Origin: Gammaproteobacteria bacterium
GTDB lineage: Bacteria; Pseudomonadota; Gammaproteobacteria; Steroidobacterales; Woeseiaceae
Reading direction: 5' to 3'
DNA length: 52,739 bases
Assembly (NCBI GenBank): GCA_009937505.1
Contig: JAACFJ010000004.1
Span: 1 to 52,739 of the forward strand
Shown: piece after piece, positions 1 to 52,739 of the stretch
How the letters are laid out: each line of letters opens with the position of its first letter
Numbering within the stretch: position 1 is the stretch's first letter
Position numbers and translations under genes: made by a program
The notes under the pieces: model-generated
What the model was told of the DNA's origin: nothing
Seen by the model: the letters and a program-made list of their open reading frames with translations, nothing else
Database searches by the model: none

Positions 1-14
1 AACCATTTCCACAT
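1..14 (-). CDS. ccmC: CcmC heme exporter subunit, first codons only
   Basis: An ATG at 14-12 on the minus strand opens a frame reading M-W-K-W before the window ends. It lies 11 nt downstream of the ccmB stop codon. CcmC proteins commonly begin Met-Trp-Lys, and ccmC follows ccmB in the ccmABC order, so this is very probably the start of the heme-handling membrane subunit that works with CcmA and CcmB in cytochrome c maturation. Only four codons are visible, so the call rests on position and the N-terminal match. Confidence 0.6.
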
Positions 15-25
15 GGGCGGGGATT

Positions 26-724
26 CTACTCGTTACTAATACGTAATGCGGCGGCTGTTGCATAAGGCGCCAGACTCAGCGTACCGACCGCGTATGCGGC
101 CAGTGCCCAGATTCCGGCTGAATATGTCTCGTTACCGGCCGCAAGCGACACGGTGTTGGCACCGATGATGAGCACCGGCATCGATAACGGCAAGATCAGC
201 AAGCTCAGCAACGCGGTCCCGCGGTGCAGGCCGACCGTCAGCGCCGCCCCTATTGAGCCTAACAGACTCAGGCTAATGGTGCCGAGCGTCAGGGTCATCA
301 TCAACACTATGACAACATCTCCCGGCATACGATAAGTGATAGCCACGATGGGAGAAACCAGTACGAGCGGTAAACCGCTGGTCAGCCAGTGCGAGATCGT
401 CTTGCCCAGCCCGACCAGGGGCAAGGGCTGCGGACTCACGAGGAGCTGCTCGAGGCTGCCGTCATCGAAGTCGGAGATGAACAGGCTGTTCAGCGAGATC
501 AGCATCGCCAGCAGCGCGGCAACCCACAAGACACCAGGGCCGCTGAACGTTAGTTGATCGGCGCTCGGCCCCACGGCGAGCGGGAACAGCGTGCAGACCA
601 TCGCAAAGAAGAACAGCGGGTTGAGCACGTCGCCCGGGCGCTTCCATGCCAGCAACAGGTCGCGCCTGGCAACCGCGATAAGCCCGCTCAGCAACCCCGG
701 CATATGCCGTTCGGAGTACGTCAT
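26..724 (-). CDS. ccmB: Heme exporter protein CcmB
   Basis: Membrane subunit of the CcmABCD ABC-type complex, which delivers heme to CcmE for periplasmic cytochrome c assembly. The 232-residue product is close to the usual family length and is mostly hydrophobic, with about six predicted membrane segments. The motif SLNSLFISDFDDGSLEQLL near residues 75-95 is typical of CcmB. I chose the ATG at 724-722 because it overlaps the ccmA stop (ATGA), a standard translational coupling. The open frame continues 52 codons further upstream, but that part only shadows ccmA and has arginine- and proline-rich composition. Confidence 0.95.
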   Translation of the reverse strand: MTYSERHMPGLLSGLIAVARRDLLLAWKRPGDVLNPLFFFAMVCTLFPLAVGPSADQLTFSGPGVLWVAALLAMLISLNSLFISDFDDGSLEQLLVSPQPLPLVGLGKTISHWLTSGLPLVLVSPIVAITYRMPGDVVIVLMMTLTLGTISLSLLGSIGAALTVGLHRGTALLSLLILPLSMPVLIIGANTVSLAAGNETYSAGIWALAAYAVGTLSLAPYATAAALRISNE

Positions 725-1335
725 TGCAGGATCACCTTCTTCACCGGCGCATCGATCTCGACGTCCTGGTGGGCGGCCATCACGCACATGCCGCCCTTGT
801 CCAGATGTTCCTTGACCAGCTGCATCACGAGGGCACGTCCTTCCCTGTCCAGGTTCGTAAACGGCTCGTCCATCAGCCACAGTGGCACGTCCGCGAGCAA
901 CATTCGGGCGAGCGCAACGCGGCGCTGCTGGCCCGCAGACAACGACCGCAGAGGCAGGGGCTTGAGGCGGCTGATTTCGAGACGCTCGAGTACGGTCTCC
1001 AGGCCGTCACTGCCCTGCGGGCGCAAAGCAGCCTCGAAACGCAGGTTCTCGACCAGGGTAAGATCCGCCTTTAGACCGACACGGTGGGCAGTCCACACCA
1101 ACGCGCCATGAAAGACCTGGCGCTGCTCGGCAACCGGCATGCCGTTCCAGCTCACCGCGCCCTTCTCGAGATCGAGCATGCCCACGATCGCTCTCATCAG
1201 GCTGGTCTTGCCGCTGCCGTTCGAGCCCTCCAGGATCAGCAATTCGCCTGAGTTCAGCGCAAAACTGACGCCCCGGAACAGGCAGCGATCGCCGCGAAAA
1301 AGCGTCAGGTTCTCGGCCGATAGTTGCGAAGTCAA
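721..1335 (-). CDS. ccmA: Heme ABC exporter ATP-binding protein CcmA
   Basis: ATPase subunit of the cytochrome c maturation complex; hydrolysis releases holo-CcmE from CcmC. The 204-residue product has a Walker A motif (GSNGSGKT, about residues 37-44), an ABC signature (LSAGQQRR) and Walker B followed by Glu (LWLMDEPFTNLD). The short length without extra domains is normal for CcmA. The start is a TTG at 1335-1333, since no ATG precedes Walker A in this frame. It is the first gene of the visible ccmABC run and is transcribed away from the FHA-ATPase gene at 1602. Confidence 0.95.
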   Translation of the reverse strand: MTSQLSAENLTLFRGDRCLFRGVSFALNSGELLILEGSNGSGKTSLMRAIVGMLDLEKGAVSWNGMPVAEQRQVFHGALVWTAHRVGLKADLTLVENLRFEAALRPQGSDGLETVLERLEISRLKPLPLRSLSAGQQRRVALARMLLADVPLWLMDEPFTNLDREGRALVMQLVKEHLDKGGMCVMAAHQDVEIDAPVKKVILQ

Positions 1336-1601
1336 CGCCTTACGTCCTGTCGCTGCTTGCGGACACTTTGATTCAACTGCTCAAAATCCTTTTTATTCAT
1401 TAAGTTAGTTGTCTTTCCTAAACAAGCGTAGAGAATGCATCCGCGTCTGTTTGATGCGTATAGGTTTCACTAATTGTCGTTTGCACGGCTTGCCGCGCGA
1501 CCGTAGACTGAATAATCCGGCCCGATTTGGACATAAATACGCGCAGCGGGCAACGATACCAGCGCGTGATAAGTAATAACAACTGGAGCGAATTCAAGCG
1601 T

Positions 1602-2900
1602 ATGGATTTAGCCGCGGCAGGTCTAAGGGAGCAACCCTTCCGCACCTACGGCAAACCAGAGCCGATTGTATCGTATGCCTCGCACCTTGAGGGGCTCGAG
1701 GCCATTCGCGCAGCCTGTAAGAAGCCGATGGGGCTCGCTCTGCTGCAGGGCCCGCCGCTATCCGGCAAATCCACGCTTATCGAGCATCTCGTCGTTTCGC
1801 GCGACGATGACCAGGAATGCGCGGTGGTCGACGGCAGCGGCCTCAATACCACGACTCTGCTCGAGACCACGTTGCAACAGTTTGGCTACGATGCCGATTT
1901 CGGTACCGACAATGAAATGTTGGCGATGCTGCGTGTGTTCGCGCTGCAGCAAACCGCAAATCACCAGCCTCCGCTGCTCGTCATCGAGAACACGCATCGA
2001 CTGAATCCCAGCGCCCTGCGGGCGCTGTGCAGCCTGGCCGATCTCAAGTGCACGAGAACCAACAGGCTGACGAGCGCCCTGAAGATCGTGCTGGTGAGTG
2101 ATCGATCGCTCGAATCGATCATCGAAGCGCCGGCGATGGCGCCGATTGCGCGCCGCGTGGCCGTCAACTTCCAGATGCGGCCGATGTCCTGCGACGATGC
2201 CAAGGACTACCTGCGGGAGAAGCTTCGCAGGGCCGGCAGCTCGATACCGGAGTATGTGTTCCCCAACTCCGTGTGCGTCGAACTGTGGGACGCGTCCGGG
2301 GGCTGGCCCGGCGTGCTCGACCGGATCGCATTGTTGGCGCTGTCGCGCGCCGAGGCGTTGCCGGTCGCTATTTCTGCGATCGAGCGACCGACGCTGCCCC
2401 ATTCGGACTGGGACGACCATTCGCTGGCCGAACTCGAAGACGCCGTCGGCGCGATTCCGGAGCCGCCCAAACTCTTTGTCAGCAAGGACGGCGAGGTCAT
2501 AAAGGAACTTACCTTCGACCAGCCGCGGTTACTGATTGGCCGCTCGGAGCACAACGATATTGCGATTCCGAGCCGGTTTGTCAGCCGTCACCATTTGCTG
2601 CTCGTCCGGCACGGCAGCACTACGTTCATGATGGACCTGAACAGCAGTAACGGGATCTTCGTGAACTCGAGGCGCGTGTCGAACCACGTACTGATGGACA
2701 ACGACGTCATCACGGTGGGCAATCACCGAATCAAGTTCTGTGACCCGCATGCCAGGAGTCGCGGCATAATGACCGGCAGCGAATTCACGGACACTGCAAT
2801 CATGAAGACGCTCGACGACATGCGTAACCTGCTCGCCCAGGAAAACACGGCGATGCTGCCGGTTCCGAGCGAAAACCTGCCGACCTACGGCAACAAGTAG
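1602..2900 (+). CDS. ExeA/GspA-like AAA ATPase with C-terminal FHA domain
   Basis: A 432-residue two-domain protein. The first ~270 residues resemble ExeA/GspA ATPases, with an N-terminal GLREQPF signature, a Walker A (GPPLSGKST) and a Walker-B-like strand (LLVIENTH) in which the usual D-E is changed. The last ~110 residues form an FHA domain, which binds phosphothreonine, with the conserved blocks IGRSEHND, SRHH and NSSNGIFVN. I chose ATG 1602 because ExeA-family proteins begin Met-x(5)-GLxxxPF; an in-frame TTG at 1527 would add 25 residues with no family match. The likely role is an ATP-driven assembly or signalling protein at the inner membrane or peptidoglycan. No secretin or exe genes are nearby, so the partner is unknown. 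Confidence 0.85.
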   Translation: MDLAAAGLREQPFRTYGKPEPIVSYASHLEGLEAIRAACKKPMGLALLQGPPLSGKSTLIEHLVVSRDDDQECAVVDGSGLNTTTLLETTLQQFGYDADFGTDNEMLAMLRVFALQQTANHQPPLLVIENTHRLNPSALRALCSLADLKCTRTNRLTSALKIVLVSDRSLESIIEAPAMAPIARRVAVNFQMRPMSCDDAKDYLREKLRRAGSSIPEYVFPNSVCVELWDASGGWPGVLDRIALLALSRAEALPVAISAIERPTLPHSDWDDHSLAELEDAVGAIPEPPKLFVSKDGEVIKELTFDQPRLLIGRSEHNDIAIPSRFVSRHHLLLVRHGSTTFMMDLNSSNGIFVNSRRVSNHVLMDNDVITVGNHRIKFCDPHARSRGIMTGSEFTDTAIMKTLDDMRNLLAQENTAMLPVPSENLPTYGNK

Positions 2901-2906
2901 AACCAT

Positions 2907-3485
2907 TCAGCCGTAATAACTCTTCTTGAAGTGCTTGCGGCACATCGAGACATAGCGGTCATTGCCACCGATTTCGACCTGTGACCCTTCTCGCACCGCG
3001 TTGCCCTCTTCGTCCATGCGCAGCACCATTATCGCCTTGGTGCCGCAGTGGCAGATTGCCTTGAGCTCCTTGAGGTTGTCCGACCAGGCAAGCAAGTACT
3101 TGCTGCCCTCGAATGGCTCACCCTGGAAGTCCGTGCGCAGGCCGTATGCCAGCACCGGGATGTTCAGGCTGTCAGTGACCTCGCCGAGCTGAAACACCTG
3201 CTGCTTGGTGAGGAACTGCGCTTCGTCGATGAGGACGCAGTGCAGCGGCGCATCCGCCATCATGGATTGGATGAGGTCGAAGAGATTTTCCTGCGGCGTA
3301 AACGTCGTCGCTTCGGACTCGAGCCCGATCCGCGAGGTCACCTTGCCGACGCCATAGCGGTCGTCGAGTGCAGGTGCCAGTACGACCGTGTTCATCCCGC
3401 GTTCGCGATAGTTGTAGCTCGATTGCAGGAGAGACGTCGATTTCCCGGCGTTCATCGACGAGTAGTAGAAATACAGTTTTGCCAT
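2907..3485 (-). CDS. tdk: Thymidine kinase, type II
   Basis: Phosphorylates thymidine to dTMP with ATP in the pyrimidine salvage pathway. The 192-residue product matches E. coli-type (type II) thymidine kinases. The P-loop is SSMNAGKST near residue 9, a DEAQF motif near residue 87 holds the catalytic base region, and the lasso/zinc region contains a CHC near residue 144 and a C-R-K-H near residue 182. It converges on the FHA-ATPase gene with only six bases between the stop codons. Confidence 0.97.
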
Positions 3486-3553
3486 TTGGAACTCGTAGCT
3501 AACGGAGTTCCGTTATTGTCGCACCGGATGCGGGCCCTTGCACCCGCGGGCGA

Positions 3554-3793
3554 TCAGGGCCGGAGTTTGAGGACCGTTGCCAGCCTGCGCCGATGTCCGT
3601 TCCGTCCGGCACCCGTGTTTACTCCGGAATCTTCGCGGCATTTGTCGCAGACATTCCGGGGCCGGTGATACGACGAGAACACCTGGGGTATCGGCGTGAC
3701 GCGCCCGGCTCTAAGGCAGCGGCTGCAGATCACCAGCTTGTTGAGCCGGTTCAGCAGTCGGTAGTCGACATTGTCCTTGCTGTTCGTGGCCAT
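3554..3793 (-). CDS. Small zinc-ribbon-like protein
   Basis: A 79-residue basic protein with two Cys pairs, ICSRC near residue 23 and VCDKC near residue 49, a spacing that suits a single zinc ribbon. I do not recognise a named family. A clear Shine-Dalgarno (GGAG) lies seven bases before the ATG at 3793, which favours a real gene. The last ~25 residues are Arg/Gly-rich and may be less conserved. It follows the same strand as tdk but lies upstream of it, so the two could be co-transcribed. Confidence 0.6.
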   Translation of the reverse strand: MATNSKDNVDYRLLNRLNKLVICSRCLRAGRVTPIPQVFSSYHRPRNVCDKCREDSGVNTGAGRNGHRRRLATVLKLRP

Positions 3794-3928
3794 GATTCAA
3801 CTCCACGTTTCCCTGGCAGCTTTTTTGACATTCGGCACGCCAAAAGACCAGCAAAGCGGGCGGGAAGGTCCGGAATTGTTAACTGGTCGTGGTTTTCCGT
3901 GTGACGCGCTCCGCATCCTCCGGGCCTC

Positions 3929-3934
3929 TATAAT
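3929..3934 (+). promoter_or_regulatory. Putative -10 element for the membrane protein gene
   Basis: A perfect TATAAT lies 33 bases before the ATG at 3968. A GTG at 3935 in the same frame directly abuts this box, which argues that translation starts at 3968 rather than 3935. I found no convincing -35 hexamer at 16-18 bp upstream. Confidence 0.5.
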
Positions 3935-3967
3935 GTGCATATCGCCATAATCCGGGATCACCAACGC

Positions 3968-4828
3968 ATGCTGAAAAAGCGCCTATTGTGGACCGCCGTC
4001 ATTCTGCTGGCCGTCGCCGGTGCCGTTACGGGCCATATCGACAAGGCATCCGAAGAACAGGCTGAAAGCGCACTCGGGAATGCGCTGGTGACATTTGCCG
4101 TCGCCCGCACGCTCAACGGTGTGATCTCCGTCGCGCAGGGCACCGAAGTTGCGCTCGAGCCCGGCGGCGTCGGCGTGGTTCTGTCTGTCGGCGAAATCCT
4201 GGATCCGGTCAACGACCTGATCGAACGATTCTCGACCGTCATGCTGATTGCCGCGAGTTCACTGGGATTGCAGGCACTGCTGCTGAACATCACCAGCTGG
4301 TGGGGCGTAACAGCGTTCCTGTTCGCCGCGGCGGCCGGCTTCCTGATCGTGATCTGGGCACCCCGGTCGGTTGCAGCCACCTACGCCGGGCCGGCGCTGC
4401 GGGTATTGCTGATACTGCTGTTCGTGCGCTTTGCGGTACCGGTACTCATCGTCGGCACCACGGTGATCTCCGATGCGTTCCTGGCACCGGAGCAGGAAGC
4501 GGCGACGGCGATTCTGAGAAACACCACCGCGAATATCGAGCGTATTAATGACGAGACTCGGGCCACATCGGCCGACGAACAGTCGCTCATGGACCGGCTG
4601 GGCGAAATGATCGACGAGTCGCTGGCATCCATGCAGGTCGGAGACCGATTGCAGGAATTGAAGGAGAGTGCCTCCAATGCGGCGGAGCACATCGTCAGTC
4701 TCATCGCGATATTCGTGCTGCAGACGATTCTGCTGCCGCTGCTGTTTCTTTGGCTCTTTATCGAGGGCCTGAAGGGTGTCGCGAGCCGGTCTCCCAAGCT
4801 GTTCCAGGCTGGTAGCGGCGACCGCTGA
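3968..4828 (+). CDS. Unrecognised inner-membrane protein
   Basis: A 286-residue protein that I cannot place in a named family. Residues 3-23 form a signal anchor or first membrane helix. A soluble stretch of about 70 residues follows, then three or four hydrophobic helices (about residues 88-160). Next comes a polar, probably helical segment with acidic and Ser/Thr-rich composition (about 175-235), and a final strong membrane helix (about 238-262). The layout suggests a helical periplasmic or cytoplasmic loop held between membrane bundles. The ATG at 3968 is preferred over the GTG at 3935, which overlaps a TATAAT box. It converges on the phospholipase-D gene with a REP-like repeat between them. 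Confidence 0.8.
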   Translation: MLKKRLLWTAVILLAVAGAVTGHIDKASEEQAESALGNALVTFAVARTLNGVISVAQGTEVALEPGGVGVVLSVGEILDPVNDLIERFSTVMLIAASSLGLQALLLNITSWWGVTAFLFAAAAGFLIVIWAPRSVAATYAGPALRVLLILLFVRFAVPVLIVGTTVISDAFLAPEQEAATAILRNTTANIERINDETRATSADEQSLMDRLGEMIDESLASMQVGDRLQELKESASNAAEHIVSLIAIFVLQTILLPLLFLWLFIEGLKGVASRSPKLFQAGSGDR

Positions 4829-4832
4829 CCGG

Positions 4833-4881
4833 CAGGAGCGGGTCTCGGCCCGCGATCGCGCTTCGGGAACCGCCCCTACAA
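4833..4881. repeat. REP-like inverted pair between convergent genes
   Basis: Two short imperfect hairpin units face each other. The left unit (4833-4857) contains GCGGG and CCCGC arms around a six-base loop. The right unit, read on the minus strand (4881-4856), begins TTGTAGGGGCGG and ends GAAGCGCGA. The AGGAGCGGG...CCCGCGA layout matches REP elements known from Pseudomonas and related bacteria, where inverted pairs are called BIMEs. The TAG stop of the phospholipase-D gene (4878-4876) lies inside the right unit. It may also act as a bidirectional transcription stop. Confidence 0.6.
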
Positions 4882-6969
4882 CAGGTAGTCGGCGACGACC
4901 TCCATGAGGTGATCCGACCAGCGCACCGGGAACGGTTCGGTGAGTTCGACCGACTTGCCGAAATCGGGCGTAAACACCGCGCCGAGCAGTGCGTCGACAT
5001 ACGGCGCATGGGACGTTGCGATATTCAGCTCCTTGTTTGTCCGGAAGCTAAGCTTGTCCCAGTTCGCAGAGCCCATGCAGGCCCAGCCGTCGTACACTGC
5101 CGCCTTGATGTGCGACATGCCCGGGTAGACGAACACCCGGACGCCATGCTCGAGCATGGCGTTGGCGGCGAGTACATTGCTCTTGTTGATCGGGCCGTGG
5201 TTGCCCACGAGCGGCAATATGACACGAACGTCCACTCCCCTGCGCCGTGCTTTCGCCAGCTCGTACAGCATCGCGTCATCGGTGAAATACGCGTTCTGAA
5301 TGTAGATGAATTTGCGCGCGCTGCGGATGGCGGCGCGCTGCGCACGAAAGATTTCCGCATCGCCGGGCCGAGTGTGCAGTACGCGCAACGGGAACCCGAC
5401 GTCTTCGCTGTTACCGTCGTGCCGTTGCACAGCGGACAGCAGGTAGCCCGCATCACCCATCGGACCGGCATGCGCCCACGCCCGTTCGAACTCGCCGCGC
5501 AGGACGTCGACGACCGGGCCTCTTAGCTCCATCATCAGGTCGTGCCACACGTACCGATACTCGCGGCCGATGTTCATACCACCGGCAAACGCGATCCTGT
5601 TGTCCACGATTGTCGTCTTGACGTGATCGCCGGCCACCAGCCACGGGTTCTTCGACTGCCGCACGCTGATGGCCGAGCCAGACTCGAGCGACTCGCGAAC
5701 CGACTGCGGCGCCTGGTAATCCGCGGGCATGGATTCGTCATCCGCCCCGGTCGCAACAATCGTGCCGAGGCCATCCAGGAGTATGCGCACATCGACGCCT
5801 TCGTCGGATCGGCGTCGCAACAGGTCCCGTATTCTCGACGCGAAATCGTCGTTGTCGAAAATATAGGTGCGGATATCAACGGACTGCGTTGCCGTCGAGA
5901 TCGCGTCGATGTAGCGCACGAAAAAATCCTCGCCGTCGACGAGGTAGTCGATGGTGCCGCGCGTCGCTTCGTGGCCGGTGATGCGGGTCAACTCCTCTTC
6001 CCAGGCATCGAGGTCCATAGCGGGACGTTCGCTGAGCTCGGGAATCGGCTCCGACTCGAGTGTCACCATCCAGCTCGGCGTCACCGTCTCGACGGCGACA
6101 TCCTTCGCGACGAACAGCAGGCGGTACAGAGACGACACCGGCCTCGAAACGAGCCCGCCGAGGTGGCTCTGCGCGACGTGCCCGGTGGACTGTGCGATCT
6201 GTGAGGCCTTGCTGGCTGCCGGACCGTCTGCCGGTGCCGGCGCGTAGCGCACGAAGATGCCGATCGGGATATCGCGGTCGATAAAGATAAACGGCAGCGA
6301 ATAAGTTCCGGTGTCGCCCGTGCTGAAGACGATACGCCGGTCTTCGATGCCCTCCTCCTTCAGGAACCGGTCGAGCACGGGCTGCGCCCGTTCGATGAAA
6401 TCCATGAAGTCGATCGTCTCGGCCACGATGTAGTTATCGGGCTTGTCGATGATCAGCCGGGCTTCGAAGTTGTTGATGTCGTTGTTGAAGAGAAAATAGT
6501 CCTCTTCGCCGAAGTGCATGACGATGCCGGTCATTTCCGCTTTCGGCAGCACGGTCGCAAAGACCTCGTCGATAAAGCGGCTCCAGTACTTGCTGCTGAG
6601 CAATCGCGGGACGATCGGCTTCTCCGGCAGCTTTTCCCAGCGTTTCGCGCTGTGGTACTCGAGCGGCAGGATGAAGGGGCCGGCATAGTCACCATCGGGG
6701 CCCTGCTTCAGGGCCGTCAGGTCGACGCGGTTTGACCAGTTGCCTCCGGAATAGACGAGGCCGTCCTCGCCTTCGTACGCAACGAAAAATTCATCGCTGC
6801 CGATATAAGCTTCGACCGCGACGAGGGGCTTCGTGACCGGCTCGTCGGCAAAGCGCCCGGGAAGTACGCGGAGATCATCATCCTCGGGAACCTGCTCGGG
6901 CTGCTGCGATGTACAGCCCGCCGTCACGAGGACCAGCAGCAGCGGGAAAAGTCGTGTCCTGAATGCCAT
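4876..6969 (-). CDS. Phospholipase D-family lipoprotein with two HKD motifs
   Basis: A 697-residue predicted lipoprotein. The start at 6969 gives a short signal peptide ending in a lipobox (VTAGC, Cys near residue 19). A GGGGGG tract ending four bases before the ATG can act as ribosome binding site. The first ~310 residues are a domain I do not recognise. The C-terminal half carries two phospholipase-D catalytic motifs, HVKTTIVD at residues 449-456 and HIKAAVYD at residues 620-627, as in cardiolipin synthases and related phosphatidyltransferases. The likely role is phospholipid transfer or cleavage at the envelope. The frame continues 61 codons upstream of the start, without signal-peptide character. 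The stop lies within a REP-like repeat. Confidence 0.88.
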   Translation of the reverse strand: MAFRTRLFPLLLVLVTAGCTSQQPEQVPEDDDLRVLPGRFADEPVTKPLVAVEAYIGSDEFFVAYEGEDGLVYSGGNWSNRVDLTALKQGPDGDYAGPFILPLEYHSAKRWEKLPEKPIVPRLLSSKYWSRFIDEVFATVLPKAEMTGIVMHFGEEDYFLFNNDINNFEARLIIDKPDNYIVAETIDFMDFIERAQPVLDRFLKEEGIEDRRIVFSTGDTGTYSLPFIFIDRDIPIGIFVRYAPAPADGPAASKASQIAQSTGHVAQSHLGGLVSRPVSSLYRLLFVAKDVAVETVTPSWMVTLESEPIPELSERPAMDLDAWEEELTRITGHEATRGTIDYLVDGEDFFVRYIDAISTATQSVDIRTYIFDNDDFASRIRDLLRRRSDEGVDVRILLDGLGTIVATGADDESMPADYQAPQSVRESLESGSAISVRQSKNPWLVAGDHVKTTIVDNRIAFAGGMNIGREYRYVWHDLMMELRGPVVDVLRGEFERAWAHAGPMGDAGYLLSAVQRHDGNSEDVGFPLRVLHTRPGDAEIFRAQRAAIRSARKFIYIQNAYFTDDAMLYELAKARRRGVDVRVILPLVGNHGPINKSNVLAANAMLEHGVRVFVYPGMSHIKAAVYDGWACMGSANWDKLSFRTNKELNIATSHAPYVDALLGAVFTPDFGKSVELTEPFPVRWSDHLMEVVADYLL

Positions 6970-7151
6970 GGCACCCCCCAATATCCGGACAACAATCACC
7001 CGATTCTCCGCAGAAAATAAATGGCTTTCAAGCAAATAGACTGCAGAACTCGCTTGCCGGACCGCGTTATTTACGTATATACGGGCTGTCACCGCCTGTA
7101 GTTCAATTGAATCAGCGTAATCGTGGATCCTAAAGGGGGGTATATCCAGCA

Positions 7152-7526
7152 ATGAATCTGTTGAACGAGCGTCTCGACCGGGAACGGCATACGATGGCGA
7201 AAATGGTCGAGATTTACTGCAACGCGCGCCACCAGCCTTCGCATGCAGATTTGTGCGACCACTGCCAGGGCTTCCTCGACTATGCCGATGTGCGCCTGGA
7301 GAAATGCCTCTACGGCGCCGACAAGCCTACCTGCGCCAATTGCCCGATCCATTGTTACAAGCCCGGTCCCAGGGCACGAGCCAGGATGATCATGCGGTAC
7401 GCCGGCCCACGAATGTTGCTCAGGCACCCGTATCTCGCGATTGCGCACAAGCTGGACGGTTTCATTTCGGCGAAACATCCCAGGGAACTGACACGCGACC
7501 AGAGGGCGCAACTGAGAGAACGCTGA
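7152..7526 (+). CDS. YgbA-like nitrous oxide-stimulated promoter family protein
   Basis: A 124-residue cysteine-rich protein with the family hallmarks: an IYC near residue 22, LCDHCQ near residue 34, and the block KPTCANCPIHCYKP (about residues 58-71) followed by MRYAGPRMLLRHP. These match the family named for nitrous-oxide-stimulated promoters (E. coli YgbA), members of which are induced by nitric oxide. The biochemical role is not known; the conserved cysteines suggest metal or Fe-S binding. An internal Met at residue 15 is an alternative start. A methyltransferase gene follows after 24 bases on the same strand, so they are probably one operon. I saw no clear NsrR-type operator upstream. 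Confidence 0.85.
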   Translation: MNLLNERLDRERHTMAKMVEIYCNARHQPSHADLCDHCQGFLDYADVRLEKCLYGADKPTCANCPIHCYKPGPRARARMIMRYAGPRMLLRHPYLAIAHKLDGFISAKHPRELTRDQRAQLRER

Positions 7527-7550
7527 AAACTCATTAGCTCGGGGGGTGCC

Positions 7551-8165
7551 ATGTCTGTTTATGAAGATCACGTGCTGCCGCACCTGATTGACATCGCATG
7601 CTCGACAAAGCCGACACGCAAACAGCGCGAGAAGATCGTCCACCTCGCTGAGGGTGACGTCCTGGAAATCGGTTTCGGCAGCGGGCTCAACCTGCCGTAT
7701 TACGACAATGACAAGGTTCGCAGGGTCTTCGGCCTCGAACCCTCTGAGGGCATGCGGCGTAAAGCTCAGCCCAACGTCGATGCGTCCGGACTGGACGTCG
7801 AGTTCATCGACCTGCCCGGCGAGGAGATCCCGCTCGAATCGAACAGCGTGGATACCGTGCTTGTCACCTACACGCTGTGCACAATCCCGGATGCCGTGGC
7901 CGCGCTCGAAGGCATGCGCCGTGTCCTAAAGGCTGGAGGCAATTTGCTGTTTTGCGAACACGGCGAAGCACCCGATGCGAACGTGCGCCGCTGGCAAGAT
8001 CGGCTGAACCCCGGCTGGAAGCGCTTCTCCGGCGGTTGCAACATGAACCGCGACATACCGGGGCTCATCGAGAGCAGCGGCTTTCGCATAACCACCGACG
8101 AGCGCATGTATATCCCGGGACTCAAAATCCTGTCGTACAACTACTGGGGCACGGCAAAACCCTGA
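7551..8165 (+). CDS. Class I SAM-dependent methyltransferase
   Basis: A 204-residue methyltransferase of the UbiE/type-11 group. The SAM-binding motif I is LEIGFGSGLN near residues 39-48, the acidic end of strand 2 is LEPSEGM near residue 64, and a VLKAGGNLLFCEHG strand follows near residue 124. The substrate is unknown. The ending, with CNMNRDIP and YIPGLKILSYNYWGTA, resembles small methyltransferases related to the METTL7 type. The ATG is preceded by GGGGGGTGCC, the same sequence that precedes the phospholipase-D start. It overlaps the DUF1330 gene tail to tail by 25 bases. Confidence 0.9.
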   Translation: MSVYEDHVLPHLIDIACSTKPTRKQREKIVHLAEGDVLEIGFGSGLNLPYYDNDKVRRVFGLEPSEGMRRKAQPNVDASGLDVEFIDLPGEEIPLESNSVDTVLVTYTLCTIPDAVAALEGMRRVLKAGGNLLFCEHGEAPDANVRRWQDRLNPGWKRFSGGCNMNRDIPGLIESSGFRITTDERMYIPGLKILSYNYWGTAKP

Positions 8166-8566
8166 CCCGTGCCCGCTTCGGTCGTGCGGATCAGGCGGCT
8201 GTCGAGTACTGCGGCCTGCCGGTGCTTCACCGCCTCCTGGTATTGGGGATCAGTGACCATTTCGAGGAACGCACCCGCGGTGGGATATCGGGCGATGAAG
8301 ATCAGATCCCACCGCTTGTCCTCAGGCCCGATCAGCATGACTTGTGGCCTGCCTCGCCAGATGATCTCGCCACCGACGCGGTGAAACACGGGAGCACTGT
8401 CTCTTCCGTAAGCTTCATAAGCCTCCGCGCCCGTGGCCTCGCGGCCATCCTCATATGCCGCCCTCTCGCGGAAGCGCAGCAGGTTGATCATCATAATCGG
8501 TTCGTCGCGTGGTAGCGCCTTGAATGCCTCGAACTGGTCGCGCTCGGGATCGATGTAGTTGGACAT
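8141..8566 (-). CDS. DUF1330 domain protein
   Basis: A 141-residue protein of the ferredoxin-like DUF1330 group. The typical pattern is an early MINLLRFRERA strand (about residue 26), a Y-x-x-Y segment, GGEIIWRG in the middle and WDLIFIARYP followed by a helix ending in DPQYQEAVKHR. The function of the family is not established. A GGAGG Shine-Dalgarno six bases before the ATG at 8566 supports the start. The last 25 bases overlap the methyltransferase gene on the other strand. Confidence 0.87.
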   Translation of the reverse strand: MSNYIDPERDQFEAFKALPRDEPIMMINLLRFRERAAYEDGREATGAEAYEAYGRDSAPVFHRVGGEIIWRGRPQVMLIGPEDKRWDLIFIARYPTAGAFLEMVTDPQYQEAVKHRQAAVLDSRLIRTTEAGTGQGFAVPQ

Positions 8567-8627
8567 GCGTAGCCTCCGTCAACTCTTCACGCCGGCAGCA
8601 AACGCCAGGGAGTAACTGGCCGGGAAT

Positions 8628-9029
8628 TCAACTATCACCAAACACGGCGTTAACGAGCGCCGTGTCGAAATATTCCTTGACCTCCGCTATCTTCCCATCC
8701 CGGACGCGTATCACCTGGCAATAGGTATTGTTGTATGGAGTGCCATCGTGCGTTTCTGCCGAACCGTTAGTTTGGGCAACGACGACGTCATCCTCTGCGA
8801 TCAGGCGCTCGATCTTCGAGGCGATTCCTGACTTCAGTTGGCTGAACAGCGGGCCCAGCAGCTGCGCGACGAGAGCCTCTTTGCCTGAATAGGTCCCGGA
8901 AAATCTCGTTGTTCCGATATTGGTCCAAGTGATGTCGTCTGCCAACATGGCGAAACATGCGTCCATGTCGCCGCGCGCGCCGGCCGCGTAGAAGTCGAGA
9001 ACCAACTGTTTGTTTTCGGCGATCCCCAT
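8628..9029 (-). CDS. SnoaL-like nuclear transport factor 2 fold protein
   Basis: A 133-residue protein with the cone-shaped NTF2/SnoaL layout: an N-terminal helix (NKQLVLDFYAAGARGDMD), a MLADDITWTN strand, a central ALVAQLLGPLF helix and C-terminal strands ending in IRVRDGKIAEVKEYFDT, which is the family signature. Such proteins are small isomerase- or hydrolase-like enzymes or ligand carriers; the substrate cannot be told from the sequence. It lies 61 bp upstream of the DUF1330 gene on the same strand and may share its transcript. Confidence 0.88.
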   Translation of the reverse strand: MGIAENKQLVLDFYAAGARGDMDACFAMLADDITWTNIGTTRFSGTYSGKEALVAQLLGPLFSQLKSGIASKIERLIAEDDVVVAQTNGSAETHDGTPYNNTYCQVIRVRDGKIAEVKEYFDTALVNAVFGDS

Positions 9030-9161
9030 GATTGCCCCATCGAGTCAGTTAATAGCCAGTAAATATAGCAGCCAATTCCCTCGATCGGGGCTACGTAGAA
9101 TCGCGATCAAATGCGAACTCAATCTTGCCCGCACGGATTCATAAACTTGCGGCAATTGCGG

Positions 9162-9192
9162 ATGACACCTTGCCGTGATCATGGTTTATGCT
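9162..9192 (+). promoter_or_regulatory. Possible promoter of tRNA-Val
   Basis: A TATGCT box at 9187-9192 lies 13 bases before the mature tRNA 5' end and is followed by a GC-rich stretch, as expected for a stable-RNA promoter. A TTGACA-like ATGACA at 9162-9167 is 19 bases upstream, one or two longer than ideal, so the assignment is tentative. Confidence 0.3.
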
Positions 9193-9205
9193 TCGGGCAA
9201 TTCGG

Positions 9206-9281
9206 GGGCGATTAGCTCAGTTGGGAGAGCGCCGCATTCACATTGCGGAGGTCACTGGTTCGAGACCGGTATCGCCCACCA
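9206..9281 (+). tRNA. tRNA-Val (CAC)
   Basis: A complete 76-base cloverleaf including encoded CCA. The acceptor stem is GGGCGAT with ATCGCCC, the D stem GCTC/GAGC, the anticodon stem CCGCA/TGCGG around loop TTCACAT (anticodon CAC, reading GUG), and the T stem ACTGG/CCGGT around TTCGAGA. It converges on tRNA-Leu with 16 bases between the two CCA ends. Confidence 0.95.
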
Positions 9282-9302
9282 CTTTTTTCCGTCGAAGTGG
9301 TG
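9277..9302. terminator. Shared inverted repeat between convergent tRNA genes
   Basis: CACCACTT (9277-9284) and AAGTGGTG (9295-9302) are exact inverted copies around a ten-base loop. The arms include the CCA ends of tRNA-Val and tRNA-Leu, and a run of six T lies at the left arm and loop on the plus strand. It could stop transcription from the Val side, but part of the symmetry follows simply from two facing CACCA ends. Confidence 0.35.
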
Positions 9303-9384
9303 CCCGGGGCCGGACTCGAACCGGCACGTCCTTGCGGACAGCGGATTTTAAGTCCGCTGCGTCTACCAATTCCGCCACCCGGGC
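9298..9384 (-). tRNA. tRNA-Leu (TAA)
   Basis: An 87-base tRNA on the minus strand with encoded CCA (9300-9298). It has acceptor stem GCCCGGG, class II variable arm (GTCCGCAAGGAC) and the anticodon stem GCGGA/TCCGC around CTTAAAA, giving anticodon TAA. It begins 19 bases downstream of the receiver/OmpA-like gene stop codon, so it is probably cut from that transcript. In E. coli the leuZ tRNA with the same anticodon closes the glyW-cysT-leuZ set. Confidence 0.96.
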
Positions 9385-9403
9385 ATTGAATGACTGCGTT
9401 GCA

Positions 9404-10723
9404 TCACTCAGGATACAGGGAAATGTCGACGCGATTGTTGCTCGCGGCGATCTCGTTCCATGCTGCCGCACTGAGGCCAGACGGAGTCGGCGGGTAATCC
9501 AGCAACGGGCTCGAGTTGCCATACGAAATGATCTCGTAGCGGATCGCTCCCTCCGTGCGGGCACGGGCGGCATTGATGAAGTTCGCGAACGCAGCGGTCT
9601 GGCGCAGACCCATTTCATACGCCTCGCTGGGGCCAAAGCCGACCTGGTCGCACTGGTCTGCGGGGCTATCCGGCGCCGCGAGTCCGTATCCGTCCGGGCC
9701 TCCAAAAGTCATGCAGAAATTGCCGACGTGCGATTCGATCCTTACGACCCCACGAAAATCGAGCGCCATGAGGCGATTCGTCAGCTCCTGGAGCATTGAC
9801 ATCCGAAAATCACCCATCGGCATTTCATTGATGCCGTATTGCGACGACTGATTAGCGGCCCATTCCAGTGAATCAAGGGCCACCATCTTCACCTCATCGA
9901 GAGACCGTCGGTACTGGTCCAGTTGCTGACGTACCTCGACAGAATCCTGCGTCGCGCTGACCTGCCCCGCTTCGAGCGCCCGTTGCAGATCAGCGTTCCG
10001 TTGCTCCAATTCCCGCCAGTTGTCTTCGCGATACCAGAAAAGCAACGCAAAAATAATTGCGAGCACACCGAGCGCAACGACAGCACCCTGGAACACATAC
10101 CTGGGTATACCGTTGCGCTCAGGCCTTTCTTCAACCGCCTCTTCCTGCGCCGGTGGCCGAACCTGGTCTGCGACACGCCTCGCAATGATCTCCTGACTGT
10201 CCGCGAGCTCCCGCCGAAGAATGTCGCGCTGCTGATCGAACAGGTTCCGGATCATCTCCTTCAGGTCCTGATCGAATTGATCGAGACTCGGGTATTCTCC
10301 AGAGGGTATCTGGGCCTCATCCCGGTCACGCTTCTCACGCGACTCGGCGGGTTCGCCGATGATTCGCAGGGACTCGAGTACTTTCGACACTTCCACGGGT
10401 TCGAGTTGCTTCGGCAGGACGCCGATAGCGCCAAGCGCGCGGGCCTGGCCGACGTACAACTCGCCCTGCTGTGCGGTGTACATCATGATCGGGATCGTTG
10501 CCGTGACCGGGTTGTCCTTGATAGCCGACACGGCTTCAAGACCGTCCATTCCCGGCATCTCGTGGTCCATGAAGATGATGTCGGGCCGGGACTCGCTCAG
10601 GTATTCAATGGCATCTTCGGCAGATTCTACCGTAGCGACCTCGAGGTCATGGGTCTCGAGAATTCTTTGCAGCACAAGCCGTGCTGTTTCGGAGTCGTCG
10701 ACGACTAAGGCCGTTTTGCGCAA
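9404..10723 (-). CDS. Receiver-transmembrane-OmpA-like fusion protein
   Basis: A 439-residue protein with an unusual domain order. Residues 1-120 are a response-regulator receiver domain: acidic pair D9-D10, phosphoacceptor D53 (FMDHEMPGMDG), T83 and K105. Residues 145-205 are charged and probably coiled. Residues 213-230 are one strong membrane helix followed by Tyr-Arg. Residues 235-285 look like a second coiled coil. The C-terminal ~130 residues contain a region ending NNRVDISLYP that resembles the end of OmpA-type peptidoglycan-binding domains. The expected topology is receiver inside, OmpA-like part in the periplasm. The start is a TTG at 10723, seven bases after GAGGG; the longer open frame runs into the tRNA-Cys gene. 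No histidine kinase is adjacent. Confidence 0.8.
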   Translation of the reverse strand: MRKTALVVDDSETARLVLQRILETHDLEVATVESAEDAIEYLSESRPDIIFMDHEMPGMDGLEAVSAIKDNPVTATIPIMMYTAQQGELYVGQARALGAIGVLPKQLEPVEVSKVLESLRIIGEPAESREKRDRDEAQIPSGEYPSLDQFDQDLKEMIRNLFDQQRDILRRELADSQEIIARRVADQVRPPAQEEAVEERPERNGIPRYVFQGAVVALGVLAIIFALLFWYREDNWRELEQRNADLQRALEAGQVSATQDSVEVRQQLDQYRRSLDEVKMVALDSLEWAANQSSQYGINEMPMGDFRMSMLQELTNRLMALDFRGVVRIESHVGNFCMTFGGPDGYGLAAPDSPADQCDQVGFGPSEAYEMGLRQTAAFANFINAARARTEGAIRYEIISYGNSSPLLDYPPTPSGLSAAAWNEIAASNNRVDISLYPE

Positions 10724-10854
10724 CAATTCACCCTCATTGGCAGCCTCGAAAGTAGCGAATTGAATGCCGCTTGCCGAAGCGCATGGATGGATGATTATGT
10801 CACGACTCACGGGCGGATGCCGAACGGAATCCGGCTCGCGTCGAGAAAGGAAAA

Positions 10855-10928
10855 TGGAGGCTAGGGTCGGAATCGAACCGGCGTCCACGGCTTTGCAGGC
10901 CGCTGCATAACCACTCTGCCACCTAGCC
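10855..10928 (-). tRNA. tRNA-Cys (GCA)
   Basis: A 74-base cloverleaf on the minus strand with encoded CCA (10857-10855). The acceptor stem is GGCTAGG/CCTAGCC and the anticodon loop CTGCAAA gives GCA. The T arm CGCCGG-TTCGATT-CCGACC fits. It lies 131 bases upstream of the receiver/OmpA-like start, in the same direction. Its order relative to tRNA-Gly and tRNA-Leu matches the E. coli cysT position. Confidence 0.95.
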
Positions 10929-11068
10929 TCGGTGCGCGGCGTGAGTACCTTGCGGGACTAAACTACCACAGGACGAGCAGGCGTCGCAGTATACAGTCCC
11001 GCCGTGCAGAATCAATTTGCGCTTGCCCGAATGGAGACGTTTGCCTGGACAGCTTGCATAATAAGCAC

Positions 11069-12283
11069 ATGTATAAACCCCTGGCGATAATGTTGGTCCT
11101 GCTCGCAGGGTGCTCGGCGCCCGACACGCCGCAGCAACCTTCGGTCGATTTGCTCGCGGTTCCCGCGGGTGCGCAAGCGGTGGGGCCGCGGCTTGCAGGG
11201 GGCGGTGGTCAGCCCCTTGTCCTGAGCTGGATGGAGCCCGATGAGACCGGCACGACCCTCTGGTACTCCACATTCGTCGACGAAGCCTGGAGCGGGCCCC
11301 GGGCGGTCGTGTCCGGCAAGAACATGTTCGTCAACTGGGCCGACATGCCGGCCGTTACGGCTCTCTCCGAGGATCACTGGGTTGCGCACTGGCTCGAGAT
11401 GGCCGGCCCCCTGACCTACTCCTACCACGTCGTGATGGCACAGTCGTTCGACGGCGGGCTTAGCTGGTCCGAGCCGGTCAAGCCCCACACAGACGACACG
11501 CCGACCGAGCACGGCTTCGTGTCCGTGTATCCGATTGACGGCAAGGTAGCAGCGATCTGGCTGGACGGCCGCAAGACAGGTAACGACAGCGGTGATCCGG
11601 CGACCTCCGGTATGACGCTGCGTGGCGCCGTCATCGATGCCGACAACGCCCTCCACCACGAGCAGGAAATTGACGACTTGATCTGCGACTGTTGCCAGAC
11701 CGATGTTGCAGTGACGGACGCAGGGCCGGTCACCGTGTATCGCGACCGGACAGTCGACGAGATCCGCGATATCTACGTCGCGCGCCTTATCGACGGCCGC
11801 TGGCAACCGGGTGTGCCGCTCAACAACGACAACTGGCAAATCGCCGGCTGCCCGGTCAACGGCCCCGCCATCACGGCACGAGGGGCCGAACTGGCGGCTG
11901 CCTGGTTCTCTGTTCCGAGTCAGGGGCCCGCCGTGCAGCTGCGGTTCTCGGGTGACGGCGCTGCAACGTTTGACCCGGCCATCAAATTGGCCACGGACGG
12001 TGCCCTGGGACACGTCGACGTCGTAATGCTGTCGGACGGATCCGCAGTCGTCAGTTGGCTTCAGGCCAGCGCAGGCGGGCACGGCAGTCTTGTTCTGCGC
12101 CGCGTGACTCGCGACGGCACACTGGGACCCACGCTGCCGATAGCCAACGGCGCACCTGCGCGATCCGTGCCACAAATGGCGCTGGCAGGTGACGAACTGG
12201 TGCTGGTCTGGACGGAGGCGCAGGACGAAACGAAGCGCATCGTCAGCGCCCGCGTCCCGATCGACTCGGTACCCAGCAACTGA
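11069..12283 (+). CDS. Sialidase-fold (BNR-like) lipoprotein
   Basis: A 404-residue predicted lipoprotein. The N-terminus is a short signal peptide with lipobox LLAGC (Cys near residue 16). The rest is made of repeated beta-strand segments with Asp/Trp-rich turns such as SFDGGLSWSEP, typical of the sialidase/BNR six-bladed propeller. A CDCC cluster at residues 206-209 and a GCPVNGP block around C261 are distinctive. They suggest a disulfide or metal site rather than a classic sialidase active site, whose Arg triad I cannot assign. The substrate is unknown. ATG 11069 is chosen over an in-frame TTG at 11054 because it gives a proper signal peptide. It is transcribed against the flanking tRNA-Cys and tRNA-Gly genes. 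Confidence 0.8.
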   Translation: MYKPLAIMLVLLAGCSAPDTPQQPSVDLLAVPAGAQAVGPRLAGGGGQPLVLSWMEPDETGTTLWYSTFVDEAWSGPRAVVSGKNMFVNWADMPAVTALSEDHWVAHWLEMAGPLTYSYHVVMAQSFDGGLSWSEPVKPHTDDTPTEHGFVSVYPIDGKVAAIWLDGRKTGNDSGDPATSGMTLRGAVIDADNALHHEQEIDDLICDCCQTDVAVTDAGPVTVYRDRTVDEIRDIYVARLIDGRWQPGVPLNNDNWQIAGCPVNGPAITARGAELAAAWFSVPSQGPAVQLRFSGDGAATFDPAIKLATDGALGHVDVVMLSDGSAVVSWLQASAGGHGSLVLRRVTRDGTLGPTLPIANGAPARSVPQMALAGDELVLVWTEAQDETKRIVSARVPIDSVPSN

Positions 12284-12437
12284 TTTGAGCTCGAATCCGA
12301 ACCCGGTGCATGCACCCGGAGCGGGAAATGCGGCGCGCCGGCACTCGTCAAAACCCTGTGGCAAGTTCCTGGCGCGACGAACACGCTCCCGTCGAGCGCC
12401 CCTCAGGGGGGGGCAGCCAAGCCTTCTCCTCAAACGC

Positions 12438-12462
12438 AAAAGGCCGCCCGGTGGGCGGCCTT
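12438..12462 (-). terminator. Rho-independent terminator after tRNA-Gly
   Basis: A perfect 10-bp stem, AAGGCCGCCC (12440-12449) with GGGCGGCCTT (12453-12462), has a three-base loop. Read on the minus strand it lies just beyond tRNA-Gly and is followed by TTTT (12441-12438). It probably ends the icd-udg-uvrC-pgsA-tRNA-Gly transcription run. It may also serve the lipoprotein gene from the other side. Confidence 0.8.
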
Positions 12463-12471
12463 CTTGGCGTT

Positions 12472-12547
12472 TGGAGCGGGAAACGAGGCTCGAACTCGCG
12501 ACCTCAACCTTGGCAAGGTTGCGCTCTACCAACTGAGCTATTCCCGC
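12472..12547 (-). tRNA. tRNA-Gly (GCC)
   Basis: A 76-base tRNA on the minus strand with encoded CCA (12474-12472), acceptor stem GCGGGAA/TTCCCGC, D arm GCTCAGTTGGTAGAGC, and anticodon stem-loop CAACC-TTGCCAA-GGTTG giving GCC. It sits 27 bases downstream of the pgsA stop, the same place as glyW in E. coli. Confidence 0.96.
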
Positions 12548-12574
12548 GGAAGGCCGGAAACAAATCAGGCACTG

Positions 12575-13153
12575 TCAGCCGTTATCGTCCCCGTTCTGGT
12601 CCGCCATGATGAACGGCCACGCGGCCTTGAGGTAAAAGAACATCGACCAGATCGTCATGACGGCAGCAGCGACGAGCAGCACGAAGCCGACGGTGTAAAT
12701 CGGAATTCCGAACAGGTCGTTCTGGTACACCATGAAGGCGATGCCGAACATCTGCAGCGTGGTCTTCACCTTGCCCGAGAACGATACCTGGACGTTGGCA
12801 CGCTCGCCGATCGTTGCCATCCACTCTCGCAACGCCGAGATCGTGATTTCCCGGCCGATGATAATCATGGCGATGATGTCCTCGAACCAGTGCGACTGGG
12901 CCTGGACCAGCATGACCAGCACGATCGCTACCATCAGTTTATCCGCCACCGGATCCAGGAACTCGCCGAACCTCGAAGTCTGGCCGAAACGGCGCGCCAC
13001 CCAACCGTCGATAAAATCGGTCACCGCCGCTATGCCGAAGAGGATCGCGGCAATCGGTCGCGCATTCGGCAGCGGACTGTAGAAACAGATGACGACCGCC
13101 GGAATTGCCGCGATACGAAACAGGGTTAGCAGGATGGCGAGATTGAGTTTCAC
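12575..13153 (-). CDS. pgsA: CDP-diacylglycerol-glycerol-3-phosphate 3-phosphatidyltransferase
   Basis: Makes phosphatidylglycerophosphate, the committed step to phosphatidylglycerol and cardiolipin, at the inner membrane. The 192-residue protein has several membrane helices and the complete CDP-alcohol phosphotransferase motif: D-F-I-D-G-W-V-A-R near residue 46, then G and two Asp in GEFLDPVADK. It starts 14 bases after the uvrC stop, and uvrC-pgsA-tRNA-Gly is a widely conserved gammaproteobacterial order. Confidence 0.97.
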   Translation of the reverse strand: MKLNLAILLTLFRIAAIPAVVICFYSPLPNARPIAAILFGIAAVTDFIDGWVARRFGQTSRFGEFLDPVADKLMVAIVLVMLVQAQSHWFEDIIAMIIIGREITISALREWMATIGERANVQVSFSGKVKTTLQMFGIAFMVYQNDLFGIPIYTVGFVLLVAAAVMTIWSMFFYLKAAWPFIMADQNGDDNG

Positions 13154-13167
13154 GTCTGCGGGAGCCT

Positions 13168-15003
13168 TTAGTGCTGGCCGTCGATGTGCAGGTCATTGTA
13201 TATGGTTTCCGCCAGAGTACGACCGATGCCGCGAACTTTGGCGAGATCGTCGATGCCCGCACCGATGACTCCCTGCAGACCGCCGAACTGACGCAGCAAT
13301 TCGCGACGCTTCTTCGGGCCGAGCCCGGGGATCTGCTCGAGCCGTGACGTGTTGCGTGCTTTCGCACGCCGTTGCCGGTGCCCCGTGATGGCAAAGCGAT
13401 GCGCCTCATCTCGTATTTGCTGTACGAGCAGCAATGCGGGCGAATTCGGCGGCAACTGCAGGGCCATTTTGCGACCCGGCATGAACAAACGTTCCGCGCC
13501 CGGCTTGCGCGCCCTCCCCTTTGCAACCGCAACCACCTGCAGCCAGTCGAGTTCGAGGTCGCGAAGTACCGCAACGGCTTCCGATAGCTGTCCCTTGCCA
13601 CCGTCGACGAAAAGCACGTCCGGCATCGGCACCTCGCCCTTCTTGACGCGGGCGTAGCGGCGCTTGAGGGCCTCCGCAAGCGCCGAGTAATCGTCGCCCG
13701 CCGACGTGGGGCTCAGGTTGAATCGACGGTAGTCGCTTTTGATGGGGCCGGCCGCGTTGAAGACTACGCAGGAAGCGACCGTCGCCTCACCCGAGGTGTG
13801 GCTCACGTCGAAGCACTCGAGCCGCTCCGGAGTTTCTTCGAGTTCCAGTGCCTCGGCCAGCACCTTGAACTGCCGCTGAATCGTCGCATTGCTCGCAAGC
13901 CTGAGATTCAGTCCCTGCTCCGCATTGGTGCGCGCCATTTCGAGCCAGCGCTTGCGGTCACCGCGAACATTACTCTTGATGGCGACTTTGCGGCCCATGC
14001 GAACGCCGAGTTCGGCTTCGAGCAGGTCCCGGTCCTCGATGTCGGTGTCGATGATAATTTCGGCTGGCACGTCGCGGCCAAGGTAATACTGGGCGACGAA
14101 ACTGTTAAGAATCTTTTGTTTGTCGGCTTCGCCCTGCACCCGCGGAAAATGGTCGCGGCTGCCGACAACGGCGCCATTGCGAATGAACAATACCGTAACG
14201 CAATGCGTGCCGCCTGACGTGGCGAACCCGATCACGTCGATATCCTTGCCCGCGCTACGCGATACCAGCTGCCGCGCCTCGATCTCCTTGAGCTTGGCGA
14301 TCTGGTCACGGAAGCGCGCGGCCAGTTCGTACTCCTGCGCGCTCGATGCCGCCTCCATGCGCTCCACAAACGTATTGATCACGCTCCGGTTGCGCCCTTC
14401 CAGGAACTGGATCGCAGCCCCGATGTCGCGGGCGTAGTCATTCTCGCTGATCAGCCCCACGCAGGGCGCGGTGCAACGCCGGATCTGGTATTGCAGGCAA
14501 GGCCGCGTGCGGTTCTTGAAAAACGTGTCGCGGCAGTTGCGGATCAGGAACAGTTTCTGCAGGTCGTTGAGCGTCTGGCGTACGGCACTGGTGCTCGGGT
14601 ACGGCCCGAAATAGCGCCCCTTCCCCGTGCGCGGGCCCCGGTGAAAGCGCAGGCGCGGGAACGGATGGTCGGTGGAAACATAGATGTACGGGTAACTCTT
14701 GTCATCGCGCAGAAGGACGTTGAATTTCGGCTTGTGCTGCTTGATCAGCGTGTACTCGAGCAGCAGCGCCTCGGCTTCGGTATTGGTTACCGTCACCTCG
14801 ACGCGCGCAACGACCTGCATCATCGCCGCGGTCTTAACCGACGTTTGCGTACGGTGAAAGTAGCTCGACACCCGTTTCTTCAGGTCCCGCGCCTTGCCGA
14901 CGTAGATGACCTTGTGTTTGGCGTCGAGCATGCGATACACGCCGGGACGATGGGTCAGCGTGCGCAGAAAGGATTTTGCGTCGAATGCGGCGGCGTCATT
15001 CAT
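13168..15003 (-). CDS. uvrC: Excinuclease ABC subunit UvrC
   Basis: Makes both incisions in nucleotide excision repair with UvrA and UvrB. The 611-residue protein has the N-terminal GIY-YIG nuclease (GVYRML near residue 21, VIYVGKARDLKKRV near residue 34). A cysteine cluster region (RRCTAPCVG) follows, then the UVR segment near residues 205-240 and the RNase-H-like C-terminal nuclease (DVSHTSGE, FVDGGKGQL). It ends with two helix-hairpin-helix motifs (IPGLGPKKRR, KVRGIGRTLA). The uracil-DNA glycosylase gene lies three bases upstream, so the two are probably co-translated. Confidence 0.98.
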   Translation of the reverse strand: MNDAAAFDAKSFLRTLTHRPGVYRMLDAKHKVIYVGKARDLKKRVSSYFHRTQTSVKTAAMMQVVARVEVTVTNTEAEALLLEYTLIKQHKPKFNVLLRDDKSYPYIYVSTDHPFPRLRFHRGPRTGKGRYFGPYPSTSAVRQTLNDLQKLFLIRNCRDTFFKNRTRPCLQYQIRRCTAPCVGLISENDYARDIGAAIQFLEGRNRSVINTFVERMEAASSAQEYELAARFRDQIAKLKEIEARQLVSRSAGKDIDVIGFATSGGTHCVTVLFIRNGAVVGSRDHFPRVQGEADKQKILNSFVAQYYLGRDVPAEIIIDTDIEDRDLLEAELGVRMGRKVAIKSNVRGDRKRWLEMARTNAEQGLNLRLASNATIQRQFKVLAEALELEETPERLECFDVSHTSGEATVASCVVFNAAGPIKSDYRRFNLSPTSAGDDYSALAEALKRRYARVKKGEVPMPDVLFVDGGKGQLSEAVAVLRDLELDWLQVVAVAKGRARKPGAERLFMPGRKMALQLPPNSPALLLVQQIRDEAHRFAITGHRQRRAKARNTSRLEQIPGLGPKKRRELLRQFGGLQGVIGAGIDDLAKVRGIGRTLAETIYNDLHIDGQH

Positions 15004-15006
15004 ACG

Positions 15007-15652
15007 CTATTTATCCAGCATCCCCTTTGCCTTCGCAAATACGGCATCGAACATCGCGGGCGTCAGGCGTCCCGTGTTGGTGTTGTAGCGACTGCAGTGA
15101 TACGAGTCGAGCATGCAAAACGTCCCGAGATCGTGATCGGCTGCGTGCGCAAATTTGTAGTCGGCCTGCCGCAGACCGCGAGCCTTGACCACCGCCCGGT
15201 GAGCAATACCGCCCAGCGCCAACACAATGGACCCCGGCACGAGGCTGTCCAGTTCGTTCGCGAGAAAGCGATTGCAGCTGTTTATCTCCGCCCCAACGGG
15301 CTTGTTGTCCGGCGGCAGGCACTTCACCGCGTTGGTGATGCGGCAGTCCCGCAGCGTCAGTCCGTCGTCGGCCGACAGCGATTCGACCTTCGAACTGAAG
15401 CCGAACTTGTGCAGGGTCTCGTAAAGCAGGATACCCGCATGGTCGCCCGTAAACGGACGTCCGGTACGGTTTGCGCCATGCATGCCGGGCGCAAGCCCGA
15501 CAACCAGCAACCGCGCTGCGCCGTCACCGAAGGGCGGCACCGGCCGGCAGTAATAATCGGGATAGCGCGAATTCACTTCGTCGAGGAAACCGGCCAGCCG
15601 CGGGCAGGCTCGGCAGCCCCGGTCGAAGATCTCTCGCGACACGGATGCGGCC

Positions 15653-15663
<11 letters not shown>
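15007..15663 (-). CDS. Uracil-DNA glycosylase, family 5 (UDGb)
   Basis: Removes uracil (and, in characterised relatives, some other deaminated bases) from DNA. The 218-residue protein carries motif [19 protein letters not shown] (about residues 56-74), characteristic of family-5 (UDGb) enzymes rather than Ung. Four cysteines at 17, 20, 115 and 130, in CxxC...C...C order, fit the Fe-S cluster of families 4 and 5. The second catalytic block is [13 protein letters not shown] near residue 186. The gene overlaps the icd end by 11 bases and precedes uvrC by three, placing two DNA-repair genes in one run. Confidence 0.92.
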
Positions 15664-16996
<1,333 letters not shown>

Positions 16997-17065
16997 GGGC
17001 TCTCTCGGCTGGATGGGCGTGCATTGTACCCGGCCAGCCGCAGAGCTCAATTAGCCATGAGCAGG

Positions 17066-17088
17066 AAAACTCTCGCGAACAGCGAGAG
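17066..17088 (-). terminator. Terminator after the DAHP synthase gene
   Basis: CTCTCGC (17070-17076) and GCGAGAG (17082-17088) form a 7-bp stem with a five-base loop. On the minus strand it comes just after the DAHP synthase stop at 17095 and runs into TTTT (17069-17066). This separates that gene from icd, which starts 70 bases further on. Confidence 0.75.
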
Positions 17089-17094
17089 GCGCCC

Positions 17095-18510
17095 TCAGGA
17101 TTTATGAAGACCCGCGATGCGCATGGCGACTTCCATGGCCTGTTCGTAGTTCAGCCGCGGATCCACCGTCGACTTGTATGCACGCGCAAGGTCACCATCC
17201 GTCAGGCCGCGGGCACCGCCGGTGCATTCGGTAACATTCTCCCCGGTGAGTTCCAGGTGCACGCCGCCGAGGTAGCTGCCCATGGACTTGTGCACACGAA
17301 AAGCGGCTTCGAGTTCCGCGACAACCTTGTCGAAGCGCCGGGTCTTTACGCCATTCGAAGTGCTCTCGGTATTGCCGTGCATGGGATCGCAGACCCAGAG
17401 GACCGGCGAACCGGTCTCCCGCACCGCTTTGATCATATCCGGGAGATGATCCTCGATGGCTCCTGCGCCAAAGCGGTGAATCAGGGTCAGGCGGCCGGGC
17501 TCGTTGTTCGGGTTGAGTATTGCAATCAGGTCCTGGATCCACTCGCGCGTCATCCCGGGGCCGATCTTGATACCGACCGGGTTGGCAATGCCACGAAAAA
17601 ACTCGACGTGCGCGCCATCAGTGGCGGCGGTTCGCATGCCGATCCAGGGAAAATGGGTCGTGAGGTTGTACCAGCGCTCGCGGCGATCGAGGAACCGCGT
17701 CTGAGCCTGTTCGTAGAGCAGGTGCAGGCCCTCGTGCGCTGCGTAGATGTCGGCTCTGCGGGTCTTGTGAACTGGCTGGCCGGCAATCGTTTCCAGGAAA
17801 TCCAGCGAATCCGAAATCGACGCGACGATCGCATGATACTCGTCGGCCATCGGGGAATGTCCGACCCAATTGACGTCCCAGTACTCGGGATGATGCAAGT
17901 CCGCGAAGCCACCGTCGATCAGTGAGCGGACAAAATTCAGGGTCAGCGCTGCGCGCTCGTAGCCGCGCAGGACTAAATCCGGGTCCGGCACTCGGTCGGC
18001 CGCGGTAAACGGGTTTCGGTTCACAAGGTCGCCGCGAAAACTCGGCAACGACTGGCCCTCCCGCGTCTCGGTATCCGCCGATCGCGGCTTGGCGTACTGC
18101 CCTGCCATACGACCGACACGAACGACCGGCTTCTTGAGGCCATAAAGGATCACGAGACTCATCTGCAGGAGAATCTTCAGCTTCGCGACGATGTTCTCCG
18201 AGGTGCAATCGTCGAAGGTCTCGGCACAGTCGCCGCCCTGGAGGATGAATGCTTCGCCGCGCTGAGCCCGCGCGATCTCGTCCTTGAGCGCGTCGATCTC
18301 CCACGACGTCACGAGCGGCGGCAGCCGGCTCAGGTCCCCAACGGCACGCTCGAGCGCCGCCTGGTCGGGATACGTCGGCTGCTGCGCCGCCGGCAACGCC
18401 TGCCAGCTCGCCGGGTGCCAGTCTGTTTTCGGGATGCTGCGGGTCAAGGGCGTGTCCGGTTCATCCGCGGGACTATGCCATGCTGCATTGCAAAACTGCA
18501 AAGCTTTCAT
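17095..18510 (-). CDS. Class II 3-deoxy-7-phosphoheptulonate synthase
   Basis: Joins phosphoenolpyruvate and erythrose 4-phosphate in the first step of the shikimate pathway. This is the plant/actinobacterial-like class II form, not AroF/G/H, with blocks LQGGDCAETFDD, VVRVGRMAGQYAKPRS, NWVGHSPM, KIGPGM, WVCDPMHGNT and GGVHLELTGENVTEC. The length from Met at 18510 is 471 residues, slightly longer than the ~450 of typical class II enzymes. In-frame Met codons at 18531 and 18549 are alternatives, and none has a strong Shine-Dalgarno. A hairpin terminator follows directly. It is transcribed away from the saccharopine-dehydrogenase-like gene. Confidence 0.95.
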   Translation of the reverse strand: MKALQFCNAAWHSPADEPDTPLTRSIPKTDWHPASWQALPAAQQPTYPDQAALERAVGDLSRLPPLVTSWEIDALKDEIARAQRGEAFILQGGDCAETFDDCTSENIVAKLKILLQMSLVILYGLKKPVVRVGRMAGQYAKPRSADTETREGQSLPSFRGDLVNRNPFTAADRVPDPDLVLRGYERAALTLNFVRSLIDGGFADLHHPEYWDVNWVGHSPMADEYHAIVASISDSLDFLETIAGQPVHKTRRADIYAAHEGLHLLYEQAQTRFLDRRERWYNLTTHFPWIGMRTAATDGAHVEFFRGIANPVGIKIGPGMTREWIQDLIAILNPNNEPGRLTLIHRFGAGAIEDHLPDMIKAVRETGSPVLWVCDPMHGNTESTSNGVKTRRFDKVVAELEAAFRVHKSMGSYLGGVHLELTGENVTECTGGARGLTDGDLARAYKSTVDPRLNYEQAMEVAMRIAGLHKS

Positions 18511-18594
18511 ATGGAAAGGTTTCGCAGACATTGGCACAATGCGCGCCATCTTCGACCCGCCCATAGCTGGCGGTTTTGTTTTAGGGAGACTCCA

Positions 18595-19761
18595 TTGAAA
18601 GAGATCCTCGTACTCGGCGCCGGCAAGATCGGCGCCCTCATATCCGGATTGCTGGCCGAAAGCGGCAACTACCGGGTCCAGCTCGCCGACGCCGAGTCCG
18701 GCATCGCAAAGTCGGTCGTTGCGGCTCATGGCCTGGACTCGCTTACCGCCTTCGACCTTGATGCGAGCGACAAGGAAGCGCTCACCGCGCACGTGCGCGA
18801 ACACAAGCCGGTCGCACTGGTTTCGAGCCTGCCCTACTTTTGCAATGTCACCGTGGCGGAAGTGGCGCGGGCCGAAGGCCTGCATTACTTCGACCTGACC
18901 GAAGACGTTGCCGTCACCGAGAGGGTCCGCTCAATCGCCGATGGCGCGTCCACCGCGTTCGTGCCGCAGTGCGGCCTCGCGCCGGGCTTCATCAGTATCG
19001 TGGCGAACGAGCTCATCCAGCACTTCGACGAATTACGCGCAGTGAAGCTGCGCGTCGGTGCGCTGCCACAGCACCCCAACAACGTGCTCAAGTATTCGCT
19101 CACCTGGTCGACCGATGGGGTCATCAACGAATACGGCAATCTCTGCAAGGCGATCGTGGACGGCGAGGAAGTAGATGTCCTGCCGCTCGAGGGCCTGGAA
19201 TCGATCGAGATCGACGGCAAGAAATATGAGGCATTCAATACCTCGGGTGGGCTGGGTTCGCTCGCAGAGACCTATGGCGATCGCGTCAACATGATGAACT
19301 ACAAGACCATCCGCTACCCCGGGCACTGCGAACAGATGCGATTGCTGATGAACGGCCTCAAGCTCAATCACGACCGGAGCACGCTTAAGCAGATACTCGA
19401 GAACGCGGTGCCGCAGACCTTGCAGGACGTGGTGATCATCTATGCGGCCGTGAATGGCCTGCAAGATGGCGAACTCCGCGAGGAAAATTACGTCAACAAG
19501 GTCTACCCGCAGGTTGTCGCCGGCCGGCTCTGGTCCGCGATACAGATCACGACCGCCGCCGGCGTCTGCAGCGTCATTGACATCGTGCTGGCAGACCCCA
19601 CTCAATACGAAGGGTTTGTTGCCCAGGAGCAGTTCCGGCTGCAGGATATCCTCGACAATCGATTTGGCCACTATTACGCACACGGTGGCAGCAATATCGA
19701 GTCAGCCGAACTGGTCGCCCGCGGCGAAACCGGACACCAGCGTAGCAACGCCGGAGAATGA
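18595..19761 (+). CDS. Saccharopine dehydrogenase-family protein
   Basis: A 388-residue NAD(P)-binding oxidoreductase. The Rossmann fold starts at once with [10 protein letters not shown] (about residues 6-15). The family block [15 protein letters not shown] lies in the middle, and an RYPGHCEQM motif near residue 238 is typical of saccharopine dehydrogenase-like enzymes. The start is a TTG at 18595, six bases after AGGGAG. The next gene, an ALDH7-type dehydrogenase, begins four bases past its stop. Together they suggest lysine breakdown through saccharopine or aminoadipate semialdehyde. Lysine 6-dehydrogenase activity is an alternative. No lysine-ketoglutarate reductase gene is visible nearby. 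Confidence 0.85.
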
Positions 19762-19765
19762 CATC

Positions 19766-21283
<1,518 letters not shown>

Positions 21284-21286
21284 AAA

Positions 21287-21320
21287 CCTACGGGGAAACT
21301 TATGGGGAACTTATGGGGAC
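21287..21320 (+). repeat. Three degenerate copies of an 11-12 bp motif
   Basis: CCTACGGGGAAA (21287-21298), CTTATGGGGAA (21299-21309) and CTTATGGGGAC (21310-21320) are successive near-copies. The last overlaps the left end of the palindrome starting at 21315. They begin four bases after the aldehyde dehydrogenase stop. Confidence 0.75.
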
Positions 21321-21372
21321 AGTGACTTTAAGTGCCAGGCGAAGTCGCCTGGCACTTAAAGTCACTGTCCCC
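21315..21372. repeat. Perfect 28-bp inverted repeat with 2-base loop
   Basis: The left arm 21315-21342 begins GGGGACAGTGACTTTAAG, and the right arm 21345-21372 is its exact reverse complement, ending in CACTGTCCCC. The two bases between are AG. As RNA it would form a very stable hairpin from either strand, so it may end or attenuate transcription between the converging dehydrogenase and asparaginase genes. GGGGACAGTGACT-type ends are reminiscent of repeats seen next to REP-associated tyrosine transposases in gammaproteobacteria; that likeness is from memory. Confidence 0.9.
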
Positions 21373-21420
21373 TAATTGATGAAGTCGCCTGGCACTTAAA
21401 GTCACTGTCCCCTAATTGAT
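21341..21420. repeat. Exact tandem duplication of a 40-bp unit
   Basis: Bases 21341-21380 and 21381-21420 are identical. Each unit starts GAAGTCGCCTGGCACTTAAA and ends CCTAATTGAT, and contains the whole right arm of the inverted repeat. The second copy runs into the coding end of the asparaginase gene. Confidence 0.95.
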
Positions 21421-21905
21421 TCGAAGCGGTTTTCCGCGCGGTTCTTGCGAACTTCGCCGGCCGTGAACATCTGTCCGCTCATCGCGATGTAGACGCCCGG
21501 TGCTGATACCTGCACCGCGGCCACGGCCATGCCGACGTTGAAAATGGCATCCGTGGTTCTGAATCGCGCCGGGGTAAGCGCCCCCGTAAGGACGATCGTC
21601 TTGTCGCCCAGTCCCTGCAGGGCTTCGGCCGTCTCCGGCATCGTGTCCGTACCGTGGGTAATTATGTAGAAACTCGCGTCGTCCTTCTCGATGTAGCCAC
21701 GCAGCTCGGCTCGATCTGCATCGGTCATTTCCAGGCTGTCTTTTTGCAACAACGGCGTAATCTCGTAGTCAAACTGGACGAGACCTTCCTTGAGGATGTG
21801 TTCGACCTGCGACTCGCCGACTTCGAACTGGCTCAGCGCGTCAAAGTAGATCTTGTCAATCGTACCGCCGGTCGTTATGAATCGGATGAACATGGAGCGA
21901 AGCAT
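21402..21905 (-). CDS. Small asparaginase-family protein
   Basis: A 167-residue protein with the N-terminal asparaginase core: TTGGTIDK near residue 11 holds the first catalytic Thr, and ITHGTDTM near residue 82 holds the second Thr-Asp pair. It is about half the length of E. coli AnsA/AnsB. I know similar short asparaginase-like proteins that end soon after VRKNRxxxRFE, as here, so this is probably a complete short-form protein rather than a truncation. The final residues S-I-R-G-Q and the TGA stop come from the flanking 40-bp repeat. A start at the second Met (21893), matching MFIRFITTGGT, is an alternative. Confidence 0.8.
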   Translation of the reverse strand: MLRSMFIRFITTGGTIDKIYFDALSQFEVGESQVEHILKEGLVQFDYEITPLLQKDSLEMTDADRAELRGYIEKDDASFYIITHGTDTMPETAEALQGLGDKTIVLTGALTPARFRTTDAIFNVGMAVAAVQVSAPGVYIAMSGQMFTAGEVRKNRAENRFESIRGQ

Positions 21906-21955
21906 GCCACCAAAACGGCCCGATCAACAGCCGCCAGCCCTGCTATTATGACGCC

Positions 21956-23374
21956 ATGAAATCGACAATCCGACGCGCATTCATTGCAGGCCTCTGCAGC
22001 CTGATCGCATACACTGCGAGCGCCGCGGGCAACACGGTCGTCGTTCTTGAAATCAAGGGCGGCATCGGCGTTGCGACCGCAGACTACCTGGCAAGCGGCA
22101 TTCGCCGCGCCGAGGAACAAAACGCCGAACTGATCATCATCGACATCGACACGCCAGGCGGCCTCGTCAAGCCGATGCGAGACATGGTGCAGGATATCCT
22201 CGGCTCATCGGTCCCGGTCGCCACTTACGTGACACCAGCCGGCGCCCGGGCGGACAGCGCGGGAACGTACATCCTGCTCGCCAGCCACATTGCGGCCATG
22301 TCGCCGACCACGCACCTTGGAGCTGCGACGCCTGTTTCTCTGAACGGTGAGGACGTTACTCCGCCCAACCCAGGGGGCGAGTCTCTGGAGAAGCCGGCTG
22401 ACAGCGAAACCGAAGGTGACGAAGAGTCGACCGAGCCGGAGCCCGCTCCCATGCCCGGCAGCGCAATGGAACGCAAGGTGCTGAACGATGCGGTCGCCTA
22501 CATTCGCGGGCTGGCCGAGCGTCATGGGCGCAACGCGGAATGGGCCGAGAAAGCGGTCACCGAAGCCGCGACTCTCACGGCCGAAGAAGCGCTTGAGCAG
22601 AACGTCATCGAATTCATCGCCACCGACCACGCGGACCTGCTGCAGCAGCTCGATGGTTTCGAGGTAAAGATGGACTCCCAGCAGGTCGCCCTCGAAACAG
22701 GCGACGCAACGATCGAGGAATTCGAACCGAACTGGCGCATCAAGATACTCTCAGCCATCGCGAATCCCGAAATCGTGCTGCTGCTCGGCATAATCGGGCT
22801 CTACGGGCTCATGTACGAAGGCTGGAATCCCGGGGCGATCGTCCCGGGGGTCGTCGGCGTCATCTGCCTGCTGCTCGCGGCCTACGCCCTGCAGGTGCTG
22901 CCGGTGAATTACGCGGGCCTGGCCTTGATCATCGTCGGTATCGCCCTCATGACTGCAGAAGCGTTCGCGCCGAGCTTCGGTGCGCTCGGACTGGGCGGAA
23001 TCGCCGCCTTCGTCTTCGGCGCTATCATGATGTTCGACAGTGACGTTCCAGGATTCGGTATTTCGGTGGGTTTTGTGATCGGTCTCGCGATTCTTGCAGC
23101 GCTGGCGATAATCTGGCTCGTCGGCTATGCGCTGAAGCTGCGCAGGCGCGGCGCTGTATCCGGGCGCGGATCGATCATCGGCGGCATGGGTACCGCCGTG
23201 CAGGACTTTACCGGCGACGGCAAGGTCTGGCTGGAAGGTGAAGCCTGGGCTGCGCACAGCAATGTGCCGATACGAAAGGACCAACAGGTTGTCGTGCGCG
23301 CAATGAAGGGCCTGACGCTCGAGGTCGAACCGACATCCGAGCCCGACCCGGGCGACGCACAGCTCCAGACCTGA
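21956..23374 (+). CDS. NfeD-family membrane serine protease
   Basis: A 472-residue protein of the long NfeD (NfeD1b) type. It has a signal peptide (residues 1-24, ending ASA-A) and a ClpP/crotonase-like protease domain with DIDTPGGLV near residue 60 and the catalytic block [12 protein letters not shown] near residue 95. Four or more membrane helices lie between about residues 265 and 390, and a C-terminal OB-like domain contains [12 protein letters not shown]. An acidic, Pro/Glu-rich insert sits near residues 130-165. Such proteins are partners of stomatin-like proteins, and the gene for one follows after 35 bases, so the pair probably forms a membrane quality-control unit. Confidence 0.92.
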
Positions 23375-23409
23375 AACACGACTACAGACATGCAAACGAG
23401 GAAATAACG

Positions 23410-24171
23410 ATGGAACTCGCAACAATCGGACTGATCGCTGCGCTCGTCATAGTCATCGCCTACAACACGTTCAAGATCCTCAAGGAATACGAGCGAGGCG
23501 TTGTATTCTTCCTCGGCCGGTTCCAGACGGTCAAGGGGCCCGGCCTGATCATCCTGATCCCCGGCCTGCAAAAAATGGTCAAGGTGGACTTGCGCGTCAT
23601 CGTGCTCGACGTGCCGACGCAGGACGTCATTTCCAGGGACAATGTGTCCGTACGGGTCAACGCGGTTATCTATTTCCGCATCGTGGACCCGGAGAAGGCC
23701 GTCATTCGCGTCGCCAACGTGTTCGAAGCCACCAGCCAGCTGTCGCAGACGACGTTGCGGTCGGTGCTCGGCCAGCACGAACTCGACGATATGCTCGCGG
23801 AACGCGACCGGCTCAACGAGGACATCCAGGAAATCCTCGACCAGCGCACCGACAACTGGGGCATCAAGGTCGCCAACGTGGAAATCAAGCACGTCGATCT
23901 CGACGAGAGCATGATCCGCGCGATCGCCCAGCAGGCAGAAGCCGAACGCGCACGGCGTGCGAAAGTCATCAACGCCGAGGGTGAAAAGCAGGCGGCGACG
24001 ATGCTTGCGGAAGCGGCGGCCATGCTGGCCAAGGAAGAATCGGCATTGACACTCCGCTACCTGCAGACGCTCAAGGAAATCGCCAACGAGAAGAGCAACA
24101 CGATCGTCTTCCCCATCGATCTCGTTGAAAAGATGGGTTCCGCGGCCAAGGCCCTGGGCGGGGACCGTTAA
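23410..24171 (+). CDS. Slipin, SPFH/stomatin-family protein
   Basis: A 253-residue protein with one N-terminal membrane helix (about residues 5-20) and an SPFH/band-7 domain ([12 protein letters not shown] near residue 27 through [10 protein letters not shown] near residue 160). A charged alanine-rich coiled coil ([18 protein letters not shown]) follows. It builds oligomers in membranes and works with NfeD proteases. It is translated just after the NfeD gene on the same strand, the usual bacterial arrangement. Confidence 0.95.
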
Positions 24172-24198
24172 GCAGGCTGACGCTGCTCCGGGCCGGGG

Positions 24199-25575
24199 CT
24201 AGCGTCTTTCCGCTGCGGGCGGGATATCGACGGTGATGCATGCGCCGCCGAGCGAGGATTGCCCGATCGTAAGCGAGCCCCCGTAGGATTTCGCGATATC
24301 GCGGACGATTGCGAGGCCTATGCCGTGCCCCGGCGTCGCTTCGTCGAGCCGGGTGCCCCGTTCGAGCAACGCCTCCGCTGCCTCTTGCGGAATTCCCGGA
24401 CCGTCATCGTTCACGGTTAGCCGCATGCCTCCCGCGGCCGCCGGCGTGTTCCCCGACGGCCGGACGTTGATCGATACCCTGCCCTTGCACCACTTGCAGG
24501 CGTTGTCCAGCAGGTTACCGGCCAGTTCGAGAAAGTCTCCCGTATCCCCCCGGAACTTCATATCCGGCGCCACCTCGGCCTCGATCGTCGGCTGCTTGTC
24601 GTGATAAACCTTGCGCAGCCCGCTCACCAGTCGCTCGACCTCTTTCGCCACGGGCACCGGGCCGAGGACCAGGTTATCGGCCGTCGATGCGGCAGGTTTT
24701 CTCAGCTGGTAGCGGACGATCTCGTCCATACGTTCGATTTGTTCATTGAAGCGGCTCTGCACCTGCGGCGACGATTCTTTGTCGGCAATGAGTGCCCGCA
24801 TCGCGGCCAGCGGCGTCTTAAGGCTGTGCGCGAGATTATCGAGCGTGTTCCGGTAGCGGTCCGAACGCGCGCGCTCGTTGTCGATCAACAGGTTCATGTT
24901 GCGCGCGACCCCGGTCAGCTCGGTCGGGAACTTCTCCGACAGCGATGCGCGCTTGCCCTCCTCGATGTCACCGATCTCCGTCTCGATCTGTCGCAGCGGC
25001 CGCAGCAGGCCGCGCATGAGTATCGAAATGGACAACAGCATGATCAGCGCGATGGCAGCGAACCAGCCTATCAGCTGACGCCGAAACTCGGCGACCTGGG
25101 CATTGAACGAATCGAGGCTCTCGGCGACCTTGAAGACGTAAGGTTTGAGTTCGCCGTCCGGGAACTCCCATTGCACGGCAAGGCTGAGTGTCAGCAGCGG
25201 CGTGCCGTCGTCCAGCGACTCGCGTTCGAAGACGCGGGTGCCGAGCCGGGGAAATCCGCCCTGGGGTATCTCGAGGCCGAGCGCCGAGCGTGAGCGCCAG
25301 GTTAGCTGACCGCCGTCGTCCCGCAGTTCCCCGTAGAGACCCGAGCCGATGGTGTTGAAGCGTTCCTCGTGCAGGTCCGGCGGAAAGCTCAGGGCGCCCT
25401 CGTCATTAGGATTCGCCGCGGCCAGGAGTTGCATCAGGTGACCGTCGAGGATGTCGCGCCTGGCCTGCTCGCCGGCCGTGCGAAAAGCGGTATCCAGGAC
25501 GACAACGGTCGCGCCGAAGAACAGCAGCAGCAGCACGCTGACCGATATCAACAAGCGTGCGCTTAACGATGACAT
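24199..25575 (-). CDS. Sensor histidine kinase, PhoQ-like
   Basis: A 458-residue membrane kinase. It has a first helix at residues 7-29, a periplasmic sensor domain to about residue 168 and a second helix at 170-190. A HAMP-like linker follows, then the H box NLAHSLKTPL with H250, the N box LLDNACKW and the G boxes DDGPGIP and GHGIGLAIV. The short sensor and the LAHSLKTPLAAM block resemble PhoQ-type kinases, but the acidic divalent-cation patch cannot be confirmed by eye. The cognate regulator gene lies 22 bases upstream. Confidence 0.9.
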   Translation of the reverse strand: MSSLSARLLISVSVLLLLFFGATVVVLDTAFRTAGEQARRDILDGHLMQLLAAANPNDEGALSFPPDLHEERFNTIGSGLYGELRDDGGQLTWRSRSALGLEIPQGGFPRLGTRVFERESLDDGTPLLTLSLAVQWEFPDGELKPYVFKVAESLDSFNAQVAEFRRQLIGWFAAIALIMLLSISILMRGLLRPLRQIETEIGDIEEGKRASLSEKFPTELTGVARNMNLLIDNERARSDRYRNTLDNLAHSLKTPLAAMRALIADKESSPQVQSRFNEQIERMDEIVRYQLRKPAASTADNLVLGPVPVAKEVERLVSGLRKVYHDKQPTIEAEVAPDMKFRGDTGDFLELAGNLLDNACKWCKGRVSINVRPSGNTPAAAGGMRLTVNDDGPGIPQEAAEALLERGTRLDEATPGHGIGLAIVRDIAKSYGGSLTIGQSSLGGACITVDIPPAAERR

Positions 25576-25597
25576 GACCGTCGCGTGCTGACTGCGA

Positions 25598-26284
25598 TTA
25601 CTCGGACTGATTGCGCTCTAGCGCGAACCTGTAGCCGCGGCCGCGCAGCGTCTCGATCGGCTTCAGCGAATTTGCCGGATCGAGCTTCTTGCGCAAGCGG
25701 CCGATAAACACCTCGATGACGTTACTGTCGCGCTCGAAATCCTGGTCATACAGCCGCTCGGTCAGCTCGGTCTTCGAAATCACCTGACCCGCCCTCAGCA
25801 TCAGGTATTCGATGATCTTGTACTCGAAGCTGGTCAACTCGACAGGCGCGCCATCGACCGTGACGTCCTGCCGCGCCATGTCGAGCACCACCGGCCCCGC
25901 CGTCATCATGGAGGACGCCCAACCGCCGCTGCGCCGCAGCAGCGCGTGCACGCGGGCGCCGACTTCCTCGAAATGAAATGGTTTGACGACGTAGTCGTCC
26001 GCGCCTGCGCTCAGCCCGTCGACCTTGTCCTGCCAGCGATCGCGAGCTGTAAGGATGAGAATCGGGTAGGTCTTGCCCTTGTCGCGCGCCTCGCGAATGA
26101 TGTCGAGCCCTGAAATCTCCGGCAGTCCCAGGTCGATGATTGCCAGGTCGACCGGATACTCCAGCGCGAAGTAAAGGCCCTCGCGCCCGTCCGCCGCCTG
26201 CTCGACCGCATAGCCTGCTTCGCCGAGCTGATTCACCAGCGACTCGCGCAGGGTGTTGTCGTCTTCTATGACCAGCAAACGCAT
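25598..26284 (-). CDS. Response regulator, OmpR/PhoP family
   Basis: A 228-residue transcription factor. The receiver domain has E-D-D at residues 7-9, phosphoacceptor D51 in IIDLGLPEISG, T-A near residue 79 and K101 in VVKPFHFEE. The C-terminal winged helix contains ELTSFEYKIIEYLM and the recognition region SNVIEVFIGRLRKK. It is the first gene of a kinase pair, and a PepSY-like gene lies 14 bases upstream on the same strand, which suggests that this secreted protein belongs to the system. Confidence 0.95.
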   Translation of the reverse strand: MRLLVIEDDNTLRESLVNQLGEAGYAVEQAADGREGLYFALEYPVDLAIIDLGLPEISGLDIIREARDKGKTYPILILTARDRWQDKVDGLSAGADDYVVKPFHFEEVGARVHALLRRSGGWASSMMTAGPVVLDMARQDVTVDGAPVELTSFEYKIIEYLMLRAGQVISKTELTERLYDQDFERDSNVIEVFIGRLRKKLDPANSLKPIETLRGRGYRFALERNQSE

Positions 26285-26298
26285 TTGAATGCCCCTTG

Positions 26299-26616
26299 CT
26301 AACCTCGTGACCGGCCGCGGACCTTTTCAGTCTTGACCTTGCCGTCCTTGGTCAGGTAGCGGATGTAATGTGTCTCCCGATCACCGTCGCGCCGGGTCTC
26401 GGCACTCAGGATGCGATCCACGTCGCCGCGCCGGCGCACCGACTCGATTGCCTGGTCCAGCGTCATGCCGTCCTTGGCAACCCGCAGGTCCGGCCTGGGT
26501 GCCTGCTGGTGCTGCACGTGCAGCTGCCGTAGTGCCTCCTCGACATCGAAGGCGTTGGCTGCTGAGGGCATCAGCAGCACGGCTGCCGTCAGTGATATGA
26601 GAATTGATCTGATCAC
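26299..26616 (-). CDS. PepSY-like periplasmic protein
   Basis: A 105-residue exported protein with a signal peptide (cleavage after SAANA, about residue 22) and one PepSY-like module: a helix LDQAIESVRRRG, then strands ILSAETRRDG and HYIRYLTKDGKVKTEKV. I place the start at GTG 26616, which gives a proper signal peptide. Upstream in-frame ATGs at 26724 and 26709 would put ~35 polar residues in front of it. It ends 14 bases before the response-regulator gene. PepSY proteins next to PhoPQ-like systems are common, but their role there is not settled. Confidence 0.8.
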   Translation of the reverse strand: MIRSILISLTAAVLLMPSAANAFDVEEALRQLHVQHQQAPRPDLRVAKDGMTLDQAIESVRRRGDVDRILSAETRRDGDRETHYIRYLTKDGKVKTEKVRGRSRG

Positions 26617-26735
26617 TTGCTTTCTTTCCGGTATCTGGCGCGAGCCAAGGCCCGCAATCAACTCGCCGACAGTGTCCTCTGCCGGCGAGCCGATTGCAAC
26701 GAAGTGCATCACAGTGATTGCCAAGACGCCTGCAA

Positions 26736-27290
26736 TCAGCCGGCGGGGCGAATATCGACGCGCACCCGAATCTCACGGCCCGGATCGTACGGCATCCGGG
26801 TTTCGAATTTCTGTCCGTGATAGCGGTACACCACGCGGTAGCCGTCGATACGCTCCTCCTGGTGCGACGTCATGCGCGTTTCGCAGCGCTCGACCGGTCT
26901 CGTGTACTCGGTCGTGCGGTAAGCGGCTCCATAGCGTCGCTTGGCGCTGTCGTTGCCGACCGCGGCGCCGATGATGGTCCCGGCCACGGTAGCAGCGTCG
27001 TTGCCACGGCCGCTGCCGAACTGGTGACCGATCACACCACCGACGACCGCACCCACCAGGGTGCGCACACCGCTGCCCGGCACGGGCCGCTCGACGCTGT
27101 AGTACTCGGTCTCCTGCCAGCACTCGCGTACCGGCGTATTCACCGTAACGTAGCGAACGATCGGCTCCGAGCTGATCACCCGCGCATAGTCATACTGGGC
27201 AGCTGCCGCCTGCGCGGAAACCACTGTGAGCAGCGAAACTGCGACCAGACCTGTCATTACTCGTCGTGCGTTCATTGCTTTGGTATCCAT
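26736..27290 (-). CDS. Glycine-zipper 2TM-domain envelope protein
   Basis: A 184-residue exported protein. The signal peptide ends near ASA/AAA-Q at about residue 26-30. The central segment VGAVVGGVIGHQFGSGRGND...AGTIIGAAVGN is a glycine-zipper 2TM domain, as in the 17-kDa surface-antigen family. Cys codons in RECWQ and RCETR may form a disulfide. There is no lipobox. ATG 27290, preceded by AGGA, is chosen; Met at 27275 is an alternative. It lies upstream of the PepSY gene on the same strand with a 119-bp gap. Confidence 0.85.
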   Translation of the reverse strand: MDTKAMNARRVMTGLVAVSLLTVVSAQAAAAQYDYARVISSEPIVRYVTVNTPVRECWQETEYYSVERPVPGSGVRTLVGAVVGGVIGHQFGSGRGNDAATVAGTIIGAAVGNDSAKRRYGAAYRTTEYTRPVERCETRMTSHQEERIDGYRVVYRYHGQKFETRMPYDPGREIRVRVDIRPAG

Positions 27291-27432
27291 TGTTCCTGAC
27301 CTTTCGCTTGCGACCGGCCCTGTTGCCAGCCTGGGAACAAGATTACGCGCGAGGCAATGAACAAAGGCTGAACAAAAAACGGCAAAAAAAGCCTGAAAAC
27401 TGAATGCTTTATGAACGAACGCGCTGCGACGT

Positions 27433-28212
27433 TCAGGCCAGGCGCCGCTTGGCGGCCCGCCATTCACGGTCCAGCGACTCGAGCCCGTGATCCTGCAGGC
27501 GACCGCCCGATTCGGTTATCGTCCGCTCCATCTCGCGGAAGCGCCGCTCGAACTTGAGATTGGCGCCCATCAGCGCCGTTTCGGCATCGACATCCAGGTG
27601 CCGTGCCAGGTTGACCATCGCGAACAGCAAGTCGCCGAATTCCTCTTCGACCTGCCCGCGCTCACCGGTGCCCACGGCCTCCTCGAGTTCGTCGAACTCT
27701 TCGCGGATCTTGTCACGAACGCCACTTCCGTCCGGCCAGTCGAATCCGACCCCGGCCGCCCGTTTGCCGAGCTTCTGTGCCCGTTTTAACGCGGGTAACG
27801 ACCTGGCAACGCCCGCCAGCGCACCGCTGTCGTCGCGCTGGCCACGCTCTTCGGCCTTGATGCGTTCCCAGCTGCCCTCTCGCAGTCCCGCTGCGCGTTC
27901 ATCGGCGTTGCCGAAGACGTGGGGGTGCCTGCGCAGCATCTTGTCGCAGATGCCTGCGACGATATCGCCGAAATCGAACGCACCGGCTTCCTGCGCCATG
28001 CGCGCATAGAAGACCACCTGGAAAAGCAGGTCGCCCAGCTCATCACGAAGGGCCGGCATATCGTCACGCGCGATCGCATCCGCCACTTCGTACGCCTCTT
28101 CGATGGTGTATGGCGCGATCGTCGAGAAATCCTGCTCGAGGTCCCACGGACAGCCGTTATTGCGATCCCTGAGGCAGTCCATTATTTCAAGTAATTTCTT
28201 AATATCATTCAT
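27433..28212 (-). CDS. mazG: Nucleoside triphosphate pyrophosphohydrolase MazG
   Basis: Hydrolyses (d)NTPs to monophosphates and pyrophosphate, clearing abnormal nucleotides. The 259-residue protein has the two tandem MazG folds: the first has TIEEAYEVADAI near residue 36 and ELGDLLFQVVF near residue 58, and the second has EEFDELEEAV and EEFGDLLFAMVN near residue 190. The opening LLEIMDCLR...CPWDLEQ is typical. It lies six bases after the Nudix gene stop, in a mazG-nudix-fumC run on the minus strand. Confidence 0.97.
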   Translation of the reverse strand: MNDIKKLLEIMDCLRDRNNGCPWDLEQDFSTIAPYTIEEAYEVADAIARDDMPALRDELGDLLFQVVFYARMAQEAGAFDFGDIVAGICDKMLRRHPHVFGNADERAAGLREGSWERIKAEERGQRDDSGALAGVARSLPALKRAQKLGKRAAGVGFDWPDGSGVRDKIREEFDELEEAVGTGERGQVEEEFGDLLFAMVNLARHLDVDAETALMGANLKFERRFREMERTITESGGRLQDHGLESLDREWRAAKRRLA

Positions 28213-28218
28213 AAGTAA

Positions 28219-28854
28219 CTATTTTATCAATGTTTTTCTTAACTCAACCAGCATGTGGGCGGTCGCACCCCAGATGTGCTCGCCTTCGTAATGGAACTCC
28301 ACCGTCGGTATCAGCCGCCCCTTGTATTCTCGCTCCAGGGCGCGCTCGTTGCGGCTATCGAGCAGGAATGCCAGCGGCACCTCGAACGCGTACTCGACTT
28401 CCGTGGGGTCGAGCTGCAGCGGCACGTCTTCCGTCACCAGGCCCACGACCGGGGTTACCGCGTAGCCGGTCACGGTCGGCATCGGCGGCAAGTAGCCGAT
28501 AATGGCGATCGACTGCGGCGGGATTCCGACCTCCTCGTGTGTTTCCCTGAGTGCGGCCTGCACGACATCCCGATCGTGCTCTTCCAGGCGGCCGCCGGGA
28601 AAGCTGATCTGTCCCGCGTGGTGTTTGAGCTCGGCAGAGCGCTGGGTGAGCAGCACGGACAAACCGGCGAGCCGCTCGATCACGGGAATCAGCACCCCGG
28701 CCGGCCGCAAAGTCTGTCGTATCTGCTCGAGCGTAACTGCCGGCCAGCGTTCGCTACCCGCCGGCATGACGACGTCCAGGGGATCCTCGGGTGCGCGCGT
28801 TCCGGCCAATCGCTCCTTTAGCAGCGCCGCGGTGAGTTCGTCGGGAATCCGCAA
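28219..28854 (-). CDS. Nudix hydrolase, CoA pyrophosphatase type
   Basis: A 211-residue Nudix enzyme. The CoA-specific preamble LLTQRSAELKHHAGQISFPGG (about residues 68-88) precedes the Nudix box LEEHDRDVVQAALRETHEEVGI, as in NudL/YeaB-type enzymes that split CoA into phosphoadenosine and phosphopantetheine. The start is probably the TTG at 28854, eight bases past the fumC stop, though no Shine-Dalgarno is evident. A later start would cut into the N-terminal helix. Confidence 0.9.
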   Translation of the reverse strand: MRIPDELTAALLKERLAGTRAPEDPLDVVMPAGSERWPAVTLEQIRQTLRPAGVLIPVIERLAGLSVLLTQRSAELKHHAGQISFPGGRLEEHDRDVVQAALRETHEEVGIPPQSIAIIGYLPPMPTVTGYAVTPVVGLVTEDVPLQLDPTEVEYAFEVPLAFLLDSRNERALEREYKGRLIPTVEFHYEGEHIWGATAHMLVELRKTLIK

Positions 28855-28862
28855 AACCGGCG

Positions 28863-30251
28863 CTAGTGCTGGATGCCGCCCTTGGTGAGCGCGGCCGGAT
28901 CCAGCAGGCGATCGAGTTCCTCGTCGGTGAGGTTCGTCATCTCCTGCGCGACCTCTTTCACGGGCCGGCCCTCGGCGTAGGCTTTCTTGGCGACGGCAGC
29001 GCCCAGCTCGTAGCCGATGACCGGGTTGAGTGCCGTAACCAGGATGGGATTACGCCCGAGAGCACGATTGATGTTTGCCTCGTTGACCGTAAAACCCTTG
29101 ATTGCCTTGTCGGCCAGGCAGGTCGACGCATTGGCCAGCAACTCGATGCTCTGCAGGAGGTTGTAGGCGACCACCGGCAGCATCACGTTGAGCTGGAAAT
29201 TGCCCGACTGCCCGCCCATGGCGATCGTGGCATCGTTGCCGACCACCTGGGCGCACACCATGGCGACCGCTTCGGGAATAACGGGATTCACCTTGCCGGG
29301 CATGATACTCGACCCCGGCTGCAGCGCCGGCAGTTCGATCTCGCCGATGCCCGCGAGCGGGCCGGAATTCATCCAGCGCAGGTCGTTGGCAATCTTGGTC
29401 AGGCTCACCGCGAGGACCCGCAGCTGACCCGACATCTCGACGGCCGTATCCTGGCTGCTCAGCGCCTCGAACATGGATGCCGCGGGCGTAAACTTGACCC
29501 CCGTGTGTTCGGACAGCAACACCGCGACCTTCTCGCCGAAATTCGGGTGAGCATTGATGCCCGTGCCGACCGCAGTGCCGCCCTGCGCAAGACAAACGAG
29601 CCGTTTCAGCGAACCGCGAATGCGTTCGCCGGCATGCTCGATCTGGGAACGCCAGCCGTCGAGTTCCTGCCCGAGCGTGACGGGCATGGCGTCCATCAGG
29701 TGGGTACGACCTGTCTTAACGACGTCGCGCAGCTCGTCCGCCTTTGCCTCCAGCACCCCGCTCAGGTGCTCGAGCGCCGGCAACAGCTGCTGCTGAATGG
29801 CGATCGCCGCGCTAACGTGGACGCAGGTCGGGATCACGTCGTTGCTGGACTGGCTCATGTTGACGTGATCGTTGGGGTGCACCTCGGAACCGAGCTTCTC
29901 GGTCGCGAGATGCGCGATAACTTCGTTCGCGTTCATGTTCGAGCTCGTGCCAGAGCCTGTCTGGAACACGTCGATCGGGAAATGGCTGTCGTGCTGACCG
30001 TCGGCGACCTCCAGTGCGGCTTTCTGCACTCCCACCGCCACGTCGCTTTTCAACAGGCCGAGCTCCGAGTTGGCGCCGGCCGCCGCCCACTTGACCAGCG
30101 CCAGCGCCGCGACGAACTGGCGCGGCATCGTCAGGCCGCTGATCGGAAAATTTTCCACAGCGCGTTGCGTCTGGGCGCCCCACAAGGCGTCCTGCGGCAC
30201 CTGGAGTTCTCCCATGCTGTCGTGCTCAATGCGGTATTTTTTGTCGTTCAT
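28863..30251 (-). CDS. fumC: Class II fumarate hydratase
   Basis: Converts fumarate to malate without an Fe-S cluster. The 462-residue protein has the superfamily signature GSSIMPGKVNP near residue 318. Substrate-site blocks TGSGTSSNMNANEV (residue ~97), SSNDVIPT (~135) and GRTHLMDAMPVTLGQE (~183) are all intact. The opening YRIEHDSMGE is typical. It is transcribed away from purB, and a Nudix gene follows after eight bases. Confidence 0.98.
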   Translation of the reverse strand: MNDKKYRIEHDSMGELQVPQDALWGAQTQRAVENFPISGLTMPRQFVAALALVKWAAAGANSELGLLKSDVAVGVQKAALEVADGQHDSHFPIDVFQTGSGTSSNMNANEVIAHLATEKLGSEVHPNDHVNMSQSSNDVIPTCVHVSAAIAIQQQLLPALEHLSGVLEAKADELRDVVKTGRTHLMDAMPVTLGQELDGWRSQIEHAGERIRGSLKRLVCLAQGGTAVGTGINAHPNFGEKVAVLLSEHTGVKFTPAASMFEALSSQDTAVEMSGQLRVLAVSLTKIANDLRWMNSGPLAGIGEIELPALQPGSSIMPGKVNPVIPEAVAMVCAQVVGNDATIAMGGQSGNFQLNVMLPVVAYNLLQSIELLANASTCLADKAIKGFTVNEANINRALGRNPILVTALNPVIGYELGAAVAKKAYAEGRPVKEVAQEMTNLTDEELDRLLDPAALTKGGIQH

Positions 30252-30355
30252 CGGCTTGATTTCCCGGTGTAGGCCATGTGTTCGAGTCTGGAGTGGTTAT
30301 GCAATCGTGTATGATTCGCGCTTTGCGCGCGCAAGTTTACACTGGTTTCAGTCTC

Positions 30356-31723
30356 ATGAAAGTCTCCACACTCAAGGCCCTGTCGCCAGCCGATGGCCGT
30401 TATGCGGACAAGGTCAACGGTCTGCGCGACATCTTCTCGGAATACGGCCTGATCCGGTTCCGGGTGCTCGTCGAAGTCCGCTGGCTGCAGGCGCTCGCAG
30501 ACGAGAAGGACATCGCCGAAATCGGTCCTCTCTCGCCCGTTTTGAAGGACCTGCTCAACAGCATCGTCGACGATTTCTCGATGGACGATGCGGAGCGGGT
30601 CAAGAAGATCGAAGCCACCACAAACCACGACGTCAAGGCCGTGGAATATTTCATTCGCGAGAAGCTCGGGGACGGGCCCGATACTGCGACCCTGAAGGAC
30701 TTCCTGCACTTCGGCTGTACCTCGGAAGACATCAACAACCTCGCGTATGCACTGATGCTGAGGACGGCGCGCAGCGACATACTCATACCGCAGATGCGCA
30801 TCGTAAAAGCAAAGCTGCAGGCCATGGCGAAGCAGAATGCCGACGTAGCCATGCTCTCACGCACGCACGGGCAGACGGCAAGTCCGACAACGCTGGGCAA
30901 GGAAATCGCCAACTTCGTCATACGACTCGAGGCCGCACAGCGGCAGCTGGGCAGCGTCGCGATTCTCGGCAAATTCAATGGCGCCGTCGGCAATTTCAAC
31001 GCCCACGTCGTTACCTATCCGGACGTCGACTGGCGAGCCATCAGCGAGCGCTTTATCGCAGCTCTCGGCCTGGAACCCAATTCCCACACGACACAGATCG
31101 AGCCTCACGACTGGACGGCCGAATACGCGCACGCCGTCTGTCGCTACAACACGATCCTTATCGACCTGTGCCGGGATTTCTGGAGTTACATCTCGCTCGG
31201 TTACTTCACGCAAAAAATCGCCCATAACGAAGTCGGCTCATCCACTATGCCGCACAAGGTCAATCCGATCGATTTCGAGAATGCCGAGGGCAACCTGGGA
31301 ATGGCAAACGCGCTGCTCGGCCACTTCGCCGAAAAACTGCCCATATCGCGCTGGCAGCGCGACCTGACGGACTCGACGGTACAACGCAACTTTGGCGTTG
31401 CCCTGGGCTATGTCGTCATTGCGCTCGCCTCGGCATTAAAGGGTCTGGATAAGCTGCAGGTGAACCGGGACGCGTTACAGGCCGATATTGCGGACGCCTG
31501 GGAATTGCTCGCTGAAGCGGTACAGACGGTAATGCGGCGTTACGGCATACCGGAGCCCTACGAGAAACTCAAAGCGCTGACCCGCGGGCAGGCCGTCACC
31601 AGGGAACTGATTCACGGTTTCATCGACACGCTTGAGATCCCGGCATCGGAAAAGACGCGGCTGCTCGCGTTGACGCCTGAGACCTACCTGGGCCTGGCAT
31701 CGGAACTGGCGCGGGACTGCTGA
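30356..31723 (+). CDS. purB: Adenylosuccinate lyase
   Basis: Catalyses two fumarate-releasing steps of purine synthesis (SAICAR to AICAR and adenylosuccinate to AMP). The 455-residue product matches gammaproteobacterial PurB: the start MKVSTLKALSPADGRYADK, the block SRTHGQTASPTTLGKE near residue 165 and the lyase signature SSTMPHKVNPIDFENAEGN near residue 294. I use ATG 30356; 26 upstream codons are open but unrelated to the family. A TATGAT at 30310-30315 could serve as a -10 box. In E. coli purB also lies close to mnmA and nudJ. Confidence 0.98.
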   Translation: MKVSTLKALSPADGRYADKVNGLRDIFSEYGLIRFRVLVEVRWLQALADEKDIAEIGPLSPVLKDLLNSIVDDFSMDDAERVKKIEATTNHDVKAVEYFIREKLGDGPDTATLKDFLHFGCTSEDINNLAYALMLRTARSDILIPQMRIVKAKLQAMAKQNADVAMLSRTHGQTASPTTLGKEIANFVIRLEAAQRQLGSVAILGKFNGAVGNFNAHVVTYPDVDWRAISERFIAALGLEPNSHTTQIEPHDWTAEYAHAVCRYNTILIDLCRDFWSYISLGYFTQKIAHNEVGSSTMPHKVNPIDFENAEGNLGMANALLGHFAEKLPISRWQRDLTDSTVQRNFGVALGYVVIALASALKGLDKLQVNRDALQADIADAWELLAEAVQTVMRRYGIPEPYEKLKALTRGQAVTRELIHGFIDTLEIPASEKTRLLALTPETYLGLASELARDC

Positions 31724-31980
31724 TCTCGAGGCAATCGTGTTATCCGTAGCGCATGGACCGTCGATCCACACCATATGTGAAGTCGGGAACGGCACGATCG
31801 GCCACCGGTCAGCGGCCTGAAGCGTAAGGCTGGCGCGGACCGGGAATGATTCTCAAATAGCGATCAGGGACGCAAAACGTGACGCAGTTGGCACAGCGCA
31901 GGTTGTATGGCCGGTAAGATGGCTTTCCTGCGACCCGGAATCGTGATCGCAGCCACTACAAGAGATAGCAACCGCAACGC

Positions 31981-32478
31981 ATGGAAGAAACACGGGAAAA
32001 AGGCAGACGCTGGGTAATCTCTACCCGAGAGGAGATGCGCCTCGCCGTCATCGATGTTGCTCGCGAGGCAACGCGAAAAGTGTCCATTTTTACCCATGAC
32101 CTCGAGCCGGGCATTTACGACGATCCCGAGTTTCTCGAAGTCATCAAGCGGCTCGTCCTGTCTCAGACCTACGCGAGAATCCGCGTGCTCATCGCGGATC
32201 CGGCCCGCGCTATCAAGAACGGCAACAACTTCGTTCACCTGGGCCGCCGCCTGAACACGTACATCGAATTTCGTCACGTTCGCGAAGATCTGCGCACGCA
32301 TGCCGAGTCGTTCTGCATCGCGGACGAAACGGCACTCGTCTACCGCCTGCAGGCCAGTCGCTGTGAAGGCATCGCGGACACCTACGAGCCTGCCGTCGCC
32401 AAGCTCTACAGCAAGATGTTCGACGAGATCTGGCTCGCGAGTGAAGTGGAAATGGAATTCAGGCAGCTCGGCATATAA
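31981..32478 (+). CDS. DUF7931-like protein, possibly PLD-fold-derived
   Basis: A 165-residue soluble protein. I believe it belongs to the group now called DUF7931, but its function is not known. The pattern of a strand KVSIFTHDLE near residue 33, helix FLEVIKRLV, strand RIRVLIADP near residue 66 and then HAESFCIADETALVYR near residue 106 recalls half of a phospholipase-D fold. The catalytic His-x-Lys is not present, so any enzyme activity would have to be different. It lies between purB and nudJ, where E. coli carries hflD on the other side of mnmA. A 257-bp gap before it shows nothing I can name. Confidence 0.6.
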   Translation: MEETREKGRRWVISTREEMRLAVIDVAREATRKVSIFTHDLEPGIYDDPEFLEVIKRLVLSQTYARIRVLIADPARAIKNGNNFVHLGRRLNTYIEFRHVREDLRTHAESFCIADETALVYRLQASRCEGIADTYEPAVAKLYSKMFDEIWLASEVEMEFRQLGI

Positions 32479-32543
32479 GCCGGACTGCCACCTGAAACGA
32501 ACAAGAAAGCGTTGCGGCAAACGCGATACCAGGAAGATCTGAG

Positions 32544-33035
32544 ATGCAACCAACGGATTTAACCGTGTCCGCGGTTATCGAGCGCGATGGCCAGTACCTG
32601 ATGGTCGAAGAGATCACGTCGGGCGCCGTCGTTCTCAACCAGCCCGGTGGGCACCTAGAGACCGGCGAATCCCCCGAAGAAGCCGTAATTCGCGAAGTGC
32701 TCGAGGAGACCGGCTGCGATGTCGCCTGCGGCGAGCTGGTCGGCATCTACCTGTGGATCCACCCGCAAAGCCGGCAACAGTTTCTCAGAATCGTTTACGT
32801 TGCATCTCTTCTCAACGAGGACGAATCGCGCCCTCTCGACGACGGCATCATCGCGAAGCGCTGGTTAAGCCGCGCGGACATCGAATACCGCCGCCAGAGC
32901 CTGCGCACGCCGATCGTGCAGCGTTGCATCCTGGATTTCGAGGCAGGTCGGCGTCAGTCCGACGTACTGTTCTCGGACATGTTGCCGCTGCAGCACAACG
33001 TCCACGCCGTAATCGCGAGCGCCGACCTCGTGTAA
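32544..33035 (+). CDS. nudJ: Nudix hydrolase, NudJ-like
   Basis: A 163-residue Nudix phosphatase of the NudJ (YmfB) type, which in E. coli removes phosphate from thiamine pyrophosphates and nucleoside di/triphosphates. The Nudix box GGHLETGESPEEAVIREVLEE runs from about residue 36 to 56, ending EETGC. The opening LTVSAVIERDGQYLMVEE and the later EDESRPLDDGI fit the group. It lies 60 bases upstream of mnmA, and nudJ-mnmA adjacency is conserved in Gammaproteobacteria. Confidence 0.9.
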   Translation: MQPTDLTVSAVIERDGQYLMVEEITSGAVVLNQPGGHLETGESPEEAVIREVLEETGCDVACGELVGIYLWIHPQSRQQFLRIVYVASLLNEDESRPLDDGIIAKRWLSRADIEYRRQSLRTPIVQRCILDFEAGRRQSDVLFSDMLPLQHNVHAVIASADLV

Positions 33036-33095
33036 TCGCGCTGGCGCGCGCTCCTCCAGCAGCCACCTGGCCCGCAGTGATAAAATGCGTCGGCT

Positions 33096-34244
33096 ATGGC
33101 GTACGATCTTTCCAACATCGCTGACCGCAGAGTCATCCTCGGCCTTTCGGGCGGGGTCGATTCGGCCGTGGCCGCGTTCCTGCTGAAGGACGCGGGTGCC
33201 GCGGTCGAAGCGTTGCACATGACCAACTGGGAGGACGAGGACGGCTATTGCACGGCTGCCGAGGATCTGCAGGACGCGCGCCGAATCTGCGCCCAGCTCG
33301 ATATCCCGCTGCATCACGTCAATTTCGCCAGGGAGTATCGCGACCGGGTTTTTGAGTACTTCCTCGCGGAGTACCGCAGCGGCCGCACGCCCAATCCTGA
33401 TGTCCTGTGCAACCGGGATATCAAGTTCGGGGTATTTCGCGACTATGCGAAGCGCCTGGGCGGCGAGCTGCTGGCCACCGGCCACTATGCCAGAACCGGG
33501 ATTGCCGACGACACGGTCGCTTTGCTAAAGGCGGCGGACGCAAGCAAGGACCAGACCTACTTCCTGCACGCGGTGAGCGCCGATGCACTGGCCGAAACGG
33601 TGTTTCCGCTCGGCGGCCTGCACAAGGCAGAGGTTCGCCGGATCGCTAAGCAGCAGGGGCTGGCCGTGCACGACAAGAAAGACAGCACCGGCATCTGTTT
33701 CATCGGCGAGCGCCCGTTTCGCGAATTTCTGAGTACCTACATTCCGGCTCAGCCGGGGCCCATCCTCACTCCCGCGGGCAAGGAACTTGGCCGTCATCAT
33801 GGCCTGATGTTCTATACGCTCGGGCAGAGACAGGGCCTGGGCATCGGTGGGCGTCGTGACGCGGGTGACGAACCCTGGTACGTGGTGGGCAAAGAGATCG
33901 GGAAGAACGTGCTGATCGTCGACCAGGGTGACAGCCCGTTGCTCCTGAGTGACGAACTGATCGCGAGCGAGCCGTCATGGATCGGCCGTGAGCCGAATAA
34001 GCTCGACACGGGTCTGCGTTGCAAAGCCAAGATCCGCTACCGTCAGACGGACCAGGATTGCACGTTACGGCACGCACTCGACGATCGTCTAATGGTGCGT
34101 TTCGAGCAGCCGCAACGAGCCGCTGCCCCGGGTCAATTTGTCGTTTTTTATCAAGGTGATCGGTGCCTGGGCGGTGCCGTCATCGAGGCGCTGCAGGGCC
34201 ACGCGACGGCCGCGGCGGACATGCCTGAATCGGCAATTTCCTGA
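33096..34244 (+). CDS. mnmA: tRNA-uridine 2-sulfurtransferase MnmA
   Basis: Thiolates U34 of tRNA-Lys, -Glu and -Gln. The 382-residue protein has the PP-loop GLSGGVDSAVAAF near residue 15, the nucleophile Cys in NPDVLCNRDIKF (about residue 107) and the second catalytic Cys in STGICFIGERPF (about residue 205). The C-terminal beta-barrel region with QGLGIGG and APGQFVVFYQGDRCLGGAVI is complete. Upstream nudJ is probably in the same transcript. Confidence 0.98.
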   Translation: MAYDLSNIADRRVILGLSGGVDSAVAAFLLKDAGAAVEALHMTNWEDEDGYCTAAEDLQDARRICAQLDIPLHHVNFAREYRDRVFEYFLAEYRSGRTPNPDVLCNRDIKFGVFRDYAKRLGGELLATGHYARTGIADDTVALLKAADASKDQTYFLHAVSADALAETVFPLGGLHKAEVRRIAKQQGLAVHDKKDSTGICFIGERPFREFLSTYIPAQPGPILTPAGKELGRHHGLMFYTLGQRQGLGIGGRRDAGDEPWYVVGKEIGKNVLIVDQGDSPLLLSDELIASEPSWIGREPNKLDTGLRCKAKIRYRQTDQDCTLRHALDDRLMVRFEQPQRAAAPGQFVVFYQGDRCLGGAVIEALQGHATAAADMPESAIS

Positions 34245-34328
34245 GCGCTGCTATGCAGCATTCGCTATAATCCGCGACCCCGCAGGGCTGCGGCCCCGCA
34301 CTGCAAACAAGACTCCGGAGACACACAC

Positions 34329-36992
34329 ATGAAGGACACCTTCGGTGCGCGCTCGACACTGACAGTGGGCGGCAAAGATTTCGAGATTTTCCGCCTTGAC
34401 GCCGTCAGTGACGGTCACGTCGCGAGACTGCCCTACTCGCTCAAGATCCTGCTCGAGAACCTCTTGCGGCACGAAGACGGCCGCGACGTCACGCGGGACG
34501 ACATCCTGGCACTGGCAAACTGGGACCCCAAGGCCGACCCGAGCACAGAGATTTCCTTCACGCCCAGTCGCGTCATCCTGCAGGACTTCACGGGCGTCCC
34601 GGCAGTCGTGGATCTGGCCGCGATGCGTGATGCCGTGGTGAAACTCGGCGGTTCCGCGGACCGTATCAACCCGCTGTCACCGGCCGAACTCGTGATCGAT
34701 CACTCGGTACAGGTCGACAACTACGGCACGGCGAAAGCGCTGGACCTGAATAACAGGATCGAATTCCAGCGCAACGAGGAACGTTATTCGTTCCTGCGCT
34801 GGGGCCAGTCGGCGTTCGAGAATTTCCGCGTCGTGCCGCCGAACACCGGCATCGTGCACCAGGTCAATCTGGAGTATCTCTCCCGGGTGGTCTTCGATTC
34901 TGAACAGGGTGACGTTAGAAAGGCCTATCCGGATACGGTTGTCGGAACGGATAGTCACACCACGATGATCAACGGACTCGGCGTCCTCGGCTGGGGTGTC
35001 GGCGGGATCGAGGCCGAGGCGGCGATGCTGGGCCAGCCGATCACGATGCTGATCCCTCACGTCATCGGCTTCAGGCTGACCGGCAAGCTGCGCGAAGGCG
35101 CCACCGCGACCGACCTTGTGCTCACCGTGACGGAAATGCTTCGTGAAATGGGCGTGGTCGGCAAGTTCGTCGAGTTTTTCGGCGACGGGCTAACGGACAT
35201 GCCGCTCGCCGACCGCGCAACGCTCGGCAACATGTCGCCCGAGTTCGGCTCCACCTGCGCGATCTTCCCGATCGACGCTCAGACGGTTCGTTACCTCGAA
35301 CTTTCCGGCCGCGACGCGGCACACATCGAACTCATCGAGGCCTACGCTCGCGAGCAAGGCCTGTGGCGCGAAGACGGCGATGCCGACGGCATCTACACCG
35401 ACACGCTGGAGCTCGACCTGGGATCCGTCGAGCCCTGTATCGCCGGCCCGAAACGGCCGCAGGACCGCATCAAGCTCAAGGTGGCTGACAAGGTCTACAA
35501 GGAGCATCTCGGGAAAGCGGTCGCCGATCGTCAGGATGGAGGCAAGGCCGTGGCCAACATCAATGGCGAGGATGTCGAAATCCGCGACGGTGCCGTCCTC
35601 ATTGCGGCGATCACCAGCTGCACGAACACGTCAAACCCCGCTGTCATGGTTGCTGCCGGCCTGGTTGCAAAGGCCGCGCGGGAAAAAGGCATGAAAGCGA
35701 AACCGTGGGTCAAGACCAGCCTTGCTCCGGGTTCCCGTGTCGTCACCGACTACCTGGAAAAATCGGGCCTGATCGATGATCTCGACGCCGTCGGCTTCTA
35801 CACCGTGGGTTACGGCTGCACGACATGCATCGGCAATTCGGGGCCGCTGTTGCCGGAGATCGCGGACGCGGTTCAGCAGGGCGACATCGTCGGCACGAGC
35901 GTGCTGTCGGGTAACCGCAATTTCGAAGGACGCATTCACGCGCTAGTGCGCATGAACTTCCTCGCATCTCCCCCGCTCGTTGTTGCCTACGCGCTCGCCG
36001 GCAATCTCGACGTCAACCTGCTCGAGGACCCGCTCGGCGAGGACAAGGACGGCAATCCCGTTTACCTCAAGGATATCTGGCCGAGCCAGCAGGAAATCCA
36101 CGACGTGGTCAAGAACAACATCGACTCGGACATGTTCAAGTCGAGCTACGCCGGCGTATTCGAGGGCGACGCCAACTGGAAAGGCATCGATTCGCCCGAG
36201 GGTGAAATCTATACCTGGGATGACGCTTCAACCTACGTCAAGAACCCGCCCTACTTCGAGGGCATGACAGCCGAGCCATCGTCTGTCTCCGGCATCACCG
36301 GCGCCCGCGCGCTCGCGCTGCTCGGCGACTCCGTGACAACCGACCACATTTCGCCTGCCGGTAGCATCGCGCCCGACAGCCCGGCCGCGAAATACCTCAT
36401 GGACCAGGGCGTGCAGCCCGCCGACTTCAACTCCTACGGCTCCCGGCGCGGTAATCACGAAGTGATGATGCGCGGTACGTTCGCAAATATCCGCTTGCGC
36501 AACCAGCTCGCACCGGGAACCGAGGGTGGCTGGACGCGGCATCAACCGAGCGGCGAGCAAATGACAATCTACGACGCGTCGCTCAAGTACCGTGAGGAAG
36601 GCACGCCTCTGGTCGTGATTGCCGGCAGTGAATACGGCACGGGTTCTTCCCGCGACTGGGCCGCCAAGGGCACGTTACTGCTCGGTGTGAAGGCTGTCAT
36701 TACGAAGAGTTTCGAGCGGATCCATCGCTCCAACCTGATCGGCATGGGCGTGTTGCCACTGCAGTTCGAGGACGGCGAGGATGCCGAATCGCTCGGCCTG
36801 ACCGGCGCCGAGGTCTTCGACATCGAGGGCCACACGGACCCCTCTGCGAAGACGGTGACGGTAACGGCGACGCCGCCCGATGGCGACGCCATCACGTTCA
36901 CGGCAAAGATCCGGATCGACACCCCGAAGGAGCGCGACTACTACGAGCACGGCGGCATCCTGCACTACGTATTGAGGCAACTCGCTGCCTGA
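34329..36992 (+). CDS. acnA: Aconitate hydratase A
   Basis: Interconverts citrate and isocitrate through a 4Fe-4S cluster. The 887-residue protein is the AcnA/IRP1 type. Cluster cysteines lie in [10 protein letters not shown] (about residue 436) and [12 protein letters not shown] (about residue 501). Active-site blocks [26 protein letters not shown] and [12 protein letters not shown], and the C-terminal [17 protein letters not shown], are intact. It opens [15 protein letters not shown]. The end overlaps the probable CTG start of the sirtuin gene by eight bases. Confidence 0.98.
36974..36977 (+). promoter_or_regulatory. Shine-Dalgarno supporting a CTG start for the sirtuin
   Basis: GAGG lies inside the last codons of acnA, seven bases before the CTG at 36985. 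No ATG, GTG or TTG exists in the sirtuin frame between the in-frame stop at 36973-36975 and the GTG at 37042, so this site decides the start. Confidence 0.55.
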
Positions 36993-37719
36993 GCTGGCGC
37001 AATCGCTCGTCGAGGCGCTGCGGGACGCGCGCCACGTCTGCGTGCTGACCGGTGCCGGCGTCTCGGCGGAGAGCGGCGTGCCGACGTTTCGCGAGGCGCA
37101 GACCGGGCTCTGGGAGCAGTACGACCCGATGGATCTGGCCACGCCGGAAGCGTTCGCACGGGATCCCGAACTGGTGTGGCGCTGGTATCGCTGGCGGCGC
37201 GACCTCGTCGCCGGGGCCGAACCGAATGCCGGCCACCGCGCGCTCGCCGAACTGCAGTCTCTCGTTCCCAGGCTCACACTGGTCACCCAGAACGTCGACG
37301 GCATGCACCAGCGTGCCGGAAGCAGCGACGTCATCGAATTCCACGGCAACCTGTTCAGCAACCGCTGCTCCGCCGAAGCCCGTATCGTTAACGCAGCCGA
37401 CGACGACGATGGTGTCCCGTCCTGCCCCGACTGCGGCGGTTACCTGCGCCCCGGCGTCGTCTGGTTCGGCGAGGCCATCCCCGAGGAAGCCCTGCATGCC
37501 TCTTTCGCAGCCGCCGCCGACTGCGACGTATTCCTGTCGGTTGGCACGTCATCGCTGGTGTATCCTGCCGCTGGCCTGGCCGATGTTGCGCGCGAAGCGG
37601 GTGCAGTTACGATCGAAGTGAACCCGAGTCCGACCAGCCAGTCTGAGTCCTACACAGCGAGCCTGCGCGGCAATTCGGGGATGGTGCTTCCGCAGCTGGT
37701 AGAATCGCTCGCCCACTGA
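36985..37719 (+). CDS. NAD-dependent protein deacylase (class III sirtuin)
   Basis: A 244-residue CobB/SIRT5-like enzyme that removes acyl groups from lysines using NAD. It has [14 protein letters not shown] near residue 23, [12 protein letters not shown] near residue 101, catalytic H120 (IEFHGN) and CxxC in SCPDCGG near residue 146. Y68 and R71 match the Tyr-x-x-Arg pair of desuccinylases. The first zinc site shows one Cys (RCSAEAR), so the usual fourth Cys is absent. The only conventional start, GTG 37042, would remove the first helix and strand ([10 protein letters not shown]) of the Rossmann fold. I therefore prefer CTG 36985, seven bases after GAGG and overlapping acnA. Confidence 0.85.
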
Positions 37720-37741
37720 AACCTTTTTTGCAGAGTCTGTC

Positions 37742-38743
37742 GTGAACGAAAAAACCGCCGCCAGCGTCATGTCCCGGTCGCCCTGGGCAAAGATCTTCGC
37801 CATATCCTTCGGCGTCCTGTTCCTGTTCCTGGTATTGCTGGGCATGTACTGGTCACCCATGCCAAAGCTGTTCTGGGTGAATGAGTATGTTGACGACCAG
37901 CGCAGCGTCGTCGGCTACTCCACCACCGACACGCTGATCCGGGTCGCGGAGACGCTGCTCGACAAGCGCGGTGGCTACATCACGAACGACAAGTTTCCGC
38001 CGGGCCTGTGGCTCGACAATATGCCCAACTGGGAAAAGGGTGTCGTAACCCAGATGCGCGACTTCTCGCGCGCCATACGCAACGATTTCAGTCGCAGCCA
38101 GTCGCAATCGAAAGAGGATCCCGACGTCGTGGAAGCCGTCGAAAAGTTCTTCTCGGAGAGTAATTCCTGGCTGTTCCCGCCAACCGAGAGGCGCTACAGG
38201 GAAGGCGCTGCAGCGCTGTTCCGATACCAGGATCGCCTCACCGGTGCCGCGCAACCCGAAGCGCAGTTCTATGCGCGCGCCGATAATCTCCGGGAATGGC
38301 TTGCCGAGGTCGAGAAGCGCCTGGGCAGCATGTCGCGCCGCCTTGGCAACAGCGTCGCGTCAACCGTGATCAACGAGGAACTGGCCGGCGATCCGTCGGC
38401 AGAGGCAGCACACGAACAGCCCGACATCATTGATGTACGCACGCCCTGGCTGGAGATCGACGACGTCTTTTTCGAAGCCCGCGGCGCGGCCTGGGCCTTG
38501 TTGCACTTCTTCCGCGCCATCGAATTCGACTTCTCCCAGGTGCTGGACGACAAGAATGCGGAAGCGAGCGTGCGACAGATCATCCGTGAACTCGAGGCGA
38601 GCCTCGATCCCATGCGATGGCCGGTCGTTCTGAACGGCGGTGGCTACGGCCTGACGGCGAATCACTCGCTCGTCATGGCCAACTACCTCGCGCGCGCCAA
38701 CGCAGCAGTCATCAATCTGCGCGAATTGCTGGATCAGGGCTGA
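37742..38743 (+). CDS. DUF2333 family membrane-anchored protein
   Basis: A 333-residue protein with one N-terminal membrane helix (about residues 17-37) and a long soluble, mostly helical periplasmic domain. The layout and blocks such as GYSTTDTLIRVAETLLDKRGGY (split at residues 58-80), FPPGLWLDNMPNWEKG and SWLFPPTERRYREG match the DUF2333 family, whose function is not known. It starts with a GTG at 37742, 22 bases after the sirtuin stop, and is probably in the same transcript. Its last ten bases overlap the small lipoprotein gene on the other strand. Confidence 0.9.
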   Translation: MNEKTAASVMSRSPWAKIFAISFGVLFLFLVLLGMYWSPMPKLFWVNEYVDDQRSVVGYSTTDTLIRVAETLLDKRGGYITNDKFPPGLWLDNMPNWEKGVVTQMRDFSRAIRNDFSRSQSQSKEDPDVVEAVEKFFSESNSWLFPPTERRYREGAAALFRYQDRLTGAAQPEAQFYARADNLREWLAEVEKRLGSMSRRLGNSVASTVINEELAGDPSAEAAHEQPDIIDVRTPWLEIDDVFFEARGAAWALLHFFRAIEFDFSQVLDDKNAEASVRQIIRELEASLDPMRWPVVLNGGGYGLTANHSLVMANYLARANAAVINLRELLDQG

Positions 38744-38919
38744 ACCGCAGCAACCGCCGTTTCGTCGGGAATCTCTGGCTCCAGGGGCCGGATCTCGATA
38801 CGAATCATCGATTCGAGCTCCGCGGCGCTCAGAATTGCCTGCGGTTCGCCGGTTGCGCAGCCGCCGAGCGCGGCCATTATCACGCATGCCAGCAGGGCTT
38901 TGGCACTACCTGTGCTCAT
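38734..38919 (-). CDS. Small predicted lipoprotein
   Basis: A 61-residue protein with a short signal peptide and lipobox ALGGC (Cys near residue 21), leaving about 40 mature residues rich in Glu, Pro and Ala. I recognise no family. The ATG at 38919 has a full GGAGG seven bases upstream, which strongly supports a real gene. The open frame continues 26 codons further without signal-peptide character. It overlaps the end of the DUF2333 gene by ten bases, tail to tail. Confidence 0.75.
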   Translation of the reverse strand: MSTGSAKALLACVIMAALGGCATGEPQAILSAAELESMIRIEIRPLEPEIPDETAVAAVQP

Positions 38920-39063
38920 CGTGCTACCTCCGTGTGCCTGGAACTTGTTTGCCTGAGCAATTAACGCGCGAGCGCCCCGGCGGTTGACGCGGCACACGGT
39001 ACGCCGGGTTCGGTGACCGTCAGAATCCTAGAAATTAATTGAGAAGTACTATATAACTTATTG

Positions 39064-39819
39064 TTAATAAGCACATAACCAGGTCGGAATTTTCGACCAG
39101 GATTCGCCCAGCTCGCGGTCGAGCCGCTCGTAGTCGGGCTCGTGGAGTCCGACTGCGCGCCAGAAGCGGCGAGAGTGATTCATGTGTCGGGCGTGGCAAA
39201 GCTCGTGGATCATCAGGTAGCGTACCAGCGCCGGCTCCAGGAACAGCAGGCAGTAGTTGATGCTGATGGTGCCCGTTGACGAATGACTGCCCCAACAGGT
39301 CTTCTGGCCACGCACCTGCATGCGTTTGAAGGAATCTCCGGTGTGGGCCGACATGGCGCGCAGCAAGGGCTCGAACTCCTCTTTGGCGACCAGCGCAAGC
39401 CAGCGTTTCAGCGCCGCAATGCACTGTGCCTCGTCCGAGGTCCCGCCCGTTAGCACGAGCAGATCGCCGTGCCGCCGAAACCGCACGCTGCCCCCGTCCT
39501 TTCGTTGCCGATAAGCCACACGACAGCTGCGACCAATAGCGGCGAGGTGGACCCGGTAGGGCAACGCGAACGGCTCAGGGGGGTGTTTCGCCGCGAATGA
39601 CGCGCGGGTCTGGTCTATCCAGTCGCGGTGCTCGTCGACGAACGACTGGACGTCTCGTGCCCGGGTTCTCCTGGGCACGACGACCTCGACGCGCCCCCGG
39701 GGATAGACCTTGATCGACAGACGCTTCGCCCGGCCGCTCTCACGCACGGAAAAGCCCGGCGAATCGCCGGGCCTCTCGGTATCTGTGAATAGCTTGAGTT
39801 GTCTGGCTGCGCCTGGCAC
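39064..39819 (-). CDS. YgjP-like zinc metallopeptidase-domain protein
   Basis: A 251-residue protein of the YgjP/DUF45 group, related to WSS1-type metalloproteases. The hallmark HELCHARHMNHSRRFW lies near residue 205, giving the H-E-x-x-H zinc site with a third His a few residues on. The preceding blocks RLSIKVYPRGRVEVVVP and KTCWGSHSSTGTISINYCL are typical. The physiological substrate of the bacterial proteins is not established. It starts 19 bases after the beta-solenoid gene stop on the same strand. Confidence 0.92.
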   Translation of the reverse strand: MPGAARQLKLFTDTERPGDSPGFSVRESGRAKRLSIKVYPRGRVEVVVPRRTRARDVQSFVDEHRDWIDQTRASFAAKHPPEPFALPYRVHLAAIGRSCRVAYRQRKDGGSVRFRRHGDLLVLTGGTSDEAQCIAALKRWLALVAKEEFEPLLRAMSAHTGDSFKRMQVRGQKTCWGSHSSTGTISINYCLLFLEPALVRYLMIHELCHARHMNHSRRFWRAVGLHEPDYERLDRELGESWSKIPTWLCAY

Positions 39820-39838
39820 AGCCGGATTCTACTGCTAT

Positions 39839-40552
39839 TCAGGGCCTTTTGCCGCTGAAACGAACGGCGTCGTCCATCGTCATCTCGCCTTCAACGCCGC
39901 CGACCTCGGCCGACTCGCTGATGTAGAGCTTGACCTCGCGCTCGAGTCGAATGACACCCTCGACCCGTGACCCGGGTCCGATGACGACGCGCGGCATACG
40001 ATTGCTGCTGTTCCAGCCACTGGGTTTCTCGACGATCAGGTCGCCCATGATCACCGCGCCGTCAGCCAGCTCTATATCTCCGCTGACGGTAGACACGTCA
40101 CCACCGACCTCGCTGCCCTCGAGCTCGATCTCACCGTTCACGTTGCCGAGATCGTTCGCGACTTTGCTGCCACCACCGATCGTGATTCTGCCGTTGACCG
40201 CGCTAACCGAACCGTCGACAGTGACGTCGCTGGCCACCTGGATCGAACCGTTCACCGTGCTCAGGCTCTGGCTCCGGACCTTGTCTGCTACCCGCAGGCC
40301 ACCGTTTACCGTCTCCGCATCGGCTACCGTCGCGCCCTCCTCGATGCGGATCGAACCGTTCACGCTGGTCACGTCTCCTGTTACCGTGGCGCCGGCACCG
40401 ACCGAAATCTTGCCATTAACCGTTGACTCGCCGTCCGACGATTCGCCGGCATCGATCGTAATGCTCTTGTTTAAGCTGGCGTGGGCTGGAAGCGCCAGCA
40501 GTAGCGAAACGAACACCGTCAGAGCGGCGCTCCTGTTTACAGTTCTCAACAT
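39839..40552 (-). CDS. Exported beta-solenoid protein with VNG repeats
   Basis: A 237-residue exported protein with a signal peptide of about 25 residues (ending AHA). The mature part has seven successive 18-19-residue repeats, each opening V-N/S-G-x-I/L followed by alternating hydrophobic strands (VNGKI, VNGSI, VNGGL, VNGSI, VNGRI, VNGEI, VSGDI). Such spacing suggests a three-strand beta-helix, as in bactofilin- or DUF4097-type proteins. A C-terminal section (VVIGPGSRVEGVIRLEREV) continues the pattern more loosely. The function is unknown; envelope location is likely. ATG 40552 is chosen for the signal peptide, although the open frame extends 96 codons further. It diverges from the ABC exporter genes. 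Confidence 0.8.
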   Translation of the reverse strand: MLRTVNRSAALTVFVSLLLALPAHASLNKSITIDAGESSDGESTVNGKISVGAGATVTGDVTSVNGSIRIEEGATVADAETVNGGLRVADKVRSQSLSTVNGSIQVASDVTVDGSVSAVNGRITIGGGSKVANDLGNVNGEIELEGSEVGGDVSTVSGDIELADGAVIMGDLIVEKPSGWNSSNRMPRVVIGPGSRVEGVIRLEREVKLYISESAEVGGVEGEMTMDDAVRFSGKRP

Positions 40553-40691
40553 AGTTCTACATCCCGTGGTTTCTTGATGTATTGGTTTGATGCCACTCGC
40601 AACGCTTTGGTTGCAGAAGTTGCGCCTGGATGTGGGGTGGCTGCCGACGGACCCTTCCGATAATCTAACGTCCTTTGCCGGACGGACCCCG

Positions 40692-41576
40692 ATGCAGATC
40701 GCGCTAGAGGCCAGGAACCTCGTCAAGCAATATCCCGGCGTGGTCGCCGTGAACGACGTCAGCTTCACCGTGGCCGAAGGCGTCTGTTTCGGCCTGCTGG
40801 GGCCAAACGGCGCCGGCAAAACCACCACCGTGGAGATCATCGAGGGCGTAACCCCGGCAACGTCCGGCGAGGTCTACTACTTCGGTGAGGTGGCCGGACG
40901 GCGCTTCCGCGAGGAAGCAGGCATCCAGTTCCAGGATACCGCGCTACAGGACTACCTGACCGTGCGCGAAACGCTGGAGATGTTTCAGAGACTTTACGAC
41001 CGGCAGGCGGACCTCGATCGCATCATCGCGGACTGTTCGCTCGGCGATCTGCTGGATCGCGACAACCGCAAACTCTCCGGCGGCCAGAGGCAAAGGCTTT
41101 TTCTCGCAGTAGCACTGGTCAACGAACCCAGGCTCGTATTTCTCGACGAGCCGACGACAGGCCTCGATCCGCAGGCACGAAGAAATTTCTGGACACTGGT
41201 GCAGCGAATCCAGGCGAATGGCACGACCATAATCCTTACCACGCACTATATGGACGAGGCACACGTCCTGTGCGACGAGATCGCGATTATGGATACCGGC
41301 AAGATCATTACGAGTGGCCCACCCGACGAGCTCCTCAGGAACCGTTACGACGGGCTTGTCATCGAGCTACCCCTCGAGGACCTGGCCGGAAACCTCGACG
41401 GCATTGAACACGCGGTATACGAGAATCAGGGCATTGTCGAAATCATGTCCACCGATGTTTCCAAAAGCCTCGAGGTGCTTGCGCCGCGTGTAGCCAACCT
41501 GAATCGAATCAAGATCCGGCAGCCAAATCTCGAGGATCTGTTCCTCGACCTGACCGGCCATTCATTGCGTTCCTGA
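40692..41576 (+). CDS. ABC-2 type exporter ATP-binding protein
   Basis: A 294-residue ATPase of the drug/polysaccharide export (DRA/CcmA-like) group. It has Walker A GPNGAGKTTT near residue 37, Q loop GIQFQDTALQDYLT, signature LSGGQRQRLFLA near residue 136, Walker B LVFLDEPTTGLDP and the switch His in TTHYMDEA. The C-terminal ~70 residues form an extra domain seen in these exporters. ATG 40692 fits the family start IALEARNLVKQYPG. The permease gene begins 15 bases on; the cargo is unknown. Confidence 0.95.
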   Translation: MQIALEARNLVKQYPGVVAVNDVSFTVAEGVCFGLLGPNGAGKTTTVEIIEGVTPATSGEVYYFGEVAGRRFREEAGIQFQDTALQDYLTVRETLEMFQRLYDRQADLDRIIADCSLGDLLDRDNRKLSGGQRQRLFLAVALVNEPRLVFLDEPTTGLDPQARRNFWTLVQRIQANGTTIILTTHYMDEAHVLCDEIAIMDTGKIITSGPPDELLRNRYDGLVIELPLEDLAGNLDGIEHAVYENQGIVEIMSTDVSKSLEVLAPRVANLNRIKIRQPNLEDLFLDLTGHSLRS

Positions 41577-41590
41577 GCGAAATAGCAACG

Positions 41591-42616
41591 ATGCTGAAGA
41601 GAATTTACGCCGTCTTTCTCGCCCGCAACCGCGAATTCATGCGCGACCGGGGCACGCTGGCGTGGAATATCCTGATGCCGGTCATCCTGGTTTTCGGACT
41701 CGCTTTCGTATTCGGCGGTGAAGGCCGCAACCAGTACACCGTCGGCGTGTTGCAATCTTCGGGCGAAATCGACGCGGCCGAGCACCCCTTCCTCGAGTCC
41801 CGCTATATCGAGTTCGTCCCCGTGACCGACGAAGCCGACGGTTTCCGCAAGGTCGAAAGGCACCGGCTCGATCTGCTGGTCCGTTTCGCGGGCGAACGCC
41901 GCTATTGGGTCAACCCCGAATCGCCCAGGGGTTATTTTGCCGAGCGCCTGCTGCTCCAATCGGATGCGGCAGTTGGCGGACAGATGCAAAAAGCACGCGT
42001 CATCGGGGACCCGATCCGCTACGTAGACTGGGTCCTGCCCGGCATACTGGGCATGAACATGATGTTCTCCTGCCTGTTCGGTGTCGGCTACGTCGTCGTG
42101 CGCTACCGCAAGAACGGATTTCTCAAGCGCCTGCGCGCAACGCCCCTGCAGCCCCACGAATTCATCATGGCCCAGGTTGCGTCACGACTGATGCTCGTGA
42201 TGATAGTAACCGCGTTCGTCTACCTCGCCACGCACCTGATTCTCGATACGCGCATGGACGGCAGCTATCTGACACTGCTCCTCGTCGCCGCCGTAGGCTG
42301 TATTTCGATGGTCTCTCTGGGCCTGCTCATCGCCGCAAGGGTGACGTCCGAGGAACTGGCAGGCGGTCTTCTCAACATGATCTCCTGGCCGATGATGATC
42401 CTGTCGGGCGTATGGTTCTCGCTCGAAGGGGCCGGCCCGGCCGTGCAGGGTCTCGCGAAAGCCTTTCCACTGACCCATATCCTGGAATCGGCGCGGGCGG
42501 TCATGCTCGACGGGGCGACGATCGTCGACATTGCACCGAGCATGATCATGCTGACACTATTGAGCCTGGTATTCTTGGCGCTCGGCGCTCATTACTTCCG
42601 CTGGGGCCCGGACTGA
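41591..42616 (+). CDS. ABC-2 type exporter permease
   Basis: A 341-residue membrane protein with a first helix near residues 24-40, a periplasmic domain of about 130 residues, and five helices from about residue 145 to the end. The block RLRATPLQPHEFIMAQ before the second helix and the GLLIAARVTSEELAGGLLNMISWPMMILSGVWF segment (split over two helices) mark the ABC-2 family. It forms the transporter with the preceding ATPase. TatD follows after four bases, perhaps only for transcriptional convenience. Confidence 0.95.
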   Translation: MLKRIYAVFLARNREFMRDRGTLAWNILMPVILVFGLAFVFGGEGRNQYTVGVLQSSGEIDAAEHPFLESRYIEFVPVTDEADGFRKVERHRLDLLVRFAGERRYWVNPESPRGYFAERLLLQSDAAVGGQMQKARVIGDPIRYVDWVLPGILGMNMMFSCLFGVGYVVVRYRKNGFLKRLRATPLQPHEFIMAQVASRLMLVMIVTAFVYLATHLILDTRMDGSYLTLLLVAAVGCISMVSLGLLIAARVTSEELAGGLLNMISWPMMILSGVWFSLEGAGPAVQGLAKAFPLTHILESARAVMLDGATIVDIAPSMIMLTLLSLVFLALGAHYFRWGPD

Positions 42617-42620
42617 CATC

Positions 42621-43415
42621 ATGGATTACTCCCTGGTCGACATTGGCGCGAATCTCGCCCACGACAGTTTCGACGACGATCGCGACGAGGTACTTCGGCG
42701 CGCTGCGAGTGCGGGCGTATCCCGCATCGTGGTTACGGGCAGCAGCGACGAAAGCAATCGGAAGGCCGCGGTCCTCGCGCAGGACTACCCGGGCGTACTC
42801 TATTCAACCGCCGGCGTGCATCCGCACCATGCCTCCGACTACACGGACGATAGCGACGCGTTGATCCGGAAACTGGCTGCCGATCGCAGTATCGTGGCCG
42901 TCGGTGAATGCGGGCTCGATTACTTCCGCAATTTTTCGCCGCGCGAGGCACAGCTTGCGGCATTCCAGGCTCAGCTGAACATCGCTGCGGAAACCGGCCT
43001 GCCCGTATTCCTGCACCAGCGAGACGCCCATGACGACTTCGTCGAGCTGCTGGAACCGATGTTGCCGAAGCTCTCGCGGGCTGTCGCACACTGTTTTACC
43101 GGCGAGCACGAATCACTGCGGGAATACCTTGCGATGGACCTGTACATCGGGGTTACCGGCTGGATCTGCGACGAGCGCCGCGGAATGCACCTCAAGGACA
43201 TCGTCGATGTCATTCCCGACGATCGTCTCCTGATCGAGACCGACGCTCCCTACCTTCTGCCGCGCACGGTCCAGCCGAAGCCGAAAACACGCCGCAACGA
43301 ACCCATGTATCTGCCCGAGGTGCTGCGCGTGGTCGCCGAGGCTCGCGGCCAGACGGAGCCGCATGTCGCAAGCTTCACGACCGAAAATGCCGTGAGGTTC
43401 TTCGCGCTCGGCTGA
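42621..43415 (+). CDS. TatD-family deoxyribonuclease/metal hydrolase
   Basis: A 264-residue TIM-barrel metal-dependent hydrolase. It shows VDIGANLAHDSF near residue 5 (where most members have D-x-H-x-H or D-I-G-A-N-L), the strand VHPHHAS near residue 68, VGECGLDYFRN near residue 93, LHQRDAHDDF near residue 133, HCFTG near residue 158 and LIETDAPYLLPR near residue 204. TatD enzymes have 3'-5' exonuclease activity and are linked to DNA repair; the DIGANLT-type opening and C-terminus fit TatD itself. It closes the exporter operon. Confidence 0.95.
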   Translation: MDYSLVDIGANLAHDSFDDDRDEVLRRAASAGVSRIVVTGSSDESNRKAAVLAQDYPGVLYSTAGVHPHHASDYTDDSDALIRKLAADRSIVAVGECGLDYFRNFSPREAQLAAFQAQLNIAAETGLPVFLHQRDAHDDFVELLEPMLPKLSRAVAHCFTGEHESLREYLAMDLYIGVTGWICDERRGMHLKDIVDVIPDDRLLIETDAPYLLPRTVQPKPKTRRNEPMYLPEVLRVVAEARGQTEPHVASFTTENAVRFFALG

Positions 43416-43443
43416 CCTCGGCCAGCACCGGCGCCAGGCTGCG

Positions 43444-43869
43444 TCAGTCCGCGGGCCGGTCGAGTGCGCCGACCGCGCGCTGGTTGTCGGATATGATCGC
43501 CTTCATCAGATCGCCGATCGAAATAATACCCAGCACCCGTTCACCGTCGACGACCGGCAAGTGCCGGATGCGTTTCTCCGTCATCAGCATCATGCATTCG
43601 TCGATGTTATGTTCGACGCCGGTTGTAAGTACATCGGCTGTCATGATGTCCGCGACACAGATACTCTCTGTCGACACGCCGTCAACTGCGACTTTGCGCG
43701 CATAGTCGCGTTCCGTAACGATGCCGCACAGTGCGCCTTCCTGCATTACCAGCAACGAGCCGACACCTCTCTCGACCATCAGGTCGACAGCTTCGGCCAC
43801 GGTCGCTCCCGGCGCAATACTGAAAATCTCGGTGCCCTTGTCGCTGAGCAGGTCTCCTACTTGTTGCAA
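43444..43869 (-). CDS. Paired CBS-domain protein
   Basis: A 141-residue soluble protein made of two CBS domains, about residues 5-65 (IAPGATVAEAVDLMVERGVGSLLVM, split here over the helix, then GIVTERDYARKV) and 75-135 (NIDECMMLMTEKRIRHLPVV, then GIISIGDLMK). CBS pairs bind adenosyl nucleotides and often sense energy state. I place the start at TTG 43869, seven bases after GAGG of a strong GGGGAGG; the longer frame adds 52 residues without domain character. It is transcribed away from the Crp/Fnr gene with 162 bp between, so the two may share regulation. Confidence 0.9.
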   Translation of the reverse strand: MQQVGDLLSDKGTEIFSIAPGATVAEAVDLMVERGVGSLLVMQEGALCGIVTERDYARKVAVDGVSTESICVADIMTADVLTTGVEHNIDECMMLMTEKRIRHLPVVDGERVLGIISIGDLMKAIISDNQRAVGALDRPAD

Positions 43870-44031
43870 AACGCTGCCTCCCCGGGTCCAGCAGTTCCCT
43901 GATACCAAGTTTAGCAGCCTCGCCCGGCGTCCGCGCCACCACTGCGGTAATCCGTGATAGCGTCCAGCGGTCGTGCTGGTTACCATGAACGGCACGCGAG
44001 GACGGGATAGGAAGCTGGCAGACAAGCAGTC

Positions 44032-44760
44032 ATGCAGGACATTTCAGACAGAATATTGCGGGAATACTCGTTCTACCGCGACGGATCGTCGGAGCTGCGC
44101 AATGCACTGCTCGAGCATGTGCGGCCACTTGACAGTAAAGACGTGAGGAACGGCCATCTGTTCCGCGTAGGCGACCGCTGCGACTCGATTTACCTGGTTG
44201 GCAAGGGCAACATCCGCGTCTATGTATCCGGCATGTCGGGCCGCGGCGTTCTACTTTACAAGGTACGTGCCGGTCAAATCTGCCCGATCAACATGCGCAT
44301 GGTGCTCGCAAAGACGGTCGCCCTGGCACATGCCGACGCGTCGGCCGACCTCGTGGCGGGCGTCCTGAAACGCTCGGGCGTGCGCGAGCTGTCAGCTCGT
44401 TTCGGTGAATTCCACCAATTCGTGCAGCAATCCGTGGCCGACCGTTTTGAAGAAATCATCCTGCGAATCAGCGACATCACGACACGAAGTGTGGATCACC
44501 GACTTATCGGCCTGTTGCTCGAGGAGTTCGACAACTCTGAAAAAGAGCGCCCGACGATCGAGATGACAAACGATGACCTTGCGCTGGCGATAGGTACCGC
44601 GCGCGAGGTTGTCAACCGTAAACTGCACGACTTCGAGCGGATCGGGGCGCTTAAGCTCGGCCGCGGTCGAATCTGGCTCGAGGATCGCGCAGCGTTGCAA
44701 TCGCTAATGAGACCCAAGCGGCCCGAATCGGTTGGGTCGATTGGGGTCGGACCACGCTAA
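44032..44760 (+). CDS. Crp/Fnr-family transcriptional regulator
   Basis: A 242-residue regulator with an N-terminal cyclic-nucleotide-binding-like barrel (LFRVGDRCDSIYLVGKGNIRVYV near residue 43-65, split in the fold) and a C-terminal winged helix with the recognition helix block TNDDLALAIGTAREVVNRKLHDF near residue 180. It lacks the N-terminal Cys cluster of FNR and the cAMP-contact Arg-Ser of CRP is not evident, so its signal is unknown. The last ~15 residues after KRPESV are probably unstructured. It faces the CBS-pair gene across a shared 162-bp region. Confidence 0.88.
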   Translation: MQDISDRILREYSFYRDGSSELRNALLEHVRPLDSKDVRNGHLFRVGDRCDSIYLVGKGNIRVYVSGMSGRGVLLYKVRAGQICPINMRMVLAKTVALAHADASADLVAGVLKRSGVRELSARFGEFHQFVQQSVADRFEEIILRISDITTRSVDHRLIGLLLEEFDNSEKERPTIEMTNDDLALAIGTAREVVNRKLHDFERIGALKLGRGRIWLEDRAALQSLMRPKRPESVGSIGVGPR

Positions 44761-44922
44761 GCCAATGTTTTTTAGCGTTTTTTGGATGAGAAATGCTCGT
44801 CTAAGCACCTTAAAACGCATTTTTCCTGGCAAGAAATCGCTGTCTGCCGCGCCGGCCCGCTAATCAATAACCGCAAAGCCACCAGTTTGCGCCCAAGAAC
44901 CGGCTGATTAGGGCTCCGCTTA

Positions 44923-44937
44923 AGCCAATAGTTGGCT
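44923..44937. repeat. Short dyad in the Crp/GNAT intergenic region
   Basis: AGCCAA-TAG-TTGGCT is a 6-bp inverted repeat in a 192-bp AT-richer spacer (44761-44952) between the converging Crp/Fnr and GNAT genes. CTAATCA (44860-44866) and TGATTAG (44905-44911) form another wide inverted pair. The T-runs at 44766-44771 and 44776-44781 lie after the Crp gene, but no GC-rich stem precedes them. I see no gene in the spacer. Confidence 0.4.
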
Positions 44938-44952
44938 CGAATTACTTCATAA

Positions 44953-45510
44953 TCAATAGCTTGTCTCGGTCCGACCCTCCCCCTCGCTGTCCCAGCCGAA
45001 CCACATCAGGTAATCCATGAACCGCGACCGGCCAAGCCAGAACTCGGCGGTGCCCACCCGCTGAAAGCCGTATGCCTCGTAAAAGCCGATGGCCCAGTCT
45101 GCATCCTGCCAGACACTGAGCCAGATACCCGCGTAGCCTTCGTCGCGCGCGGTTGCCGCCGCGTGATCCATGAGCATCCGCCCGACGCCCCTGCGCTGCC
45201 GCTCTGCGTCCACGTAGAGCTGCTGGACCTCGACTGCCTCCGCGGCGGGCACGGCATCGGGCGCTGGGCCACGGCGAATCTTTAAAAAGCCGGCTATCGC
45301 ATCCGCATCGTACGCGAGCGTGTAACTGACACCGGGCTTTTGCAGTTCGGTAGCGACGCTGTCGCGCCCGAAGTAATGCCCGACATGCGCAGCGATATCA
45401 TCCGCCTGTGAAAAGTCGCTATAGGCCTGCACGAACAGTCGTTCTCCCGCCGCCGACAGGGCCTCGGCGTCCGCGACGCTGGCGGCGGCGAGCCGAATGC
45501 GCGGATTCAT
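44953..45510 (-). CDS. GNAT-family N-acetyltransferase
   Basis: A 185-residue acetyltransferase with acetyl-CoA-binding motif A, VEVQQLYVDAERQRRGVGRMLMDHA near residues 93-117 (Q/R-x-x-G-V/I-G-x-G/R). The later W-x-x-NxxAxxFYxxxGF equivalent is DADWAIGFYEAYGFQRVG. The substrate is unknown. The ATG at 45510 overlaps the stop of the NERD gene (ATGA), so both are translated from one message. Confidence 0.92.
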   Translation of the reverse strand: MNPRIRLAAASVADAEALSAAGERLFVQAYSDFSQADDIAAHVGHYFGRDSVATELQKPGVSYTLAYDADAIAGFLKIRRGPAPDAVPAAEAVEVQQLYVDAERQRRGVGRMLMDHAAATARDEGYAGIWLSVWQDADWAIGFYEAYGFQRVGTAEFWLGRSRFMDYLMWFGWDSEGEGRTETSY

Positions 45511-46073
45511 GCCTCACCGAGCGCGTTTTTTTGCAGCAACTCCCAGTGCGGCTTGAACGCCTCGACCTTGCGTTGCGCCGCGGCCTTGTCTTTCTCGCCA
45601 AATTGCTCGAGCAATTCGTCGAGCGTACACACCATCGAGGGAACGCCCTTGGTGAATTCCGCGCCGTCGAGGAAGAGCACTCGCCCCTCGACCGGAACCT
45701 GGCGCACGATCTGTTTTACCGCGGCGATACGGTCGTACAGCGCCGGCTGTGGATTCGAAAACGTGAAGCGTCGATCCTTGCTGATCACGGTCCAGTCCTG
45801 CATCTTGTCGCTACCGAAAACCACGCCCTGAACGTCTTTGATGTGCAGGATCAGCAGGCCCTGGGAGGTCAGCAACAGGTAATCGATCTGAATCTCACCG
45901 CCGTCCGAGTCGGGAACGACAAGCCCCTCGATGCGGGCGTAGGCGATTTCCCTGAGCACGCGCTGCAGGTGGTCTCCACCGGCGCGTCGCCGATAGACGA
46001 GCCAAATGACGAGCAGCAGCAACAGGACCGGCAACAACCAGGTCGCGTTAACCGAATTAAGGACGTCTGCCAT
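45507..46073 (-). CDS. Membrane-anchored NERD-domain protein
   Basis: A 188-residue protein with one N-terminal membrane helix (about residues 11-27) and a nuclease-related (NERD) domain. The IQIDYLLLTSQGLLILHIKDVQG block near residues 62-84 corresponds to the D...E-x-K nuclease core, with the usual E-x-K appearing as H-I-K. If catalytic residues are really changed, the domain may only bind nucleic acid. It lies 65 bases downstream of thrC on the same strand and overlaps the GNAT gene by four bases. Confidence 0.82.
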   Translation of the reverse strand: MADVLNSVNATWLLPVLLLLLVIWLVYRRRAGGDHLQRVLREIAYARIEGLVVPDSDGGEIQIDYLLLTSQGLLILHIKDVQGVVFGSDKMQDWTVISKDRRFTFSNPQPALYDRIAAVKQIVRQVPVEGRVLFLDGAEFTKGVPSMVCTLDELLEQFGEKDKAAAQRKVEAFKPHWELLQKNALGEA

Positions 46074-46138
46074 TTGCCGGAGCCGGCTCCCGATAACCTG
46101 CCGTATTAATGGCGACTGATAGCGCCATCGTCAAGCGT

Positions 46139-47449
46139 TCATGCCGAAAAGAATTCGTGCAGGGCCACATCGAGCGCCGCGAGGTCAGCATCGATGGCGA
46201 CAGAGCGGCTCGGCCGCGCAAGAATCTCCGCGAGTCCTTGCGGTAATGGCACCGTGGCACCGATCAGCGGCTCCACGATCGTTTCGAACTTGGCCGGGTG
46301 GGCGGTCGCCACCAGGATCCAGTCATGCCCGGTCTTCAGCTCGTCGTCCAGCTCGCGCCAGGTATGCGTTGCCGTCGCGGTATGCGGACAGGTTGCGAAG
46401 CCGAATGCCTCGTAATCCTCGCGTATCGCCGCCTCGATCAAATCGTCCGTAACGGCGAGGACGCCCAGCCGCTCGCGCAGAACGTCGGCATCGCCGACGA
46501 GACTGCGCAATCGCTCCATATTGCTGGGATCGCCGACGTCCATCGCCGACGCGAGCGTTTGCACGCTCGGGCGCGGCAGCCACTTGAGCGTCTCGAAATA
46601 GTCGCTGATCGTCCGATTTGCATTCGTCGCGAGAATGATCGGGCCGATGGGCAGGCCCATCTCACGCGCCATGACGCAGGCGAGCGCGTTGCCCAGGTTA
46701 CCGGTCGGAACGATGAAGCCCGGTTTGCGCCCGGTCTGCGCATAGTGCTCGAGGCTCGCGTGCGCGTAGTAGGTGCTCTGCGGCAACAGCCGGCCGATGT
46801 TGATGCTGTTCGCGGAACTGAAGCGAAATCGACTGCCGAGGCCCGTGTCCGCCAGCGCACTCTTGACCAGCGCCTGGCAATCGTCGAACGCGCCCCGAAC
46901 CCGCAATGACAGCACGTTGTCACCCCAGCAGGTCAGCTGCTGCGCCTGGCGATCCGAGACGCGGCCCTCCGGAAACAGGACGACCACGCGCATGCCGGGC
47001 CGCTCGTTGAACGCCGCGGCAACCGCGCCGCCGGTATCCCCCGAGGTAGCCACGAGAATCGTCAGTGGGGAAGCGTCGTCGCCTTGCAGGCGCGTGAGAC
47101 AGGCGGCCAGGAACCCCGCACCGACGTCCTTGAACGCAGCCGTCGGCCCGTGATAAAGCTCCAGCAGGCTCGCGGATCCCTCGCCGGCCGGCAGCGGCGT
47201 GACGGGAATCGGGAAGCTGAACGTCTCTGCGAGGATCGCCTGCAGGTCGTCCTGCAGCGACGACCCGGAAAAGAATGGCGCCATCAGCCGCGCCGCGACC
47301 TCCGGGATCGAGCTTGCGGCCGCGAAGTCCTCGGCCATGAAAGCGGCAAGCTGCTGCGGCAGGAACAGACCGCCGTCGCTTGCAATGCCACGCACGAGCG
47401 CTTCATCCAGCGTAACCGGCCCTGCCCCGCGTGTACTGAAGTACTGCAT
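46139..47449 (-). CDS. thrC: Threonine synthase
   Basis: PLP enzyme that turns O-phosphohomoserine into threonine. The 436-residue protein has the opening MQYFSTRGAGP, the PLP-lysine block HGPTAAFKDVGAGF near residue 105, the phosphate-binding TSGDTGGAVAAAF near residue 137 and the VPTGNLGNALAC region near residue 250. The start at 47449 lies two bases after the thrB stop. It closes the thrA-thrB-thrC operon. Confidence 0.97.
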   Translation of the reverse strand: MQYFSTRGAGPVTLDEALVRGIASDGGLFLPQQLAAFMAEDFAAASSIPEVAARLMAPFFSGSSLQDDLQAILAETFSFPIPVTPLPAGEGSASLLELYHGPTAAFKDVGAGFLAACLTRLQGDDASPLTILVATSGDTGGAVAAAFNERPGMRVVVLFPEGRVSDRQAQQLTCWGDNVLSLRVRGAFDDCQALVKSALADTGLGSRFRFSSANSINIGRLLPQSTYYAHASLEHYAQTGRKPGFIVPTGNLGNALACVMAREMGLPIGPIILATNANRTISDYFETLKWLPRPSVQTLASAMDVGDPSNMERLRSLVGDADVLRERLGVLAVTDDLIEAAIREDYEAFGFATCPHTATATHTWRELDDELKTGHDWILVATAHPAKFETIVEPLIGATVPLPQGLAEILARPSRSVAIDADLAALDVALHEFFSA

Positions 47450-47451
47450 GG

Positions 47452-48396
47452 TCAGGTTTCCAGCCTGGCGCCTTCCGCATCCAGCGGGCTTACCCAGGAC
47501 TGGCATTCGATGCCGAGAGCGAGGCAGGCCTGCTCCATGGCGCTGGCCATGTTGAGCCCTTTGCGCTCCTCGCAAAGGGCGAAAATGCTCGGGCCGCTAC
47601 CCGACAGGCTGCAGCCCAGGGCGCCTGCTCGCATCGCGGCTTCCTTGACGTTTTCGAAGCACGAAACTGCTCCCGCGCGCTGCGGCTCGATGACCACGTC
47701 GCGGAGCGTGCGGCCGATCAGGTCAATGTCCCCGGCCATGCACGCGGCAACGAAACCGGCCAGGTATCCCTGCTGCTGGAGCCATTGCTCCATGGAATAA
47801 CCTCTTGCCAGGCCGCGGCGCGCATGCGCGGTATTGACCTGCAGCTCCGGGTGCACCAGTACGGCGCTAACGCCGGCCGGCACCGGGAGGCGCACGACTT
47901 CGGGCAGCAGCACGGTCGGGCACAGCACCAGCCCCCCGAGGAGACTCGGTGCGACGTTATCCGCGTGCAGTCCGCCGCTCGCGTACTGTTCTCCTGCGAG
48001 CGCATGGGGCAATAGCCCTGCTGTTTCGAGCGGCTCGTCGAGCAGCGCGTTGACCGCCACGACCGCCGCAACCGCAGACGCTGCCGAACTGCCCATGCCG
48101 GACTGTAGCGGCACGCCCTTGTGCACCTTGAGCGAGGCGCCGCCGGTGGCGCCCGCAGCATCCCACAGGGACTGGGCGGCAATGGATGCCGTGTTCTCGC
48201 GCGGATCGGTCGACAGATAGGGATGAATTTCGCCGTCCAGCCCACGCACCTCCTCGATCGATATGCCCGGCGTGTCGCTGCGCGCCGCGATCACGCGGTC
48301 GCCGGCGCCGCCGCTCAGGGCCAGGCCGAGCATGTCGAAACCGACGCCCAGGTTGCCGATGGACGCGGGCGCAAATGCCGTTACCGTGTCAGACAT
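47452..48396 (-). CDS. thrB: Homoserine kinase
   Basis: GHMP kinase that phosphorylates homoserine. The 314-residue protein has the N-terminal FAPASIGNLGVGFDMLG motif (residues ~8-24), the ATP loop PLQSGMGSSAASAVAA near residue 90 and the C-terminal CSLSGSGPSIFAL near residue 265. The start at 48396 overlaps the end of thrA by eight bases, and thrC follows after two, showing tight translational coupling. Confidence 0.97.
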   Translation of the reverse strand: MSDTVTAFAPASIGNLGVGFDMLGLALSGGAGDRVIAARSDTPGISIEEVRGLDGEIHPYLSTDPRENTASIAAQSLWDAAGATGGASLKVHKGVPLQSGMGSSAASAVAAVVAVNALLDEPLETAGLLPHALAGEQYASGGLHADNVAPSLLGGLVLCPTVLLPEVVRLPVPAGVSAVLVHPELQVNTAHARRGLARGYSMEQWLQQQGYLAGFVAACMAGDIDLIGRTLRDVVIEPQRAGAVSCFENVKEAAMRAGALGCSLSGSGPSIFALCEERKGLNMASAMEQACLALGIECQSWVSPLDAEGARLET

Positions 48397-50875
48397 AGCC
48401 CGCACCGGTGCTGAGGTAGTTGGCAAGGCGCAGCAGATCCGCAAAGACCCCGGCGGCCGTCACCTCCGGGCCCGCGCCCGGGCCCTGTACAACGAGCGGA
48501 TTGGCCGAGTAACGGTCGGACTTGAACTGCACGATATTGTCGGTCAGGTTGATATTGGAGAACGGATGGTCCGTATCCACGGCCTCGAGCCCGACAGACG
48601 CATTCCCGCCCGCATCGAATCGGGCGACGTAGCGCAGCCGCTTGTCCTGCTTCACCGCATCGCGATACAGCGCATCGATCTCGCCATCGTACTCCGGCAG
48701 CCGCTCGAGGAACTCGTCGATGCTGCAGTCGCGCAAGCCCTCGGGAACCAGGTTCTGCACCGGAAAGTCGCCGATCTCGATCGGCTCGCCGAGTTCCCTT
48801 GCGAGAATTGTCAGCTTGCGGGCGACGTCCATGCCGGACAGGTCATCGCGAGGATCTGGTTCGGTGAATCCGTTTTCCCTGGCTTCACGGACGATATCCG
48901 AGAATGGCCGCGAGCCGTCGTAGACGTTGAACAGATACGCCAGGGTACCCGAGAAGATGCCCTGTACGGAATGGACCTCGTCGCCGGTCTGGATGAGATC
49001 GCACAGCGTCGTGATGATCGGCAGCGCCGCACCGACCGTGGTCTCGTAGAAGTAATGGGCACTGCCCTCGTCGGCAGCCGCCTGCAGGGCCCGGTAGCTT
49101 TCGAAGGAACCGCTGAACGCTTTCTTGTTGGGCGTGATGACGTGGATACCGCGCGACAGCCACTCGGTGTACTGCGACGCGATGAATTCGCTGGCCGTGC
49201 AGTCGATCATGATCGCGTGCGGCAGATGATCCGGATTTACGTGGGCCTCGAAGGCTGCCAGGTCGAGATCGACTGCCCCGCCATCGAATGCCGTCTGCCA
49301 CCCGGTGAGGTCGATGCGCCGGTCGCCGAGCAACATCTCGCGCGAGCGTGCGATGCCCCGTACGCGCAGGTCGAGATTGAACTGGTTCTCCAGCCGTGCA
49401 TGCTGTTTCTCGATCTGCCGCAACAGGGTGCTGCCGACGGTACCGGGGCCAATCAGCCCGATCGAGACGGTCTTCGCCGACAGGTAGAAGCCCGAGTGGG
49501 CCGCTCGCAACGCGCGGGTCGCTTCGTCGGAATCGACGACGGCCGAGATATTGCGCTCCGAAGATCCCTGCGCGATCGCACGAACGTTGATACCGGCGCG
49601 GCCGAGCGTGCCGAAAAAGCGGGCTGCGATGCCCGGCGTCCCGGCCATGCCGTCGCCAACCACCGCCACGATGCTCTGTGAATCGGTGACGTCGACGCTG
49701 TGAATCTGCCCGCTCGCCAGTTCCTCGGCGAACGCATCGGAAATAACCTGCCTCGCACGTTCGGCGAGTACTCTCGGCACGGCGATACAGATCGAATGCT
49801 CGGAACTCGCCTGCGAAATAAGCGTTACCGAGACGCCCGCGTTCTTCAGAGACGCAAACAAGCGATCCGCGGTGCCGGGCACACCGATCATGCCCGCACC
49901 TTCCAGGTTGACCAGGGCCATATCGCCAATCGCCGTGATGCCCTTGATGCTGTCCGCCAGCGCCGCATCTGCCGCAATGCGGCTGCCCGGGTGTTCCGGG
50001 TTGCGACTGTTGCGAATGAAAACGGGGATATCGTTGTCGATGACCGGGCCGAGCGTCTGCGGGTGGATGACTTTTGCGCCGAAGTACGCGAGTTCCATGG
50101 CTTCGTTATAGGTCAGCTGGTCGATAACCCGCGCCTCGGGCACTCGGTTCGGATCGGCACTCATGACGCCGTCGACGTCCGTCCAGATGCTGAGTTCGCA
50201 GGCGCTGCTCAGTGCCGCGAAAATCGCGGCCGAGTAGTCGCTGCCGTTGCGGCCGAGGGTGGTTTGCAGGCCGGTTTCGTCCGACGCGATAAAGCCCGTC
50301 ATCACGGCAATGCCCGTGAAATCGGCGGGCACGACGTCCCTGAAATTCTGCCGGGATTCTTCCCAAAGCACCGTGGGACCCAGCTCGGTCTGGTGAACAG
50401 TGATCACCTGCCGCGCGTCGATCCAGGTGCCGCCACGTTCGGGCGCGAGCTTTCCGATCAGGGCCGCAAGCAGGCGCGCCGACCAGATTTCGCCGTAGCC
50501 GGCGACGACGTCGCGGCTTCTTTGCGGCGCCGATCGCACGAGCGCGATGGCCTTCAATACGTCCCGGATGTCCTCCGCATCCTGTCCCCAGGCATCGAGC
50601 ACCTGTACCAGGGCATCACCATCGATCAGCGCCTTCGCCGTCTGTGCGTAGCGTTCCCCGATGGCGTTGAGGCCCGTTTCGAATGCACTGTCGTCGCGCT
50701 CAGCCTGGCTGGCCAGGTTCAGGAGCGCATCGGTCATGCCGCCCATGGCGGAAACGACGACGCCGACGCGCTCGCCGGGCCGTTCGATCATGAGGCCGGC
50801 TACGCGCGCGAAACAGTCGGCGTCGGCGAGGCTGCTGCCCCCGAACTTATGAATTTTCCAGCGATCGTCCGCCAA
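48389..50875 (-). CDS. thrA: Bifunctional aspartokinase/homoserine dehydrogenase
   Basis: First and third enzymes of the threonine branch in one chain of 828 residues. The aspartokinase part opens HKFGGSSLADADCF, with SAMGGMTDALL near residue 43 and GRNGSDYSAAIFAAL near residue 215. Two ACT domains follow (about 320-460). The homoserine dehydrogenase part begins GLIGPGTVGSTLLRQI near residue 468 and has EPDPRDDLSGMDVARKLTIL near residue 675. The start is a TTG at 50875, which fits the length of known ThrA. The frame stays open 96 codons further upstream but has no family match. I found no threonine/isoleucine-rich leader peptide. Confidence 0.97.
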   Translation of the reverse strand: MADDRWKIHKFGGSSLADADCFARVAGLMIERPGERVGVVVSAMGGMTDALLNLASQAERDDSAFETGLNAIGERYAQTAKALIDGDALVQVLDAWGQDAEDIRDVLKAIALVRSAPQRSRDVVAGYGEIWSARLLAALIGKLAPERGGTWIDARQVITVHQTELGPTVLWEESRQNFRDVVPADFTGIAVMTGFIASDETGLQTTLGRNGSDYSAAIFAALSSACELSIWTDVDGVMSADPNRVPEARVIDQLTYNEAMELAYFGAKVIHPQTLGPVIDNDIPVFIRNSRNPEHPGSRIAADAALADSIKGITAIGDMALVNLEGAGMIGVPGTADRLFASLKNAGVSVTLISQASSEHSICIAVPRVLAERARQVISDAFAEELASGQIHSVDVTDSQSIVAVVGDGMAGTPGIAARFFGTLGRAGINVRAIAQGSSERNISAVVDSDEATRALRAAHSGFYLSAKTVSIGLIGPGTVGSTLLRQIEKQHARLENQFNLDLRVRGIARSREMLLGDRRIDLTGWQTAFDGGAVDLDLAAFEAHVNPDHLPHAIMIDCTASEFIASQYTEWLSRGIHVITPNKKAFSGSFESYRALQAAADEGSAHYFYETTVGAALPIITTLCDLIQTGDEVHSVQGIFSGTLAYLFNVYDGSRPFSDIVREARENGFTEPDPRDDLSGMDVARKLTILARELGEPIEIGDFPVQNLVPEGLRDCSIDEFLERLPEYDGEIDALYRDAVKQDKRLRYVARFDAGGNASVGLEAVDTDHPFSNINLTDNIVQFKSDRYSANPLVVQGPGAGPEVTAAGVFADLLRLANYLSTGAGYV

Positions 50876-51118
50876 TTGCCCGTTTGCCCTGTACGCAAAA
50901 CGCTGAATGATAGCGGCAGATTCTGGCGCCGTCGCCTGTTTTATCTGAAACGAAAATGCCAAGCCACATGCCGCTTGCTCCTTGGGCTCGCATGACCGTC
51001 CTGAGGACAAGGTAATACTCCATCCCCCAGATCTTCGTAACACCGTCTTACTGAGTGACGTACGCCGGTAGATGTTGGATACTCCCCGGATCCTGCCAGT
51101 TGCAGAATCACTCAAGAC

Positions 51119-52711
51119 ATGGTGCAGTCGACAGTCGAACGAATTTGGCAATCGTACGGGCAAATGAACCGTAATCCAGCCACCATTGCGGTGACGGCCG
51201 TGTTGCTCTTCCTCGTAGCACTGTTGGCATACGGTCCGTCGCTAAAGACCGGATTCGTATGGGATGCCGAGTATCTCTACACGAGGAACGCAGAGATCCA
51301 GAACCTGGAAAACCTAAGCAGAGTTTTCGGATCGACAGTGCTTGAAGAAGATGCGACCGGCGAGAGGGCCGTTTCGCTCCGTTATTATCGGCCGCTCACC
51401 AAAGCCTACTACATTGTCGGACATGCTGGTCTTGGCAAATCGCCAATCGCGTATAAGGCCGTGAGTGTAATCCTCCACGCTACAGTGACCTTGCTCGTAT
51501 TTCTCTTCATTCTCTCGGTTACATCAAACACGTTTGTTGCGACATTCGCGACCCTATTATTTTCCGTAAATCCTATCCATACCGAAGCTGTAGTCTGGAC
51601 CTATTCCGTCTCTTATCTGCTTGTCGCATGCTTTTCGCTGGGAACGCTGCTCCTGTACAGGAGTGGGAAAACCGTATTAGCGCTAGCTGTGTTTGCGGCA
51701 GCGTTACTTAGCCACGAAATGGCCGTATTGGTTCTGCCGATTCTGTTTATCCACAAATGGCTTCTCGAGGATGGTAACCATTGGCGAGATTTTCTGGCTC
51801 TCGCGCCATTCCTGATCTTATTAGCGCTCTTTCTTATTTTGCGCACTTCAGTCGTCGGCTCCGTCCCCATCTCCAGCGCAGATCCACTGACCTTTCTAAA
51901 TACCGCCGCTGTCGTCATTAAGCGTTATCTGAAAATGCTTTTCTGGCCCGATGCACCGGTTACTATCTACCTCAACGAAGATTTCCTCGACATCTCCGCC
52001 GAGCTGGTCATTTCCTACGCAGTCTGCTTATTTCTTGCGATCTCGGCGTTTATATTCTGGAAGCGCGATCGCAAATCGTTGTTTTGGCTACTCTGGTTTG
52101 GCACATGGGTTTCAATATCGCTAAACATCGGAAAACTTGGCGAATACCTTATGGCGGAGAAGCTCATCTACCTAGCATCTGTCGGGATTTTTGTGTTGTT
52201 GGTGGGCACTGCGTGGTTAGTGTTTGCAAATCACCGCCATTACCTGGCCGTTTTTCTGATTGCGATCGCGGGAATACAGCTGTTCTTGACGTGGAATCGA
52301 GTACCCTACTGGCATGATACGTCGACGTATCTTGAGGCGGGTCTCCAACACAGCCCGACATTCTATCTAGGCAATTACGCTTTAGGCGACTACTACATAT
52401 TGCACGATCAATTCGATAAGGCTTACCCGTATATCGAAGCAAGTGTCGCCAACAGACCCGATTTTTCACAGGGGCTCAATAGCCTGGGGGGGCTCAACTA
52501 TGTACGCGGAAATTTGCACGAGGCTATTCGATACTGGGGGATGGCCACCACCCAGGACCCCAGCAATCCCATGCCGCACTTCAATATTGGCCTCGCTCTA
52601 AGAAAACTAGGTAAGATTGAGGAATCAAGATTGCACTTCGATCGATACCTCGAACGCGAGCCTAATCCTCCTGCTACTGTAGTCGAACGTCTAGAATCTT
52701 TTGGTTATTGA
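51119..52711 (+). CDS. TMTC/GT-C-like membrane protein with C-terminal TPRs
   Basis: A 530-residue protein with about ten membrane helices (residues ~20-400) followed by roughly three TPR motifs (about 415-520). The first periplasmic loop has FVWDAEYL near residue 47 and RYYRPLTKAYY near residue 88, and the third helix region carries NPIHTEAVVWTYSVSYLL near residue 150. These features resemble TMTC-type O-mannosyltransferases and other GT-C enzymes that use lipid-linked sugars. The substrate is unknown. Base composition looks AT-richer than the neighbours, hinting at transfer. ATG 51164 (MNRNPATI) is a possible alternative start. It diverges from thrA. Confidence 0.82.
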   Translation: MVQSTVERIWQSYGQMNRNPATIAVTAVLLFLVALLAYGPSLKTGFVWDAEYLYTRNAEIQNLENLSRVFGSTVLEEDATGERAVSLRYYRPLTKAYYIVGHAGLGKSPIAYKAVSVILHATVTLLVFLFILSVTSNTFVATFATLLFSVNPIHTEAVVWTYSVSYLLVACFSLGTLLLYRSGKTVLALAVFAAALLSHEMAVLVLPILFIHKWLLEDGNHWRDFLALAPFLILLALFLILRTSVVGSVPISSADPLTFLNTAAVVIKRYLKMLFWPDAPVTIYLNEDFLDISAELVISYAVCLFLAISAFIFWKRDRKSLFWLLWFGTWVSISLNIGKLGEYLMAEKLIYLASVGIFVLLVGTAWLVFANHRHYLAVFLIAIAGIQLFLTWNRVPYWHDTSTYLEAGLQHSPTFYLGNYALGDYYILHDQFDKAYPYIEASVANRPDFSQGLNSLGGLNYVRGNLHEAIRYWGMATTQDPSNPMPHFNIGLALRKLGKIEESRLHFDRYLEREPNPPATVVERLESFGY

Positions 52712-52730
52712 GGAGCCAGAGGCGCGAAAG

Positions 52731-52739
52731 ATGGCATCT
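52731..52739 (+). CDS. Possible start of the next gene
   Basis: An ATG at 52731, read M-A-S, follows GAGGAGCC and AGGCGCG tracts 19 bases after the preceding stop. Only three codons are visible, so it may or may not be a gene start. Confidence 0.25.

Follow-up and report, generated by a model that had tools for sequence, protein, structure and literature searches.

Protein genes inside a pgsA-linked Gly-Cys-Leu tRNA set of the Woeseiaceae: an old neighbour and a probably later insertion

In E. coli K-12 the tRNA genes glyW, cysT and leuZ lie downstream of uvrC and pgsA in a compact cluster, with 54 bp between glyW and cysT and 12 bp between cysT and leuZ. The window analyzed here (the whole stretch of 52,739 nucleotides, from a Woeseiaceae genome designated G000) carries the same order and the same anticodons, all on one strand and downstream of uvrC-pgsA, but it is not compact and has two protein genes inside the set. 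This raises the question of when each gene came to lie there, and how the tRNA genes around them may still be transcribed. On the evidence of positions, conservation, a tree, a home locus lacking the gene and promoter- and terminator-like sequences, we consider it likely that two events of different age were involved: an old placement of the lipoprotein gene, and a later insertion of the receiver gene with readthrough to tRNA-Leu.

Layout of the locus

A sequence-only reading of the window had proposed the minus-strand order pgsA, tRNA-Gly(GCC), tRNA-Cys(GCA), tRNA-Leu, with an opposite-strand lipoprotein ORF between Gly and Cys, a same-strand receiver ORF between Cys and Leu, and tRNA-Leu starting 19 bases past a protein stop; it had also pointed to the compact E. 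coli cluster with the same anticodons. ARAGORN and NCBIfam returned this order, and the remaining positions and the E. coli comparison proved correct (Table 1). The spacings are 1543 bp for Gly-Cys and 1470 bp for Cys-Leu, the stop codon of the receiver gene (9404-9406) leaves 19 bases to tRNA-Leu, and pgsA scored 161.4 bits with TIGR00560 against a cut-off of 109.1. The table also includes a tRNA-Val gene that was absent from the earlier reading. The same order with both protein genes recurs in two sister genomes, G085 (locus L143) and G044 (L145), so the layout is not an assembly accident. Two apparent tRNA-Leu(UAA) genes in G085 lie at the extreme ends of two contigs and were taken as one gene cut by assembly.

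Table 1. Features of the tRNA locus and its surroundings (positions in the window)
Feature	Position	Strand	Evidence or remark
tRNA-Val(CAC)	9206-9281	+	ARAGORN; convergent with tRNA-Leu; context, outside the split set
tRNA-Leu(UAA) (anticodon TAA)	9298-9384	-	ARAGORN
19-base spacer ahead of tRNA-Leu	9385-9403	-	read from the sequence
Receiver-domain membrane-protein gene, in the Cys-Leu spacer	9404-10726	-	ORF, Pfam, locus comparison and structure model; start taken as 10726, TTG start codon assumed
TGACATAAT box, 5' of the receiver gene	10794-10802	-	also 5' of copies in other genera
tRNA-Cys(GCA)	10855-10928	-	ARAGORN
Promoter-like TTGATT-16-TATACT ahead of tRNA-Cys	10988-11015	-	conserved in genus and family
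Lipoprotein gene (relatives BNR/sialidase-fold), antisense	11054-12283	+	ORF and family comparison
Terminator-like hairpin (-18.6 kcal/mol) then TTT, directly 3' of tRNA-Gly	12441-12461	-	looser rule only
tRNA-Gly(GCC)	12472-12547	-	ARAGORN
pgsA	12575-13153	-	NCBIfam TIGR00560
uvrC, upstream of pgsA	13168-15003	-	Pfam

The lipoprotein gene and the Gly-Cys junction

The lipoprotein gene lies on the strand opposite to tRNA-Cys in 53 of the 53 stretches that hold both, at a distance of 350 bp or less in 52. It sits antisense between Gly and Cys in 29 of 37 genomes of the genus and in 11 of 14 from the family's other genera; none of 13 others has it there. Judged by this distribution, the lipoprotein gene is an old, family-level neighbour of tRNA-Cys, and its family-wide position rules out a recent insertion. 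Its sialidase-fold label, given in the sequence-only reading, found support only through relatives: BNR_2 was found in 10 of 16 of them, and the window protein itself had no match at E 0.1. A profile search among PDB sequences found no match, and a single-sequence structure model was set aside as poor (pLDDT 42.8).

Signals around this junction differ on the two sides of tRNA-Cys. The terminator rule found a site after Gly in 38/50 genomes of the genus, 13/19 of the rest of the family and 10/14 others (shuffled means 4.2, 1.2 and 2.4), against 4/51, 0/16 and 0/13 after Cys (6.2, 1.0 and 1.4). A stricter scan found none after tRNA-Gly in the window and counted 3 sites compared with 2.8 in shuffles, and in G044 tRNA-Gly has no terminator even by the looser rule. 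Ahead of tRNA-Cys, a promoter-like site reached p<=0.05 in 53 of the 84 rows scored with a table of sigma70 frequencies; G019, with 163 bp from Gly to Cys, has it too. The Gly/Cys junction thus seems to separate transcription units, the signs favouring at least two units in the set; unlike in the E. coli cluster, Gly looks like a separate one. We propose that in a family ancestor the lipoprotein gene came to sit next to tRNA-Cys in antisense orientation, at a point where transcription probably ends after tRNA-Gly and resumes before tRNA-Cys, in which case it would split no operon.

The receiver gene and the Cys-Leu junction

Cys-Leu spacers are commonly tight (<=40 bp): such spacing occurs in 29 of 41 measurable genomes of the genus (11-18 bp in 28 of these 29), 9 of 13 from other genera of the family and 5 of 11 others, E. 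coli included. The receiver gene was found in this spacer only in the window genome and its sisters G085 and G044, which form one clade (SH-aLRT 98) in a quick uvrC+pgsA tree that leaves 29 of its 84 inner branches open. In a further sister, G003, the contig stops short of tRNA-Cys. In the receiver tree, all copies of the genus except that of G019 form one clade (96/99), and the three Cys-Leu copies another (100/100). In five genomes from three other genera (g19, g22, g23) the gene occupies a home locus flanked by a bactofilin-like gene on one side and a large sensor-like gene on the other; by eye, we read the neighbours at this locus as bactofilin, gshA and GGDEF/EAL-like. Matches to the home neighbours lie only 139-313 bp apart in G000, G085, G044, G024, G066 and G082, so that the receiver gene is missing there; since the sensor-like neighbour in the first three was matched only from residue 147-174 onward, this locus has changed in more than one way. 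The motif TG[AC]CATAAT stands within 130 bases upstream of 10 of 16 receiver copies, including all six of other genera and all three in Cys-Leu, whereas of six further genomes of the genus that carry a copy elsewhere, five lack it; the inserted gene apparently came with a promoter box of its own. As the compared loci indicate, the Cys-Leu pair was genuinely interrupted by insertion of the receiver gene.

Its product matched Pfam Response_reg (2.2e-25), in agreement with the receiver label given earlier. D10, D11, D54 and K106 are invariant in alignments of 16 and of 25 sequences, so the acidic pocket, the putative phospho-acceptor Asp and the Lys expected of a response regulator (REC) are in place, and Foldseek returned matches to RR468 and CheY. 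The C-terminal domain is predicted with confidence to be alpha/beta. An OmpA-like label for it found no support at the level of sequence: a Pfam scan of seven C-terminal domains gave no OmpA match at E<=1, and a profile search of PDB sequences gave nothing below E 0.68. The gene has a dN/dS of 0.10-0.11 and a dS of 0.63-0.83, compared with 0.61-0.66 for pgsA.

On the tree, the Cys-Leu junction has opened or closed at least 10 times, and related genomes carry larger inserts at it; together with the Gly-Cys junction it is, on this comparison of sequences, an insertion site used repeatedly. Some genes in wide gaps face the opposite way (G006, G021, G072, G074, G077), so inserts are not always co-directional and readthrough at Cys-Leu is not general. 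A split tRNA-Cys in one genus genome proved to be an interruption by unread bases and was left out of the counts. None of the 290 matching records in a plasmid collection covers 80% of the query; most of the matches listed are short segments located at tRNA positions, and one includes an annotated pgsA.

The entry of two genes into one compact Gly-Cys-Leu operon, as the sequence-only reading had it, would fit the Gly-Cys spacing of 200 bp or less in E. coli and in 7 of 12 genomes from other families; in G025 (88 and 8 bp) and in G039 (90 and 12 bp) both spacers are short. We regard it as very improbable: the lipoprotein position is family-wide, a promoter-like site precedes Cys, and the terminators found after Gly outside the family include those of 5 of 8 compact genomes (missing in E. 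coli, G025 and G035). The part of the claim that concerns the receiver gene stands, with tight Cys-Leu spacing common and the gene there in three sisters only; the lipoprotein part does not, being family-level and at a probable unit boundary. That reading had itself named a spaced layout in relatives as evidence against it, which was largely found for Gly-Cys inside the family and was not found for Cys-Leu.

Two other origins of the receiver insertion were weighed. The larger inserts at this junction, and the extra tRNA-Cys 3' ends that mark integration in G015, G051, G022, G072, G075 and perhaps G009, would suit a leftover of an integrative element at the tRNA-Cys 3' end, decayed to one gene. 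This is decidedly unlikely, as the receiver gene is native to the family, its ORF fills nearly all of the 1470 bp with no integrase ORF found there, and no second tRNA-Cys 3' end, and thus no direct repeat, was found in the window, L143 or L145; the whole window genome (88% complete) gave a single tRNA-Cys match. It is also unlikely that the ancestor of the genus lost the gene from its home locus and that transfer from a relative later brought it back, with a chance landing between Cys and Leu. The several unrelated loci of the genus copies, and the lack of a full-length copy in most of 73 genus genomes, speak for such a course, but those copies form one clade and the window-clade copies diverge in step with pgsA. 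We favour a relocation, in which the family-native gene with its TGACATAAT box would have left the locus occupied in other genera and inserted co-directionally into the short Cys-Leu spacer of the ancestor that the window species shares with its two sisters.

Transcription of tRNA-Leu and comparison with known systems

The spacer ahead of tRNA-Leu is 36 bases shorter in the window species than in its sisters G085 and G044, where 55 bases hold a promoter-like site. In the window species the promoter scan recognized no such site of tRNA-Leu's own, which suggests readthrough, although tRNA-Leu could use a promoter invisible to the scan. Transcription from the promoter of tRNA-Cys, of the receiver gene or of both would then continue into tRNA-Leu, and tRNA processing would free tRNA-Cys and tRNA-Leu. 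The idea of a strong promoter acquired by every tRNA-Leu so separated was rejected: only 8 of 30 rows scored reached p<=0.05 (32 were found, two with fewer than 60 bases upstream being dropped, and genomes with tRNA-Cys on another contig included).

tRNA-Leu(UAA) matters outside E. coli as well. In E. coli, according to excerpts of one report, deletion of the glyW-cysT-leuZ unit required a complementing plasmid, and cysT and leuZ are its predicted essential members (PMC11480407). Tentatively, the window tRNA-Leu(UAA), likely essential by this precedent, may have lost its own promoter and come to depend on transcription through the membrane receiver gene, a tRNA-mRNA-tRNA unit in which UUA decoding would be tied to a signalling gene.

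The tufB operon (thrU-tyrU-glyT-thrT-tufB), as described in excerpts of another report, is a tRNA-mRNA hybrid operon in which a protein gene of the same direction comes after the tRNA genes (PMC6134099). The window resembles it, as so described, in that the receiver gene follows tRNA-Cys co-directionally with no terminator found between them; it differs in that the protein gene arrived recently and has a tRNA gene on either side, its co-transcription with them being putative. The Cys-Leu junction of related genomes, with its larger inserts and additional tRNA-Cys 3' ends, resembles genomic islands integrated at tRNA 3' ends, but the receiver insertion has neither direct repeat nor integrase gene. 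We found no description of this case in the literature searched, in a search not designed to establish unpublished status.

The receiver insertion is a fairly ordinary instance of genome rearrangement around tRNA genes. The locus corrects the inference of an E. coli-like single operon as the immediate ancestor, as Gly and Cys-Leu look like separate units. It also indicates how two tRNA genes that form a likely essential pair can survive being split by a protein gene. The three sisters form a natural series, with a promoter-like site before tRNA-Leu in two and none in one, which could reveal what it costs to separate tRNA-Leu from its promoter.

Gene layout and the interval between tRNA-Gly and tRNA-Cys

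The window (contig C77) belongs to a genome (G000) of 3.09 Mb that is 88% complete, and it was compared with 73 genomes of the genus and 107 of the family, its own included. On rechecking, the coordinates and strands that the sequence-only reading gave were correct, and a tRNA-Val(CAC) gene convergent with tRNA-Leu was added. Two genes had been taken as insertions into one tRNA operon; the receiver gene stands as a clade-specific insertion into a tRNA pair, whereas the lipoprotein gene belongs to an older, family-level arrangement. The layout with both genes was seen again in genomes G085 and G044, and therefore no local assembly fault is involved. The convergent tRNA-Val/tRNA-Leu pair also occurs in G085 (locus L144); among the mapped stretches, many of which end too early, the sole further tRNA-Val lies in L152 on the tRNA-Leu strand, ~970 bp off.

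Features located in the window
Feature	Position	Strand	Remark
tRNA-Val(CAC)	9206-9281	+	3' end 16 bp from tRNA-Leu 3' end
Receiver gene	9404-10726 (start assumed)	-	between tRNA-Cys and tRNA-Leu
Lipoprotein gene	11054-12283	+	between tRNA-Gly and tRNA-Cys

Among genomes with both tRNAs on one stretch, 36 of the 37 from the genus and 13 of the 14 from the family's other genera have 1 kb or more between tRNA-Gly and tRNA-Cys; of the 13 others (12 other-family genomes and E. coli), 8 have no more than 200 bp. The antisense lipoprotein gene occupies this interval in 29/37, 11/14 and 0/13, respectively. Where it shares a stretch with tRNA-Cys, the two are on opposite strands (40/40 in the genus, 13/13 in the other genera) and at most 350 bp apart (40/40 and 12/13). 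The gene is thus native and old, and adjoins tRNA-Cys across most of the Woeseiaceae sampled. It is encoded by 47 of the 73 genus genomes, and matches at E<=0.001, many of them weak, occur in 120 of 196 genomes sampled across the order, genus included. No tRNA-Cys was found near it in nine other-family regions examined (L225-L233), nor in the family member G149 (L215). On a uvrC+pgsA tree (87 rows, quick method; of 84 inner branches 29 starred and 29 open), its presence between tRNA-Gly and tRNA-Cys changes at least nine times, so it was also lost or moved at times; the G019 copy lies on a different contig and has an internal stop. Five cysteines are invariant in the family alignment (C20, C211, C213, C214, C266), which gives a CxCC motif in a gene adjoining tRNA-Cys. 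In G044, the usual 3' end of tRNA-Gly (L145:1551-1624) is missing along with the terminator after it; this looks like a short deletion that joined the two, and is either real or an assembly error.

Terminators were predicted as a hairpin plus T in the 80 bases 3' of each tRNA, with one row per genome and rows below 60 bases or with N dropped. After tRNA-Gly they were found in 38/50 genus, 13/19 other family and 10/14 other genomes (shuffled means 4.2, 1.2 and 2.4), and after tRNA-Cys in 4/51, 0/16 and 0/13 (6.2, 1.0 and 1.4). Five of the eight outsiders with a compact Gly-Cys pair pass this rule after tRNA-Gly (G033, G034, G037, G038, G039), and by it E. coli, G025 and G035 have none there; the window's own hairpin went unreported by a stricter scan. 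A site of the type TTGATT-16-TATACT 5' of tRNA-Cys is conserved across genus and family, the promoter-like site there reaching p<=0.05 against dinucleotide shuffles in 53 of 84 scored rows. These rows remain from 85 after one was dropped; they take in other families and E. coli, and G178 appears twice among them. Since G019, with 163 bp and no lipoprotein gene between the tRNAs, has both predicted signs, the Gly unit probably ends before tRNA-Cys independently of that gene.

The receiver gene between tRNA-Cys and tRNA-Leu

Of 41 genus genomes, 29 have a Cys-Leu interval of no more than 40 bp, 3 one of 41-130 bp and 9 one above 130 bp; intervals of 40 bp or less also occur in 9/13 other family genomes and 5/11 others. 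Over 55 rows of the tree the wide or tight state switches at least 10 times, or at least 12 when four further genomes, whose two tRNAs lie on different contigs, are counted as wide. The inserts carry differing ORFs on either strand. Extra tRNA-Cys 3' ends (at least 21 of 25 bases), beside tRNA-Cys or before tRNA-Leu, are signs of an integration site; they occur in G015 (L162), G051 (L201), G022 (L187, two copies), G072 (L181), G075 (L188) and G009 (L194, on a possibly chimeric contig). A CAAAGACTTA-like stretch, perhaps an attachment-site region, recurs directly 3' of tRNA-Leu and tRNA-Gly at many loci (e.g. L038, L041, L150, L201). In L185 (G005), tRNA-Cys is flipped and divergent from tRNA-Leu, with 118 bp between.

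The receiver gene was found in this interval only in G000, G085 and G044, a clade (support 98) whose sister G003 (92) has a contig that stops short of tRNA-Cys. Six genus genomes carry copies of ~60% identity at other places (G012, G024, G084, G087, G042 and G082, the last with two, one truncated by a contig end), and G019 likewise carries one of 34%; matches at E<=1e-30, some to the receiver domain only, occur in 77 of 196 order-level genomes. In the receiver tree the genus copies except that of G019 unite (96/99), as do the three Cys-Leu copies (100/100). In other genera (G196, G189, G218, G185, G155) the gene is flanked by a bactofilin-like gene and an 815-residue sensor-like gene. Matches to these flanks lie 139-313 bp apart in G000, G085, G044, G024, G066 and G082, therefore leaving no room for the receiver gene; G000 and G085 likewise retain the gene that comes next beyond the bactofilin-like one at this home locus. 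Only in G000 (contig C44), G085 (C3) and G044 (C34), of the six searched, does the sensor-like match begin at residue 147-174. The sensor-like gene thus has a shortened or altered start there, and that start may have disappeared along with the receiver gene. The motif TG[AC]CATAAT lies within 130 bases 5' of 10 of 16 receiver copies (6/6 from other genera, 3/3 Cys-Leu copies, 1/7 remaining genus copies). Copies in one genus occupy several different loci (L204-L210, G082 twice), as a wandering single gene; homologs of 60% (L267) and 48% (L272) come from short contigs in MAGs that bear the names Acidobacteriota and Bythopirellula, and are probably binning strays.

With dN/dS of 0.10-0.11 and dS close to that of pgsA, the gene has been kept and has diverged along with the species. 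The modelled protein (pLDDT 87) has a receiver domain, matching RR468 and CheY in Foldseek, two long helices and an alpha/beta C-terminal domain. We read a hydrophobic stretch in the second helix of the model; a membrane-anchored response regulator would be our guess.

Expression of tRNA-Leu

In G085 and G044, the 55 bases from the receiver stop to tRNA-Leu contain TTGTGG-17-[G/C]ATAAT (p 0.080 and 0.060, thus not individually significant). The window retains 19 bases, with a best promoter-like site at p 0.353, so that its tRNA-Leu is apparently without a local promoter. No terminator was found within 80 bases after tRNA-Cys in G000, G085 or G044 by the hairpin-plus-T rule. The simplest reading is that transcription from the tRNA-Cys or receiver promoter would read through into tRNA-Leu, with processing afterwards. 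The E. coli Gly-Cys-Leu unit is essential (PMC11480407) and tRNA-mRNA operons exist, as in the tufB operon (PMC6134099); to that extent, readthrough would be workable and has precedent.

The receiver gene is thus a real insertion beside an older arrangement, and the case is overall an instructive yet ordinary genome change, in which only one point could raise its interest, namely that tRNA-Leu in the window species apparently lacks a local promoter.
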